From: Methylotenera sp. | GTDB taxonomy: Bacteria > Pseudomonadota > Gammaproteobacteria > Burkholderiales > Methylophilaceae | Length of the DNA stretch: 64,000 nt | Assembly (NCBI RefSeq): GCF_029946165.1 | Contig: NZ_JAQSDZ010000001.1 | Span: 1 to 64,000, forward strand | Reading direction: 5' to 3' | Part shown: piece by piece, positions 1 through 64,000 of the stretch | Position numbering within the stretch: the first letter of the stretch is position 1 | Layout of the letters: each line of letters starts with the position of its first letter | The notes under the pieces: generated by a model | What the model saw: the letters and a program-made list of their open reading frames with translations, nothing else | Told to the model about the DNA's origin: nothing | Databases searched by the model: none | Translations under genes and position numbers: made by a program

Positions 1-123
1 TTCCTTTGAAGGTCATTGGTAAAATATCATTTACACAGATTTTTTTACAGGCTCTAAGTAAGGTTAGTCAGTACTATATTTTTATATCTGTCTATTATAT
101 ATATATCTATGTATCTCTCTATA

Positions 124-149
124 GGTTAGCAGTGGTTAGCGGTGGCTAA
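124..149. repeat. short imperfect 10-bp tandem repeat (GGTTAGCAGT GGTTAGCGGT GGCTAA)
   Basis: Read directly from the sequence, next to a phage-like gene. Confidence 0.5.
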
Positions 150-165
150 ATTTGGATATTATTCT

Positions 166-570
166 TTAAAAGTTATCTTCGTCATCAATCGTATCAACAT
201 TAGAACTAGATGGTTTATCGTTAGGATATCGAGGTTTACTTGCTCTCACAGACTGTGCTTGACTAAAGGCTTTAATCTCACTTAATTGCCTATCCAGCTC
301 TTGATGAGAATAGATTCCATTCGAGTCAACCTTAAAGAATTCTTCTAGTATTTCTTTGAGAACTTCCTCACCTCTTGTATCTTTGATATCAATTCTTCTA
401 TTAAAGGCACTACCAAGTGGAGGAAGCTTATTACCATTAGTCCAGTAAGCTACCAATAGTTTGATATAAACAGCTACATGGGCATCACTTAAGTTATTAA
501 TTTCATGTAAGAACAAACCTACATTCAACTTGAGCCAAGCCATTGGGTCTTTATTAGTTTTAGTTGCCAT
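166..570 (-). CDS. DUF1376/YdaU-like phage-associated protein
   Basis: Translation ...MAWLKLNVGLFLHEINNLSDAHVAVYIKLLVAYWTNGNKLPP... resembles the DUF1376 N-terminal pattern. Confidence 0.5.
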   Translation of the reverse strand: MATKTNKDPMAWLKLNVGLFLHEINNLSDAHVAVYIKLLVAYWTNGNKLPPLGSAFNRRIDIKDTRGEEVLKEILEEFFKVDSNGIYSHQELDRQLSEIKAFSQAQSVRASKPRYPNDKPSSSNVDTIDDEDNF

Positions 571-752
571 TATTCTTCATTTCCTTCTTTTTGATTTTTA
601 TGCTCTTTAAGCAAAATCGCTAGAGCTTGATTGTTGTTAATTTTTACTTCGTATTTACTTAAATAATTTCTTTGGAATAACTTTAGGTATTCAAAAGTAA
701 CGAGCGGTAACGCAAAGCTCCTAAAGATTTTCTTATCATCCATGGGGTACAT
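570..752 (-). CDS. hypothetical small protein, apparently coupled to the DUF1376-like gene
   Basis: 60-aa ORF whose stop abuts the next gene start; no family recognised. Confidence 0.4.
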   Translation of the reverse strand: MYPMDDKKIFRSFALPLVTFEYLKLFQRNYLSKYEVKINNNQALAILLKEHKNQKEGNEE

Positions 753-832
753 ATTTCCTTATACAGTTAGAATATTTACAATTGGTCTTCCTAAAGTATG
801 TACATCAGGCTGTAAGCCATTGAATTTATGCA

Positions 833-1322
833 TCAACCTTGTATATTTGGTGTTACGGGAGTTAAGTGTCTCTTAGCGATATCTGAGCCTTCACCACCAG
901 TCTTAACCCTATTGATAACCTTAGCTACCTTCTCAGCTTCGCGAGTGTCTAAGGTAACTGTAGTAACTGGTGATAAGTCTTGAAGGTCTGAAGGTAACTC
1001 TAGAGTCGCTAGGTTCTCGTTGTACTGAGAACGGATATGTGTTGGATGAGTTAAGCTAGTGTCTACTGCGTGGACACCGTAGCGAACCACATAGCATCTG
1101 CTCGTACTGCTCTAGCTAAATCACCAAAGCCAACTTCAGCACACCACTGAGAAAACTTTTGGTCTGCCTTATGTAACTTACGTCCAACTAGCAGAGCTTC
1201 TCCGACTGACTTCCAAAGTTGCCTCTGTTCTTGCGCTGTGGTCTTAATGGTAGACCATGCAGATATACCTCTGCTGACTATTGCTTGTTGAATATCAATA
1301 ATGACATATTCAAGAGTAACTT
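833..1322 (-). pseudogene. frameshifted phage-like gene remnant
   Basis: Minus-strand frame upstream of ORF 833..1090 reads ...SRGISAWSTIKTTAQEQRQLWKSVGEALLVGRKLHKADQKFSQWCAEVGFGDLARAVRADAMWF.. then stops at about 1060. The coding-like sequence continues in another frame as GVHAVDTSLTHPTHIRSQYNENLATLEL.... Confidence 0.5.
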
Positions 1323-1511
1323 AAGGGTGATAAAATACTGGGGAATTTGGAGCAATTAGAATTAAAGCTTGTGGTACTATTGTGGTACTTTTAAAAACAC
1401 ACCACTCTAAGAACTAGATTGTATGCGGGTTGCAGAGGTTACTTTGAATCCTCAACGCCTCTTTTGGGCACCAAATCAAACCTTATTCTACTCCATTCAA
1501 CGAGACTCATT

Positions 1512-1727
1512 ATGTCACAAACTACACAATTTGATTTAACTACAGAATACGTAGAATTATGCAATCTACTAAAATTATTAGGATTAGCTGACAGTGGCGG
1601 TCGCGGTAAAGCAATGGTGGCGGAAGGGTTAGTGAAGGTTGATGGTTTAATTGAAACTAGAAAAACAGCTAAAATCCGCACTGGTCAAACGGTAGTGGTT
1701 GGCAATCAAACGATTAACATTAATTAA
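1512..1727 (+). CDS. RNA-binding S4 domain protein (YbcJ-like)
   Basis: MSQTTQFDLTTEYVELCNLLKLLGLADSGGRGKAMVAEGLVKVDGLIETRKTAKIRTGQTVVVG: compact S4 fold. The ATG at 1512 is preferred over the longer ORF. Confidence 0.8.
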   Translation: MSQTTQFDLTTEYVELCNLLKLLGLADSGGRGKAMVAEGLVKVDGLIETRKTAKIRTGQTVVVGNQTININ

Positions 1728-1844
1728 ATAAGCTGGTGATTGTCACTAGGTCGGATATTTTTCTAAATCAATGAATTATTTCTAATTCACACAACACCTT
1801 AACTTACAACAGCTATATTTAGATGAGTAATCAGTAATATGCAA

Positions 1845-1858
1845 TTATCACGTGATAA
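1845..1858. repeat. perfect 14-bp palindrome TTATCACGTGATAA
   Basis: Self-reverse-complementary, intergenic. Confidence 0.6.
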
Positions 1859-1864
1859 GAAATC

Positions 1865-1894
1865 AGCTTTAGAGCGCACTTAAACTCTAAAGCT
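1865..1894. repeat. 10-bp perfect inverted repeat AGCTTTAGAG-N10-CTCTAAAGCT
   Basis: Read directly; lies between convergent genes with no T-run on either side. Confidence 0.6.
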
Positions 1895-2032
1895 TGAATC
1901 TGACTAAACCTTACCGATACTTATAAACTTTCTTATTGAAAGATGAATATATTTTAGAGGTTTATTCTAGCTACTTTGACAAATAGGCTTTTGAATAAAT
2001 TAAGCTTGTTGTGGAAAGTCTAACGCAAGCTA

Positions 2033-2293
2033 TTAATAAGTACGTTTTCTTGGTGTAAATGTGGCACCACCAGATTCAATATGCCTGAAAGTAATGCGGC
2101 CATTATTGATATCATATGGAGAAAGTTCCAAAGTTACTTTGTCGCCAGCTAGAATTCGAATGTGATTTTTTTTCATTTTACCGCCAGTATAGGCAATTAA
2201 CTTGTGCCCATTGTCCAACGTTACGCGATAGCGCGAGTCTGGTAATATTTCCATCACCACACCATTCATTTCAATCAATTCTTCTTTAGCCAA
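2033..2293 (-). CDS. infA: translation initiation factor IF-1
   Basis: [60 protein letters not shown] is diagnostic. TTG start at 2293 with GGAG 7 nt upstream fits the canonical N-terminus. Confidence 0.95.
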
Positions 2294-2556
2294 ATCTAGT
2301 TCTCCAGTAATATTTTGAAGCAATTTACAATAAGCAACAATCTCTATAGAGCTTGTTGCTTAAAATGAAAGTTCTAGTAAAAAATACTACTCACATTTAA
2401 ACTACTTGCAACTGATCCATATACTGCTCGCGCGCATTATAACGCTTGAGTTCTGATTAATCAATTGATTAATCCTCTAAATTATGTGCCAAATACCAAC
2501 AAATTTATAAATTTACATATTTTTCATTGCTAATCATGATTTATAGAAAATATTGC

Positions 2557-2585
2557 TTGACACGGCAATTGTTTACAAGTAAAAA
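2557..2585 (+). promoter_or_regulatory. candidate sigma-70 promoter of the cold-shock gene
   Basis: TTGACA, 17-nt spacer, TAAAAA; would give a ~100-nt 5' UTR. Confidence 0.4.
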
Positions 2586-2694
2586 GTAATTTCGGCGTTT
2601 GGATGTTTAAAGTGGTTAAGTTCTCAAGACTGATTATTTGTTAAAAACCCAATCATTTAGGGTGCCTCCCTTTTTTAAAAGTATGGAATAAGAT

Positions 2695-2898
2695 ATGGCT
2701 ACAGGTTTAGTTAAATGGTTTAATGATTCAAAAGGTTTTGGTTTCATTACTCCTGATGCAGGCGGCGACGATTTATTCGCTCATTTCTCAGCTATCGTAG
2801 ATAGCGGCTACAAAAGCTTAAAAGAAAATGATCGCGTAAGTTTTGACGTTACAGACGGTCCAAAAGGTAAACAAGCTTCAAACATCCAAAAAGCTTAG
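2695..2898 (+). CDS. cold-shock protein (CspA family)
   Basis: [37 protein letters not shown]1/RNP2 motifs. Confidence 0.95.
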
Positions 2899-2932
2899 TT
2901 AACTAGAATCCAGTTAATGGAATTCAAAAAAA

Positions 2933-2959
2933 AATAGCCCTTCATTGGGCTATTTTTTT
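2933..2959 (+). terminator. rho-independent terminator of the cold-shock gene
   Basis: AATAGCCC-TTCATT-GGGCTATT followed by a T-run. Confidence 0.85.
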
Positions 2960-3025
2960 ATCTTAAAATTGATGGTTTTAATTCAAACCTAAAAGTATTC
3001 TAGCCTATTAAAATTTAACACCCAC

Positions 3026-3280
3026 ATGACTCCTACCGATTTGATTGGCTATTCCTCAGCCTTTTTAACTACATTTGCTTTCGTGCCACAAGCATTGCAC
3101 TCATGGAAAACACGTGATTTATCAGGTGTTTCACTACCCATGTATAGCTTGTTTAGCTTGGGCGTATTGGGTTGGTTCATGTATGGCCTAATGATTACGA
3201 GTTGGCCCATAATTCTGGCCAACGGCATCACCTTAGTTTTAGCGTGCGCAGTGCTTATTTTAAAACTAAAGCACCGCTAA
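3026..3280 (+). CDS. SemiSWEET family sugar transporter
   Basis: 84 aa, three TM segments, PQ-loop FVPQALHSWKTRDLSGVSLPMY. Confidence 0.85.
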   Translation: MTPTDLIGYSSAFLTTFAFVPQALHSWKTRDLSGVSLPMYSLFSLGVLGWFMYGLMITSWPIILANGITLVLACAVLILKLKHR

Positions 3281-3292
3281 CACGTTTTAGCA

Positions 3293-5122
3293 CTACTTCC
3301 CAAGTGCGTAAACCACAATATTATCGCCAGCAGTATAGCCAAATATAGAATTACCCCCTGCAGCGACTGCTACATACTGCACACCATCAATTTCATAGCT
3401 GATAGGTGGCGCATTAACACCTGCATCGACTTTAGTTTGCCACAATAAGTCACCTGTATTGCTGTTGTATGCATTAAAGTTGCCGCTGCCCTCACCCATA
3501 AATAACAAGCCGCTTTGAGTCGCAAGCAAGCCGCCCATCAAAGGCTGCTCAGTTTTAACTTGCCATCGCATTTTTCCTGTTGCAAGATTGATTGCTGAAA
3601 TCACGCCCCAACGCGGGTCTTTAGTTGGTTCAGACGATGCATATCGAGTAGAGGGCTTGCCATCCAGAGCATCCTCTTCCACTAAGGTATATTTAATGGG
3701 CGCATGTATACCAGCTACAAAACTGGTTTGATTATGCTCATCTAGCGCACTAGGGCTCCAGTTTGATCCACCTAAAATCCCAGGGTAAAGTACAGTGCCT
3801 TCTTTACTTGCTTTAGCAAAAAGATTTTTTTGTGGTACGAATGCATCAGACTTCATCAGCAGCTTACCAGTTGCTCTGTCGTTAACGTAATACCAACCAG
3901 TTTTACTGGCCTGCCCTACGGCAGCAATAGGCTTGCCGTCCTTCTTATAATCAAACAACACGGGCGGACTCGCTAAATCATAACCCCATACATCGTGTGG
4001 TACCTGCTGATAGTGCCATTTAAGCTTGCCTGTTTCAGTATCTAAAGCAATTAGAGAAACTGTATACAGATTATCCCCAGGACGAGAAATGTCGTTCATT
4101 TGCGGCGAAGGATTACCCGTACCAAAAAAAAGCGTATTGGTTTTAGTGTCAATAGCAGGCGTGCTCCAAGCAGAACCTCCGCCAAAGCGCCAAGCGTCTT
4201 TATTATTCACCATATTAGCTTTTTCAGCAGCAATATCTCGATTGAGCGAGATACCGTCTGAAGTTGTTTCAGCAAATACGCCCTCCCAACCTTGCGTTGG
4301 AATGGTATCAAATGTCCAAATACGCTTGCCACTAGCAACATCATAAGCAGCCAAGAAGCCTGGGCGACCATAACGGCCATCAACACCAACCACAGCACCT
4401 AGAGGTGCATTGACTGTTGGTTGGTCAATGTGCAGGCCATAACCCACTCCTGTTATGCCAACAATGACCTTGCCATGATAAACGACTGGCGCCATCGCGA
4501 TACCGACGCCCGTACCGCCATAGGCTTCTTTATGGCTTTTAGCGTCTGCCTGACTTAATGAGCTGGTTTTTTCTGTTAATGCCGTGTCATCGGCAACATC
4601 AATATCCCAAATCTTTGCGCCACTTTTAGCATCAAGTGCAATCAAGCGCGCGTCAACCGTACCAATAAATACTTTACCACCACTTACTGCCACGCCTCTA
4701 TTTGCAGGGCCACAGCACATTTTCCAATTCGCCCTACGCTCATGTTGATAGCGCCAAAGCTCTTTACCCGTTTTGGCATCTAATGCAACGACATGATTGA
4801 AAGGTAAAGCTACATACATGAAGCCACCAGTGACGATAGGTGTGGCCTGAAAACTTGCAACAACGCCACTTTTGAATTGCCAAGCCAGCTTTAAGTTTTT
4901 AACGTTTTGTGGATTAATTTGCGTGAGTGGAGAAAGCCGCTGATTTGTAAAATCACGGCCAAAACTTGGCCACTCTTTATCTGTACTACTTGATTGAACA
5001 TTTATTTGCTTAGTAGGAGAGCTACTGCATGAAAGCATTGCGACACTACTTAACAAAACTAAACCAAATAAACCAAATAAACCAGCATTACTCAACTGCT
5101 TGCATTGTAAAAGACTGCGCAT
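3293..5122 (-). CDS. PQQ-dependent dehydrogenase-like quinoprotein, divergent active site
   Basis: Eight-bladed propeller type with W-motif repeats, vicinal Cys in KMCCGPANRG, and FGTGNPSP. ATG at 5122 has a strong SD (AAGGAAGG) and leads into a signal/lipoprotein-like N-terminus. Confidence 0.85.
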   Translation of the reverse strand: MRSLLQCKQLSNAGLFGLFGLVLLSSVAMLSCSSSPTKQINVQSSSTDKEWPSFGRDFTNQRLSPLTQINPQNVKNLKLAWQFKSGVVASFQATPIVTGGFMYVALPFNHVVALDAKTGKELWRYQHERRANWKMCCGPANRGVAVSGGKVFIGTVDARLIALDAKSGAKIWDIDVADDTALTEKTSSLSQADAKSHKEAYGGTGVGIAMAPVVYHGKVIVGITGVGYGLHIDQPTVNAPLGAVVGVDGRYGRPGFLAAYDVASGKRIWTFDTIPTQGWEGVFAETTSDGISLNRDIAAEKANMVNNKDAWRFGGGSAWSTPAIDTKTNTLFFGTGNPSPQMNDISRPGDNLYTVSLIALDTETGKLKWHYQQVPHDVWGYDLASPPVLFDYKKDGKPIAAVGQASKTGWYYVNDRATGKLLMKSDAFVPQKNLFAKASKEGTVLYPGILGGSNWSPSALDEHNQTSFVAGIHAPIKYTLVEEDALDGKPSTRYASSEPTKDPRWGVISAINLATGKMRWQVKTEQPLMGGLLATQSGLLFMGEGSGNFNAYNSNTGDLLWQTKVDAGVNAPPISYEIDGVQYVAVAAGGNSIFGYTAGDNIVVYALGK

Positions 5123-5163
5123 ACAACCTTCCTTTGGACTCATCAATAGCATTTAAAATTTAA

Positions 5164-5181
5164 GTATACAGATGTGTATAC
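5164..5181. promoter_or_regulatory. candidate operator palindrome GTATACA-GATG-TGTATAC
   Basis: 7-bp perfect inverted repeat ~42 nt upstream of the preferred quinoprotein start. Confidence 0.5.
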
Positions 5182-5379
5182 AGTTTGCAAATTTTTATGC
5201 CAGATGACGTGAAAGTTAAACTCTAAGATATGCAGCAAATGATTAAGTAGATTGAGAGTCAACTTATGCACAGAAGTAAAATTATGGTGCGAGATTGATA
5301 AAATAGCCCGTATTTAACCCAGATAATCCATTAGAACATTTATTTTTTAGCATTTTCCACCAAAACTGTTGCGGATGGC

Positions 5380-5458
5380 TGTAGGAGGGGCTTGTAGCCC
5401 CGAACAAAATATCACTTCGAATCGCCATCGCGATTAGGTGCCGCAAGCCCCTCCTACA
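5380..5458. repeat. REP/BIME-like palindromic element (GTAG-type REP pair)
   Basis: TGTAGGAGGGGCTTG (5380-5394) inverted to CAAGCCCCTCCTACA (5444-5458); one arm carries an inner GGGGCTTGTAGCCCC hairpin. Confidence 0.75.
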
Positions 5459-5502
5459 TTGGATTTACATTATTTCAATTATTTCTAATGGACAATCAGG
5501 GT

Positions 5503-6051
5503 TTAAGATAATGCGTATATAGCTGGCAAATTTCGCCACCAGCCATAAGAATCCATACCACAGCCAAACACATAGAGATTAGGTACGTCTAAACCAACAA
5601 AGTCAGCTTTAATTGGTTTTGGATGTGATAATTTCTTTTCTACCAATACAGCGGAATAAACCTCTTTTGCACCTAGTGCAAGGCATTTTTCTTTAATTGC
5701 CAGCAAAGTAATTCCCTCGTCCAAAATATCATCTACCAACAATACAGTTCGATTGCTTAGATCTAACTTTGGTAGAGATTGCCAGATAAGCGCATTGCCT
5801 ACCGTGTTGTTTTGATAGCGGCTAGCATGTACGTAGTCTAGTTCAAGTGGAAATGTCAGTTGTGTGAGTAATTGCCCAGCGAAAACAATACCACCGCCCA
5901 TCACGCAAATCACAATTGGTCGAGTTTCTTCAAGTTGTAAAGTGACTTCTTTGCCAATTCTGCTTATTGCAAGCTGAACGGCCTCGGATGTATGAATAAG
6001 TTGCGCTTGATCGAGCAAATCTTGAGGGTTTAGTATTTTCAATTTGGCCAT
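5503..6051 (-). CDS. hpt: hypoxanthine(-guanine) phosphoribosyltransferase
   Basis: PRPP-binding motif TVLLVDDILDEGITLLAI; ICVMGGGIVFAGQL. Confidence 0.85.
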   Translation of the reverse strand: MAKLKILNPQDLLDQAQLIHTSEAVQLAISRIGKEVTLQLEETRPIVICVMGGGIVFAGQLLTQLTFPLELDYVHASRYQNNTVGNALIWQSLPKLDLSNRTVLLVDDILDEGITLLAIKEKCLALGAKEVYSAVLVEKKLSHPKPIKADFVGLDVPNLYVFGCGMDSYGWWRNLPAIYALS

Positions 6052-6117
6052 TTGCGAATTAGTTAAGAAGTTACTTATACAAAAATTAATGAAGTTGAAA
6101 ATTTAATAATTAAGAAG

Positions 6118-8019
6118 TTAATGCAGAGTAACTTGCTCAACATCTAAAATGAAATGCTTTTCTAACCCCACTTTATGTTGCTGGCTATATTCTTCAACCC
6201 AAAGCTTCAATTCATTTTTGATGATTGCTTCATTCACATTTTCAGTGCCCTCTATCCACTTCAAGAGCTTACTTACCCAAGCAATATCAACCTCACGGGC
6301 TTGGGCTATACGCAATTTCTCATGTGGAGTTGGCATAGTATGCTCATCATCTGCAAGTAGCTCTTCGTAAAGTTTCTCGCCTGGTCGGAGCCCTACATAT
6401 TCGATTTTTATTTCATCGGCTTGAAGACCAGAAAGGCGAATCATGTCAGCGGCTAATGCTGCGATTTTAACGGGTTCACCCATATCAAGCACCATAATTT
6501 CTCCACCTTTACCCATTAAGCCAGCTTGTAATACTAACTGCGCCGCTTCTGGTATCGACATGAAATACCGAGTAATTTCAGGGTGAGTAATCGTGACTGG
6601 GCCACCTTTGGCAATTTGCTCTCTAAACTTAGGTATAACGCTACCACTACTACCTAGCACGTTACCAAAACGTACGATGACAAAACGTGTACCCATCTCT
6701 TCTCGTGCAAGCTTGACTTGTAAACCTTGGCAGACCATTTCAGCAAGACGTTTACTTGCCCCCATCACGTTGGTAGGATTGACCGCTTTATCCGTAGAAA
6801 TAAGGACAAACTTCTCAACTCCAGCTTCTTTACATGCATTGGCAATGGTGTGCGTACCAATCACATTATTTGAAAGTGCCTCCCAAACATTACCATTTTC
6901 CATCATTGGTACGTGCTTATAGGCTGCTGCATGAAACACCACTGCTGGTTGAAACTGTTCAAGCAAACTTTTAACGCGTTGTTTATTTTTAACGTCACCC
7001 GTCATAAAATGTAACTTAGTCGTAATCTTTAATGCATTAAGCTCTTGCTCCAACTGGTAAAGAGAAAACTCTGAAATGTCCAAACAAATCAATATGCTAG
7101 GATTAAACTTCAATACTTGCCGACAAAGCTCAGATCCAATTGATCCCCCTGCTCCGCTTACCAATACGGCATGTTCCGCAATCAAATGCTGCAAGCCTGA
7201 GTTATCGAGCAATACTGTATCACGGCCTAACAAATCTTCCACATCCACTTTGCGAACTTGAGAAACACTCACTTTACCGCTCATCAAATCATCAATAGCC
7301 GGCACAGTTAACACTTCTAAGCCTAGATTATTGGCTAAATCTATCGCGGAACGACGTTTTTGATGATGTTCAGAAGGCATCGCAACAATCACATGCTCAA
7401 CACCTAATCGTCGTCGAATATCGCCTAATGTTGCAATTGAGCCTAATACCTTAACGCCAAATATCTCGCGCCCCAGCATGGTTTTATCATCGTCAAGCAG
7501 ACCAACAACACGCCATTGAGTGCTCCGAGACAAATCTTTAAGCAAGGCCACCGCAGCATCGCCCGCACCTAATATTAACGTTGGCTTGCCTTGCGACAGC
7601 GCGATGCCATAAAGTGAGTGTTCTTTCCATGCTCGATAAGCAAAGCGGCTACCGCCCATCATCAACATTAGTAATAGTGGATCTAAAATCAATACAGAAC
7701 GGGGAATAACTATTGAACCACTCAACATGAATAGCAAGGCAGCAACTAAGATGGCAGCTGAAGCAACCGCAAATAAAATTCGTTTTAAATCTGACACGCT
7801 AGCAAAGCGCCACATGCCCCGATACAAACCATAAGCGACAAAAACGGCACCTTGTAATGTTGCAACCCATACGATGGATTGCAACATGTACTGAAGATGT
7901 AAAGGGGGGATGGCGAAGTTAAAGCGTAACAAGTACGCTGCAAACCAAACAAAAGCCGCTACTGCAATATCATGCAATAGCGCCAAAAAAGTAAGTGGAT
8001 TAATCAGTGATTTGGTCAT
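6118..8019 (-). CDS. nucleoside-diphosphate sugar epimerase/dehydratase (CapD/WbpM/PglF family)
   Basis: N-terminal TM helices, CoA-binding-like domain, then VSGAGGSIGSELCRQ Rossmann motif and 4,6-dehydratase signatures. Confidence 0.92.
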   Translation of the reverse strand: MTKSLINPLTFLALLHDIAVAAFVWFAAYLLRFNFAIPPLHLQYMLQSIVWVATLQGAVFVAYGLYRGMWRFASVSDLKRILFAVASAAILVAALLFMLSGSIVIPRSVLILDPLLLMLMMGGSRFAYRAWKEHSLYGIALSQGKPTLILGAGDAAVALLKDLSRSTQWRVVGLLDDDKTMLGREIFGVKVLGSIATLGDIRRRLGVEHVIVAMPSEHHQKRRSAIDLANNLGLEVLTVPAIDDLMSGKVSVSQVRKVDVEDLLGRDTVLLDNSGLQHLIAEHAVLVSGAGGSIGSELCRQVLKFNPSILICLDISEFSLYQLEQELNALKITTKLHFMTGDVKNKQRVKSLLEQFQPAVVFHAAAYKHVPMMENGNVWEALSNNVIGTHTIANACKEAGVEKFVLISTDKAVNPTNVMGASKRLAEMVCQGLQVKLAREEMGTRFVIVRFGNVLGSSGSVIPKFREQIAKGGPVTITHPEITRYFMSIPEAAQLVLQAGLMGKGGEIMVLDMGEPVKIAALAADMIRLSGLQADEIKIEYVGLRPGEKLYEELLADDEHTMPTPHEKLRIAQAREVDIAWVSKLLKWIEGTENVNEAIIKNELKLWVEEYSQQHKVGLEKHFILDVEQVTLH

Positions 8020-8131
8020 TTAGTTAGGTTGTTAGAGTATTTAACTTTGTATTCTTAGATTTTTTACATTGTATCAACATAACATCACTAAAATATAATA
8101 TTGCCCTCACAAAGCATATCTGAGTCTGATA

Positions 8132-8695
8132 CTAATGCTGAATACCATCCCTACGCAGTACTTTCAAAAACGTTAAAAATATAATTTTTAAATCTAGTAA
8201 AAAAGACTGCTTGTGCAAGTACTCTACATCAAGTTTTACTTTAATTGGAATAGGTAACTCGTCTCGACCATTAATCTGCGCCCAACCAGTTAAACCAGGT
8301 AACAATTTATCAACACCATACTCTGTTCTTAATGCTACCAAGTCATCTTGATTAAACAATGCAGGGCGTGGCCCCACAAAACTCATATCACCCTTAATAA
8401 TACTCCAAAGTTGTGGCAATTCATCTAAGCTAGATTTGCGCAGAAATGATCCTATAGGTGTCAAAAATCGTTCAGGATTATTAAGTAAATGTGTTGCAAG
8501 GGCAGGTGTATTGACGCGCATCGAGCGAAACTTTGGCATTTTAAATATTTTATTATCACGGCCTACACGATCTGACCAATACAAAATTGGCCCTGCAGAA
8601 GTGATGCGTACCAATACCATGACTGTTAAAATAGGCAAAACCATTATTAAAAAGGCAATGCAGGCTAAACATAAATCAACAAACCGCTTAATCAT
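8132..8695 (-). CDS. undecaprenyl-phosphate sugar phosphotransferase (bacterial sugar transferase family)
   Basis: RVGRDNKIFKMPKFRSMR...SSLDELPQLWSIIKGDMSFVGPRP. Start may be MIKRF (8695) or upstream at 8713. Confidence 0.92.
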   Translation of the reverse strand: MIKRFVDLCLACIAFLIMVLPILTVMVLVRITSAGPILYWSDRVGRDNKIFKMPKFRSMRVNTPALATHLLNNPERFLTPIGSFLRKSSLDELPQLWSIIKGDMSFVGPRPALFNQDDLVALRTEYGVDKLLPGLTGWAQINGRDELPIPIKVKLDVEYLHKQSFLLDLKIIFLTFLKVLRRDGIQH

Positions 8696-9635
8696 ACGAT
8701 TTTCCTTGCACAATAACCTTCAAGCCTTCATCTACAGAAAATGGCGGCACCCAACCTAATTCACGGCGAATTTTACTGCTATCCACTTGAAGAGATCCAA
8801 CGATGCGAGCAATTTGATCTGACTTACCCACCAAACGCCCAGCAAGCTTCAACAATGCAACAGGGAAAGGAAACAATCGGGGGCTTTTATCCATAGCCAG
8901 CGATAATTTCTTTAGTAAATCTGAAGTGGAGATATCTTCACCATCGCTCACTAAATACGTTTGCCCCGCAGCCGCTGGGTGTGTTGCACATAAGATCAAA
9001 GCGTCAACTAAGTTTTCAATGTAAATTAAACTACGTCTATTTGTAACAGATGCAAATGGAAGTGGTAAACCACGAGCGAGCACTGACAGCATTTGCGCAA
9101 AATTACCTTTTACGCCAGCTCCATAGACCAAAGGTGGACGCACAACTACAACTTCAAGCCCAGTCTCTTTTGCTATTTTATGTAATGCTTGTTCAGCCTC
9201 CCACTTAGAAACCCCATAAGGATCTTGCGGTGCAGGTACATCTTGCTCACAATAAATATGATTACCAGAAGTTTCTTCGCCATGCACTTTAATAGAGCTA
9301 ACGTACACAAAACGTTTAACACCTGCTTTAGCTGCACAACGCGCCAAACGCTCAGTTCCCACTACATTCAATCGGCGAAACTCCGCTAAAGGGTTATTAG
9401 AGGTCTCTTGCATCACATGTACTCGGGCGGCAAGGTGAACCACGACATCGCAACCTTCTAAAGCTAATGTCCAATCAGTCGTACCTCCAATATCACCAAC
9501 CAAAATATTGTTAATGCTATGCAATAAAGCAGAGTTAGTCCGTGTGACTCCAAGAACATTTAAACCACGTGTAATAGCCTCAGCATAGAATGCCTGTCCG
9601 ACAAATCCATTAGCACCAGTCAAAAGAATTTTCAT
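8688..9635 (-). CDS. NAD-dependent sugar-nucleotide epimerase (SDR)
   Basis: MKILLTGANGFVGQAF; YVSSIKVHGE; YGVSKWEAE (YxxxK). Confidence 0.9.
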   Translation of the reverse strand: MKILLTGANGFVGQAFYAEAITRGLNVLGVTRTNSALLHSINNILVGDIGGTTDWTLALEGCDVVVHLAARVHVMQETSNNPLAEFRRLNVVGTERLARCAAKAGVKRFVYVSSIKVHGEETSGNHIYCEQDVPAPQDPYGVSKWEAEQALHKIAKETGLEVVVVRPPLVYGAGVKGNFAQMLSVLARGLPLPFASVTNRRSLIYIENLVDALILCATHPAAAGQTYLVSDGEDISTSDLLKKLSLAMDKSPRLFPFPVALLKLAGRLVGKSDQIARIVGSLQVDSSKIRRELGWVPPFSVDEGLKVIVQGKSYD

Positions 9636-10795
9636 CCTAGCATCCGCGTGTGCTCTAGATATATCTCTTTTAGTGCATTGAATAAAATATCTGCAGTGAA
9701 ATACTTATGCACTCTTAATCTTGCACGCTCACCCAATTGCACTGCTTGGGCTGGGCTTTCTATCAAGGTGCACATTAACTGGGTTAACTGCTCAATATCA
9801 CCAACTGGAAAAAGTATGCCCGTTTTACCATTTTCAATAGCATCAACCAAGCCAGCAATGTTTGATCCAATAGTAGGAACACCAATTGCTGCAGCATCAA
9901 TCACAATGCTACCGAAACCCTCTCGATAGCTAGGTAAACAGAGAACATCACTAATTGCTAAATATAATTCATGATTAACTACTCTTCCGATATTCAGAAC
10001 GTGATCTTGAAAAATAGAGTTTGAATTAAGCACTTTTTCAACTTCACCATTAGACTCATCGGGTCCGACAAACAACAGTTTTGCTTGTGAGTATTTTTGA
10101 GCAACGATAGCGAACGCACGTAAAACATCGACAGCGCCTTTATCAAGACTCTTACGAGCTATAAAAGCAAAAATGAAATCTGTATCCAGAATACCAAACT
10201 GTGCCTGTAAGGCTTTTACTTGACTAGGAACCAATTGACTATCGAATCTTTGAATATCAACTCCAGAAAGAGACCCCCTGGACAAAACAGGTAAAGGTTT
10301 ACCATTCAGAGAAATATTATTTTTATATAAAAATTCAGATTGCGATGGACTGTCCGACAAACATACAGTGTTAAGTAAAACAATGAGTTTATCTAAAACT
10401 CTAAGAAATAAACGCACCAACCCTCTTTTGTTAGCCCAAACCTGGCCAGTAAATGTATGTATACGAACTGGAGTGCTACATATGAACCCAGCCAATGCGC
10501 AAATCAATCCAGCTTTAGGCATTATAGAATGTAGAATATCAGGCTTGTATTGATGAATCAGCTTACAAAGACTAAGTAATGCAGAAAAATCAGAAAAGAT
10601 ATTTACCTTTCTTGTAAGCTCAATATCGACCCACTTTATTTCTGGATAATCCAGCCTGTAAATCGACACCCCTTGGCCTGCAACACACACATCAAAGTCT
10701 TTAGTAAGTCTCTTAAGGGTATTAGCTAAATGCCAAGGTATACATTCTGAGGTTGTCACCACTCTCAAAACTTTTATACGTTTCTGATTAGTCAT
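9632..10795 (-). CDS. glycosyltransferase family 4 (GT-B)
   Basis: C-terminal PSYREGFGSIVIDAAAIGVPTIGSNIAGLVDAIENGKTGIL. ATG at 10795 overlaps the upstream stop by 8 nt. Confidence 0.88.
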   Translation of the reverse strand: MTNQKRIKVLRVVTTSECIPWHLANTLKRLTKDFDVCVAGQGVSIYRLDYPEIKWVDIELTRKVNIFSDFSALLSLCKLIHQYKPDILHSIMPKAGLICALAGFICSTPVRIHTFTGQVWANKRGLVRLFLRVLDKLIVLLNTVCLSDSPSQSEFLYKNNISLNGKPLPVLSRGSLSGVDIQRFDSQLVPSQVKALQAQFGILDTDFIFAFIARKSLDKGAVDVLRAFAIVAQKYSQAKLLFVGPDESNGEVEKVLNSNSIFQDHVLNIGRVVNHELYLAISDVLCLPSYREGFGSIVIDAAAIGVPTIGSNIAGLVDAIENGKTGILFPVGDIEQLTQLMCTLIESPAQAVQLGERARLRVHKYFTADILFNALKEIYLEHTRMLG

Positions 10796-11735
10796 GTCGC
10801 TTAATCCAAGCATCAACCATTTCTTTAAAACCATCCTTAATAGAAATACGGTTGCAATAGCCAATATCAGTAGCAATTGACTTTGATGAATATATTACCC
10901 TACCAGTAACTGCATCAATTCTAGACTGCTTGAGCGGCGAACCTGGAATTTTCTCAGCGATACTAGCTATTAACTGCAGCACTGTCTCAGGAAACCTTAA
11001 TTTTGGATAAGGCTTATCCAAAGACTCAGCGATAATCTCAACTAACTCTTCTATAGTGCAATAATCAGAAACAATATACGTTAACGGGTTTCGATATAAG
11101 GGCACAGATGCACACAACATAAGTGCATCTATTACATTGTCTACATGCACATAATTTACTATTGAGCCTTTTTTTCCAACATAAAAAAATAGCCCACGAT
11201 TAATAATTGATATAAGCTGAAATAATGATTGATTAGGCATATCTGCACCATATACATTTGATGGCCTCAGAATAACAGCGGGCATGCTATTACTTACAGA
11301 ATATTCTGTTACCAACCTATCTGCCTCAGTTTTGGACTTCTCATAAAGATTGTTAGGTCTTAATATACTTTGCTCATTAATCAGCGACTCTAGCTTTGCA
11401 CCATAAACGCCAGTGCTACTTAACTGTACCCACCGACCAACTTTACCTTGTGCTATGTCAAGCAGGTTTTGTGTTCCTTTTACATTAACCTTCCACATTA
11501 GAGCCTCGTCTTGCAGCTCTGCTGCCAGATGGTAAATCACATCAGCACCTTCAACGAAGCTATATAAAGCCTTATTAGGCTCGGCCAAATCGGAGAGATG
11601 CCCTTCAGCTCCATCGAAGAGATCAAGTGACTGTGGATTTCTGGTTAAAAATCTAACTTTATGCTTAAGCGCTAAATGCTTCTGCACGAGTCTCTTACCT
11701 ATAAAACCAGTAGCCCCTGTAATAGCGACAATCAT
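10788..11735 (-). CDS. NAD-dependent epimerase/dehydratase
   Basis: MIVAITGATGFIGKRLV; STGVYGA; YEKSKTEAD. Confidence 0.88.
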   Translation of the reverse strand: MIVAITGATGFIGKRLVQKHLALKHKVRFLTRNPQSLDLFDGAEGHLSDLAEPNKALYSFVEGADVIYHLAAELQDEALMWKVNVKGTQNLLDIAQGKVGRWVQLSSTGVYGAKLESLINEQSILRPNNLYEKSKTEADRLVTEYSVSNSMPAVILRPSNVYGADMPNQSLFQLISIINRGLFFYVGKKGSIVNYVHVDNVIDALMLCASVPLYRNPLTYIVSDYCTIEELVEIIAESLDKPYPKLRFPETVLQLIASIAEKIPGSPLKQSRIDAVTGRVIYSSKSIATDIGYCNRISIKDGFKEMVDAWIKRHD

Positions 11736-11776
11736 AATTGCGTGTATATTCCGAAGGTAATTAAAATTACGCGATA

Positions 11777-12703
11777 TTAATATCTATTCATCAAAATAAG
11801 TAATTTCAAAATTAGGTTATCCAAAATACTTTGGCGCCAGATTTTTCTATTAAATACTAATCTAAATCGCCCTAGAAATAGTTTTTTTGCTCCCAAAAAC
11901 TCTAGAAGCAAAGCTTTTGCTTCATCTGAAAGAACTTCACTATATCTCTCTAAAAAAGTCTCTGCCTGATCGCTAAATCTAAAAACACCATGCTTAAACA
12001 AACTAAAGCGCTTCACTCGCCGTATATAGCTATCCCATACCGAAGTTGCAGCACCTATGGCATTGTTTGAATGCTGCCTATAACGCATAGTAGATTGGTC
12101 ATCAAAGAGCACTTCACCAAAACATGAGATCACAAGATAACACCATGAGTCATGCATCAAACATCGATCAGGTAGTGACTTTATTATCAAATCTCTTGCA
12201 CTCTTATTAAGAACTACAGTACATCCCGTAGCAATATTTTCAACTAATGCGTTACCAAACCCAATTTTTTCAGGCTGAGGAGATAATTTGATAAATTGAT
12301 TATTCGCATCAACATAATCAAGCCTAGAAAAGTACATAGCTGGAATATCTTCAGGTAGCGATCCAAGTGCTAAAACGGCCCTCTCCAGCTTATCTCTATT
12401 CCAAATATCATCTTGATCGCAAAATGCATAAAACCCAGCATCGCCAGAAATATCTAGCAAGCTAAAAAAGCTCGCTGCAGGCCCTATATTTGCATCAGGC
12501 CTTTGCAAAAAAATCCTATTTTCAGAAGCCACTTGTTGCAGAATACCGTACGTTGAATCTGATGAACCGTCGTCCCTCACAAAAATTCTAATATTTTCGT
12601 ATGTTTGTTGGTATAAACTTTGTAACTGCTCATGTAAATATGCTTCACCGTTATAAGTAGATAGAAGCACATTGACTTGATTAGATGAGTCGGCATTTAA
12701 CAT
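11777..12703 (-). CDS. glycosyltransferase family 2
   Basis: VNVLLSTYNGEAYLHEQLQSLYQQTYENIRIFVRDDGSSDST; FCDQDDIW. Confidence 0.93.
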   Translation of the reverse strand: MLNADSSNQVNVLLSTYNGEAYLHEQLQSLYQQTYENIRIFVRDDGSSDSTYGILQQVASENRIFLQRPDANIGPAASFFSLLDISGDAGFYAFCDQDDIWNRDKLERAVLALGSLPEDIPAMYFSRLDYVDANNQFIKLSPQPEKIGFGNALVENIATGCTVVLNKSARDLIIKSLPDRCLMHDSWCYLVISCFGEVLFDDQSTMRYRQHSNNAIGAATSVWDSYIRRVKRFSLFKHGVFRFSDQAETFLERYSEVLSDEAKALLLEFLGAKKLFLGRFRLVFNRKIWRQSILDNLILKLLILMNRY

Positions 12704-12715
12704 AAAGAGGTTAAT

Positions 12716-13557
12716 TTAAGTTGATGCGTAAAGTAACACTCTCGGCCCATTTCGTTCCGAGCGTTTTTCAACGATTTCCACATTATCAAATCCGCATTGT
12801 TTTAAACAAGCAACAATATCATCTAGCAACAACCATTTAGAGTGGTCATACATTCCAGAAAAAGACTCTTTCTTGCCATATTCCATATAGCGCTTATACG
12901 AATACTCTCGACCATCAACAATATATGAACTGTCAGCTTCTTCAGATAAAGAATAGTGAGTATCAAGCATGACACCCTTTTTTACGTAATGCTTCAATGC
13001 CAGCAAATGGCTTATTGGATCTCTCAAATGATATAAAACACCTACATGGTGGATAAAATCACAAGCCAGTAAAGAATAATCTTGAGATTTTAATTCAACA
13101 TCACATTTAAAAACAGCAGGGCTCTTTTCATGCATTCCACAACGCACTATGGTTTTTACGACATGGTCCATTCTAGAATCCACAGCCGTTACTTTGCCAG
13201 CGTACTGCAGTAAACCTAGTGTATGAACGCCTTCAAAACATCCAACCTCAAGTACGTGTTGACCGTTTAAATTAAACCGCTGATGCATCGCTACAATTCG
13301 CTTATCGGGTATTTCTTGTGGCTCAATACGTTTAGAACCCCAAGCAACCATACCAAACCTTCGACCATTTGCATCTGAAATAAAGCTATTCCAATCCAGC
13401 AGGCCATTCAATTCACTTAAGTCTTCATCAGACAAATTATCCACATAACTTTTGAGCCCAGGCTTATAACCATTGAGTGGTAATTTCTTTGCCAGGGATA
13501 TTTTCTGAAACTTCCGTATTTTTCCTAAGATAAAACCTTTTACTCTTGAGAAACTCA
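12716..13557 (-). CDS. class I SAM-dependent methyltransferase (CmoB/DUF1698-like)
   Basis: VLEVGCFEGVHTLGLLQYAGKVTAVD motif I; DFIHHVGVLYHLRDP. ATG at 13557 has an upstream AAGGA; a longer ORF reaches 13633. Confidence 0.75.
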
Positions 13558-13633
13558 TAACATTACAATCCTTAATTAAAATCAAACTACTGTTCAACAA
13601 GAGTGTAGTGAAAAAACCACTAACAAACATCAA

Positions 13634-14470
13634 TCATGTTTTTGCAACTAAAAGCTTAGCAAAACTTGTCTTACCTACTAAATCTAGAAATGAAGTTAAA
13701 TTCTTCTTATTATCTTCATTTATAGCTATTAATAATTTAAAGTTGGGTGATTTTAACTGCAACGCATAAACCGCAGTCATACTCTCCCCTACTATTAATG
13801 TACCTTGATATGTTTTAATCGAATCTTCAAGTGCAAAATCAGATCCTATAATAGACGGACAGCTTTCAAAGGCTTTGACATTTTTATTTGGATTAGAATG
13901 CTTCACTAAAAGGACTCTTGAAGCACTTAAATCAGGCAATATTACTGACCCAATACCTGGCGACTCTACTAAAACCACATCAAAATCACTTAGATCTATT
14001 TTTTGTTTACTACTTCTAGCAATCTCTTCAAGTTCACACACATTAATCAAGTTAAACCCGCTAAGCCATGTGGCAAGCTTAGCATCATAATTGAAGGTGT
14101 AATAATTGCTGTCTGACTTAAAATCTGAAACGACAATATTTCTTGGAAACTCTCTGAAAGTATCAAGACCATCATCTATCACAGACAATTTTTTTGCGTA
14201 CTTTGAATAAGTCCTTATCAGTCGACCACCTCTAAAATGAGGAACGCATATTTCAAATGGTGGAACGAAACAGCTTTTAAATAGATAGGTAATAAAAGTA
14301 CATCTAGAATATGGAATCAAGTTGAAATTGTTAAATCTAGTCACATCACACCTAATTGGGTCGTAGAAAATTATTGTTTTAGTTGTTCGTTTATCTTTAT
14401 CTGCCAAATTAACTGCGATAATAAGTGATATATGATTTGCACAAAAAATTACTCTCCTCTTCAGTAACAT
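13634..14470 (-). CDS. putative divergent glycosyltransferase (sialyl-/polysialyltransferase-like architecture)
   Basis: Sits inside the polysaccharide cluster; motif-like VIDDGLDTFREFP, VLLVKHSNPNKN and VGESMTAVYALQLKSP. Weak similarity by eye only. Confidence 0.4.
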   Translation of the reverse strand: MLLKRRVIFCANHISLIIAVNLADKDKRTTKTIIFYDPIRCDVTRFNNFNLIPYSRCTFITYLFKSCFVPPFEICVPHFRGGRLIRTYSKYAKKLSVIDDGLDTFREFPRNIVVSDFKSDSNYYTFNYDAKLATWLSGFNLINVCELEEIARSSKQKIDLSDFDVVLVESPGIGSVILPDLSASRVLLVKHSNPNKNVKAFESCPSIIGSDFALEDSIKTYQGTLIVGESMTAVYALQLKSPNFKLLIAINEDNKKNLTSFLDLVGKTSFAKLLVAKT

Positions 14471-14474
14471 AATA

Positions 14475-15521
14475 CTAATTCTTAGAAATAGCTAACAAGC
14501 ACTCTTGCCAACTATCAACAACTTTAGAAAGAGAAAAGTTTTGCTCCAGAATTAGCTTGCACTCTTTTATTCCTTGATCTCTATTTTCTTGATTTAACAT
14601 AAAAGACTCCATACCATCTAACCAATCATCAAGAACAACATCATCTCTGAATGCCTCATAGCTCGGGATGCTAGTTGCTACAACTTGCAAATTATGAACA
14701 ATAGCAGTAGCTAATCGATTATTAGTCTTACATATAGTAAAAGGATTAACACTGATTGGAATTATTGCAATGTCATTATTAAACATAACTCTACTAAACG
14801 TATAGTAATTCCAATCGACGTAAATAGAGGGTACAGAAAGTTGTTTTGCAATATCCTTATACTTACTCTTACTATTACTCACAATGGTTAAAGAAATTGG
14901 TGAAAAGTTATGATGCGCTAATAATTGATCTTTAATTAATAAAATGTCTTCCATACCTCCAGCAGCATTATTACCTCCATGATTGCCAAACCATATCAAC
15001 TTTCTTCCCTTTTGAATATGTAATGACCTAAGTTTTTTCTTGTAAAAATACAGTTCCAATTCACAATATGGATGGGAAATTTTAGTAAAAAAATCCGGCT
15101 CAAATGGCAGTTCTGTTGAATCCCCTATCACTTTAACTTCAATAGCTTTAATTGAGATCTCTTGCAATACTATATTTGCCAGAGCTTCTGAAGAACATAT
15201 AACAACATCAACTGCTAGTATTGCATCTCTTAACAACCCTGCTCGGTCAGACCAAATATTAGAATTATTGTCATAGTAAAAATGGTTATCACATATATCT
15301 AAAACCAATTTAGCTCCATATTTACTTCGTAAGCTTATCGCCGTTTTGAGAGTACGTGCATCATAACGCTTAGAAAGCACCAATACTTTTGGCTGAACGC
15401 GTGTATGATAGAAACCAGCACTAAGCCCTCTTTTCTGAAGAGTCTCAACAATTTGCAAACAACGTAATCGATAACTTGCAACCTTTTTATTTCTAATGTG
15501 TGGCCAAAAAACAATATCCAT
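14475..15521 (-). CDS. putative glycosyltransferase (GT-B like)
   Basis: YRLRCLQIVETLQKRGL...LVLDICDNHF...KLIWFGNHGGNNAAGGMEDILLIKDQL; cluster context. Confidence 0.6.
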   Translation of the reverse strand: MDIVFWPHIRNKKVASYRLRCLQIVETLQKRGLSAGFYHTRVQPKVLVLSKRYDARTLKTAISLRSKYGAKLVLDICDNHFYYDNNSNIWSDRAGLLRDAILAVDVVICSSEALANIVLQEISIKAIEVKVIGDSTELPFEPDFFTKISHPYCELELYFYKKKLRSLHIQKGRKLIWFGNHGGNNAAGGMEDILLIKDQLLAHHNFSPISLTIVSNSKSKYKDIAKQLSVPSIYVDWNYYTFSRVMFNNDIAIIPISVNPFTICKTNNRLATAIVHNLQVVATSIPSYEAFRDDVVLDDWLDGMESFMLNQENRDQGIKECKLILEQNFSLSKVVDSWQECLLAISKN

Positions 15522-15531
15522 TTATATTCTC

Positions 15532-16476
15532 TTACTTAGGTTTTGCCCATATTTCAATACGCCCACTAAGCCGTGTAACTCCTAGCAACCAACCCAACAT
15601 CATCCTTAGATATGCAGCAGAAGATGCAGTTTTCATCCATCTAATAACCTGAAGAGTTTTGGCATGATTGAAATCATTGGCCCAATATTCGGCACTCGAA
15701 AGCAACGTCATGCAGTTTTTTTGCCAAACAACTCTTTCTAATTTCCAACCTGAATTATTTAAAACAAATTCCAAAGTCTTAGGCGTGTAATGAAATAAAT
15801 GTGTAGGTAATTGCCAATCATAGCATCGCTTATTAAAAATAGTTTTAGCTAAAGAATTTGCATCAGGCACTGAAGCAATTAAATAGCCATTAGGTTTAAC
15901 CCAATTACGTAATTTACTAAGCACTTGTATTGGAGCATGCAAATGCTCCAATACCATCCAAGCTACAATTACATCAAATAGTTGTTCTGGTTGTTTTGCA
16001 TTTTCTAAAGTAGCCGTCTGAACAATAAAACCTTTCTCTCTCGCCACTTCAGCTGCAGTATCAGAAAACTCAATACCCTCTATACTCCATCCTTGGCTAA
16101 GCATTTCCTCCATAAAAGACCCAGAAGCACAACCCAACTCCAACATCTTTCCAGGGGCTAAAGACGGTATCTTTCGCGCATCAAGTCCTAATAGCGATCT
16201 TAAATACTTTTTGATCACACCACCCCTTTTAGATGGCAATTTATCAACCACAAGGTAAGGTGCATAGTCATCAGGATAATAAGCCCCTATAGTTTCAGCC
16301 GTGGGTCTAGGATTAGTTCTTTTTAATCCACAAGTTACACACTGAACCACATTAAAATATCCAGGAATTCCATGCAATCTATCATGTCCAGAGAAGACTA
16401 AAATATCATTCACATGACAGCCGTTTGGACATGAAACTGATTCTAGAGTTATATTTTCAGGGTAACTTGATAACAA
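15532..16476 (-). CDS. class I SAM-dependent methyltransferase with N-terminal zinc-ribbon-like Cys motifs
   Basis: CPNGC...CVTCGLKRTNPRP; MLELGCASGSFMEEML; VAWMVLEHLHAP. TTG start at 16476 with GGAG upstream is plausible; the ORF extends to 16512. Confidence 0.8.
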   Translation of the reverse strand: MLSSYPENITLESVSCPNGCHVNDILVFSGHDRLHGIPGYFNVVQCVTCGLKRTNPRPTAETIGAYYPDDYAPYLVVDKLPSKRGGVIKKYLRSLLGLDARKIPSLAPGKMLELGCASGSFMEEMLSQGWSIEGIEFSDTAAEVAREKGFIVQTATLENAKQPEQLFDVIVAWMVLEHLHAPIQVLSKLRNWVKPNGYLIASVPDANSLAKTIFNKRCYDWQLPTHLFHYTPKTLEFVLNNSGWKLERVVWQKNCMTLLSSAEYWANDFNHAKTLQVIRWMKTASSAAYLRMMLGWLLGVTRLSGRIEIWAKPK

Positions 16477-17728
16477 TCTTCTTCTCCAAAATAAAATACA
16501 TAAAGAGTGCATTCACCAAATAATACACAGAAGTCCCAGCAACTAAACCATAAAGTCCGAAAAATATAAATCCCAATGACTTTAATGCAACCCCTAACAA
16601 AAATCCAATAACGCCTATATGCATAGGCGTTTTCATATCACCTAAAGCATAAAAAACTGCTACCAGAATTGAACCTGAAATAGCGCCATAGAGATAACCC
16701 AACAGCAAAACAAGCATTAGCCAAATAGACATAGCTGTTTCTGGAGACGATATAATAACCAATCTCATTAAGTCAGCAAAAATTGGATATACAACTATGA
16801 GCGCGGAAAATACTAATAACACTCCAATACTTACGTGCTTTAAGCCACCTAAATATATTTTTTTAAGTCCAGCGTAATCATTTTCTGCAACATACCTTGC
16901 CATGGTAGGTGTTAACGGCATACTTATCACCTTCTCCATGATTGTGGAAATCGCACTCATTGCGGTTTGAGCTAAACCAAAAATAGTCATGGATCCTATA
17001 GGCGCTTGTGAAATCCAAAAGCGATCTATCAATGGGGAGGTTTTGTAAATTGTTGCGCCAAATAAAATAGGACACATTTGCTTCCAAGTATCTCTTTGGG
17101 CTATTCCCACTTTAAGCTTAACTCTTGGCCACCCAGCAATACCATAAAGCATTAAGAACACCAAAACAGCGCGTAAAGTTGCAATCCATGCTGCACTCTC
17201 GATACCGTAATGTGGAATAAACATTATCATCAACAATAAAGATACTACCGTTCCTAACATGGAAATTAGCTCACCAACAACAAAAAGACTTCTAGCTCGA
17301 AGTGCAATAATCAACAATGAAGTTTGAGTGTTAAATCCAGCAGCTACAAGCAATGGGCCAACAAGAAGAGTTGTTAGCTCTAATTGATGTGAAAGAAAAC
17401 CCGGGAATAGTAATTTTGCCCAAAATCCTCTGGTTAGCCAAACAAATAGGTACATAACACCACCTAAAAGCAAAGCCTGACTTTGAGCAATAGATTGCTG
17501 ATTACGCCATTCAGTAAAATTTTTATTCAGAATAGCTAACTTTGGCAACCATACACTTTGTAATGCTGTGCTAATAATGGCAAATAAAACAGCCGGTAGA
17601 GATTGAGCAGCAATATAAGCATCAGTTTCATGTCCAACACCAACCATTCGAATGACAAGCAATTGTGCTGTAAATGTAGCAATGAGTTGTATAGTAACAA
17701 CAATGCCTATATTTAAACTCTGCTTCAA
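16457..17728 (-). CDS. lipid-linked oligosaccharide flippase (MOP superfamily, MurJ/Wzx-like)
   Basis: Multi-TM; VRMVGVGHETDAYIAAQSLPAVLFAIISTALQSVWLPKL resembles MviN/MurJ. Confidence 0.8.
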   Translation of the reverse strand: MKQSLNIGIVVTIQLIATFTAQLLVIRMVGVGHETDAYIAAQSLPAVLFAIISTALQSVWLPKLAILNKNFTEWRNQQSIAQSQALLLGGVMYLFVWLTRGFWAKLLFPGFLSHQLELTTLLVGPLLVAAGFNTQTSLLIIALRARSLFVVGELISMLGTVVSLLLMIMFIPHYGIESAAWIATLRAVLVFLMLYGIAGWPRVKLKVGIAQRDTWKQMCPILFGATIYKTSPLIDRFWISQAPIGSMTIFGLAQTAMSAISTIMEKVISMPLTPTMARYVAENDYAGLKKIYLGGLKHVSIGVLLVFSALIVVYPIFADLMRLVIISSPETAMSIWLMLVLLLGYLYGAISGSILVAVFYALGDMKTPMHIGVIGFLLGVALKSLGFIFFGLYGLVAGTSVYYLVNALFMYFILEKKIVIKLP

Positions 17729-17811
17729 ATATTTTACCTACTTTACTCAGTTTGATTTTTACTAATAATTCTGGATATCAACACGAATATTAGAAACAAT
17801 AATTACTGCTA

Positions 17812-18516
17812 TCATTTCTGACGTTGCAGGCAATAAGCCATTTCTTTATTTTCCGCAAACCACTCTTCTGAAAAATCCACATTCTTATATTCTTCAAAAT
17901 ATGGCCCCCCAACAGTCCAGTGAACGTTCTTTACATCAGCAGGTGGCTGATCGTACTCGCCTACCAACCAGTTCCAACGTACATTCAAACCACCGATTTC
18001 ATCATCTTTAAGCCAAGTAAATCGATGAAGGTCCATTGGGGTAGCGGTATTAACAAAATCTGGAGTTACTACTCTATTTGCAGGATGTGAACAATCCCAT
18101 AACACTACTGAAGACCAATTCTTTTTAGGGTATTTGTATTGAACATTATTAAGATATTTAATGTCATCTCTTGGCTCATAGTCATGCTTGACGACATAAA
18201 CTGCTTTACCAGGATCTTGCTTAGCGACATTAAACATTTCATTTATATCGGTACGTAACATCATGTCACAATCAAAAAAAGCTGCATATCCTTCATAATC
18301 ACTCAAGTATGGAACTAAAAAGCGACTGAAAGAAAATTCATTTGACTGTTTAGGGTCACGTTCACGAGTATATATATCCTTTAAATTAGTTAAATTTACT
18401 GGAATTATTGATACTGGCTGAGAACTTCTGGTAAGAATAGAATGTGCCATAGTATGCCAAGCAACACTTTCAACTTGGTCATATCCTATAAAAACCTTTA
18501 AAAGCTTGGAACTCAT
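17812..18516 (-). CDS. glycosyltransferase (GT-A, GT8-like)
   Basis: FIGYDQVESVAWHTMAHSIL...SNEFSFSRFLVPYLSDYEGYAAFFDCDMMLRTDINEMF (DCD metal-site-like). Confidence 0.75.
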   Translation of the reverse strand: MSSKLLKVFIGYDQVESVAWHTMAHSILTRSSQPVSIIPVNLTNLKDIYTRERDPKQSNEFSFSRFLVPYLSDYEGYAAFFDCDMMLRTDINEMFNVAKQDPGKAVYVVKHDYEPRDDIKYLNNVQYKYPKKNWSSVVLWDCSHPANRVVTPDFVNTATPMDLHRFTWLKDDEIGGLNVRWNWLVGEYDQPPADVKNVHWTVGGPYFEEYKNVDFSEEWFAENKEMAYCLQRQK

Positions 18517-18570
18517 AACATTTATCCTTATTAACTTTAACGCCCACTTACTGGCAGAAATTCAGTAATG

Positions 18571-18891
18571 CTAACCTGCCAACTCTTTACGAATTACTTC
18601 AATTTCTATTTCCAGCTTTTCATATTCTAATATTTTATTTTTCAAAAATCTTAAAGTGACTTTTGTTTTTTCCTCGATGCCACTGGGGGTAAGTAAATAA
18701 ATGTAAGCTAATTTATTTTTACTATTACGAAAATTAGTAGCCTTTATTAATCCAACATCAATCAAAGCTCTTAAACAAAAATTTGTTTTACCCAAACTAA
18801 CTCCTAATGCTTTTGCAAGCTCACGTTGGCTAATTTCAGAATCATCCTCAATCAGTTTTAATATTTTGTACTTGAATTCATCAGTTAACAT
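18571..18891 (-). CDS. MarR-family EPS-associated transcriptional regulator
   Basis: LKLIEDDSEISQRELAKALGVSLGKTNFCLRALIDVGLIKATNFRNSKNKLAYIYLLTPSGIEEKT fits the EPS-associated MarR family. Confidence 0.88.
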   Translation of the reverse strand: MLTDEFKYKILKLIEDDSEISQRELAKALGVSLGKTNFCLRALIDVGLIKATNFRNSKNKLAYIYLLTPSGIEEKTKVTLRFLKNKILEYEKLEIEIEVIRKELAG

Positions 18892-19040
18892 ATGTGAATT
18901 AAATAATTAGTGTTCATGGACTGAACGCAATTCTAACAAAAACGAAACGCAACATACAACGTTATTGCAATATGTAGTTACAAAAACAAGCTTCACTTGA
19001 TTTCAGTAGATACTTAATGCTAATTTTTCTGATAATAATT

Positions 19041-19073
19041 TTTCAGTATTCGTACTGTTGAAAAGTACTGAAA
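19041..19073. promoter_or_regulatory. inverted repeat TTTCAGTA-N17-TACTGAAA between hslR and the MarR-like gene
   Basis: Read directly; could be an operator or part of a terminator. Confidence 0.3.
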
Positions 19074-19088
19074 TATATGTGATTTAGA

Positions 19089-19496
19089 TTAGTTAACACC
19101 ACCCGTAAACTTTTTAATATCCCGCTGCTGCCGCTTTGTCGGCCGCCCTGCGCCTCTGTCACGTATAGCATGCTCGCCTTCACCTGTTACTTTTGCATTT
19201 TCACGTTTAGTTATACTTACTTGAGTTTCAGTATACAAAAGTGCAGCTTCGGGCGCGCCTCTGCGGATGTTTGATAAGCCAATCACGCTGACTTCAATCT
19301 CAAAATCTCGGGTACGAATATGAATGATTTGGGCTATGTGTACTTCTTTGGCAGGTTTAACTCTGTCACCGTCAACATGAACCTTGCCAGTTTCAATCGC
19401 GGCCGTGGCTAAGCTGCGGGTTTTGAAAAAACGAGCGGCCCATAGCCATTTATCTAGTCGGCATTTCGCGTCATCATTTTCTATTAATTTAGACAT
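19089..19496 (-). CDS. hslR: RNA-binding S4 domain heat-shock protein Hsp15
   Basis: CRLDKWLWAARFFKTRSLATAAIETGKVHVDGDRVKPAKEV. Confidence 0.9.
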   Translation of the reverse strand: MSKLIENDDAKCRLDKWLWAARFFKTRSLATAAIETGKVHVDGDRVKPAKEVHIAQIIHIRTRDFEIEVSVIGLSNIRRGAPEAALLYTETQVSITKRENAKVTGEGEHAIRDRGAGRPTKRQQRDIKKFTGGVN

Positions 19497-19512
19497 TCTT
19501 TATGCAGGCGTT

Positions 19513-21651
19513 TTACTTGGTCAATATTTTAGGTGAGTTATCTTCTAGTATTTGTTTAAAGGCTATTAACTTGGCTTCGGCAAGTTGATTAATTTCTTGC
19601 AAAGTATGGCCTGTGATGTGTGATATTCCATCAGCTACATTGTTCATTGTGGCGATATGAAATTGTCCATTGCTAACAGCGTCAATCACTTCATCACTAA
19701 GCATTAAGTGTCGCAAATTACGTTGTGGTATTAATACGCCTTGCTGACCATCTAAGCCAATATCCTTACAGACTCTAAAGTAGCCTTCTATTTTTTCGTT
19801 TAAACCACCTACGGGCAATACTTCACCGTGTTGGTTCATTGCCCCAGTCACGGCAATGCCTTGTTTGATAGGCGCTTGCGCGAGTGATGACAGTAACGCA
19901 AACAACTCTGCACATGAGGCAGAATCGCCATCTACACCGTTGTATTCTTGCTCAAACACCAATGAAGCCGTAAGATTTAATGGGTTAAATTGTGCAAAAT
20001 TAGTATGTAACCAGCTTTGCAATATCATCACGCCTTTATCATGCGTTGGACCGCTCATAGAAACTTCACGATCTATGGTCAGCACATCTAAACGACCAGC
20101 ATAACAGTTTGCCGAGATTCGGACTGGTGATCCAAAGCTTGCATCCGCAAGGTCTATGTGCGTTAGTCCGTTAATCTGCCCTACTGATTCGCCATACACG
20201 TTAATCATCAATTCATTATCGACAATTGAATCGCGCGCATGTGCTTCAATATAGCAATGGCGCGCATATTTACGGTTAATTGCAGCTTTTACGTCTTCTT
20301 TCGCAACTAATTTTGCGCCACGCAACTCCGCTGCGGCGGCGCTTTCTAGCATGAGTTTTTCTAACACAGCAAACTTAGTACTGATACGCGTTTGATCTTC
20401 TTCTAGTCTATGCATGGCATGCAATAGGGCCACAACAGCATCCGCAGTAAAATGGCTACAGTTAAATTGCTGGCATTTCTGTGCGATAAATGCGGCATAG
20501 GCGGCGTAATTTTCTGCGTTGGCTTTCACTTTTTCAGCGAATTCAATTTTGATAGGAAAGTAGCTGAAAAAATCATATTTTTCATCAATGAGCTCATAGT
20601 AGTCCTCACGTGTTGCGATTAACACCAGCTTCACTGAAACTGGAATCGCATCTTGTGCGCTGACAAAACTAGAGCCTTGACTGCTACTGCTGGTTAAATC
20701 TTCAATTTGCAAAGTGCCATTGCGTAAAAAACGGTGCAACTTTTCAAGTAGCTGAGTGCCATTTTGTTCATCCGCCAAAATATCGCGCAGATGCAATAAC
20801 AATGCACCGCCATCTGCACGCAATAAGTTACCAGCTCTTAAGCGCATAAAATCTGGCGTATTGCTTGAATCTCCTGCACTCTCGATGCCGCCAAATAATG
20901 ACTGTAAACTTGGGTCATTGTCGTAAATGACAGGGGCGTGTTGGTTTACCGCATGCTCAACCAGCACGTTAACGCGATAACGCCCAAAGAAACCTTCACT
21001 CAACAGCGCATCTAAATTGTTATCATCAGCACTGGCACTTGGTTGCCAAGCCTCCAAAGTATCTAGAATGTCTTTTTGTAATAAGACAAAATATTGAGTG
21101 AGTTGCTTGTTAGCTTGAATTTTTGGAATATTTGTTTTGATCGTACTTATCTGAACATTCAGAAACTCTTGAATTAATGTCGACGCGTTATCTTTAATTT
21201 TAGCTTCTAACAGGTTGGCTAATTCTTTAGCTAATTGACGTACAAACTGATCCAACCCTTGTTTCAATTGCGTGCCAATACCAGCAGGCAGCTTTAAAAA
21301 CAGCGGCTTAGTATTGCTATCAAACTGATGAAGTACAATTAAGTCAGAAGGCGCGGACTGCTTAGACGCAGCTTCATGCATAGCGCTTAACATGAGCGTT
21401 GTGCGACCAGTGCCAGGCTCGCCAAGTGCGAGTAAATTAAAGCCTGCTTGCTGCAAATTTAAACCAAATTCAGCCGCCTTTTTAGCCTCTGATTGCGCCA
21501 CCCAGGCCTGATGCTGCGCGCTTTTGCTATCAACGGCGATAAGTTCTGAAGTATCAGCAAAGTTAAATTTCTCAGCAGAAATATTAAGCGTTAATTGCTG
21601 TGGTGATAACAAAGTCGAGCTTGTTGATGTTGAATTGGTAGTGATTGACAT
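19513..21651 (-). CDS. Lon-like (S16 family) ATP-dependent protease
   Basis: Walker A GEPGTGRTTL; protease domain DGDSASCAELFALLSSL (Ser) and GGLNEKIEGYF (Lys). Confidence 0.9.
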   Translation of the reverse strand: MSITTNSTSTSSTLLSPQQLTLNISAEKFNFADTSELIAVDSKSAQHQAWVAQSEAKKAAEFGLNLQQAGFNLLALGEPGTGRTTLMLSAMHEAASKQSAPSDLIVLHQFDSNTKPLFLKLPAGIGTQLKQGLDQFVRQLAKELANLLEAKIKDNASTLIQEFLNVQISTIKTNIPKIQANKQLTQYFVLLQKDILDTLEAWQPSASADDNNLDALLSEGFFGRYRVNVLVEHAVNQHAPVIYDNDPSLQSLFGGIESAGDSSNTPDFMRLRAGNLLRADGGALLLHLRDILADEQNGTQLLEKLHRFLRNGTLQIEDLTSSSSQGSSFVSAQDAIPVSVKLVLIATREDYYELIDEKYDFFSYFPIKIEFAEKVKANAENYAAYAAFIAQKCQQFNCSHFTADAVVALLHAMHRLEEDQTRISTKFAVLEKLMLESAAAAELRGAKLVAKEDVKAAINRKYARHCYIEAHARDSIVDNELMINVYGESVGQINGLTHIDLADASFGSPVRISANCYAGRLDVLTIDREVSMSGPTHDKGVMILQSWLHTNFAQFNPLNLTASLVFEQEYNGVDGDSASCAELFALLSSLAQAPIKQGIAVTGAMNQHGEVLPVGGLNEKIEGYFRVCKDIGLDGQQGVLIPQRNLRHLMLSDEVIDAVSNGQFHIATMNNVADGISHITGHTLQEINQLAEAKLIAFKQILEDNSPKILTK

Positions 21652-21716
21652 GGTGCCTTGCTAATTATTTAAGTGTTAATTTCGTATAAATTTGTATTAA
21701 TTTTTCGGTATTTTTA

Positions 21717-22175
21717 TTAATTTTCATGCCAACGCTCACGTGCGTTATCGTCTGTAAGCTTAGCTTCTATCCAGCGCTCACCTTGGTTGGTCACTTCTTT
21801 TTTCCAAAATGGCGCTTCTGTTTTTAAGTAATCCATAATGAACTCGCAAGCTTTAAAAGCTTCACCACGATGCGCGCTACTCACTGCCACCAATACTATT
21901 TGGTCAGTGGGTTGTAATGTCCCCACACGGTGAATCACAACTGCATCGAATATATCCCAACGGCTTTGTGCTTGATTCACAATCGCCTCAAGGGCCTTTT
22001 CCGTCATTCCTTGGTAATGCTCTAAGGTCAATTGTGACACGGTATCGCCATCATTTAAATCACGTACCTGACCAATAAAACTCACCACGGCACCAGTATC
22101 TTTACGCGCATTGCGTAGCTGGTTAATTTCAAAACCTGTATCAAAATCTTCTGTCTGTACGCGTACTGTCATCAC
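21717..22175 (-). CDS. moaE: molybdopterin synthase catalytic subunit
   Basis: GAVVSFIGQVRDLN...LEHYQGMTEKAL...VIHRVGTLQPTDQIVLVAVSSAHRGEAF...PFWKKE. Confidence 0.95.
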   Translation of the reverse strand: MMTVRVQTEDFDTGFEINQLRNARKDTGAVVSFIGQVRDLNDGDTVSQLTLEHYQGMTEKALEAIVNQAQSRWDIFDAVVIHRVGTLQPTDQIVLVAVSSAHRGEAFKACEFIMDYLKTEAPFWKKEVTNQGERWIEAKLTDDNARERWHEN

Positions 22176-22230
22176 AATTTACCGTTAATTTCGCTCGCCC
22201 CCTTGTGGGAAAGGGAACTTGTTAAATTCA

Positions 22231-22500
22231 TTACCCGCCAGTGACCGGTGGGAAAAAAGCCACTTCATCACCGTCGGCAATTGTCGCATTGTCATCGACC
22301 AACTCATGGTTAATCGCACCTCTGACCTTTAACTTACCCATTAACATTTGTTGCCAAGTATCATTGCGTTTTGCAAGGTATGCTTTAAGTTTTAGTATGG
22401 TGAGCGTGCGTGCAAATTCATCATCTTGCAACTCTAAATCTTCAGTAGAAAACTTAAGTGTTTCTTTTAGCCTTGCGAAATATAATATTTTAATTTTCAT
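22231..22500 (-). CDS. moaD: molybdopterin synthase sulfur carrier subunit
   Basis: MKIKILYFARLKETL...DGDEVAFFPPVTGG; C-terminal GG. Confidence 0.95.
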   Translation of the reverse strand: MKIKILYFARLKETLKFSTEDLELQDDEFARTLTILKLKAYLAKRNDTWQQMLMGKLKVRGAINHELVDDNATIADGDEVAFFPPVTGG

Positions 22501-22517
22501 ATACTTATAAACTTAAT

Positions 22518-23837
22518 TTAATCTTCTTTATCATCAATAATATCTAGTACATCAAGCGGTTTATTGGCTAATTCTACACGCTCAATTTGGGCAAATCTGC
22601 TAGATATTTTTTGACTGCTAATATGCACTTCCTGTGCATTTTCATGCGCTTGGCGGATGTTATCAGCAAGCTTTTTCATACGCTGATCAAATCGCCCAAA
22701 GTCTTTACTGAGCTTGCCTAACTCTTCTTTAATCACATGAACTTGCTTGCGTGTTTCCACGTCTTTTAACACAGCACGTGCGGTATTAAGTACAGCCATT
22801 AAGGTCGTGGGTGAAACCACCCAAACCCGTTTATTCATGGCGTATTCAATCACATCATTATGATAGGCGTGTAACTCCGCAAACACCGCTTCGGCGGGGA
22901 TAAACATGACCGCACCATCTGATGTCACATTTGAAATAATGTATTTATTAGCAATATCATCTACATGTCTTTTAACATCAAGTTTGAACTGTTTTTCTGC
23001 GGCTAATTGTTCAATATCACTCAATTTACTATCAAACATACGGTGATAGTTTTCAAGCGGGAACTTACTATCTACCGCCACCGTACCTGTTGGCTCAGGT
23101 AAAAACAAGGCGCAATCTGCACGCGTGCCATTTTCAAAAGTATGTTGCATGGCAAATGAATTCACGGGCAACACATTGCGTACCAAGGCTTCCAGCTGCA
23201 CCTCACCAAACGCACCGCGGCTTCGTTTATCGCCCAGTAATTCTTGCAAGCTCACCACATTAGTTGTTAAGCCATCGATTTTCTTTTGCGCTTCATCTAT
23301 CGTTGCAAGACGCGCCATCACATCTACAAACGTTTGATTCGTCTTTTTAAAACCTTCATCCAAACGCTCAGAAACTTTGCCGCCGATTTGTTCCAAGCGA
23401 CCATCCACAGCTTTTGTTAAGCTCTCAATGCTTTGCGTTAACGTGGTAGTCGCCTTCAACATCGTGTCGTTAATAAGCGCTTGCTGTGACTTGCCTTGCT
23501 CACTCAAGGTAATGTGCAATTTCTCCAATACGGTTTCACGCGTTAACGACAAGCTATTGTTCTGCGCCAATTGCAGTGCTTGCATAGCGTCGCGAGTGGC
23601 CTGCAATTCAGCCGCTACGCTAGAGCGCAACCGTTCGCTAGTTTCATTGGAAGACGTACTTAAGCGATCGCCCAATTTATTCAAGCCATCATTAAAGTCT
23701 AACAACATCGCACGATGCTTTTCTTCTAACTGCTGCAAAATTACCGTATTTTTACTCAACTCATTGACGCGCAGAATCTGCAAAATCATCAGCAATAAGA
23801 TAGCAACAGCTACTACTAAAATTAAAATTTGTATCAT
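22518..23837 (-). CDS. rmuC: DNA recombination protein RmuC
   Basis: LLGDKRSRGAFGEVQLEALVRN; DSKFPLENY; VVSPTTLMAVLNTARAVLK. Confidence 0.93.
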   Translation of the reverse strand: MIQILILVVAVAILLLMILQILRVNELSKNTVILQQLEEKHRAMLLDFNDGLNKLGDRLSTSSNETSERLRSSVAAELQATRDAMQALQLAQNNSLSLTRETVLEKLHITLSEQGKSQQALINDTMLKATTTLTQSIESLTKAVDGRLEQIGGKVSERLDEGFKKTNQTFVDVMARLATIDEAQKKIDGLTTNVVSLQELLGDKRSRGAFGEVQLEALVRNVLPVNSFAMQHTFENGTRADCALFLPEPTGTVAVDSKFPLENYHRMFDSKLSDIEQLAAEKQFKLDVKRHVDDIANKYIISNVTSDGAVMFIPAEAVFAELHAYHNDVIEYAMNKRVWVVSPTTLMAVLNTARAVLKDVETRKQVHVIKEELGKLSKDFGRFDQRMKKLADNIRQAHENAQEVHISSQKISSRFAQIERVELANKPLDVLDIIDDKED

Positions 23838-23981
23838 AAGGCGTGATTATACCTGATGCGGATTGCTCCGTTTTTTAGAATTTAGTTTGTACAATCAATT
23901 AAACAGAAAATTGATTAGTGCTCTATTTTTTAATGTAAATTCTCCGTATGAATTTCGCGTGTAAATTTAGACTTTCAAGCA

Positions 23982-25733
23982 GTGCAACTAACAAGTAAAC
24001 TCTTTAAAAAATATTTAGACCCATTATCCATGATTAAACTCAAATTAATTTTCACTCAATGGCTAGTTAGCATTACCCGCAAGCTACAAAATAACTTTTA
24101 TTTGTACTTATGCGCACTGCTTTCTGTACTAATTTTACTGGATGCCAGCCTATTTCACATTGGTGAAAATATGCGTAACCGCGCCTTTGATTTAATGGTG
24201 AAAAACCGCATCGTTAAAGCTAAAATTGATCCAGACATTGTGATTGTTGATATTAACGAAGCCTCTCTCAATGCCATGGCAAAGGAATATGGCCGCTGGC
24301 CATGGCCGCGTCAAGTCTTTGGCGAATTTGTAGAGAATATTGAAAGCCAAAAGCCAAAAGCGATTGTGTTTGATATTTTATTTAGCGATGCAGATGTTTA
24401 TAACCCTGATAGCGACACCTATTTTAATGACGTAATTGCTGGGACTAACAATACGTTTTTCCCTATGCTGCGCCTATCGCCAGCCAGTGATTATTTAAGC
24501 AAAATCACGCCAGATATGATTCCTGGCATTAAACGTCAATTAAAAGAAGTTAATGGCGAGCCTGTCTCAATCGTTAAAAAACCTATCGCCATTGTATTGC
24601 CGCACTTTGAAGCAGCACTTAACTCCAAGCGACTCGGCACACATAACATTTACGCAGATGCTGACGGCATCGCACGTGAGTACCGACTTTGGCACAACGA
24701 AAATGGCTGGCTATTACCATCATTGCCGCTAGCAGTAGGTAACTTTGCGCAAATGAATTCCTTTCCACCACCACAAAATATGCTCATTAACTGGCGTGGA
24801 AAGGCATTCACTTATCCTTACGTAAGCTTCAGTGATGTGTATGCGGATATGGCAAGTAAAGTCAAAAAACGCGCACCTAATGAATTTACTAATAAAATCG
24901 TCATTATTGGCTCTACCGCGCCTTCGCTATTTGATATTAAAGCTACGGCGATGGCCAAAGAGTTTCCAGGGGTTGAAATTTTAGCTACCGCAATTGATAA
25001 CGTTAAACATGTAGACTACTTGCATGTGTGGCGCGGTAAAACGCCTTATGTGTTGATGAGTTTGTTGCTGATATGGCTCACCGCTTTGGCGTTTTATCGG
25101 AACGTAGACCGCGACAAAGTCACCAAGATATTTAGTAGCAGTCAGATTACCTTACTAGGTCTTTCTTACATTGCACTTAATTTGACCAATACTTATCTAG
25201 ACATTACTGGGCCTATTACTTGGGCGATTATGTATTTCAGTGTGGCAAAAATATATGCATTAGCTAACGACCGCGCCATGCAAAGATTGCTAGCTAATGA
25301 TATTGAGTCTGGTAAAAAAGGAGCTGCAATATTGTTGATGCCGATTGTAATTGATAGCGAAGTACCATTTAGCGATAGCATGTTAAAAACGCTGCAAAAC
25401 AACATTTCGCAGCACTGTACCCTACCCGCCACAGTTGAAATATTAAAGGGCACACAAAGTGGCATCTGGGGGCTGTTTACCGATATGATTACGGTAAGTT
25501 GGGCTTATCCGCATGACAATGCCATAGAGGCTGAGAAAGTGAATGCTGACGCCACTCAACTAGGCTTGCAATTAAAATCCATAGTGCAAAAAACAGGTAT
25601 GCCAAATGATACTACTGTGCGTTACACCCAGCATACAGGCGTGCTGAATGCAGAAAAAGCATTGGATAGTCAATGGCGCGGCTTATTCGCGCAAGCTATT
25701 ATTAAACTAGATGTTTTAGAAAATAGTCTTTAG
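23982..25733 (+). CDS. CHASE2 domain-containing membrane sensor protein
   Basis: IDPDIVIVDINEASLNAMAKEYGRWPWPRQVFGEFVENIESQKPKAIVFDILFSD, then TM segments. GTG at 23982 or ATG at 24030. No cyclase, kinase or GGDEF domain recognised. Confidence 0.85.
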   Translation: MQLTSKLFKKYLDPLSMIKLKLIFTQWLVSITRKLQNNFYLYLCALLSVLILLDASLFHIGENMRNRAFDLMVKNRIVKAKIDPDIVIVDINEASLNAMAKEYGRWPWPRQVFGEFVENIESQKPKAIVFDILFSDADVYNPDSDTYFNDVIAGTNNTFFPMLRLSPASDYLSKITPDMIPGIKRQLKEVNGEPVSIVKKPIAIVLPHFEAALNSKRLGTHNIYADADGIAREYRLWHNENGWLLPSLPLAVGNFAQMNSFPPPQNMLINWRGKAFTYPYVSFSDVYADMASKVKKRAPNEFTNKIVIIGSTAPSLFDIKATAMAKEFPGVEILATAIDNVKHVDYLHVWRGKTPYVLMSLLLIWLTALAFYRNVDRDKVTKIFSSSQITLLGLSYIALNLTNTYLDITGPITWAIMYFSVAKIYALANDRAMQRLLANDIESGKKGAAILLMPIVIDSEVPFSDSMLKTLQNNISQHCTLPATVEILKGTQSGIWGLFTDMITVSWAYPHDNAIEAEKVNADATQLGLQLKSIVQKTGMPNDTTVRYTQHTGVLNAEKALDSQWRGLFAQAIIKLDVLENSL

Positions 25734-25764
25734 AAAATTAGCAAAAAAGAGAGAACAACATAAA

Positions 25765-26298
25765 ATGAGAAAATTAACTCAATGGCTAATCGCAGCAAGC
25801 TTTCCAGCACTGCTTTTAGCGAATAACAGCATGGCTGCAGAAAAAGGCAGCGCGCTTAAAAACGACAGCATTCGCTTCGAGCCATATGCAGATGCCAAGG
25901 TCACAGGTTCATTAAGTCGTGGAGACAGCCTTGAAATCATTAGCAAAAAAGGCGCTTGGCTACAAGTAAAATCAAAGAAAAGCGCAGGTTGGGTGCGTTT
26001 ACTTTCAGTCAAACGTGGAAGCTCAAGCTCAAGCAGTCAAGTAGGTGGCGTATTAGCGGCAGCCAGTGGTCGCGCTGGAACTGGTCAAGTAGTTTCTACT
26101 ACAGGCATACGTGGCCTGAGTGCAGAAGAACTTAAAGCCGCAAAATTTAATGAAGTGGAAGTGAAAACATTAGAAAGCTATACCCAAAGCGCAGAACAAG
26201 GCCGTCAATTTGCTAAATCTGGTAAATTAAAGACTGTCTCTTTTCCTAATTTAAAAGCAGTGCCTAATCAAACAGCGGTAAATGGAGGCTCAAAATGA
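25765..26298 (+). CDS. periplasmic bacterial SH3 domain protein
   Basis: Signal peptide; FEPYADAKVTGSLSRGDSLEIISKKGAWLQVKSKKSAGWVRLLSV. Confidence 0.85.
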   Translation: MRKLTQWLIAASFPALLLANNSMAAEKGSALKNDSIRFEPYADAKVTGSLSRGDSLEIISKKGAWLQVKSKKSAGWVRLLSVKRGSSSSSSQVGGVLAAASGRAGTGQVVSTTGIRGLSAEELKAAKFNEVEVKTLESYTQSAEQGRQFAKSGKLKTVSFPNLKAVPNQTAVNGGSK

Positions 26299-27260
26299 AT
26301 CTAACAAGCCCAACAAAATTCAGAAAAAATATACTTATATCAACTGTGCTTGCAAGTTTACTGGCTGTTAGCATGACCAGCGCCGCTTTCAATATAGGTG
26401 ACGCATTAAAAGATGCCGCCAAAAAACAAATTGAACAACAAACTGGACAAACTGAGACGCCTCAAACGCCAGCCACAGACAGTCAAAACACAACAACTAC
26501 AACAAATAATGCCGCAAATGCTTCAACGACAGACTCTCAACCAACCATTAACTGGAAAAGTCCAAGTAAAGAGGAAGAAATTGCGCTAGGCCGAGAAATT
26601 ACAGGTAATTTACTAGGCGCTGCGCCACTGGTAAAGGATGAGGCTTTACAGAAGTACGTTAACTCCGTAGGTCGCTGGGTAGCATCACAGTCAGAAAGAC
26701 CTAACTTACCTTGGCATTTTGGCGTCATTGAAAGTGATGATTTAAATGCATTTTCTGCGCCGGGTGGTTATGTGATGATAACTAAAGGTTTGTACCGAAA
26801 AATGAGTAATGAGGCGCAACTAGCTGGTGTGTTAGGCCACGAAATTGGTCATGTAGTCGCAAAACATCAACTTAAAGTTTTGCAAAAACAACAGCTTCTG
26901 AATTTAGGTGCCAGCTTCCTCAGCAGTAAAATGGGTAAAGACAACAAAATCATTAGCAAAGCCATAGGCAGCGGTGCTGAAATTAGTGCAAGAAGTTTAG
27001 ATAAAAACGCGGAATTTGAAGCCGACAGATTAGGCCTAAGCTACGCGGCACGCTCTGGTTATGAGCCATTTGGCTTAACCGATATACTGCAAATATTAGG
27101 GCAAACAAATCCAAACGACAATAGCGTGGCCTTGCTATTTAAAACCCACCCTCTGCCTGATGAAAGATTGGCGTCATTAGGAGACTCTGTTGGCAACAAG
27201 CTGGATAACATGACCAATGGGAAAACGCTGGAAAATAGATTCTACAAACTTAAGAACTAG
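26295..27260 (+). CDS. M48 family periplasmic metalloprotease
   Basis: LGHEIGHVVAKHQ (HExxH) and NAEFEADRLG (third ligand); signal peptide; 4-nt overlap with the SH3 gene. Confidence 0.93.
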   Translation: MNLTSPTKFRKNILISTVLASLLAVSMTSAAFNIGDALKDAAKKQIEQQTGQTETPQTPATDSQNTTTTTNNAANASTTDSQPTINWKSPSKEEEIALGREITGNLLGAAPLVKDEALQKYVNSVGRWVASQSERPNLPWHFGVIESDDLNAFSAPGGYVMITKGLYRKMSNEAQLAGVLGHEIGHVVAKHQLKVLQKQQLLNLGASFLSSKMGKDNKIISKAIGSGAEISARSLDKNAEFEADRLGLSYAARSGYEPFGLTDILQILGQTNPNDNSVALLFKTHPLPDERLASLGDSVGNKLDNMTNGKTLENRFYKLKN

Positions 27261-27308
27261 CTATCTGAAATCTGCTTCATTGTTTGCAATCCTCAATTTC
27301 TTTCCGAT

Positions 27309-27342
27309 ACTCAATCATCAATATTTACATTGATGATTGAGT
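27309..27342. repeat. 14-bp perfect hairpin ACTCAATCATCAAT-ATTTAC-ATTGATGATTGAGT
   Basis: Read directly, downstream of the M48 gene; no U-tract. Confidence 0.75.
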
Positions 27343-27545
27343 AAGCATTAACACCCTTCTAAAATGGCAAAATAATTCAGCCGTTGCGACTCATTACCAA
27401 TTAAGCGATAATCATTCCCAATTATTCGAACTAAACATAAATTTAACGTTTATGGAATAAGCCATTAATTAGGGGAAAAAACATTTTTCAGCGTTTATTT
27501 TTCAGCGTTATAGATACGTCTAAAAATCTATCTTAGGAGCACTCT

Positions 27546-28211
27546 ATGCAATATCAAATTGATACATTTATCTTTTCACTCACTCAATTCTGGCAGCAAG
27601 TCGCCATGTTCTTTCCTAAGCTATTAGCTGTCATTGTTATTTTATTTTGTGGCTGGTTAGTGGCTAAAGTAGCGCGTTTAGCTGTAAATCGAATTTTGAA
27701 ATTGGTAAAATTTGATCAATATGCGGGCAAGTCAGGTTTAGAAACCTTTTTAAAAAATGATGATTTTGATGTCACATTGAGTGGCATTATTAGTCAAGTA
27801 GTCTATTGGCTAGTAATTTTGCTATTTGTGATTACTGGTGCCAATGCACTAGGCATGACAGAAATAGCGCTAATGCTTAATCAATTAGCTAATTACTTAC
27901 CAAAAATAATCGTAGCGATTGTGGTGTTGATATTTGGTACTTTATTGAGTCGGTTTATTAATCGCCTTGTTTTTGCTTGGCTGCATAGCATTAAGTTTGA
28001 TGGTGCACTGGCAATTAGCACCTCGGCAGAATATTTAGTACAAATATTTGCGATTTTTGTGGCGTTAGAGCAATTAGATATCGGTACTCAATTGATTACC
28101 GCGTTATTCGTAATTATGTTCGGGGCTGTCTTTTTAGCTTTGGCGATTGCTTTTGGGTTGGGTGGTAAAGAATTAGCAACCAAAATTATCAATGAAAGAC
28201 AAAAACGTTAG
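27546..28211 (+). CDS. mechanosensitive-channel-like TM helix protein (conserved TM helix/MscS-related)
   Basis: Repeated ILFCGWLVAKVARLAVNRILK and VLIFGTLLSRFINRLV helices; no MscS beta domain. Confidence 0.75.
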   Translation: MQYQIDTFIFSLTQFWQQVAMFFPKLLAVIVILFCGWLVAKVARLAVNRILKLVKFDQYAGKSGLETFLKNDDFDVTLSGIISQVVYWLVILLFVITGANALGMTEIALMLNQLANYLPKIIVAIVVLIFGTLLSRFINRLVFAWLHSIKFDGALAISTSAEYLVQIFAIFVALEQLDIGTQLITALFVIMFGAVFLALAIAFGLGGKELATKIINERQKR

Positions 28212-28253
28212 GTTTAGATGCTTCAAGACTTGAATTTAAGGCTAGAAACTTGC

Positions 28254-29288
28254 TTAGACCAAGTTTCTAGCACGCAGCTCAGACTTAATATAAGCATAGT
28301 AAATTGGCGCTGAAACAATGCCTGCTAGTCCAAATGCGGCTTCCATACATAACATTGCAATCAATAACTCCCATGCATTGGCGCGGATTTGACTACCGAC
28401 AATGCGTGCATTTAGAAAATATTCGAACTTATGAATGATCACTAAATAAGTTAATGAAGCAATCGCCACACCTAATGAATGGCTTAAACTCACCACTACG
28501 ATCATGGTGTTAGAGACTAAGTTGCCAATCACCGGAATCAAACCAACCACAAATGTGATGGCAATCATTGTTTTCACTAAGGGTAGTTGCACCCCCATCA
28601 GTGGTAAGACTATCGCTAAATAAATCCCAGTAAATGTGGTGTTAATGGCCGCGATGCGCACTTGAGCAAACACTACGCGTTTAAATGCGTCGCTAAACAA
28701 CTCTCCACGCCCTGCCAGTGCACGAGCGAAGGGTTTGAAGTTATCTAAGGCTACGGCGTCGCGCACGGCTAATATACCGCCAATGATCATACCAATAAGC
28801 ACATGTGCCGTGATGCGCCCAGCTTCTTTACCAACAACTTGCAGCTCACCCGCATGCATGCGTAACCACATCGCAGCTTGCTCTTTAAAAGCTATGGCAT
28901 CCGCTGGCAAATGCTCTACTATCCAACTGGGAAGTATTTTTCGCGAATCTTCAATAATCTGAGCCATTTTAGCCAGCAATACAGTCAAGCTCCCTGCATC
29001 TGATCTAAAAAATGCCATTAGGCCTGCCCCAGCTAGCGCTAGTAGGCTGACAATGATTACGACTAAAATTCCAACAGCCCAGAGTTTTGAGCGGTTACTG
29101 GGTTTTTTAGTAGGAAATCTGCGTGCGATAAGAGGTGTGATGATATGCACCAACTCAAATACCAATAAACCTGAAAGTAAAGCTGGCAGTAAACTAAATT
29201 TAAGTACAAAAATTAAAGTGCATCCAGCAATAAGCCAAGCCGCTTTTTCGGAAATTGACGCTGACAATAGTTGTGGAGTTTTAGTCAT
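28254..29288 (-). CDS. AI-2E/PerM family transporter
   Basis: Multi-TM, ~344 aa; GLIPVIGNLVSNTMIVVVSL and overall layout. Confidence 0.75.
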   Translation of the reverse strand: MTKTPQLLSASISEKAAWLIAGCTLIFVLKFSLLPALLSGLLVFELVHIITPLIARRFPTKKPSNRSKLWAVGILVVIIVSLLALAGAGLMAFFRSDAGSLTVLLAKMAQIIEDSRKILPSWIVEHLPADAIAFKEQAAMWLRMHAGELQVVGKEAGRITAHVLIGMIIGGILAVRDAVALDNFKPFARALAGRGELFSDAFKRVVFAQVRIAAINTTFTGIYLAIVLPLMGVQLPLVKTMIAITFVVGLIPVIGNLVSNTMIVVVSLSHSLGVAIASLTYLVIIHKFEYFLNARIVGSQIRANAWELLIAMLCMEAAFGLAGIVSAPIYYAYIKSELRARNLV

Positions 29289-29374
29289 GCAGCCCTATAT
29301 CCTTATAGATTTCCAAAAACGATTAGATTAAACAATAGCACACAAGTATTGGTGCTAAATTTGTAATAGTAAAT

Positions 29375-29947
29375 TTACCCGCCATAGGGCTTAAAGCGAT
29401 TTAAAAAGTTTACCGATTCATCCACGGGCAATAGAACTACTAGCTCGATTTGGTCGTTGAACGCCTTGCTCACTATACTGCCATTGCATTTAAGTAAGGC
29501 ATTCGTCATCATATCCATTTGCTTGTAAGTAATAGTTAATGGATAAGGCTTCATTTCTACAAAGTGACCAGTTTTAGCGGCATCTAATGCTAACTTAGCA
29601 GTGCCCCCGTAAGCTCGCGCGAGCCCGCCTGTGCCTAGGTTAATGCCGCCATAATAACGTATCACTGCTACGCATACGTTAATTAAATCTCGACCTTCAA
29701 TCAACTTTAAAACAGGCATACCAGCCGTACCTGAAGGTTCGCCTGCATCTGAAAAGCGTGGCACGAGACCCTGCTCTGTTTTAAGCCTAAAACCGTAGGC
29801 TAAATGATGTGCAGTTGGATGTTTGGAGGCAAATGCACGTAGTGCCTGACCAACCTCACGCTCATCAGCACAGGCTAGCGCCATTGCGATAAAACGGGAT
29901 TTATTAATGGTTTGCTCTGCGAAACCTGCTTGTGTAATAACTAACAA
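29375..29947 (-). CDS. YigZ/IMPACT family protein
   Basis: KSRFIAMA...HPTAHHLAYGFR...RFSDAGEPSGTAGMPVLKLIEGRDLINVCVAVIRYYGGINLGTGGLARAYG. Confidence 0.95.
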   Translation of the reverse strand: MLVITQAGFAEQTINKSRFIAMALACADEREVGQALRAFASKHPTAHHLAYGFRLKTEQGLVPRFSDAGEPSGTAGMPVLKLIEGRDLINVCVAVIRYYGGINLGTGGLARAYGGTAKLALDAAKTGHFVEMKPYPLTITYKQMDMMTNALLKCNGSIVSKAFNDQIELVVLLPVDESVNFLNRFKPYGG

Positions 29948-29959
29948 TGTACCTTCTAA

Positions 29960-31645
29960 CTAATTTAAGCCAACAATATTACCCGCTTGATTCACACTAA
30001 TGTGTTCACTCGCTGGTTGCTTTGGTAAACCTGGCATGGTCATGATATCGCCGCATATGACCACAATAAACCCAGCACCGCGAGAGAGTCTTAATTGACG
30101 GACTTTTAATATATGCCCTGTTGGAGCGCCCCTTAGCTTAGGGTCGGATGAAAAAGAGTATTGCGTTTTTGCAATACAAACGGGGAAGTGGCTATAGTTT
30201 TTCTCTAACTCTACAAGAGTAGCTTGCGCATCCGAAGACAGTTCTATATGGCTTGCACCATATATTTTCCGAGCAATTGTCTCAATTTTCTCTAGCAATG
30301 GCACCTCATTTGGATAGAGCAATTTAAAGTTATTAGTTGGCTGTTCAGTCATGTTAATGACTTCTTGCGCCAAATCTATAGCGCCCGCACCGCCATTCGC
30401 CCAATGCTTACAGACAATGGCTTTAACACCGAAATTGGCAGTTTCAGTCTGTAGCAATGCAATTTCAGCATCGCTATCACTTAAAAAATGATTAATAGCC
30501 ACAACCACATTTAAACCAAAGTGTTGTTTAAGGTTATCTATATGCTTTTTTAAATTAGACATTCCACTTTTTAAAGCAGTCAGATTCTCTTGATTCAACA
30601 AGGCTACTTCAACACCGCCATGATATTTAAGTGCGCGTACAGTAGCCACCAATACAACAGCTACTGGTTGCAAGCCAGTCATTCTGCATTTAATATCAAT
30701 GAATTTTTCAGCGCCTAAGTCTGCGCCAAAGCCCGCTTCAGTCACCACAAAATCTGCTAGCTTTAACGCTACCTTAGTTGCCACAACTGAATTACAGCCA
30801 TGCGCAATATTAGCGAACGGTCCACCGTGAACTAACGCTGTAGAATGTTCTAAAGTTTGCACTAAGTTTGGCTGAAATGCATTTTTCAACAGTGCCGTCA
30901 TGGCACCTTCGGCATTTAAATCACTGGCTAACACTGGCTTATTTTCGTTAGTTAAACCTATTTGAATGCGCCCTAAACGTGCTTGCAAATCCTCTAACGT
31001 AGTTGCTAAGCAGAATATCGCCATTACTTCACTGGCAACGGTAATATCAAACCCCGTTTGCCGTTCAAACGATTGTCCGTCTTTATTATTACCATCTAAT
31101 GTTATGGTGCGCAAAGCTCGGTCATTCATGTCTACACAGCGACGCCAAGTAATACTTTTGGCGTCAATACCCAGCGCATTGCCATGGTAAATATGGTTGT
31201 CAATCAACGCAGCTAGTAAGTTATTGGCACTGCTAATGGCATGAAAGTCACCAGTAAAATGTAGATTGATGTCTTCCATCGGCACGACTTGCGAATAACC
31301 ACCGCCTGTGGCGCCACCCTTTAAGCCAAACACTGGGCCTAGTGAGGGCTCGCGCATACACACCATGGCATGTTGATTTTTATTGGCTAACACTTGATTC
31401 AGCGCATCCGTCAGCCCGATTGTGGTCGTCGTTTTACCTTCACCAGCTGGCGTGGGACTAATCGCCGTTACGAGAATCAATTGTCCGTCAGTTTGAGTTT
31501 GTAGTTTTTGAATACATGCCGCGCTAAGTTTGGCAATAAGATGACCGTAGGGAATTAAGTCTTCACTCGCAAGATTGAGTTCTGATGAAACTTGTAAAAT
31601 CGGCTGGAGTGTTGCAGCTTGTGCGATTTCAATATCAGACTTCAT
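29960..31645 (-). CDS. fhs: formate--tetrahydrofolate ligase
   Basis: [71 protein letters not shown] start preferred. Confidence 0.97.
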
Positions 31646-31679
31646 TAAGGCTGTCCTTTTAGGCTGTCGGTCGGATTTA

Positions 31680-33152
31680 TTATTTACGTCCGCCAAGAAT
31701 ACTGCCTAACACACCGCGAACAATTTGACGGCCGAGCTGTGAACCTATCGCACGAGCGGCGCTTTTTGCTGCAGCCTCTAGTACACCGTCTGAACGGCTA
31801 CCAGATTTTTTACTGCCGCCGAACATACCACCCCAATCGAATCCTTCATCGGTTTTAGCCTCAGTGGCAGCTTGCTCTGTTTTTGCCTTAAGTAATTCAT
31901 AAGCTGATTCACGGTCTACTGATTTTTCATAAAACCCTGCTATGTTTGAAGTATTGACTACATTCGTGCGCTCAACGTCTGAAATTGGCCCAATTCGGCT
32001 ACCGGGTGGGCAAACAAAAGTGCGCTCCACTGGGGTAGGAATACCTTTTTCATCTAAAAATGAAACCAATGCCTCGCCTACGCCTAACTCAGTAATGGCA
32101 TTAGCAACATTTACTTTTGGGTTACTTCTGAAAGTTTCTGCCGCTGATTTAACGGCTTTTTGATCACGTGGCGTAAAGGCACGCAGGGCATGCTGTACGC
32201 GATTACCCAGTTGACCTAATACCATATCAGGAATATCTAATGGATTTTGACTAACAAAGTAAACACCAACACCTTTAGAGCGAATCAAGCGCACCACTTG
32301 CTCAATCTTTTTCAGTAAAGCATCTGGTGCATCATTAAATAGTAAGTGTGCTTCATCAAAGAAAAATACTAATTTTGGTTTATCTAAATCTCCAGCTTCT
32401 GGCATTTTTTCGAATAACTCAGATAACAACCACAACAATAATGTTGCGTAGATGCGTGGGGAGTGGAATAACTTATCGCTCGCTAGAATGTTGACGATAC
32501 CGCGCCCTTGCGAATCAGTCTGCATCAAATCATCTAAATTAAGCGCTGGCTCGCCAAAGAATTGATCTGCTCCTTGAGTTTCAAGCTCTAGTAAAGCACG
32601 TTGTATAGCGCCTACACTTGCCGCTGAAATATTGCCGTAATTCGTTTGATATTCAGCAGCAATTTCTGCCGCATGCTGCATCATTGCGCGTAAATCTTTT
32701 AAATCAAGTAACAACCAACCTTTATCATCGGCAATTTTGAATACTGAGTTCAACACTCCACTTTGCACTTCATTTAAATTTAGTAAACGCGCCAATAATA
32801 ACGGTCCCATTTCGGCAATTGACGTGCGAATTGGGTGACCTTTTTCGCCAAATAAATCCCAAAATGTCACTGGGCATTTTTTATAATTAAACTCATTTAA
32901 TGCCAACTCTTGAACGCGCGCTTCTACCTTAGGATTACCGCCGCCTATCTGGCTCATGCCAGCTAGGTCGCCCTTTACGTCTGCCATGAACACGGGCACG
33001 CCAATGTTTGAAAATTGTTCAGCTAGACTTTGCAATGTAACAGTTTTACCTGTGCCAGTTGCCCCAGCAATCAAGCCATGTCGATTAGCCATTTTAGGCA
33101 ATAGAAAACTAGAAGTTTCACTATTTTTTGCAATTAGTAAAGGTTCTGACAT
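31680..33152 (-). CDS. HerA-like ATPase (DUF853/YjgR family)
   Basis: [24 protein letters not shown]...[14 protein letters not shown]...[16 protein letters not shown]. Confidence 0.92.
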
Positions 33153-33306
33153 TTTTATATTCCTATGGCTTGTGCACTAGAAGAAGCAACATTGTAACAA
33201 AACTACACAAGGTAATATGAAAGTAAAAGAGCTGGGGAGCGCAAAAAGGCTCACGAAACTCAAATATCTTAAGCCTTAATTCTAAGTGTTAACTTAATAC
33301 TTAAGA

Positions 33307-33336
33307 ATAAATCTAATGCTAGGATAAATCTAATGC
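33307..33336. repeat. 13-bp direct repeat ATAAATCTAATGC with 4-bp spacer
   Basis: Exact copies at 33307-33319 and 33324-33336, spanning the stop codon of the next gene. Confidence 0.7.
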
Positions 33337-36131
33337 AAGTATGCATTTAATGAAGCCTCAAATTCCTCTATGGGGATAGGCTTACCAAATAAATATCCCT
33401 GAAATTGCTTACAACGTATTTTTAAAAGGTGTTCTTGTTGGTCTTTCGTTTCTACACCTTCCGCAATCACTTCAAGCTCCATGCTTTTCGCCATGGCAAT
33501 AATGGTCCGCACAATGGCTTTATCACTACTATCAATGGCAATATCACGTACAAATGACTGGTCTATTTTTAATTGTGTGAGTGGCAGCCGTTTTAGGTAC
33601 TGTAAGGATGAGTACCCTGTTCCAAAATCATCCAATGAGAATCTGATGCCAATTTCCTTCAGTGCTGTCATGGTGACAATCGTATCTTCAATATTTTCCA
33701 GTAGCATGCTCTCTGTCAGTTCAAGCTTAAGTAAACTAGGGTTAATACCATGCCGATCTGCCGCAGCCTGAACCTGATTTACAAAATCATTCTGATAAAA
33801 CTGTTTAGCACTTACATTGATTGAAATGGTAAGTTCTCGTGTTAACTCTCCAATCTGCCACGATTTAATTTGAGCACAAGCAGTATCAAGCACCCACTCA
33901 CCAATGGGTAAAATTAATCCAGTTTCTTCAGCCAAACAAATAAAACTACCCGGTGGTATCATGCCCCGCTCTGGGTGAATCCAGCGTATTAAGGCTTCGG
34001 CACCTATGGGTGTATTTGACTGATCGACTTGAATTTGGTAATAAAGCTGAAACTGTTGCTTATCAATGGCTTTGCGCAACTCCCGTTCTAAATCTGCTCG
34101 CGTGTTTATTGCATCCTGCATCAACGGGTCAAAAAACCGCATCGTATTTCGACCAGCTCTTTTAGCCTGATACATCGCAATGTCAGCATGTTTCACTAAG
34201 TCATCTTGGGCATCTACATGATCGCCAAATAAGGCTACGCCAATACTGACTGTGCAGTGATACTCATGTGAAGCAAGCTGGTACGGATGATTTAGCGTTG
34301 CTAGAATTTTTTGACCGACAATTTCCGCCTGTGCTGCGGCCTCTAATGGATGAATGCTTAAGTCTTCAAGCATGACAACAAACTCATCCCCACCTAAGCG
34401 AGCAACCCTTGCAATAGTGTCCCCTTCACGCAGACACTCTGTTAATCGTGCAGCTACTTGTTGCAATAATAAGTCACCCATATCATGACCTAATGAGTCA
34501 TTAAGCATTTTAAAATGGTCAAGATCAAGAAATAATAGTGCGCCATCTCTGCCAGTAGATTTACTAGCAAAAAATGCACGCTTTAATCTGTCTATCAACA
34601 TACGTCTATTAGCCAAATGCGTCAGCGAATCATAAAAAGCTAAATGCTCAATCTCGTCTGCGGCCTTTTTACTCTCTGTAATGTCCGAAAACAAACAGAC
34701 AAAGTTAGTAGTCGTTCGAGTGTCATCACGCACAGGAAAAATGTCTATCCAAGCGTCATAGCTTTCGCCTCTATCATTCAAGTTTTTTGCCTCACCCCTC
34801 CACTCACCCGCATACTCAGACTCTTGTTGTATTTTCTCAAAAAATTTGGGGTCATTAACAACAAATCCAATATTCTTAGGATGAGTTGCCAGCACGGCTT
34901 GAAGGCTATATCCAGTAATTCGAGAAAAAGCCGGATTGATTCTTATAATGTTCATGTCGACATCTGTAATCATAATGCCATCATGGGCATGCTCAAACAC
35001 ACTAGCTGAGAGCAACATACTCTCTGAACTTTCCCTCAAGGCAGTGATACTTTCGCGTAACTTATCGCGCATACTTAATACATTTGACATGAGTGTATTG
35101 GGTTTAGCTTCTAAACCATCATTATCAAAGTCACCATCTGCAATACGTTTCACAACATCAATAGCCAAAGCAGGATCGCCTCCAATAGGATTAACGATCA
35201 AACGTCTCAATTGCCATAAAATAATAATAAGCAGAGTTGTACCCAAGAACACACCTGTGATAATCACTAACCAAGAGTGTGACAATCCAAGTGCGCGCGC
35301 CTCGCTTACTGGATAAGTAACAATTACCTTAAACCCCCAATTAGGGATTTCTTCTGTCGCAAATATCCAATCTTCTGGTTGCGTATGGAATAAGCGCTCG
35401 GCCTCTGCAAGCGGGACATGTGCTGAATGAAAGCGAACTTTATTATTACCATCAAGTATCATCGCAAAACCGCTTTTCAGCTGTCTCTTGCTTTGTATGG
35501 CGTCGCGAATCACTTTCATATCGACTTTGTAGCCAACGTAATAAGCGCCTATCACAGCGCCACGTGTGTCATACATTGGGTCATAACGCGTGATATAAGG
35601 CTCATCTAAAATGTCCACAACCCCATGAAATATTTGGCCTTGGCTAAGCGCCGTAAAAGCTTTGCTGTTAGGGTTTAATATAGTCCCCGTTGCTCTTGTC
35701 ATATCAGTTTTTAAAACATTGGTGGAAACTCGAACAAAATTATGATCATTTTTTACAAAAATAGTAGAAGTACCGCCCGCTAAGCTCGATAACTCATCGA
35801 CTAGTTTAAAAAAATGGGTAATTGGAATGCTGCCAAAGATTAGGTTAGGAATAATCTTATCCTCCAAATTGACATCTCCGTCTATGGAAGGCGCACCAAG
35901 AGCATAGCTTTGCTCAGTTAACAAACGCATAGACAAATCAACTTTATCTGTGACAAATTCATCCGTTACGTTAATGAGCCTAACCAAAGTTTTGGCTTGC
36001 TCATGCGCATCAGCCTCAATATTATCTAGCTGTTGGGAGGTTTGTTGCGTAATTAAAACAACTGGCGTTGCCGCTAAAAGAATAAGCACTGGCAAAATGA
36101 AACGCCAAATTGTGGATATTTTATTAATCAT
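33330..36131 (-). CDS. Cache-PAS-GGDEF-EAL signalling protein
   Basis: Cache-like periplasmic region; PAS; RLGGDEFVVML; GAEALIRW...DDFGTGYSSLQYLKRLPLTQLKIDQSFV. Confidence 0.95.
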   Translation of the reverse strand: MINKISTIWRFILPVLILLAATPVVLITQQTSQQLDNIEADAHEQAKTLVRLINVTDEFVTDKVDLSMRLLTEQSYALGAPSIDGDVNLEDKIIPNLIFGSIPITHFFKLVDELSSLAGGTSTIFVKNDHNFVRVSTNVLKTDMTRATGTILNPNSKAFTALSQGQIFHGVVDILDEPYITRYDPMYDTRGAVIGAYYVGYKVDMKVIRDAIQSKRQLKSGFAMILDGNNKVRFHSAHVPLAEAERLFHTQPEDWIFATEEIPNWGFKVIVTYPVSEARALGLSHSWLVIITGVFLGTTLLIIILWQLRRLIVNPIGGDPALAIDVVKRIADGDFDNDGLEAKPNTLMSNVLSMRDKLRESITALRESSESMLLSASVFEHAHDGIMITDVDMNIIRINPAFSRITGYSLQAVLATHPKNIGFVVNDPKFFEKIQQESEYAGEWRGEAKNLNDRGESYDAWIDIFPVRDDTRTTTNFVCLFSDITESKKAADEIEHLAFYDSLTHLANRRMLIDRLKRAFFASKSTGRDGALLFLDLDHFKMLNDSLGHDMGDLLLQQVAARLTECLREGDTIARVARLGGDEFVVMLEDLSIHPLEAAAQAEIVGQKILATLNHPYQLASHEYHCTVSIGVALFGDHVDAQDDLVKHADIAMYQAKRAGRNTMRFFDPLMQDAINTRADLERELRKAIDKQQFQLYYQIQVDQSNTPIGAEALIRWIHPERGMIPPGSFICLAEETGLILPIGEWVLDTACAQIKSWQIGELTRELTISINVSAKQFYQNDFVNQVQAAADRHGINPSLLKLELTESMLLENIEDTIVTMTALKEIGIRFSLDDFGTGYSSLQYLKRLPLTQLKIDQSFVRDIAIDSSDKAIVRTIIAMAKSMELEVIAEGVETKDQQEHLLKIRCKQFQGYLFGKPIPIEEFEASLNAYLH

Positions 36132-36539
36132 ATAAATTTACAATTCATTTACAACTGATTGCGCAATAATAAGCTAAGTATAGTTTTTTTCAACAATTAA
36201 GATCGTAAAAAATCCATTTAATCTCATAAAGCTAAATTGAATCTGGAGAATACTAGGGAAGTTAGTTATACAGTCAGACTAAAGCATGATTATATAACTT
36301 AAGCACTTGGAGATTGGCTTACAGTGGTTCAATAACACTTATAGCCACTGGAGCAGGATTAAAATTTAAGTACTAAGCGAGGATAGGTGGGCGCTAGAAC
36401 GGTAAAAAGAGGAGCGTGAATAATACAGAGAATATTAAGGACATAAAGGAACCGCGAATCATGAGTTAAAACAAACTCACTAATATGTCATGATGTTTAT
36501 TTAATCAGTCATCGGAAAGCGTGACCACGAATAAATAAA

Positions 36540-38483
36540 TTAAGTGATCAATCCGATTGATTTCAGCTTTCGATACAACGTGTTACGGCTGATACCCAAC
36601 TGACGCGCCACTGCAGAGACATTGCCAGTATGTTGCTGCATAGCAGAACGTATGGCATCTTCGGCTAAATCATCTAAAGCCAACACTTGCGGCGCGGTTA
36701 TTTTGGAGCGTTGAATATTGCCTAAATTTAAGCTTTGCATTTCATCAATAAAATCTCTTGTGAGATGCATTTCAGAAACTTCTTCGCCATCAGCAAGTGC
36801 TAGAGCCGTTCTTAACACATTGTGTAATTGACGAATATTACCTGGCCAAGGGTGAGTTTTAAAAACAGCCATCACTTCTGAGGAAATATTAACCCCACTC
36901 GTTTGCTCAACTTGAAGAATGACATCGATAAGTGCTTGCAAATCTGTGCGCTCACGCAATGCGGGCAAAGCTACACTCAAGCCATTTAAGCGATAATACA
37001 AGTCACTTCTAAACTCGCCTGATGCTACTTTTTCTTTCAACTTCTGGTTAGTGGCGCTCACTAAGGCAAAATTCACTGGAATAGACTTTGTACTGCCTAA
37101 AGGCGTAACTTTGCGCTCTTGAAGCACACGCAATAAACGTGCTTGCAATGCTAGCGGCATGTCACCAATTTCGTCTAAAAATAAAGTGCCGCCATTAGCT
37201 TGCTCAATTTTACCTGCACTACCTTTACGTTTAGCGCCCGTGAACGCGCCCTCTTCATAACCAAATAACTCGGCTTCAATTAAGCCCTCGGGCAAAGCTG
37301 CACAATTGACCGCTATCCACGGACCTTTGTGTTGCGGGCTGGCCTCGTGTATCGCGCGGGCGAATAGCTCTTTACCTGCACCAGTTTCACCTTGAATCAG
37401 AATTGGAATTTCACGATTCAGCACTTTTTTAATTTGCAGGATTGCATGCTCAACTTTAGCGTCACCGCTATTCAATAAATCTAAATTAGCCGCACTAGCC
37501 CTTTTCACATCACGAGTCGTAACAGTAGCTGGCTGCTGTTTTTGCAACGCCTCCACTTTTACATAAAGTCGCGCGCCGTTATTTAATCTTAATGGCACGA
37601 TTAACTTATCGACACCATTCATTTGCTTGAGTAAATTGGCAAGAGAAATTTCGAAAATATTTTCAAAATCAACTGTCTGGTTATTTTGTGAATTTAAGCT
37701 AAGTTGAAATTGCCCGCTACGATTAGTTGCTACCAGTTGCCCAGATTCAGTAAACATAGCAACACCTTCCCACAAGGTGCCAATAAACTCAGGTCGCGCA
37801 TGAAAATGTAAAACAATGTCACTTTGGTGGCTGGCTAAAAAAAGTCTGTTCTCAATCATTTGGGCAGACATTTTTACCAAAGCAAGTGTGTGTTGCTGCG
37901 AGGTGTTCGAGTCATTTGAAACATCAAGCGTGGCAATAAGCTGATTCTTGGCACCAAAAATAGGCACCGCGGAACAGCTAAGCGAATGATGGTAAGCCAT
38001 AAAGTGCTCGGCGCCCTGCACTGTCATAGCAGATTGCTCTATCAATACTGTGCCGATAGCATTAGTGCCACGATGATCTTCACGCCATGACGCGCCTGGC
38101 GATAAAGAAATACGCTGCTCTTCTCTAAGTAAATGATGGCTACCTAAGCTATTTAAAATCACCCCTTGGTCATCAGTCAAAATCACAATATTTTGCGTAT
38201 GTGCAATTTGCTCGTTCAGGGTTTCCATTTCAGGCAAAGCTAGTGAAAGCAATTGGCGATTTTGTTCACGCTTAAGCGCGAGCTCTTGCGCAGTGATGAC
38301 CTCTAGGTTCGATGGGGAATTTACATTAACGCCGTTAGCAAGGCAACGACGCCAAGAGCGTTCTATGGCCTCCGCAATGCTGCCTTGTTCTACATTCCCT
38401 TTGGTTAAGAAATCGTTTCTGGCTTGTAAAACGCTATGCGGTATATCTATCGAAATTTGATTCATTGATGGAGCAACTTCCAA
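36540..38483 (-). CDS. sigma-54-dependent Fis-family activator (AcoR-like, GAF-containing)
   Basis: GETGAGKELFARAIHEASP; YEEGAFTGAKRKGSAGKIEQANGGTLFLDEIGDMP; C-terminal HTH GNVSAVARQLGISRNTLYRKLK. Confidence 0.95.
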   Translation of the reverse strand: MEVAPSMNQISIDIPHSVLQARNDFLTKGNVEQGSIAEAIERSWRRCLANGVNVNSPSNLEVITAQELALKREQNRQLLSLALPEMETLNEQIAHTQNIVILTDDQGVILNSLGSHHLLREEQRISLSPGASWREDHRGTNAIGTVLIEQSAMTVQGAEHFMAYHHSLSCSAVPIFGAKNQLIATLDVSNDSNTSQQHTLALVKMSAQMIENRLFLASHQSDIVLHFHARPEFIGTLWEGVAMFTESGQLVATNRSGQFQLSLNSQNNQTVDFENIFEISLANLLKQMNGVDKLIVPLRLNNGARLYVKVEALQKQQPATVTTRDVKRASAANLDLLNSGDAKVEHAILQIKKVLNREIPILIQGETGAGKELFARAIHEASPQHKGPWIAVNCAALPEGLIEAELFGYEEGAFTGAKRKGSAGKIEQANGGTLFLDEIGDMPLALQARLLRVLQERKVTPLGSTKSIPVNFALVSATNQKLKEKVASGEFRSDLYYRLNGLSVALPALRERTDLQALIDVILQVEQTSGVNISSEVMAVFKTHPWPGNIRQLHNVLRTALALADGEEVSEMHLTRDFIDEMQSLNLGNIQRSKITAPQVLALDDLAEDAIRSAMQQHTGNVSAVARQLGISRNTLYRKLKSIGLIT

Positions 38484-38501
38484 TTCGGGTTAACAATTGT
38501 A

Positions 38502-38542
38502 TTGAACATGTGTCACGCAACACCTTGTTCAACATTGACACA
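38502..38542. promoter_or_regulatory. candidate enhancer/UAS dyads upstream of xoxF
   Basis: TTGAACA (38502-38508)/TGTTCAA (38526-38532) and TGTGTCA (38509-38515)/TGACACA (38536-38542), 119 nt or more upstream of the -24 box. Confidence 0.5.
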
Positions 38543-38660
38543 AGTATAAAAAAATTAATGAATATCTAAACTACGCAAATAATCACTCAGTAAAAATAGT
38601 TGATTGATTTTAAACCATTTTATTCAACTTAAACCACTTTATATCGCTCATTTCTTATGT

Positions 38661-38676
38661 TGGCACATCAATTGCA
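38661..38676 (+). promoter_or_regulatory. sigma-54 (-24/-12) promoter TGGCACATCAATTGCA
   Basis: Matches TGGCAC-N5-TTGCA exactly; 90 nt upstream of the xoxF ATG. Confidence 0.88.
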
Positions 38677-38765
38677 ATAACTACATTGCAACAGTCGTTA
38701 AAAATACTTTTGAGTGCGCGACATGAGCAACACATAACTTAAAAAATATTATATTTGAGGAAATT

Positions 38766-40652
38766 ATGAACCATCAATTTAAACGTAAATTTGGTGCTGG
38801 CCTAGCGTTAAGTGCAGGACTTTTTGGCTTAATGAGTACACCTGCTTTTGCTCAAGACGAGCAATTAAAACTAATGAACGATGATAATCAGTGGACGCAA
38901 CAACGTAAAGATTACAGCAACACTGGTTATAGCCGTTTGTCACAAATCAATAAAACTAATGTTAAGAAATTAAAACTTGCTTGGTCATTCGCAACGGGTG
39001 TTAACCGTGGTCATGAAGGCGCGCCGTTAGTGATTGGCGACATGATGTACATCCACACGGCATTTCCCAATAATGTATATGCTTTAGACTTAAATAATGA
39101 TCAAAAAATCGTTTGGTCATATTTTCCAAAACAAGATGCAAGTGTTCAAGCAGTATTATGTTGCGACAACGTCAACAAAGGCTTAGGTTATGGCGATGGC
39201 AAGATTTTCTTGCAACAAAATGACGGTGTACTTGTTGCGCTAGATGCAAAATCAGGTAAGGTTATTTGGGATACAAAAGTAACTGACCCTAAATCAGGCT
39301 CATCAAACACTAATGCCCCGCATATATTCAAAGACAAAGTCATTACAGGCTGTTCAGGTGGTGAATTTGGTGTGCGTTGTTATATCACTGCATACAACAT
39401 TAAAGATGGTGCATTGATTTGGCGCGCTTATAGCACGGGGCCAGACGAAGAAATGTTGATTGGGAAAGACTTCAATACAGCAAATCCGCACTATAGTGCA
39501 TTATCAGTTTATCAAGATGTGAACGGCGGCAATAAACTAGGTGGCTCATTCAAGGCTATTCCTAAAGAAAAGCTGAAATATCCAGAAGCTAATTTAGGCG
39601 TAAGAACTTGGTTAAAACCACAAGCTAGACAAGAGGGATGGCAAACAGGTGGCGGCCCTACATGGGGTTGGTACTCATATGACCCAGCGCTTAACTTGAT
39701 GTACTACGGTACTGGTAACCCAGGCACTTGGAATCCAGATGTACGCCCTGGTGATAACAAATGGTCTATGACTATTTTTGCACGTGACTTAGACACAGGC
39801 ATGGCAAAATGGGGCTACCAAATGACACCTCACGATGAGTGGGATTATGATGGTATGAATGAAATTGTTTTATGGGATGCGAATGGCAAAAAATTAGCAT
39901 CTCACTTCGACCGTAACGGCTTTGGTTATACATTTGACCGTACTGATGGTACTTTGTTAGTCGCTAAAAAAATGAATCCTTTCGTTAACTGGGCAACTTC
40001 TATCGACATGAAATCAGGTGTGCCGATTAAAGACCCAAAATACTCAACTCACCAAGACTACAACGCGCAAGGCATTTGCCCATCTGCATTAGGCGTTAAA
40101 GATGAACAACCTTCAGCTTTCTCACCACGCACAAAAATGTTCTACGTACCGCTTAACCATGTATGTATGACTTATGAGCCAGTTGAATCTAAATACGTAG
40201 CTGGTCAACCATGGGTTGGTTCAACATTAACCATGTTTGCTGGCCCTGATGGTGTAATGGGCGGCTTTATGGCTTGGAATGGTTTAACAGGTAAATCTGC
40301 TTGGTATAACAAAGAAAAATTCTCAGCTTGGGGCGGCGCATTAGTAACAGCTTCAGACTTAGTGTTTTACGGCACTTTAGATCGTTGGGTTAAAGCACTT
40401 GATGCCAAAACAGGTAAAGAGCTTTGGAAATTCCAAGTAGGCTCTGGCGTTGTTGGTAATGCCATTACCTATGGTCACAAAGGTAAACAATACGTTGGAG
40501 TGCTATCAGGTATTGGTGGCTGGGCTGGTGTTGCAATGAACCTAGGCTTAACCAATGAAACCGATGGCCTAGGTGCCGCTGGTGGTTACAAAGAGTTAAC
40601 TAAGTACAATGCAGCGCCAGGTGGCGGTGCAATGAATGTGTTTAGCCTATAG
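38766..40652 (+). CDS. xoxF: lanthanide-dependent methanol dehydrogenase XoxF
   Basis: Signal peptide; CCDNVNKG; GCSGGEFGVRCY; YYGTGNPGTWNPD; HDEWDYDGMNE (extra Asp of the lanthanide type). Confidence 0.95.
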   Translation: MNHQFKRKFGAGLALSAGLFGLMSTPAFAQDEQLKLMNDDNQWTQQRKDYSNTGYSRLSQINKTNVKKLKLAWSFATGVNRGHEGAPLVIGDMMYIHTAFPNNVYALDLNNDQKIVWSYFPKQDASVQAVLCCDNVNKGLGYGDGKIFLQQNDGVLVALDAKSGKVIWDTKVTDPKSGSSNTNAPHIFKDKVITGCSGGEFGVRCYITAYNIKDGALIWRAYSTGPDEEMLIGKDFNTANPHYSALSVYQDVNGGNKLGGSFKAIPKEKLKYPEANLGVRTWLKPQARQEGWQTGGGPTWGWYSYDPALNLMYYGTGNPGTWNPDVRPGDNKWSMTIFARDLDTGMAKWGYQMTPHDEWDYDGMNEIVLWDANGKKLASHFDRNGFGYTFDRTDGTLLVAKKMNPFVNWATSIDMKSGVPIKDPKYSTHQDYNAQGICPSALGVKDEQPSAFSPRTKMFYVPLNHVCMTYEPVESKYVAGQPWVGSTLTMFAGPDGVMGGFMAWNGLTGKSAWYNKEKFSAWGGALVTASDLVFYGTLDRWVKALDAKTGKELWKFQVGSGVVGNAITYGHKGKQYVGVLSGIGGWAGVAMNLGLTNETDGLGAAGGYKELTKYNAAPGGGAMNVFSL

Positions 40653-40701
40653 TTTTTAAGTAAATAGCAGTTGTTAATTAAATAGTTAAGTAAAAGCGAA
40701 A

Positions 40702-40732
40702 AAAGAGCCAACTTTACGTTGGCTCTTTTTTT
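40702..40732 (+). terminator. rho-independent terminator after xoxF (also T-rich in reverse)
   Basis: AAAGAGCCAAC-TTTAC-GTTGGCTCTTTTTTT. Confidence 0.88.
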
Positions 40733-40748
40733 ATCAAATCAGTAAAAA

Positions 40749-41804
40749 TTAGGCTTTCAGTGTCGCCATATCAATAACAAAACGATATTTCACATCACTT
40801 TTAAGCATCCGCTCATAAGCTTCATTAATATCCTGCATCTTAATCATCTCCACATCTGAGGTGATGTTGTGTTCACCGCAAAAATCTAGCATCTCCTGCG
40901 TTTCAGCAATGCCACCAATCAAAGATCCGGCCACTGCTTTTCTGCCTAAAATTAAAGGCATAGTGTTTAAAGCTGGTTCTAAACCACCCAAGTAACCAAC
41001 CAGCACCAATGTGCCATTTAATGAAAGTGTAGGAATGTATGGATTCAAATCATGGATATACGGCACTGTATCTATAATTAGATCGAACTTTCCTTTTACA
41101 GATTCCATTTCAGCTTCATTCGTCGAAAGTACGATTTCATCGGCGCCTAAACGACGAGCATCCGCTTCTTTTCCTTCTGAACGTGTAAAGAGTGTGACAT
41201 GAGCCCCAAGTGCTTTTGCAAGTTTCAAGGCCATGTGCCCAAGGCCGCCAAGTCCAATCACAGCCACTTTACTGTCTTTACCCACTTTCCAATGTCGCAA
41301 TGGCGACCAAGTTGTGATTCCTGCACATAATAGAGGAGCTACAGCTTCTAGGTTTAAACTTTCTGGGATATTGAGCACGAATTTATCCGAAACAACGATT
41401 GTTTCGGAGTAGCCACCGAAGGTAGGTTGCTTGTCATGTCGATCAATATCGTTATAAGTGAGTGTGGTTTGGCTTTCACAATATTGCTCCAAACCTTTCT
41501 CGCAAGCTGAACAGACTTGGCAGGAATCAACCATGCAGCCTACGCCCACTGTATCGCCTGTTGTGAATTTACTCACAGCAGAACCAACGCTTATGACTTT
41601 TCCAACGATTTCATGACCTGGCACCATTGGATAGAGACTATTACCCCAATCATTACGTGCTTGATGCAAATCTGAATGACATACGCCACAGTAAAGAATT
41701 TTTATCTCTACATCGTTTGCTCGTGAGTCACGACGCTGAAACTGGAAGAGTTCTATTGCACTAGTTGCTGAGCGAGCTGCATAGCCGATTATATTTTTAG
41801 CCAT
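40749..41804 (-). CDS. zinc-dependent NAD(P) alcohol dehydrogenase (cinnamyl-alcohol DH type)
   Basis: CGVCHSDLHQARNDWG...MVPGHEIVG...VIGLGGLGHMALKLAKALGAHVT. Confidence 0.93.
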   Translation of the reverse strand: MAKNIIGYAARSATSAIELFQFQRRDSRANDVEIKILYCGVCHSDLHQARNDWGNSLYPMVPGHEIVGKVISVGSAVSKFTTGDTVGVGCMVDSCQVCSACEKGLEQYCESQTTLTYNDIDRHDKQPTFGGYSETIVVSDKFVLNIPESLNLEAVAPLLCAGITTWSPLRHWKVGKDSKVAVIGLGGLGHMALKLAKALGAHVTLFTRSEGKEADARRLGADEIVLSTNEAEMESVKGKFDLIIDTVPYIHDLNPYIPTLSLNGTLVLVGYLGGLEPALNTMPLILGRKAVAGSLIGGIAETQEMLDFCGEHNITSDVEMIKMQDINEAYERMLKSDVKYRFVIDMATLKA

Positions 41805-41949
41805 ATCTTTCTCCTAAGGTAATGTTATTAATTGAATACCTTTAGTCAACATTCAACCAAATAAGTATAAAAATTCCACTTTAGATTACAGTAATTACAA
41901 ATCTATATCCGCGACTTAGCGCACATAACGGTATGAGAAAATGAAACTA

Positions 41950-42504
41950 TTAAATATCTCCCCTACTTGCCTTATCTATAATTTCCAGCAAAGTATTTTC
42001 TAACTCTTGAGCGGCTTTTTGGGCACGCAGTGTTGGATTTTTGATGCTTCTCAAATCATAAGTTGGCCTTGCTAAACCAATAAACAGTCTTAGTTTTTTG
42101 TTTGCATCAGGTTTTTCATAGAGAGCGATGCGACAAGGCGCAAATACCAAAAATTCAGGATGATCTAAAAAAATATCGGTACCTAAACTCAGATTGCAAA
42201 AGCTGTGCACTTCCTTGATGCCTTGCGGGTCAATACCACGTTTTTTGATGTGTTCGCCAATAGGGAAATTAGCTGGATTAACAAAGTTCTTTCCCTCTGA
42301 GAGGCTTTTCAGGCTATCCACTACATCTTGATAACTCACACCTTCATGCACCGCTAGTTCGTAGATTGCGGTCGTGTTATCTATGTGGGGCATACCGGCT
42401 CCAACTTGGCCAGACAACTCTACTTTCTCATATTTAGCTGGCTTTACTACGGCACAGCCGCTCCCTACTAAAAATAAAGTCGATACTAATAAAAATTTAA
42501 GCAT
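41950..42504 (-). CDS. DUF302-like lipoprotein
   Basis: Lipobox VGSGC; FCNLSLGTDIFLDHPEFLVFAPCRIALYEKPD. Confidence 0.65.
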   Translation of the reverse strand: MLKFLLVSTLFLVGSGCAVVKPAKYEKVELSGQVGAGMPHIDNTTAIYELAVHEGVSYQDVVDSLKSLSEGKNFVNPANFPIGEHIKKRGIDPQGIKEVHSFCNLSLGTDIFLDHPEFLVFAPCRIALYEKPDANKKLRLFIGLARPTYDLRSIKNPTLRAQKAAQELENTLLEIIDKASRGDI

Positions 42505-42531
42505 CTAACACTCCAAATATTTTAAAGTGGA

Positions 42532-43461
42532 TTAATTGCCACTAATTTTCATTGCCTCATTCACTGCTTTGCGATTAAATTTTGGTGCCATAAGCTCAAT
42601 AAAACCATACATAAAACCACGCAAGAACGCATCTTTACGAACACCTAAATAAGTCGTGCTATTAAGAAACAGATGACTAACATCTACCATCGCCAAATTC
42701 GAATCGCGCTCAGGGTCATACGCCATATTAGCCAGCAAACCTACACCCAACCCTAATGTCACATAGGTTTTAATCACGTCGGCATCAATTGCCGTTAACA
42801 CAACGTTTGGCGAAACACCCGCTTCGCTAAATGTTTTTGATACCAAGCTACCGCCTGTGTAGCCGAAATCGTAAGTAATTAAAGGATACTCCGCTAGCTT
42901 CTCAAGTGTTAGCTTACCTTCTAGTAGCAATGGATGACCATGCGGCACCACCACGCAACGGTTCCATTCATAACAAGGCAGGCATAATAGGTTTTCAAAA
43001 TCACTAATATACTCAGTCGCAATGCCAACATCTGCATCACCTTTTGCAACTTGTTCAGCCACTTGGCTAGGGTTGCCTTGATGAATGTTTAACTTAACGT
43101 GTGGGTAAGCCGTCATAAATGCTTTTACAACCGCCGGCAATTTATAACGAGCTTGAGTATGCGTAGTCGCAATGGTCAAGGTGCCTGTTTCAATATTACT
43201 AAACTCATCACCGACACGTTTGATATTATCAATTTGATGCATCACTTTTGCTGCCAAAGATAATATCTGTACACCTGGCTCAGTAATGCCTGTAAGGCGC
43301 TTACCATTTCGTAAAAACACCTGTAAGCCAATCTCCTCTTCAAACAGTTGAATCTGCTTACTCACACCCGGCTGAGAGGTATATAAAGCATCTGCAGCAT
43401 TCGTGATATTAAGGTCTTGGCGAGCCACCTCATTGAGATAGCGTAATTGTTGTAGTTTCAT
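42532..43461 (-). CDS. cysB: CysB-like LysR-family regulator
   Basis: MKLQQLRYLNEVARQDLNITNAADALYTSQPGVSKQIQLFEEEIGLQVFLRNGKRLTGITEPG. Confidence 0.92.
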   Translation of the reverse strand: MKLQQLRYLNEVARQDLNITNAADALYTSQPGVSKQIQLFEEEIGLQVFLRNGKRLTGITEPGVQILSLAAKVMHQIDNIKRVGDEFSNIETGTLTIATTHTQARYKLPAVVKAFMTAYPHVKLNIHQGNPSQVAEQVAKGDADVGIATEYISDFENLLCLPCYEWNRCVVVPHGHPLLLEGKLTLEKLAEYPLITYDFGYTGGSLVSKTFSEAGVSPNVVLTAIDADVIKTYVTLGLGVGLLANMAYDPERDSNLAMVDVSHLFLNSTTYLGVRKDAFLRGFMYGFIELMAPKFNRKAVNEAMKISGN

Positions 43462-43630
43462 AGTTTTATCATTTCATTGTCTTTTTATTTCATGTCTTTA
43501 TTTCAAAGTTAAGCAATTCAATATAACTAAAAATTATACATATAGAATGACATATTCTAAAAAATATATTTTATACCTGATATAGTGCGCAGTCTTAAGA
43601 ATAAATTGCTTTAATTAACGGGTACTCCAC

Positions 43631-44401
43631 ATGGAATTTGGTTATATTGTTGCTGGCTTTGTAGTCGGCTTGCTAGTAGGTTTAACTGGAGTTGGCGGTG
43701 GTTCACTTATGACACCCATTCTCGTGTTATTTTTTCACGTAAAACCAGCTTTAGCAGTCGGTACAGACTTACTTTACGCATCAGTAACGAAAAGTGTAGG
43801 TATTTTTGCGCACGGCAAACTCGGCAATATAGATTGGAAAATAGTACGACTCTTAGCATTTGGTAGTGTTCCCGCTTCTATTTTAACAACGCTATATTTA
43901 CGCAACCAAGACATTGCCTCAGATGCAGCTGTGAACACCATTAAGTTTTGGCTGGGCATCGCATTATTAATCACATCACTTTCAGTTTTATTCCGCAATC
44001 AGTTAGTTAAATTCTCCAGCAAAGAGCATTTAGTGAATGAAAAATTGACACCTTATTTAACAGTCATATTAGGAATAGTTTTAGGGGCTTTAGTTACGCT
44101 AACATCTGTTGGCGCTGGCGCTTTAGGGGTAACTGCGTTACTGATTATCTACCCGAAAAGATCTATTCTCACCATCATTGGTTCAGATATCGCTCATGCG
44201 GTGCCGTTAACTTTAGTTGCTGGACTAGGACACGCCAGCATTGGTACAGTTGATTACAGCTTACTTGGCACTTTATTAATCGGCTCTATTCCGGGTATTT
44301 GGATTGGTAGCCACTTGAGTTCAAAAGTGGCTGAACACTGGGTACGCATTGCACTTGCATTAATATTGATATTTGTGGGCTTAAAACTCGTTTTCCATTA
44401 A
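43631..44401 (+). CDS. TauE/SafE family sulfite exporter-like permease
   Basis: VGLLVGLTGVGGGSLMTPILVLFFHVKPALAVGTDLLYA; sulfur locus context. Confidence 0.9.
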   Translation: MEFGYIVAGFVVGLLVGLTGVGGGSLMTPILVLFFHVKPALAVGTDLLYASVTKSVGIFAHGKLGNIDWKIVRLLAFGSVPASILTTLYLRNQDIASDAAVNTIKFWLGIALLITSLSVLFRNQLVKFSSKEHLVNEKLTPYLTVILGIVLGALVTLTSVGAGALGVTALLIIYPKRSILTIIGSDIAHAVPLTLVAGLGHASIGTVDYSLLGTLLIGSIPGIWIGSHLSSKVAEHWVRIALALILIFVGLKLVFH

Positions 44402-44473
44402 AATATCAAGTTACCTAGCGCGGCACTGCCATATAGATAATAGTTAAGTTTTTAGGATTAAGAAAAGCACAAC

Positions 44474-46156
44474 ATGTATAAGTATGATGAAATAGACCAG
44501 ACACTCGTCGATGAGCGCGTTGCGCAATATCGTGATCAAACACGTCGTTATTTAGCAGGCGAACTTAGCGAGGATGAGTTCCGTCCGCTACGCTTACAAA
44601 ACGGCCTGTATATTCAACGTCAAGCGCCTATGTTGCGTATTGCCGTGCCTTACGGCATGCTATCGAGCAAGCAGCTACATAAATTGGGCGACATCGCTAG
44701 CAAATACGACAAAGGTTACGGACATTTCAGCACCCGCCAAAACTTGCAATTAAATTGGCCTAAATTGGAAGATGTGCCTGAAATATTGGCTGAATTAGCC
44801 ACGGTTGAAATGCATGCTATTCAAACTTCAGGCAACTGTATTCGTAACATTACTACCGATCAATTCGCTGGCGTTGCGCCAGATGAAATGGTTGACCCTC
44901 GCGCAATGGCTGAAATTATGCGCCAATGGAGCACATTCCACCCTGAGTTCGCGTTATTACCACGTAAGTTCAAAATCGCCGTTTCTGGCACTCGCGATGA
45001 CCGTGCTGTGGTGCAAATGCACGATATTGGTATGGAGTTTTACAAAGACAGCGCTAACAAACTTGCAATTAAAGTATGGGTTGGCGGTGGTTTAGGCCGT
45101 ACGCCGATTCTAGGTACTGTGATTGAAGAGCATTTAGAGTGGCAACATGCCCTCACCTACTGCGAAGCGATTATTCGTGTTTACAACCTACATGGTCGCC
45201 GTGATAACTCTTATAAAGCTCGTATCAAAATCTTAGTAAAAGCGTTAGGAATTGAAGAGTTTAAACGCCAAGTTGAGGCGGAATGGTCACACTTAAAAGA
45301 TGCGCCTAACACGATTCCTGAAGGTGAGTTAGAGCGCGTTAGTAAGTATTTTGAAGCGATGCCTTATGAAACGCTACCAACGCATGATGCTGGCTTTGAT
45401 GCGGCGATTGCAAGCAACCCTGCCTTTGCCGCATGGGTTAAACGTAGCGTACATGCACATAAAATTGCAGGCTACCGAGCTGTTACGCTTTCATTAAAAC
45501 CACATGGCACAGCGCCTGGCGATGCAAGTTCTGAACAAATGCATGTTGTTGCAGATCTTGCCGACCAATACAGCTTTGGCGAATTACGCGTTTCACACGA
45601 GCAAAATTTAATTTTAGCCGACATCAAACTTAGCGACTTGTTTGCTGTTTGGGAAAAAGCCCGCGCAAATGGTTTAGCAACGCCAAACATTGGTTTGTTA
45701 ACAGATATTATTTGCTGTCCAGGTGGCGATTTCTGTTCATTGGCTAATGCAAAAAGCATTCCGATTGCCACTGCGATTCAAATGCAGTTTGATAATCTAG
45801 ACTACTTGCATGACATTGGTGATATTGAACTCAATATCTCAGGTTGCATGAACGCCTGCGGCCATCATCATGTCGGTCATATCGGCATTTTAGGTGTCGA
45901 TAAGGATGGTTCTGAGTGGTATCAAGTCAGCATTGGTGGTAGCCAAGGTAACGACGCAAGCTTGGGCTCTGTCATTGGCCCATCATTCTCTGCTGAAGAA
46001 ATGCCTTCCGTAGTCCAAAAACTGATTGACGTTTACATTCAAGAGCGCACACCTGAAGAGCGCTTTATAGATACGGTACGCCGTCTGGGTGTTGCGCCAT
46101 TCAAGGCACATGTTTATGCAGACAAAAGCACAGCAAAAGCAGGAGTAGCAGCATGA
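44474..46156 (+). CDS. cysI: assimilatory sulfite (nitrite/sulfite) reductase
   Basis: YGHFSTRQNLQLNWPKLEDVPEILAEL; siroheme/4Fe-4S Cys in CCPGGDFCSLANAKS and NISGCMNACGHHHVGHIGILG. Confidence 0.93.
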   Translation: MYKYDEIDQTLVDERVAQYRDQTRRYLAGELSEDEFRPLRLQNGLYIQRQAPMLRIAVPYGMLSSKQLHKLGDIASKYDKGYGHFSTRQNLQLNWPKLEDVPEILAELATVEMHAIQTSGNCIRNITTDQFAGVAPDEMVDPRAMAEIMRQWSTFHPEFALLPRKFKIAVSGTRDDRAVVQMHDIGMEFYKDSANKLAIKVWVGGGLGRTPILGTVIEEHLEWQHALTYCEAIIRVYNLHGRRDNSYKARIKILVKALGIEEFKRQVEAEWSHLKDAPNTIPEGELERVSKYFEAMPYETLPTHDAGFDAAIASNPAFAAWVKRSVHAHKIAGYRAVTLSLKPHGTAPGDASSEQMHVVADLADQYSFGELRVSHEQNLILADIKLSDLFAVWEKARANGLATPNIGLLTDIICCPGGDFCSLANAKSIPIATAIQMQFDNLDYLHDIGDIELNISGCMNACGHHHVGHIGILGVDKDGSEWYQVSIGGSQGNDASLGSVIGPSFSAEEMPSVVQKLIDVYIQERTPEERFIDTVRRLGVAPFKAHVYADKSTAKAGVAA

Positions 46157-46770
46157 GTAATCTAATCACGCTAAATAATGGCGTTGCCAGCATTTCAGAA
46201 AATGAATGGACAGTTGTCAAACTACCTGCAAGTCAAGTTGAAGAGCGTAAACAAGCGGGTAAAGTAGTTTTATTCAGGCTCACAGGTGAGAAAACTGTTT
46301 CAGCCGAACAAATTGCGAATACTGAGATTCCAAGCACTGGCAAAGTAATTGTGCCTTTAAGCGTATTTATCGCGCGCAAAGCCGAACTACAAGACCGTAT
46401 GACCAGCAATGAAATCGGCGTGTGGGTTGATACCCATGAAATTTTAGAAGATTTAGTGGCTAGCGTAAGCGATTTAAATAGCTTGCCAATTATCGCCGTA
46501 CACGTAGAACGTTTTGCTGATGGCCGCATATTTTCTCTAGGCACCCTATTACGCTCACGCTATGGCTTTAAAAACGAATTACGCGCTATCGGTGACGTGC
46601 TACGCGACCAATTATACTTTTTTAAACGTAGCGGCTTTACCAGCTATCTCATTCGTGCAGATCGCTCAGCAACAGAAGCATTAGCCAGCTTGAATGACTT
46701 TACCAACCCATACCAAGGTGCGGTGGATGAACCTCGCCCTGTGTTTAAACGCTACAACCGGATTGCGTAA
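46153..46770 (+). CDS. DUF934 family protein of sulfate assimilation operons
   Basis: VPLSVFIARKAELQDR...IIAVHVERFADGRIFSLGTLLRSRYGFKNELRAIGDVLRDQLYFFKRSGF; 4-nt overlap with cysI. Confidence 0.9.
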   Translation: MSNLITLNNGVASISENEWTVVKLPASQVEERKQAGKVVLFRLTGEKTVSAEQIANTEIPSTGKVIVPLSVFIARKAELQDRMTSNEIGVWVDTHEILEDLVASVSDLNSLPIIAVHVERFADGRIFSLGTLLRSRYGFKNELRAIGDVLRDQLYFFKRSGFTSYLIRADRSATEALASLNDFTNPYQGAVDEPRPVFKRYNRIA

Positions 46771-47528
46771 TGACTAGCACCGTTTCTATGCTCAAACCAG
46801 CGGCTAGCAATCCTGCTACTAAGCCTGAATTAACTGATGTACTTGTTGCCAGCGTGAATGCAAAAGCTGCTGCAGTAATAGCGTTATTGCGCGATGCTAG
46901 CGCTGAGCTAAAAGCAATTACCTTCGCCAATAGCTTTGGTGCAGAAGACATGGTGTTAACTGACATCATCTTAAAAAATCAGCTAGCGATTGAGATTTTC
47001 TCACTCGATACAGGTCGTTTACCAGTTGAAACGTATGATTTGATTGCAGAAACTGAAAAGCATTACAGTACAAAGCTTAATGTGTATTTCCCACAAGCCG
47101 CCACGGTCGAGTTTTACGTTAAGTCTAACGGCATTAATGCTTTTTATGAAAGTATTGATTTGCGTAAAAGCTGTTGCCATATGCGTAAAGTAGAACCTTT
47201 GCAACGCGCACTTAAAGGCAAAGCTGCATGGGTGACTGGTATGCGCGCGGCACAAGCCACAACGCGAACGAGCTTACCAGTGCGCGAATTTGATGAAGGC
47301 AACAAACTTGAAAAGTTTAATCCATTAAGTGATTGGACAGAGCAAGAAGTTTGGGCATACATACGCATGCACGAAGTACCTTATAACCAACTGCACGATC
47401 AGTTTTACCCAAGTATCGGTTGCGCACCATGTACGCGCGCAATTGCGATGGGGGAAGATATTCGTGCTGGCAGATGGTGGTGGGAAGACCCACTAAACAA
47501 AGAATGTGGACTTCACGTAAAGAATTAA
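46770..47528 (+). CDS. cysH: phosphoadenosine/adenosine phosphosulfate reductase
   Basis: FANSFGAEDMVLTDIIL; SLDTGRLPVETYDL; RKSCCHMRKVEPL; GCAPCTRAI (the paired Cys motifs suggest an APS-type enzyme). Confidence 0.93.
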   Translation: MTSTVSMLKPAASNPATKPELTDVLVASVNAKAAAVIALLRDASAELKAITFANSFGAEDMVLTDIILKNQLAIEIFSLDTGRLPVETYDLIAETEKHYSTKLNVYFPQAATVEFYVKSNGINAFYESIDLRKSCCHMRKVEPLQRALKGKAAWVTGMRAAQATTRTSLPVREFDEGNKLEKFNPLSDWTEQEVWAYIRMHEVPYNQLHDQFYPSIGCAPCTRAIAMGEDIRAGRWWWEDPLNKECGLHVKN

Positions 47529-47545
47529 TTATATAAAGTAAGCTA

Positions 47546-48496
47546 TTGAATATGTTAAATAAAGAAAAAACAAATCACCAACCTCTGTCGCATTTAGATT
47601 GGCTAGAATCCGAAGCTATTTATATTCTTCGTGAGGTTGCAGGACAGTGTTCTAATCCAGTATTACTGTTCTCAGGTGGTAAAGATTCACTATGTATTTT
47701 ACGTTTGGCTGAAAAAGCCTTTCGTCCAGGTCGCTTTCCGTTTCCATTAATGCATATTGATACAGGTCACAATTATCAAGAAGTGATTGATTTCCGCGAT
47801 CAACGCGCTGCCGAATTAGGCGAACGCTTAATTGTGCGCTCTGTTGAAGATTCAATGAAACGCGGCACTGTCGTGTTGAAATCAGCCGATGAATCTCGTA
47901 ACAAACATCAATCTGTCACCTTACTTGAGGCGATTGAAGAGTTTGGTTTTGATTGCTGTATTGGCGGCGCACGACGTGATGAAGAAAAAGCCCGCGCTAA
48001 AGAACGCATCATGAGTTTCCGCGATGAGTTCGGTCAATGGGATCCGAAAAATCAGCGCCCAGAGTTGTGGAGCTTATACAACGCTCGTTCACATAAAGGC
48101 GAAAACATTCGTGCCTTCCCTATTTCCAACTGGACAGAAATGGACGTTTGGCAATATATCGAACGTGAAAAGCTACAATTACCAAGTATCTATTTCGCAC
48201 ATCAACGTGATGTCGTCATGCGTAGCGGCTCAATCGTGCCAGTGAATGTGCCCCTTGTGAATGGCGAAGTGACCAATCCTGTGAAAGCTGGTGAAGAAAT
48301 CATCAATATGCAAGTACGCTTTAGAACTGTAGGTGATATCAGCTGTACAGCGCCTGTGATTTCTGACGCAGACACAGTATCAAAAATTGTACTTGAAACC
48401 GCAACATCCACTATTACAGAACGTGGCGCAACGCGCTTGGATGACCAAACCTCTGATGCATCAATGGAACAACGTAAAAAAGAAGGCTATTTCTAA
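47546..48496 (+). CDS. cysD: sulfate adenylyltransferase subunit 2
   Basis: HLDWLESEAIYILREVAGQCSNPVLLFSGGKDSLCILRLAEKAF. Confidence 0.97.
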   Translation: MNMLNKEKTNHQPLSHLDWLESEAIYILREVAGQCSNPVLLFSGGKDSLCILRLAEKAFRPGRFPFPLMHIDTGHNYQEVIDFRDQRAAELGERLIVRSVEDSMKRGTVVLKSADESRNKHQSVTLLEAIEEFGFDCCIGGARRDEEKARAKERIMSFRDEFGQWDPKNQRPELWSLYNARSHKGENIRAFPISNWTEMDVWQYIEREKLQLPSIYFAHQRDVVMRSGSIVPVNVPLVNGEVTNPVKAGEEIINMQVRFRTVGDISCTAPVISDADTVSKIVLETATSTITERGATRLDDQTSDASMEQRKKEGYF

Positions 48497-49780
48497 ATGA
48501 GCAATGTAACAAAACAACATAACGATAGTCTTTTGCGCTTTATGACCTGCGGCTCTGTCGATGACGGCAAAAGTACGCTTATCGGCCGTTTGCTATTTGA
48601 TACCAAAACCATTTTGGCGGATACATTAACGCAAATTTCCAACACCTCGAAAAAGCGCGGTATGGAAGCAGTGGATTTATCATTACTCACAGATGGCTTG
48701 CAAGCTGAGCGTGAGCAAGGCATTACCATTGATGTAGCCTATCGCTATTTCAGTACAGGCACTCGTAAATACATTATTGCCGATGCGCCAGGCCACGAAC
48801 AATACACTCGCAACATGGTGACTGCAGCTTCAACAGCCAACTTAGCGATTATCTTAATTGATGCACGTCGTGGCGTATTAACGCAAACACGTCGCCATAG
48901 CTATTTAGCGCATTTGGTTGGTATTCAGCACATTGTGGTGGCTGTTAATAAAATGGACTTGGTGAATTACGACCAAGCCACTTACGACAAAATTTGTGCA
49001 GATTATTTAACATTTGCCAATGAAATTGGCTTTGCACAAGCCAGAGACATCAAATTCCTTCCTATGTCAGCCTTAGCTGGCGATATGTTGGTCGACCGTT
49101 TAGATAACATGCCTTGGTACACAGGCGAAACCTTGCTGGAAATTCTAGAGTCAGCGCCAGCTGCCCATACAGAAGGCGATGAAGAATTCCGCTTCCCAGT
49201 GCAATTTGTATGTCGCCCACATGCCAGTGCAGATGCAGATTTGCACGACTTTAGAGGATTTATGGGCAGAATCGAAAGCGGCAACATTGCTGTAGGCGAT
49301 GCTGTGACTGTGTTACCAAATGGCTACCAATCTAAAGTTAAAGCGATTCAAATTGGTGATGAGCAATTACGAAGCGCACAAACTGAGCAAAGCGTCACAC
49401 TATTACTAGAGGACGAAATCGATACATCTCGCGGCGACATGATTGTAAAAACTGGCAGCTCAATTGAACCTGTGAAACAAATCGAAGCGTTTGTTTGCTG
49501 GCTGTCAGAAACACCACTGTCCCCTGCTCGCACTTATGTAATTCGTCACACGACGCGCGAGTCTAAAGCTAAAGTCGGCACTATTGCGTATAAGGTTGAT
49601 GTTAATACGCTTGAAGAGCAAGCGACTTCTGACCTAAAAATGAATGATATTGCGCGCATTACCTTCAAGTTAGCACAACCTCTCATGGTTGATAGTTACA
49701 GTGCTAACCGCGCAACTGGTGCGTTTATTGTTATCGACGAAAGTACCAACAATACGGTTGGTGCTGGAATGATTGTTTAA
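48497..49780 (+). CDS. cysN: sulfate adenylyltransferase subunit 1
   Basis: RFMTCGSVDDGKSTLIGRLLFDTK; EREQGITIDVAYRYFST; DAPGHEQYTRNM. No fused APS kinase domain. Confidence 0.97.
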   Translation: MSNVTKQHNDSLLRFMTCGSVDDGKSTLIGRLLFDTKTILADTLTQISNTSKKRGMEAVDLSLLTDGLQAEREQGITIDVAYRYFSTGTRKYIIADAPGHEQYTRNMVTAASTANLAIILIDARRGVLTQTRRHSYLAHLVGIQHIVVAVNKMDLVNYDQATYDKICADYLTFANEIGFAQARDIKFLPMSALAGDMLVDRLDNMPWYTGETLLEILESAPAAHTEGDEEFRFPVQFVCRPHASADADLHDFRGFMGRIESGNIAVGDAVTVLPNGYQSKVKAIQIGDEQLRSAQTEQSVTLLLEDEIDTSRGDMIVKTGSSIEPVKQIEAFVCWLSETPLSPARTYVIRHTTRESKAKVGTIAYKVDVNTLEEQATSDLKMNDIARITFKLAQPLMVDSYSANRATGAFIVIDESTNNTVGAGMIV

Positions 49781-49876
49781 GCCTTGATTGATGTAGCGCA
49801 ACAATTAAGCCATGCAAATTAATTAAATTTCAAATAAAATAGCGTTTTACGCTTTATAGCTGTTAAGGATCTAAAA

Positions 49877-50200
49877 ATGACTTATGTCGTCACTGAAAAC
49901 TGTATTCAATGTAAATTTACTGATTGCGTTGATGTTTGCCCTGTAGATTGCTTTGTAGAAGGCCCTAACTTCTTAGCAATCAACCCTGATGAGTGTATTG
50001 ATTGCACACTATGCGTTGCAGAGTGCCCTGCTGAAGCAATTTTTGCCGAGGATGATGTACCAGCAGACCAACAAGAGTTTATCGCCTTAAATGCGCGTTT
50101 AGCAGAGTTATGGCCAGTCATTACTTCACGTAAAGCGGCCTTGGATGATGCAGAAGCAATGAATGGCGTACCCGGTAAACGTGATTTATTGATTGAATAA
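49877..50200 (+). CDS. fdxA: 7Fe/8Fe ferredoxin FdxA
   Basis: [26 protein letters not shown]...[18 protein letters not shown]. Confidence 0.95.
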
Positions 50201-50247
50201 ATGACAGACTTTTAACTAAAGAATTTTAGTTAAAAACTGCACCAGAT

Positions 50248-50274
50248 AAAAAGGAGACATAAGTCTCCTTTTTA
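50248..50274 (+). terminator. rho-independent terminator after fdxA
   Basis: AAAAAGGAGAC-ATAA-GTCTCCTTTTT. Confidence 0.88.
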
Positions 50275-50286
50275 CATTAATACTTT

Positions 50287-50784
50287 ATGATGCCAACCCC
50301 ACTCAAATATTTGCAGCATTACTCTGCATCACTGCAGGATAAAATTCGCCAATTGCAATCTCAAAATATGCTGGGCGAATATATCGCGCAACGCTACCCA
50401 GAGTCGCACCAAATTCAAACTGACAAAGCCCTGTATATCTACAGCAATGAGTTGAAACAAGCCTATTTGCGTAATGCACCATTGCTAGACAAAGTGCATT
50501 ATGACAATCGCTTAACCATCGACCATCATGCGCTAGGCCTGAATACAGCAATCTCACGCGTGCAGGGTGGCAAGCTTAAGGCTAAAAAAGAAATACGAAT
50601 TTCTTCTTTCTTTAAAGAAACACCTGCCGATTTTTTAAAAATGATTGTGGTACATGAACTTGCCCATCTAAAAGTACGTGATCACGACAAGGCATTTTAT
50701 CAACTCTGCCAACATATGGAGCCAAACTATCACCAACTAGAGTTTGATTGTCGTGTGTATTTACTTTGGAAAACAGAGAGTTGA
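50287..50784 (+). CDS. YgjP-like M48-type metallopeptidase domain protein
   Basis: MIVVHELAHLKVRDHDKAFYQLCQHMEPNY (HExxH). Confidence 0.88.
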   Translation: MMPTPLKYLQHYSASLQDKIRQLQSQNMLGEYIAQRYPESHQIQTDKALYIYSNELKQAYLRNAPLLDKVHYDNRLTIDHHALGLNTAISRVQGGKLKAKKEIRISSFFKETPADFLKMIVVHELAHLKVRDHDKAFYQLCQHMEPNYHQLEFDCRVYLLWKTES

Positions 50785-50840
50785 AATTAGGACAAGAGTT
50801 GAAGCAAATCAATGCTCCGCTGTAATGCTAAAAACTCTTC

Positions 50841-52037
50841 CTATTGATGGTTATAAAATTTACTCTTACGAATCATCAGCCAGCCAAATATCAAATAGCC
50901 CGCCATCGCCAATGCTAAACCAGATGGCGCATACCAAACAAAGGGCACAACCAAACCAGCGGAGACAGTCGATAGTAGCATTTGTATAAATGCTTGACCT
51001 GAAGCAGCAGTACCTCGAATTCTGGGGTGGCGGTCTAAAGCAACAAGTGAAAGTATTGGCATTGCTAATGCCATGCCGATGTTAAATAAGGCAATCGGCA
51101 AAATATTATATAAAGGTTGTGTGGGTAATAAATAGCAAATCAGTACGTTTAATATGACCATTGTAGCCATCCAAAGGTAGGCAACTTTAACCACTTTTTG
51201 CCTTGCATAACGCCCTGCAGCTCGTTTTGCTAAGTATGAACCCAAGATCATTCCGCAAACGGTAGGCAAGAACATGTAGCCAAATTGATGTTCAGTAAAA
51301 CCTAACTGCTTAACTAAAAATACTGGGCTAGCTAACACGTATAGAAAAAAACCTGCAAAATTTGCACTAAGTGCTAATACAACATAATTAAATTCTTTAT
51401 CGCCAAATATCACTTTGTAGTCTTTAATGACTTGTTTAGCAGAGACTGGCATGCGTTTCTCAACTGGCATCGTTTCAGGTAAATAACGAATAGCTGCCCA
51501 TAAGCTAAGAGCCGCGTATAACGCTAAAAAGATAAAAATGGCCTGCCAATGAATTCCCAATAATAAACCGCCAATGATTGGCGCAACCGCAGGTGCAATA
51601 CCGAATAACATTTGCACCGTCGCCATTACGCGCTGTGCTTGTGCCCCTTCAAACAAGTCACGCACCATTGCACGCGCCACCACATTTCCCGCACCGCCCG
51701 AAATACCTTGTAAAACCCGAAAGAACCACAGCGTCTCGATATTAGGTGCAAAGGCGCAACCTATAGATGCCAACACAAATACACCTAAGCCCCATTTGAT
51801 AGTGGTGATGCGACCTATTGAATCAGAAATTGCGCCATGCCATAGGGTCATGAGCGCGTATGGTAACAGATAAAATGTAAGGCTTTGCTGAACTTGCACA
51901 TCACTTGCACCGAGTTGCGCACCCATCACATGGAATGCAGGCAAATAGGTATCAATTGCAAACGGAGCAAGCGCCGCAAGGCTTGCCAGCACATAAACTA
52001 AAAGATTGGAATGAGAATGGTTAGATTGAGTTTTCAT
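50841..52037 (-). CDS. Bcr/CflA family MFS drug efflux transporter
   Basis: ALAPFAIDTYLPAFHVMGAQLGASDVQVQQSLTFYLL; 12-TM pattern. Confidence 0.9.
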   Translation of the reverse strand: MKTQSNHSHSNLLVYVLASLAALAPFAIDTYLPAFHVMGAQLGASDVQVQQSLTFYLLPYALMTLWHGAISDSIGRITTIKWGLGVFVLASIGCAFAPNIETLWFFRVLQGISGGAGNVVARAMVRDLFEGAQAQRVMATVQMLFGIAPAVAPIIGGLLLGIHWQAIFIFLALYAALSLWAAIRYLPETMPVEKRMPVSAKQVIKDYKVIFGDKEFNYVVLALSANFAGFFLYVLASPVFLVKQLGFTEHQFGYMFLPTVCGMILGSYLAKRAAGRYARQKVVKVAYLWMATMVILNVLICYLLPTQPLYNILPIALFNIGMALAMPILSLVALDRHPRIRGTAASGQAFIQMLLSTVSAGLVVPFVWYAPSGLALAMAGYLIFGWLMIRKSKFYNHQ

Positions 52038-52124
52038 ATATCAGGAAAATAAAAAAGCTCGCTAGCTAATATTGCTGCACGCTTTCTATTATAACTGTTA
52101 AAACCTAGCTATATCTGCTAAAGC

Positions 52125-53354
52125 TTACGGTAAGGCATGAAACTCTTCTATCCGCTCCTTATCGCCCGCTGCGTATTTTTTAGAGTTCTTATCAGTTCTA
52201 AAAATAATGGGTTGATTGGCTATGACTGGATTTTTGCTGTCTTCAATGGCTTTTTCAATTAAATGATGATGAGGTGAAAGCGAGCACACTGGGTCTGCGC
52301 TTTCTGCATCGCCTGTCAATAAAAATGCTTGGCAACGGCAACCGCCTAAATCATTCATTTTCTCTGGGCACGTCACGCATGGGCCTTTCATCCAAGCAGT
52401 GCCACGGTATTTGTTAAAAGCTGGCGATTCCTTCCAAGCGTACTCCAAACCTTTTTCACGCACATTTGGAAACGCCATATTCGGCAATACACGCGCGGAG
52501 TGACAGGGCAATACATCGCCATTGGCAGTGACTATCATAAATACCTCACCCCAGCCATTCATACACTTCTTAGGGCGGTCGCCAAAGTAATCTGGCACCA
52601 CAAAAAATATTTTCATTTTACTGCCGACTTTTTCACGAAACTCATTGGTGATGCGCTCTGCTTCATCAATTTGTTCTTTGAGTGGCATCAATTGGCTGCG
52701 ATTCACCAATGACCATCCGTAATATTGCGTATTAGCAAGCTCAATATAATCAGCACCTAGCGCTTCAGCCATTTCCAAAATTTCTTTCATATGACCGATG
52801 TTGTAGCGGTGTATTACCACGTTTAATACCATTGGATAGCCATGATTTTTAATCATGGCAGCAACTTTTTTCTTTAGCTCAAACGTTTTAGTGTTGGTGA
52901 TGAAATTATTAATTTCTTCAGTAATATCGTGCATAGAAAGCTGAATGTGGTCTAAGCCGCCCTCTTTAAATGCTTGAATTCGCTTTTCAGTTAAGCCAAC
53001 GCCAGAGGTAATAAGGTTGCTGTAATAACCCAACTTTCTAGCCTCAATTACAATATCTTCAATATCATCGCGCAGTAAAGGCTCACCACCAGAAATGCCT
53101 AGCTGAATCGCACCCATTTTGCGCGCATCACGTAAAGCTTGTATCCACTGCTCTGTAGTCAACTCATTTTGTGTATGCTTGTCGTAATCAGTCGGGTTAT
53201 AACAAAAGGCGCAATGTAGCGGGCAGCGATAAGTCACTTCAGCCAATAACCAAAGTGGCTGAGTTTGGGTAAGATTAGCTGCAACACCGTTATTCTGTGC
53301 CTGTGCATGCAACTCTTTTTGTACCACTGATTCACCAAGTGAAGTTTGTGTCAT
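52125..53354 (-). CDS. pqqE: PQQ biosynthesis radical SAM protein PqqE
   Basis: LLAEVTYRCPLHCAFCYNP (CxxxCxxC); SPASM region CVTCPEKMNDLGGCRCQAF. Confidence 0.97.
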   Translation of the reverse strand: MTQTSLGESVVQKELHAQAQNNGVAANLTQTQPLWLLAEVTYRCPLHCAFCYNPTDYDKHTQNELTTEQWIQALRDARKMGAIQLGISGGEPLLRDDIEDIVIEARKLGYYSNLITSGVGLTEKRIQAFKEGGLDHIQLSMHDITEEINNFITNTKTFELKKKVAAMIKNHGYPMVLNVVIHRYNIGHMKEILEMAEALGADYIELANTQYYGWSLVNRSQLMPLKEQIDEAERITNEFREKVGSKMKIFFVVPDYFGDRPKKCMNGWGEVFMIVTANGDVLPCHSARVLPNMAFPNVREKGLEYAWKESPAFNKYRGTAWMKGPCVTCPEKMNDLGGCRCQAFLLTGDAESADPVCSLSPHHHLIEKAIEDSKNPVIANQPIIFRTDKNSKKYAAGDKERIEEFHALP

Positions 53355-53402
53355 TTACTGCTCCTAAATATTCAACTCGCGACAGGCAATTGAATTCTGA
53401 AC

Positions 53403-53684
53403 CTAAACTTTACGAATCCAAGCTTTTCCGTAAGCCATTTCAAACATACCAATAATGTCAGCTTCTATGCCCACCGCATCAGGAAAATTAGTCTTCAAGT
53501 CAGCAACAATATCGCCTACGCTGGCCTTGCCATCCACGCGCTTAATTACCTCACCCGCGCCACCATGCAGTTTGACCATGCCTTCTGGGAAAAGTATCAC
53601 ATAACTTTGTTGCGCCTCCTCCCACTGAAAACGATGGTGAAACGCAAGCGCGTAAATATCTGAATGTTGAATGCTTATTTCCAT
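53403..53684 (-). CDS. pqqD: PQQ biosynthesis peptide chaperone PqqD
   Basis: HHRFQWEEAQQSYVILFPEGMVKLHGGAGEVIKRVDGKASVGDIVADL. Confidence 0.96.
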   Translation of the reverse strand: MEISIQHSDIYALAFHHRFQWEEAQQSYVILFPEGMVKLHGGAGEVIKRVDGKASVGDIVADLKTNFPDAVGIEADIIGMFEMAYGKAWIRKV

Positions 53685-53718
53685 GATTTTGGTCGAATAC
53701 TATTCTATAAATTAGAGT

Positions 53719-54492
53719 CTAAAAGTTGATAACTGGCTGATGGAAATAATCTTTACCATCAATTTTAATATCAAGCGTTGAAGCCAGCATGATGGAATCA
53801 GCCATCACCCAAAGTATATTCAATTTAAACTGCAAAATATCGAGCGCTTTCATTTGCATTTCACGTGAAGTGCTAAAGTAGTTAAGCGTTACATCCAAGC
53901 CTTGTTCTACATCACGACGTGCTTCAGTGAGACGTTTTTTAAAGTAAGTCAAACCCTCTTCTTTAATCCACGGATACATAGTAGGCCATGAGCTTATACG
54001 CTGTTGGTGTATGTGCGGCGCAAATAGTTCGGTTAAGCTTGAGCATACTGATTCTTGCCAAGGGCGTTGTTTAGCAAAGTTAATATAAGCATCCACCGCA
54101 AAACGTACACCTGGGCTCACCATTTTCAAGCTCACAACATCTTCACGGCTCAGACCTACAGCTGCACCGAGTTGAATCCATGCCTCTATTCCACCTACAA
54201 TATCACCCACGCCATCATGGTCAGTAATACGCACTATCCATTGTTTACGCACATCAACATCTGGGCAGTTTGAAAGAATTGCTCCATCTTTCATTGGAAT
54301 AGCAATTTGGTAGTAAAAACGATTCGCAACCCAGCATTGCAATTGCTCTGTGGTCAATTTACCTTCATACATCATCACATGAAACGGATGATAAATGTGG
54401 TACCCCTTACCTTTTTCACGCAGCTTTTCTTCAAATTCTTCACGTGTCCAAGGTAACTCTTGAGATAATTTATCGTTTGCGATTGCGTTCAT
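53719..54492 (-). CDS. pqqC: pyrroloquinoline-quinone synthase PqqC
   Basis: [50 protein letters not shown]. Confidence 0.97.
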
Positions 54493-54501
54493 TTTGTTCT
54501 C

Positions 54502-55434
54502 CTAAAGAATGATGTCCATACCATCATAGGCGACTTCTATGCCATGCTGGGTAAGCGTTGCACGCTCGGCAGAATCTTCTCTTAAAATTGGATTTGTGTT
54601 ATTGATATGTATCAAAACTTTTCTAACGGCTTGGCCATTTTTAAGGCCAAACTCATCTAGCTTTTCAATCATACCGCCTTCACCTGATTGTGGATTATGG
54701 CCAATACTGCGAGCGGTTTTGGTCATTAAACCCATGTCAATCATTTCAGTATTTGTCCAGAATGTACCATCCACCATAATGCAATCGGCCTGATCCATCA
54801 GCTCAGGTAAATGAGGTTCAATTTCAGCCAAGCCAGGTGAATACCAGCATTTTTTACCTGTGCTAACCTCTTCAATCAATACACCAATGGTATCCCCCGC
54901 TTGAGGATCATTACGATGTGGCGAATAAGGTGGTGCAGCGCTTTTGAGCGAGACTGATGTAAACTTAAGATTAGGCACATTCGGGATGGTAAAACTAGTT
55001 TTACCATCAATAGGCACTTGGTGATGATTGATACCGCAGTAATAGCCCAAAATATTGAGCGCTTGATTACCAGAGGTTAAGTCACCATAGACCATATCAG
55101 TACAGTAAATTTCACGCTTAACGGTACCTTCACGCAACATGTATAAACCTGTGGTGTGGTCAATTTGCGCGTCAATCAGAACAATCGCTTGAATTCCTGT
55201 ATCACGTATCGCACGTGCTGGTTGTAAGGCTGGAAAATCTTGAATTTGTTGTAAAACATCTGGGGAAGCGTTAAACAACACCCAGTTAACCCCATCACTG
55301 CTCACGCAAATAGATGATTGCGTGCGTTTAGTCGCCTTAATCGTACCTTTGCGCAATCCATCACAATTAAAACAATTACAGTTCCATTGTGGGAAACCAC
55401 CACCTGCGCCTGCGCCTAAAACATGTATATGCAT
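54502..55434 (-). CDS. pqqB: PQQ biosynthesis protein PqqB
   Basis: MHIHVLGAGAGGGFPQWNCNCFNCDG; beta-lactamase fold. Confidence 0.97.
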   Translation of the reverse strand: MHIHVLGAGAGGGFPQWNCNCFNCDGLRKGTIKATKRTQSSICVSSDGVNWVLFNASPDVLQQIQDFPALQPARAIRDTGIQAIVLIDAQIDHTTGLYMLREGTVKREIYCTDMVYGDLTSGNQALNILGYYCGINHHQVPIDGKTSFTIPNVPNLKFTSVSLKSAAPPYSPHRNDPQAGDTIGVLIEEVSTGKKCWYSPGLAEIEPHLPELMDQADCIMVDGTFWTNTEMIDMGLMTKTARSIGHNPQSGEGGMIEKLDEFGLKNGQAVRKVLIHINNTNPILREDSAERATLTQHGIEVAYDGMDIIL

Positions 55435-55526
55435 TTATCTCTACAATTCTACGTAAGTAATTAATTTTAATAAAAAAACCTTATTATAAAAGGCTTACTT
55501 TATTTTTTGAAGACAGCTTTTTCTAT

Positions 55527-55558
55527 AAAAAAAGGCTGTCTTACGGCAGCCTTTTTTA
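55527..55558 (-). terminator. hairpin/U-tract attenuator between pqqA and pqqB
   Basis: Minus-strand RNA AAAAAAGGCTGCC-GTAA-GACAGCCTTTTTTTATAG. Confidence 0.8.
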
Positions 55559-55575
55559 TTTAACATTAATGCTAA

Positions 55576-55647
55576 TTACTTGTTCATTACGTACATTGTA
55601 ACTTCAAAGCCAAAACGCATTTCTGTAGCTGCTGGTGTTGTCCACAT
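55576..55647 (-). CDS. pqqA: PQQ precursor peptide PqqA (23 aa)
   Basis: Translated by hand: MWTTPAATEMRFGFEVTMYVMNK*, with the conserved FExxxY (Glu/Tyr) motif. Too short for the supplied ORF track. Confidence 0.96.
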   Translation of the reverse strand: MWTTPAATEMRFGFEVTMYVMNK

Positions 55648-55809
55648 GATAAATTCCTTTTTTTAGTAGTTAATTAAATTCGTTGCTGCTCATTTATTTA
55701 TCGCTACAACGTGGAATGAATAATGCGCTCTATTCAGACATAGCAACACTGCAAAGTTACTGATTAACGACTAAGTAAATTCATGATGCCATAGATATAG
55801 GGAAGTTAA

Positions 55810-56880
55810 CTACTTTTGCTGACGACGCGCTCGCACTGCTGAGGCCAGTACATTGAGCATATCTACTGTATCTTCCCAGCCTAAACAGGCATCAGTAATA
55901 GATTTTCCGTAATCTAACTCACAGCCTGGTATGTGATTCTGACGACCTTCACTGAGATGTGACTCCAACATTACGCCAATAATACGATGGTCACCGTCAG
56001 TTAGTTGCTGCGCAATATTTTGTGCTACATCCTTCTGACGCAAATAGTTTTTGCTGCTATTTCCATGGCTGCAATCAATCATTAATATTGGCTTAAGACC
56101 AGCTTCCGACAAGCTTTCACAAGCTTCATTGACATTTTTAGCATCGTAATTTGGTGTTTTTCCACCACGTAAAATAACATGGCAATCCTCATTACCTGAG
56201 GTTGAGAAAATAGCTGATTGACCTTCTTTAGTCACCGATAAAAAGTGATGTGGGCTAGAAGCGGTTTTAATTGCGTCTATCGCAACACGTACACCACTAT
56301 CGGTGCCATTTTTGAAGCCTACTGGACAAGACAATCCAGATGTAAGCTCGCGATGCACTTGAGATTCTGTAGTACGCGCGCCAATAGCACCCCAACTGAC
56401 TAAATCAGCCACATATTGCGGTGTAATCATGTCTAGGAATTCAGCACCAGCAGGCATCCCTAACTCATTCACATCCAGTAAGAATTTACGTGCAATTTCT
56501 AAACCTTCATTAATTTTATAACTGCCATCAAGATGTGGGTCATTAATCAATCCTTTCCAGCCTACGGTGGTACGTGGTTTTTCAAAATAAACGCGCATCA
56601 CAATCAATAAATCTTTTTGCAGATTTTCACGCACTTCCATCAAACGGTGTGCATACTCCAAGCCAGCTTTGGTATCGTGTATGGAACAAGGACCTACAAC
56701 GACTAATAAACGGTCATCCCCTTGATGTAATATGCGATGAATTTCCTGACGTGTGGCTAAGATATTTTGCGTTGAATCAGGGCTTTCTTTCAGACGATCC
56801 AATAGCTCTAAAGGCGTGATTAGCTTTTTAATTTCACGAATGCGTACATCGTCTGTGGCTAGCTTTTTATATTCGCTCAT
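55810..56880 (-). CDS. aroG: 3-deoxy-7-phosphoheptulonate (DAHP) synthase
   Basis: VVVGPCSIHDTKAGLEYAHRL; MRVYFEKPRTTVGWKGLINDPHLDGSY. Paralogue (aroF/G/H) not resolved. Confidence 0.95.
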   Translation of the reverse strand: MSEYKKLATDDVRIREIKKLITPLELLDRLKESPDSTQNILATRQEIHRILHQGDDRLLVVVGPCSIHDTKAGLEYAHRLMEVRENLQKDLLIVMRVYFEKPRTTVGWKGLINDPHLDGSYKINEGLEIARKFLLDVNELGMPAGAEFLDMITPQYVADLVSWGAIGARTTESQVHRELTSGLSCPVGFKNGTDSGVRVAIDAIKTASSPHHFLSVTKEGQSAIFSTSGNEDCHVILRGGKTPNYDAKNVNEACESLSEAGLKPILMIDCSHGNSSKNYLRQKDVAQNIAQQLTDGDHRIIGVMLESHLSEGRQNHIPGCELDYGKSITDACLGWEDTVDMLNVLASAVRARRQQK

Positions 56881-58017
56881 TTATTCATTACTTTTTAAAA
56901 TTTGTTCTAAAACTTCTAGAAAACGTGCATTTTCACTGAATAGTCCAATACTCACTCTTAGATAGTCTGGCATTCCGTAATTGGCAATGGGTCTAACTAT
57001 GACACCATTTTGTAACAATTTTTGATTCACTTGTGCTGCGTTTTTAACAGCAAAACTCACAAAGTTAGCAAATGTTGGGATATATTCTAGCCCCAATTTG
57101 TTAAAGCCTTGTGTCAGTTGCATCATTCCTGCCTGATTTAGCGCATAAGAGCGTTCAACAAAGTCGTCATCCTCAAGTGAAGCAACAGCCGCAGCTTGTG
57201 CAACACTGTTAACATTAAATGGCTGACGCACACGATTCATTAAATCTGCAATATCTGCGTGGCACAAACCAAAACCAACTCGTAATCCTGCAAGACCATA
57301 AGCTTTTGATAAAGTGCGTGAAATAATTAAATTATCAAACTCACTCAACCAGGCAATCGCTTCAGATTTGTTGGTGGCAGATAGATATTCGTCATAAGCT
57401 TCATCGAGCACCACTAATACCGTTTTTGGTACTTGCTTTAAAAACGCCAATAATTCAGCTTTGCCCAATAATGTACCGGTGGGATTATTAGGGTTGGCAA
57501 TAAAGATGATGCGTGTTTTGGCAGTAATTGCTGCAAGCATTGCAGGCAAATTATGTCCATAATTTTTTGCTGGCACCACTACGCCCGTTGCACCTGTCGC
57601 TTGCGTGACTAATGGATAGACCGCAAAAGCATGCTCAGAGTAAATAGCTTCGCAACCTGCGGTTAAAAAAGCTCTCGCAGCTAACTCTAAAATATCGTTA
57701 GAACCGTTACCGAAAACTATTTGATCGTGTGCAACATTAAACTTTTTGCTAACAACGTCACGTAAGGCAAAACTATTGCCATCAGGATAACGTGCAATAT
57801 CAAGCAAGGCTTCTTGTATGGCAAACTCAGCCTTAGGGCTGATTCCTAATGGATTTTCATTAGAAGCAAGTTTTACAATATCTTCGACTTGCAAACCCAT
57901 TTCACGCGCCAACTCCGAAATTGGTTTTCCGCCTTGATAGGCTGCAATCGCCTTAATATATTCTGGCGCTAATGTTGCCACAATGCTTTTAGTGGAGTGA
58001 TTACTAGACGTACTCAT
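56881..58017 (-). CDS. hisC: histidinol-phosphate aminotransferase
   Basis: [53 protein letters not shown]. Confidence 0.93.
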
Positions 58018-58046
58018 ACGAGAAACCTTAAAAACCTAAATAAAGC

Positions 58047-59129
58047 TTAAATAACAGCCACTGGGTAAGATCCCAGCACTTTGAGGAAAGATGCACGTTG
58101 TTGGCATTCGGCTAATGCCGCTTGTACTTTTGCATCATTTTGATGACCTTCAATATCAACAAAAAATACGTAATCCCAAAGCCCTTGTTTAGAAGGACGA
58201 GATTCGAATTTAGTCATACTCACGCCATGCCTAGAAAGTGGCTCTAATAACTGAACCATCGCACCAGGAATGTTTTTAGATGTCATGACTAACGAGGTTT
58301 TATCACGACCAGATGGCGCTACATCATGCGAGCCTAATACTAGGAAACGCGTCGTGTTCTTTGCATCATCTTCAATATTTTCTGCGAGTATATTCAACTC
58401 AAACAGCTCGGCAGCACGTTTGCTAGCAATCGCCGCGGCAAAGGTACCATCAGTAGAAACCAAATCATGAATCATTTGCGCAGCACGTGCATTACTCGTT
58501 ACAGCCTCCCGATCAGCCTTTGGTAATGTTCTGCTTAACCATTCATGGCATTGCGCTAACGATTGCGTATGCGAAAACACATGGGAAATTTGACTAATGT
58601 CAGTTTGTTTAGAGAGTAAACAATGATGAATAGGTAGTGTGATTTCACCGCACACTTTCAGCCCACTAGACAAAAGTAAATCTAAAGTTAAGCCAATTGC
58701 ACCTTCAGTAGAATTTTCAACTGGCACAACCCCATAGTCAGCCTGTCCCGCCTCAACCGTACGAAATACCTCATCAATTGAGCCGCAAACCACGGCACTT
58801 CTACCTAAGCCAAATTGCTTTAAAGCGGCTTCTTCACTATATGTGCCGAGCGGGCCTAAGAAAGCTATTGCAAGTTCTTTCTCTAGCGCACGGCAATTCG
58901 ACATCACAGCACGAAAAATATTGCTTACAGCCTCATTAGCTAACGGGCCTTGGTTGTTTGCCTGCAAACGACGCAACACTTGCGCCTCACGTTCTGGACG
59001 ATAAATAACACCATCATCTTTTAGGCTGCCAATGGCGCGGGCTAGCTTTGCACGCTCGTTAACAAGCTTGAGCACTTGCTCATCTATGGCATCGATTTGA
59101 TCGCGATGTTGTTTAAGCTGTTCGCTCAT
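58047..59129 (-). CDS. pheA: bifunctional chorismate mutase/prephenate dehydratase
   Basis: MSEQLKQHRDQIDAIDEQVLKLVNERAKLARAIG...FLGPLGTYSEEAALKQFG...TKFESRPSKQGLWDYVFFVDIEGH. The downstream ATG (59129) avoids overlapping serC. Confidence 0.95.
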   Translation of the reverse strand: MSEQLKQHRDQIDAIDEQVLKLVNERAKLARAIGSLKDDGVIYRPEREAQVLRRLQANNQGPLANEAVSNIFRAVMSNCRALEKELAIAFLGPLGTYSEEAALKQFGLGRSAVVCGSIDEVFRTVEAGQADYGVVPVENSTEGAIGLTLDLLLSSGLKVCGEITLPIHHCLLSKQTDISQISHVFSHTQSLAQCHEWLSRTLPKADREAVTSNARAAQMIHDLVSTDGTFAAAIASKRAAELFELNILAENIEDDAKNTTRFLVLGSHDVAPSGRDKTSLVMTSKNIPGAMVQLLEPLSRHGVSMTKFESRPSKQGLWDYVFFVDIEGHQNDAKVQAALAECQQRASFLKVLGSYPVAVI

Positions 59130-59142
59130 ACCCAATATTCCA

Positions 59143-60225
59143 TCATTTACTGTTTTTGCTTTCAAATGCTTTCATATAGGAAACTAGTGCCTGTAAACCT
59201 TCAATCGGCATTGCATTGTAGATACTAGCGCGCATACCGCCGACAGCGCGATGACCTTTAAGTTGCAATAAGCCATTTTCTTGTGCGCCTTGCAAAAATG
59301 CATCATTGAGTGATTCATCTTCCAAGTAGAAAGGAATATTCATGCGCGAACGATTTTTAACCGCCACATGATTCACATAAAAATCTGTTGAATCGATATA
59401 GTCATAAAGTAACTTGGCTTTTTCAATATTGACTTTCTCAATGGCAGCTACGCCACCCTGCTCTAGTAACCACTCGAACACCAAGCCTGCAATATAGATA
59501 CTATAAGTTGCTGGTGTATTAATCATTGAGTGATTCTCAGCCTGTGTTTTCCAATTAAAAACAGCTGGGGTAAGTGGTGAAGCTTTGTCGAGCAAGTCTT
59601 CACGCACAATCACTATACATAAACCAGCAGGGCCAATATTTTTTTGTGCGCCACCGTAAATCACGCCGTATTGACTCACATCAATCTCACGTGAAAGAAT
59701 ATGTGAAGACATATCCGCGACAACAGGTACGCCATGGGTGTTTGGTAAGTCTAAAAACTCTACGCCACTCATGGTTTCATTAGTACAAATATGCAAATAT
59801 GCCGCATCTTTGTTCAATTTCCAGCTAGAGAATTCAGGCACGTAGGTATATTTATCAGCTTCCGTGCTGGCTACTACGTTAATTCTTCCATATGCGCTGG
59901 CGTCTTCAACACTGCGTTTACTCCAACCACCAGTCACCGCATAATCTGCGGCTTTGCCGCCAAGTAAATTTAGAGGAATCATCGCATTTTCAGCAATCGC
60001 ACCTCCTTGCAAAAACAATACTTTGTAATTACTTGGTATATTCAACAGCGTACGTAAATCAGCCTCCGTTTTGACCAAAATACTCATAAACTCTTTACCA
60101 CGATGTGACATTTCCATCACACTCATGCCAGAGCCATGCCAATCCAACATTTCTGCTTGAGCACGCTTTAAGACCGGTTTCGGCAATACTGCAGGTCCTG
60201 CAGAAAAATTAAAAATCTGAGTCAT
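59143..60225 (-). CDS. serC: phosphoserine aminotransferase
   Basis: NFSAGPAVLPKPVLKRAQAEMLDWHGSGMSVMEMSHRGKEF; GGAQKNIGPAGLCIVIVRED. Confidence 0.97.
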   Translation of the reverse strand: MTQIFNFSAGPAVLPKPVLKRAQAEMLDWHGSGMSVMEMSHRGKEFMSILVKTEADLRTLLNIPSNYKVLFLQGGAIAENAMIPLNLLGGKAADYAVTGGWSKRSVEDASAYGRINVVASTEADKYTYVPEFSSWKLNKDAAYLHICTNETMSGVEFLDLPNTHGVPVVADMSSHILSREIDVSQYGVIYGGAQKNIGPAGLCIVIVREDLLDKASPLTPAVFNWKTQAENHSMINTPATYSIYIAGLVFEWLLEQGGVAAIEKVNIEKAKLLYDYIDSTDFYVNHVAVKNRSRMNIPFYLEDESLNDAFLQGAQENGLLQLKGHRAVGGMRASIYNAMPIEGLQALVSYMKAFESKNSK

Positions 60226-60272
60226 TCTGAATATTTCTTTTAAAATTTTTATCTGGAAGTTACTTTATAAAG

Positions 60273-62921
60273 TTAAGCGTTATCATCTGCTTCCGCACTG
60301 TCATTTGTATCAGATTCAACTTCTGAACTAGATTCAGCGGACGCAGCTAACTCTACCGTTGCATCTGCATCAATTTCTGACTCAGGGTCGTCAGACTCAA
60401 CAATTTTCTCAAGTCCAGAAAGCTTCTCACCTTCACCCAGATTAATCAACGTGACACCTTGTGTTGCGCGCCCTAATTCACGAATCTCTTTTACACGAGT
60501 ACGAATCAACACGCCGCCAGTGGTAATCAACATAATTTCGTCATCTTCGTTGACCAATTTAGCCGCTACCACCAAGCCATTACGCTCACTGATTGCAATC
60601 GCTTTAACGCCCTGCGTGCCTCGACCAGAATGACGGAAATCCGATAATACAGTACGTTTACCGTAACCATTTTCCGTAGCCACTAACACTGACTGCTGAT
60701 CATTATCCGCAATGAGCAAGGATAATACTTGCTGATTGTCCGCAAGCTTCATACCGCGAACACCGCGAGTAGCGCGACCCATTGAACGTACGTCATCTTC
60801 GCTAAACCAAACTGCTTTACCGCCGTTTGAAACCAAAATAACGTCGTTTGCGCCGTTAGTGATTTCAGCACCAATTAAGAAGTCGCCTTCATCTAAGTTG
60901 ATGGCGATAATGCCTGATTTACGTGGGTTGGCAAAATCAGATAGTGGCGTTTTCTTAACTGTACCTTGTGAAGTTGCCATGAAAATAAAGTGGTTTTCGT
61001 CAAATTCTTTTACAGAAAGAATCGCGTTAATTTTCTCACCTTCTTCAAGCGGGAATAGGTTCACAATTGGCTTACCACGGCCAGTGCGGCTACCTTGTGG
61101 CACTTCGTAAACTTTTAACCAATACACTTGACCTAGGCTACTAAAGCACAAGATGTAATCATGCGTATTTGCGACAAACATCTTGTCGATAAAATCGTCT
61201 TCTTTAGTTTGTGCCGCTTGCTTACCTCGGCCACCACGGCGCTGTGCACGGTACTCATCAAGCGGTTGAGATTTTACGTAGCCTGTATGAGAAAGCGTTA
61301 CAACCACATCTTGCGGGGTGATAAAGTCTTCTAATGATAAATCTTGTGCATTTACTACAATTTCACTACGGCGTTTATCGCCAAACTGTTTACGAATTTC
61401 AGTTAACTCATCGTTAATGATAGCCGTCACACGCGCAGGTGTTGCCAAAATATCCAGTAAGTCAGCAATAATATCCATGACTTCTTTATACTCACTGACA
61501 ACTTTATCTTGCTCAAGACCAGTTAAGCGTTGCAAGCGCATTTGCAAGATTTCTTGCGCTTGTACATCACTTAAATGATAGCCATTTGGCATCAAACCAA
61601 ACTCAACGCTTAAACCTTCAGGGCGTGAAGCTTCCATCGCGGCACGTTTAAGCATTTCTTCAACCACTGGTGATTTCCAAGCTTTCGCCATCAAAGCTAC
61701 TTTAGCTTCAGGCGGCGTTGGCGCAGCTTTGATGATAGCAATCATCTCATCCACGTTAGCAAGAGCAACGGCTAAACCTTCCAAAATATGGCCGCGTGCA
61801 CGTGCTTTCTTCAATTCAAACACTGTACGACGTGTAATTACTTCACGTCTGTGACGCAAGAACGCCTCTAGCATTTGTTTCAGGTTGAGCAAGCGTGGTT
61901 GACCATCTAGCAAGGCCACCATATTCATACCAAACGTATCTTGCAATTGCGTTTGTTTGTATAAGTTATTTAATACAACTTCTGCAATCTCGCCGCGTTT
62001 AAGCTCAATTACCACGCGCATACCCGATTTATCTGATTCATCGCGCAAATCAGAAATACCTTCGATTTTCTTCTCGTTAACTAATTCAGCGATTTTTTCG
62101 ACAAAGGTCTTTTTATTCACTTGATACGGCAGTTCGTCGACAATCAAAGCCTGACGACCACCGCGCTCTAAATCTTCAACGTGTGTGCGACCACGCATCA
62201 CCACACGACCACGGCCTGTGCGATAACCCTCTTTAACACCCACTGTGCCGTAAATAATACCTGCTGTTGGAAAATCTGGTGCTGGCACTAACTCAATCAG
62301 TTCCTCTATGCCCATTTCAGGATATTTAAGCAGCGCGAAACAAGCATCTAGTACTTCATTGATATTATGTGGCGGAATATTAGTTGCCATACCTACAGCG
62401 ATACCAGAACTACCGTTAATCAGTAGATTTGGAATACGTGCAGGCATGATGAGCGGCTCATGCTCGCTGCCATCATAGTTAGGGCCAAAATCAACGGTTT
62501 CTTTGTCAATATCAGCTAACAATTCATGTGCGATTTTCGACATACGGATTTCGGTATATCGCATCGCCGCAGCGTTATCACCATCGACAGAACCGAAGTT
62601 ACCTTGACCATCCACCAGCATATAGCGCAACGAGAAGTCCTGCGCCATACGAACGATAGTGTCGTAAACAGCCGTGTCGCCATGCGGATGGTATTTACCG
62701 ATAACATCACCCACGATACGCGCAGATTTTTTGTAGGGTTTATTGTAGTCGTTTGAAAGCTCATGCATCGCGAATAAAACCCGACGGTGCACTGGCTTTA
62801 AACCATCACGTACATCCGGTAAAGCGCGCCCTACGATAACACTCATTGCGTAATCGAGATACGATCTGCGCATCTCATCTTCTAGGCTGATGGGTAGGGT
62901 TTCTTTAGCGAATTGATCCAT
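60273..62921 (-). CDS. gyrA: DNA gyrase subunit A
   Basis: [57 protein letters not shown]; GyrA box QRRGGRGKQ. Confidence 0.98.
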
Positions 62922-63014
62922 GTGCGAACTAACTTTTAATGGTTTTTATGTGCCATTATTTTAGCACAAAAAGAGTGCAAATTAGTAGCGCTAACAGTGA
63001 TTAACGATTAGCTA

Positions 63015-63053
63015 CTTACAATACGTGCTCTAGAGTTGAGCACGTATTGTAAG
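63015..63053. repeat. 16-bp perfect hairpin CTTACAATACGTGCTC-N7-GAGCACGTATTGTAAG, probably the metZ 3' hairpin
   Basis: Begins 2 nt after the metZ stop; no U-tract. Confidence 0.8.
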
Positions 63054-63055
63054 CA

Positions 63056-64000
63056 CTATTGTGTGAGTAAAAACAAGTCTGCTTTTAAGTCTTCCACATG
63101 CTCTAAGCCGACGGCAATTCTTACCAATCCATCTTGGATTCCTGCTGCTGCTCGCGCTTCTGCACTTACGCGGCTATGCGTAGTAGTGGCTGGATGCGTA
63201 ATGGTGCTTTTTGCATCACCAAGATTTGCTGTTATCGAAATCAGTTTGGTTGCATCAATCAACGCCCATGCGGCTTCTTGAGCTGTTTGACCAGCTTTTG
63301 GCTTAACTTCAAAACTCACTATACCGCCACCATTGCTCTGTTGTTGCATAGCGAGTGCATGTTGCGGATGAGATTTCAATCCTGGGTAAAAGACACGCGC
63401 TACCTGTGGCTGGGCTTCTAACCATGTCGCCAATACTAGTGCATTTTTAGCATGCGCTTCCATGCGAATGAATAAAGTTTCTAAACCCTTTAAAAACACC
63501 CAAGCATTAAATGCACTCATGGTCACACCTGCCGTGCGCAAGAAACCATAAACAGGCTCCATCAACTTCTTGCTGCCAAGCACTGCGCCACCCAAACATC
63601 TGCCCTGACCATCAATATACTTGGTCGCTGAGTGAATAATAACATCAGCACCCAACTCAAGTGGCCTTTGAACCGCGGGTGTACAGAAGCAATTATCCAC
63701 CACGAGATAGGCACCAGCTTGATGTGCAATATCAGCCAAGACACGAATATCGCCAACTTCAGTCATCGGGTTTGATGGCGTTTCAGCAAAAAATAGTTTA
63801 GTTTTTGGCGTAACAGCCGCTTGCCATTCAGCAGGATTCGTCAATGCAACATAAGTGACCTGCAAACCCCATCGCGCCATGATATTGCTAAACAGCTGAA
63901 CGCTAGTACCAAAAATACTACGTGAAGCCACTATATGGTCGCCAGCACTACATAAACCCATGACACAAGCTAGAATCGCCGACATACCGCTAGAGGTTGC
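63056..64000 (-). CDS. metZ: O-succinylhomoserine sulfhydrylase, partial (N-terminus beyond the window)
   Basis: DVIIHSATKYIDGQGRCLGGAVLGS PLP-lysine motif; ETPSNPMTEVGDI; reading frame open to the window end. Confidence 0.88.
   Translation of the reverse strand, partial: ATSSGMSAILACVMGLCSAGDHIVASRSIFGTSVQLFSNIMARWGLQVTYVALTNPAEWQAAVTPKTKLFFAETPSNPMTEVGDIRVLADIAHQAGAYLVVDNCFCTPAVQRPLELGADVIIHSATKYIDGQGRCLGGAVLGSKKLMEPVYGFLRTAGVTMSAFNAWVFLKGLETLFIRMEAHAKNALVLATWLEAQPQVARVFYPGLKSHPQHALAMQQQSNGGGIVSFEVKPKAGQTAQEAAWALIDATKLISITANLGDAKSTITHPATTTHSRVSAEARAAAGIQDGLVRIAVGLEHVEDLKADLFLLTQ

Follow-up and report, generated by a model that had tools for sequence, protein, structure and literature searches.

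The lanthanide-type methanol dehydrogenase gene xoxF4-2 of this Methylotenera sp. contig is concluded, from its sequence context, to be driven by RpoN and a divergently encoded activator. The whole model comprises a sigma-54 box, a TGT-N11-ACA enhancer, the divergent activator, probable alcohol or aldehyde sensing and a single origin in the XoxF4-2 clade, and we hold it with high confidence. Methylophilaceae are common partners of methanotrophs, and how they choose among several XoxF enzymes is the question on which the model bears. The model would bring a one-component, metabolite-type input into a field ruled by two-component and lanthanide-switch models.

Promoter, activator and enhancer upstream of xoxF4-2

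The features discussed below are collected in Table 1; the window designates the whole 64 kb stretch of DNA that was analysed. The -24/-12 box is separated by 89 nt from the xoxF ATG at 38766, and its GG and GC elements are spaced by exactly 12 bp, with flanking consensus. The exact pattern TGGCAC-N5-TTGCW occurs a single time in 64 kb, as the xoxF box. In first-order Markov copies, a box matching at least 11 of the 12 positions arises by chance in a 300-bp gap with P ~0.00055, while relaxed boxes (up to two mismatches) are present in the window at their expected number, and such loose matches were left unused. Genome-wide, TGGCAYN5TTGCW returns 37 hits versus 4 for the reversed control pattern; this enrichment and the one gene for RpoN in the genome make a functioning sigma-54 regulon likely. 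The near-perfect box reported in the initial annotation therefore stands: the sequences quoted with it were all found in place, and the box is conserved at 36 of 36 loci (see below). A chance origin of the box is rejected on this conservation in relatives.

Table 1. Features of the xoxF4-2 locus and its divergent activator (window coordinates).
Feature	Position	Strand	Basis or remark
AcoR/DhaR-like one-component sigma-54 activator, 641 aa	36540-38465	-	ORF, Pfam, orthologue alignment
First, irregular enhancer dyad TGTGTCACGCAACA, putative	38509-38522		footprint alignment
Main enhancer dyad TGTTCAACATTGACACA (TGT-N11-ACA), putative	38526-38542		centre ~128 bp upstream of -24; alignment, conservation
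Weak IHF-like site AATCAACTATTTT, one mismatch to WATCARNNNNTTR	38593-38605	-	
Sigma-54 -24/-12 promoter TGGCACATCAATTGCA (= TGGCACatcaaTTGCA)	38661-38676	+	read directly, unique in window, conserved
Predicted 5' untranslated leader	38687-38765	+	inferred start, 12 nt past the -12 GC, to ATG
GAGGA ribosome site	38757-38761	+	sequence read directly
xoxF4-2, lanthanide-type methanol dehydrogenase, 628 aa, DEWDYDG	38766-40652	+	motif, structure matches, tree
Terminator-like hairpin, A-/T-tracts on its two sides	40699-40731		between xoxF and convergent alcohol dehydrogenase gene

Pfam analysis of the divergent gene product reports a GAF domain, a Sigma54_activat AAA+ domain, an AAA lid and a DNA-binding Fis-type HTH (HTH_8), and no receiver domain; both the GAFTGA loop and the Walker motifs are present in the AAA+ domain. 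This bears out the complete AcoR-like activator with GAFTGA and Fis-type HTH initially annotated, except for its start: close orthologues align from ATG 38465, which is therefore more likely than TTG 38483. All 35 orthologues examined have an intact GAFTGA (or GAYTGA) loop and an intact Walker A motif. The N-terminal, GAF-type sensor region matches the DhaR structure 4lrx, and together with the lack of a receiver domain it places the protein among the AcoR/DhaR-like one-component activators; the full-length DhaR model, however, matches with 304 bits against a cut-off of 551, and the activator falls short of every named equivalog. Its neighbour here is xoxF, not aco genes.

Regarding the enhancer, nested inverted repeats had been put forward as a candidate upstream activating sequence. 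The repeats TTGAACA/TGTTCAA and TGTGTCA/TGACACA are indeed present at 38502-38542, and an upstream site is conserved in this segment, but the nested dyad is not the enhancer unit and is replaced by TGT-N11-ACA. Taken alone, the three 7-mer repeats show no excess over chance (P ~0.24), so that the enhancer site rests on conservation; likewise, a lone TGT-N11-ACA is expected by chance in ~23% of such gaps. In other genera, the counterpart of the first, irregular dyad is a full TGT-N11-ACA lying immediately before the second dyad, and this tandem arrangement is present in L018, L020, L021, L135 and L117. Among 30 exact-consensus boxes examined in the genome, only that of xoxF has a dyad at enhancer distance, which makes the activator look gene-specific. 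Enhancer look-alikes with up to three mismatches are in modest excess (40 versus 25 in the control). A wider regulon of the activator in its own genome was considered and set aside on these two counts, and no further target is claimed. The IHF block is perfect in 11 relatives versus 0.8 expected; nearly all of them belong to one genus group, and it is absent in the others.

Conservation across Methylophilaceae and confinement to one XoxF clade

A search for the activator in 120 Methylophilaceae genomes returned 30 loci, including the window's own. In all 30 the activator is divergent from an xoxF gene, which carries a sigma-54 box 84-139 nt before its start. A second activator group (L130-L134, 50-54% identical) is likewise divergent from xoxF with a box. 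Together with L136, these loci bring the activator-linked xoxF genes to 36, in seven genera. With a threshold of at least 10/12 matches and strict GG/GC, every one of the 36 has the box, located ~75-140 nt ahead of the start codon, as well as a TGT-N11-ACA 112-143 bp upstream of the -24 element, the latter being found also at the orphan xoxF of L135. Conversely, none of 40 sampled xoxF genes of the same family without an activator neighbour has a sigma-54 box, and 5 of these 40 have the dyad at any position. The resulting Fisher P value for linked versus unlinked genes (1.6e-22) is descriptive only, since the 36 linked loci share ancestry. The main weight lies instead in the joint retention of box and dyad while much of the gap has diverged: in the alignment of intergenic regions, the enhancer and the box are the main conserved islands. 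The initial proposal that RpoN and a divergent AcoR-type activator control xoxF, made from the window alone, is thus extended by sequence comparison to seven genera and narrowed to one XoxF clade. Of note, the activator of L136 (genome G071, contig C28) is an interrupted gene, split into two frames and with one in-frame TGA, whereas its xoxF, dyad and box are intact; G071 also carries a second, intact pair, L132.

The window protein matches solved XoxF structures and has the extra Asp two residues past the catalytic Asp (DYD in DEWDYDG). When 83 XoxF sequences are placed on a tree, a single branch (support 89) separates the sigma-54-associated genes from the others, which amounts to one change. 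The window gene falls together with the mmol_1770-type gene and outside XoxF4-1. Within the sigma-54 clade, the gene of genome G078 precedes one for a 108-aa cytochrome c, just as mmol_1770 precedes the cytochrome c gene mmol_1769 (PMC3728764), which identifies the clade as XoxF4-2 of the published scheme (PMC6028718); from this gene order and the cytochrome of 108 aa beside the gene, we infer that G078 is M. mobilis JLW8. Copies of XoxF4-1 examined (mmol_2048 type, in the xoxJG cluster, L216) have no sigma-54 box, and among the sequences compared only the XoxF4-2 clade has the promoter-activator pair. The XoxF4-1 copy of the window's own genome lies on contig C17 (93% identical). This genome comprises five PQQ-dehydrogenase genes, four of them XoxF-like with DYD and the fifth distant at 33%. 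None of the five is MxaF-like, and the classical mxa/xox switch would therefore be without its Ca-enzyme partner here. The window encodes, at 3347-5151 on the minus strand, a distant PQQ-dehydrogenase-like protein (33% to the window XoxF) with a lipoprotein-like N-terminus. Small c-type cytochrome genes (~106-162 aa) lie downstream of xoxF4-2 in many genera (L207, L209, L210, L212-L215), but no such gene follows it in the window or in its close relative L208.

Origin of the pair, proposed mechanism and signal

The xoxF-linked activators form one clade, with the window's own (L007) inside, nested within AcoR-type activators of aldehyde dehydrogenase genes. Its sister, L117, and the next Methylophilaceae activator clade adjoin an aldehyde dehydrogenase gene, in most cases accompanied by a DUF779 gene, and these nearest relatives are divergent from the aldehyde dehydrogenase genes. 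The promoter-activator pair probably arose once, when an AcoR-type activator that belonged to an aldehyde dehydrogenase gene was recruited.

In the mechanism that we propose, the one-component activator would bind TGT-N11-ACA and the adjacent irregular dyad (38509-38542), and its N-terminal GAF region would sense a small molecule, for which an alcohol or aldehyde with a link to methanol oxidation is the probable candidate. Ligand on the GAF region would free the AAA+ ring sitting on the enhancer. Through DNA looping over ~128 bp, perhaps IHF-aided in some genera, the GAFTGA-bearing ring would remodel the sigma-54 closed complex and open the promoter. RNA polymerase-sigma-54 would then transcribe xoxF4-2 from the box at 38661-38676, with transcription beginning near 38687 and probably ending at the hairpin at 40699-40731. 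The nearest activators adjoin aldehyde dehydrogenase genes divergently, which makes an alcohol or aldehyde signal plausible, and on this kinship we somewhat favour such a ligand. The sensor residues contribute little to this point, as a single position splits the xoxF-type from the aldehyde dehydrogenase-type activators, and it is uninformative.

It is rather unlikely that sigma-54 and the activator drive xoxF4-2 in response to lanthanide availability or to redox or respiratory state. XoxF4-2 requires light lanthanides (PMC6028718), GAF domains bind varied signals, and this gene type responds to lake-like conditions, not to methanol alone (PMC3728764); however, the aldehyde dehydrogenase genes beside the nearest activators speak for another signal, and a general lanthanide signal would be ill-suited since the core lanthanide enzyme XoxF4-1 is devoid of the box. 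Lanthanides may nevertheless have an input via the sensor or on activator expression.

Two exceptional genomes bear on the roles of dyad and box. In G018, xoxF4-2 (L135, 5771-7643) has no adjacent activator and is preceded by two tandem TGT-N11-ACA and a 12/12 box, which ties dyad and box to xoxF. The only close activator in this genome, L117 (5486-9162), adjoins an aldehyde dehydrogenase gene; the same pair of tandem dyads recurs at this locus, again together with a sigma-54 box. G018 is therefore a possible two-target intermediate, and we tentatively entertain, at somewhat less than even confidence, that the whole XoxF4-2 clade answers to a sigma-54 activator that senses an alcohol or aldehyde and was captured from an aldehyde dehydrogenase gene, G018 being the surviving intermediate. 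XoxF4-2 would in that case be a substrate- or product-induced enzyme beside the core XoxF4-1, which has no such control. Conversely, G062 carries two identical copies of the activator region (L128 and L129) that have lost the neighbouring xoxF, kept the dyad and let the sigma-54 box decay; a phosphoesterase-like gene now adjoins the activator. The patterns of L135 and L128 suggest that the box follows xoxF while the dyad may serve both genes, i.e. it may control the activator and xoxF together. That the conserved dyads mainly control the activator gene itself, another factor driving xoxF4-2, would agree with L128/L129 and with the position of the dyads just ~45-75 bp before the activator start, but it is very improbable given that L135 has dyads and box before an xoxF without adjacent activator, and that the dyad-to-box distance is held within its narrow range. 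A chance box with a sigma-70 promoter driving xoxF has in its favour one 9/12 sigma-70-like match (38660-38687) that overlaps the box, but it is still less credible, as such matches stand at shuffled level (6 found versus 6.5 expected) and the sigma-54 box is in every linked xoxF and in none of the controls.

Published expression and related systems

Expression data published for the XoxF4-2 gene type, with 4-fold to 100-fold changes between laboratory and lake-like conditions and no regulator named (PMC3728764), fit a conditional promoter: mmol_1770 is up 4-6 fold and msip34_0016 up 100-fold in situ, while m301_1208 has very low expression under all conditions tested (PMC3728764). The window gene is most like the m301_1208 type, both being without a neighbouring cytochrome, and the low expression of m301_1208 counts against the model. 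As M. mobilis xoxF4-1 and xoxF4-2 mutants exist (PMC6028718), the promoter, enhancer, activator and sigma factor now named for xoxF4-2 are testable by deletion in this species.

The component parts are of known kinds, and what is new is their use on a lanthanide methanol dehydrogenase clade; no report of xoxF under sigma-54/rpoN, or of AcoR with methanol or quinoprotein dehydrogenases, was found in the open-access literature, subscription papers being mostly uncovered. In Ralstonia solanacearum, AcoR and the acetaldehyde dehydrogenase ExaC (Rsc3129/Rsc3128, a predicted pair) form a predicted sigma-54 unit for ethanol catabolism, and growth on ethanol needs rpoN1 (PMC4676750). As here, a GAF-AAA+-Fis one-component activator adjoins a gene that has a sigma-54 promoter and encodes an enzyme oxidising alcohols or aldehydes, and the ExaC-type activator relatives are sister groups of the window's activator. 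The targets differ, the XoxF enzyme being periplasmic and lanthanide-dependent whereas ExaC is a cytoplasmic aldehyde dehydrogenase. BmoR of Thauera butanivorans, likened here by description and not by sequence, is an alcohol-sensing sigma-54 activator acting on the bmo promoter by looping from an enhancer ~190 bp upstream (PMC8899819); unlike here, it controls an alkane monooxygenase. The nearest precedent found, as far as its citation in PMC6115532 describes it, is the sigma-54-dependent PQQ alcohol dehydrogenase gene exaA of Azospirillum brasilense (Singh 2017), whose regulator is LuxR-type, not AcoR-type AAA+, and whose dehydrogenase is a different one. The soluble methane monooxygenase likewise combines a C1 oxidation enzyme with a sigma-54 promoter and an adjacent activator, MmoR, which in Methylocella also has a GAF domain; the enzyme and the lineage are others, and the activator gene there is found in the operon or close to it (PMC5874634). 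MxaY and PedS2/PedR2 control lanthanide-dependent dehydrogenase genes, as proposed for the activator here. PedS2/PedR2 is a two-component system, and both switches are bound up with the choice between Ca and Ln, whereas the activator described here is a one-component sigma-54 type and its genome has no MxaF.

Outside Methylophilaceae, where relatives were sampled only, the matches listed include PQQ-dehydrogenase genes that carry sigma-54-like boxes and lie near AcoR-like genes; they come from Paraburkholderia, Pseudomonas, Azoarcus and Nevskia. In Nevskia sp. (L082; 507-2315, 4563-7004), a 55% XoxF has a 12/12 box ~200 nt upstream and an AcoR-like gene ~2.2 kb downstream.
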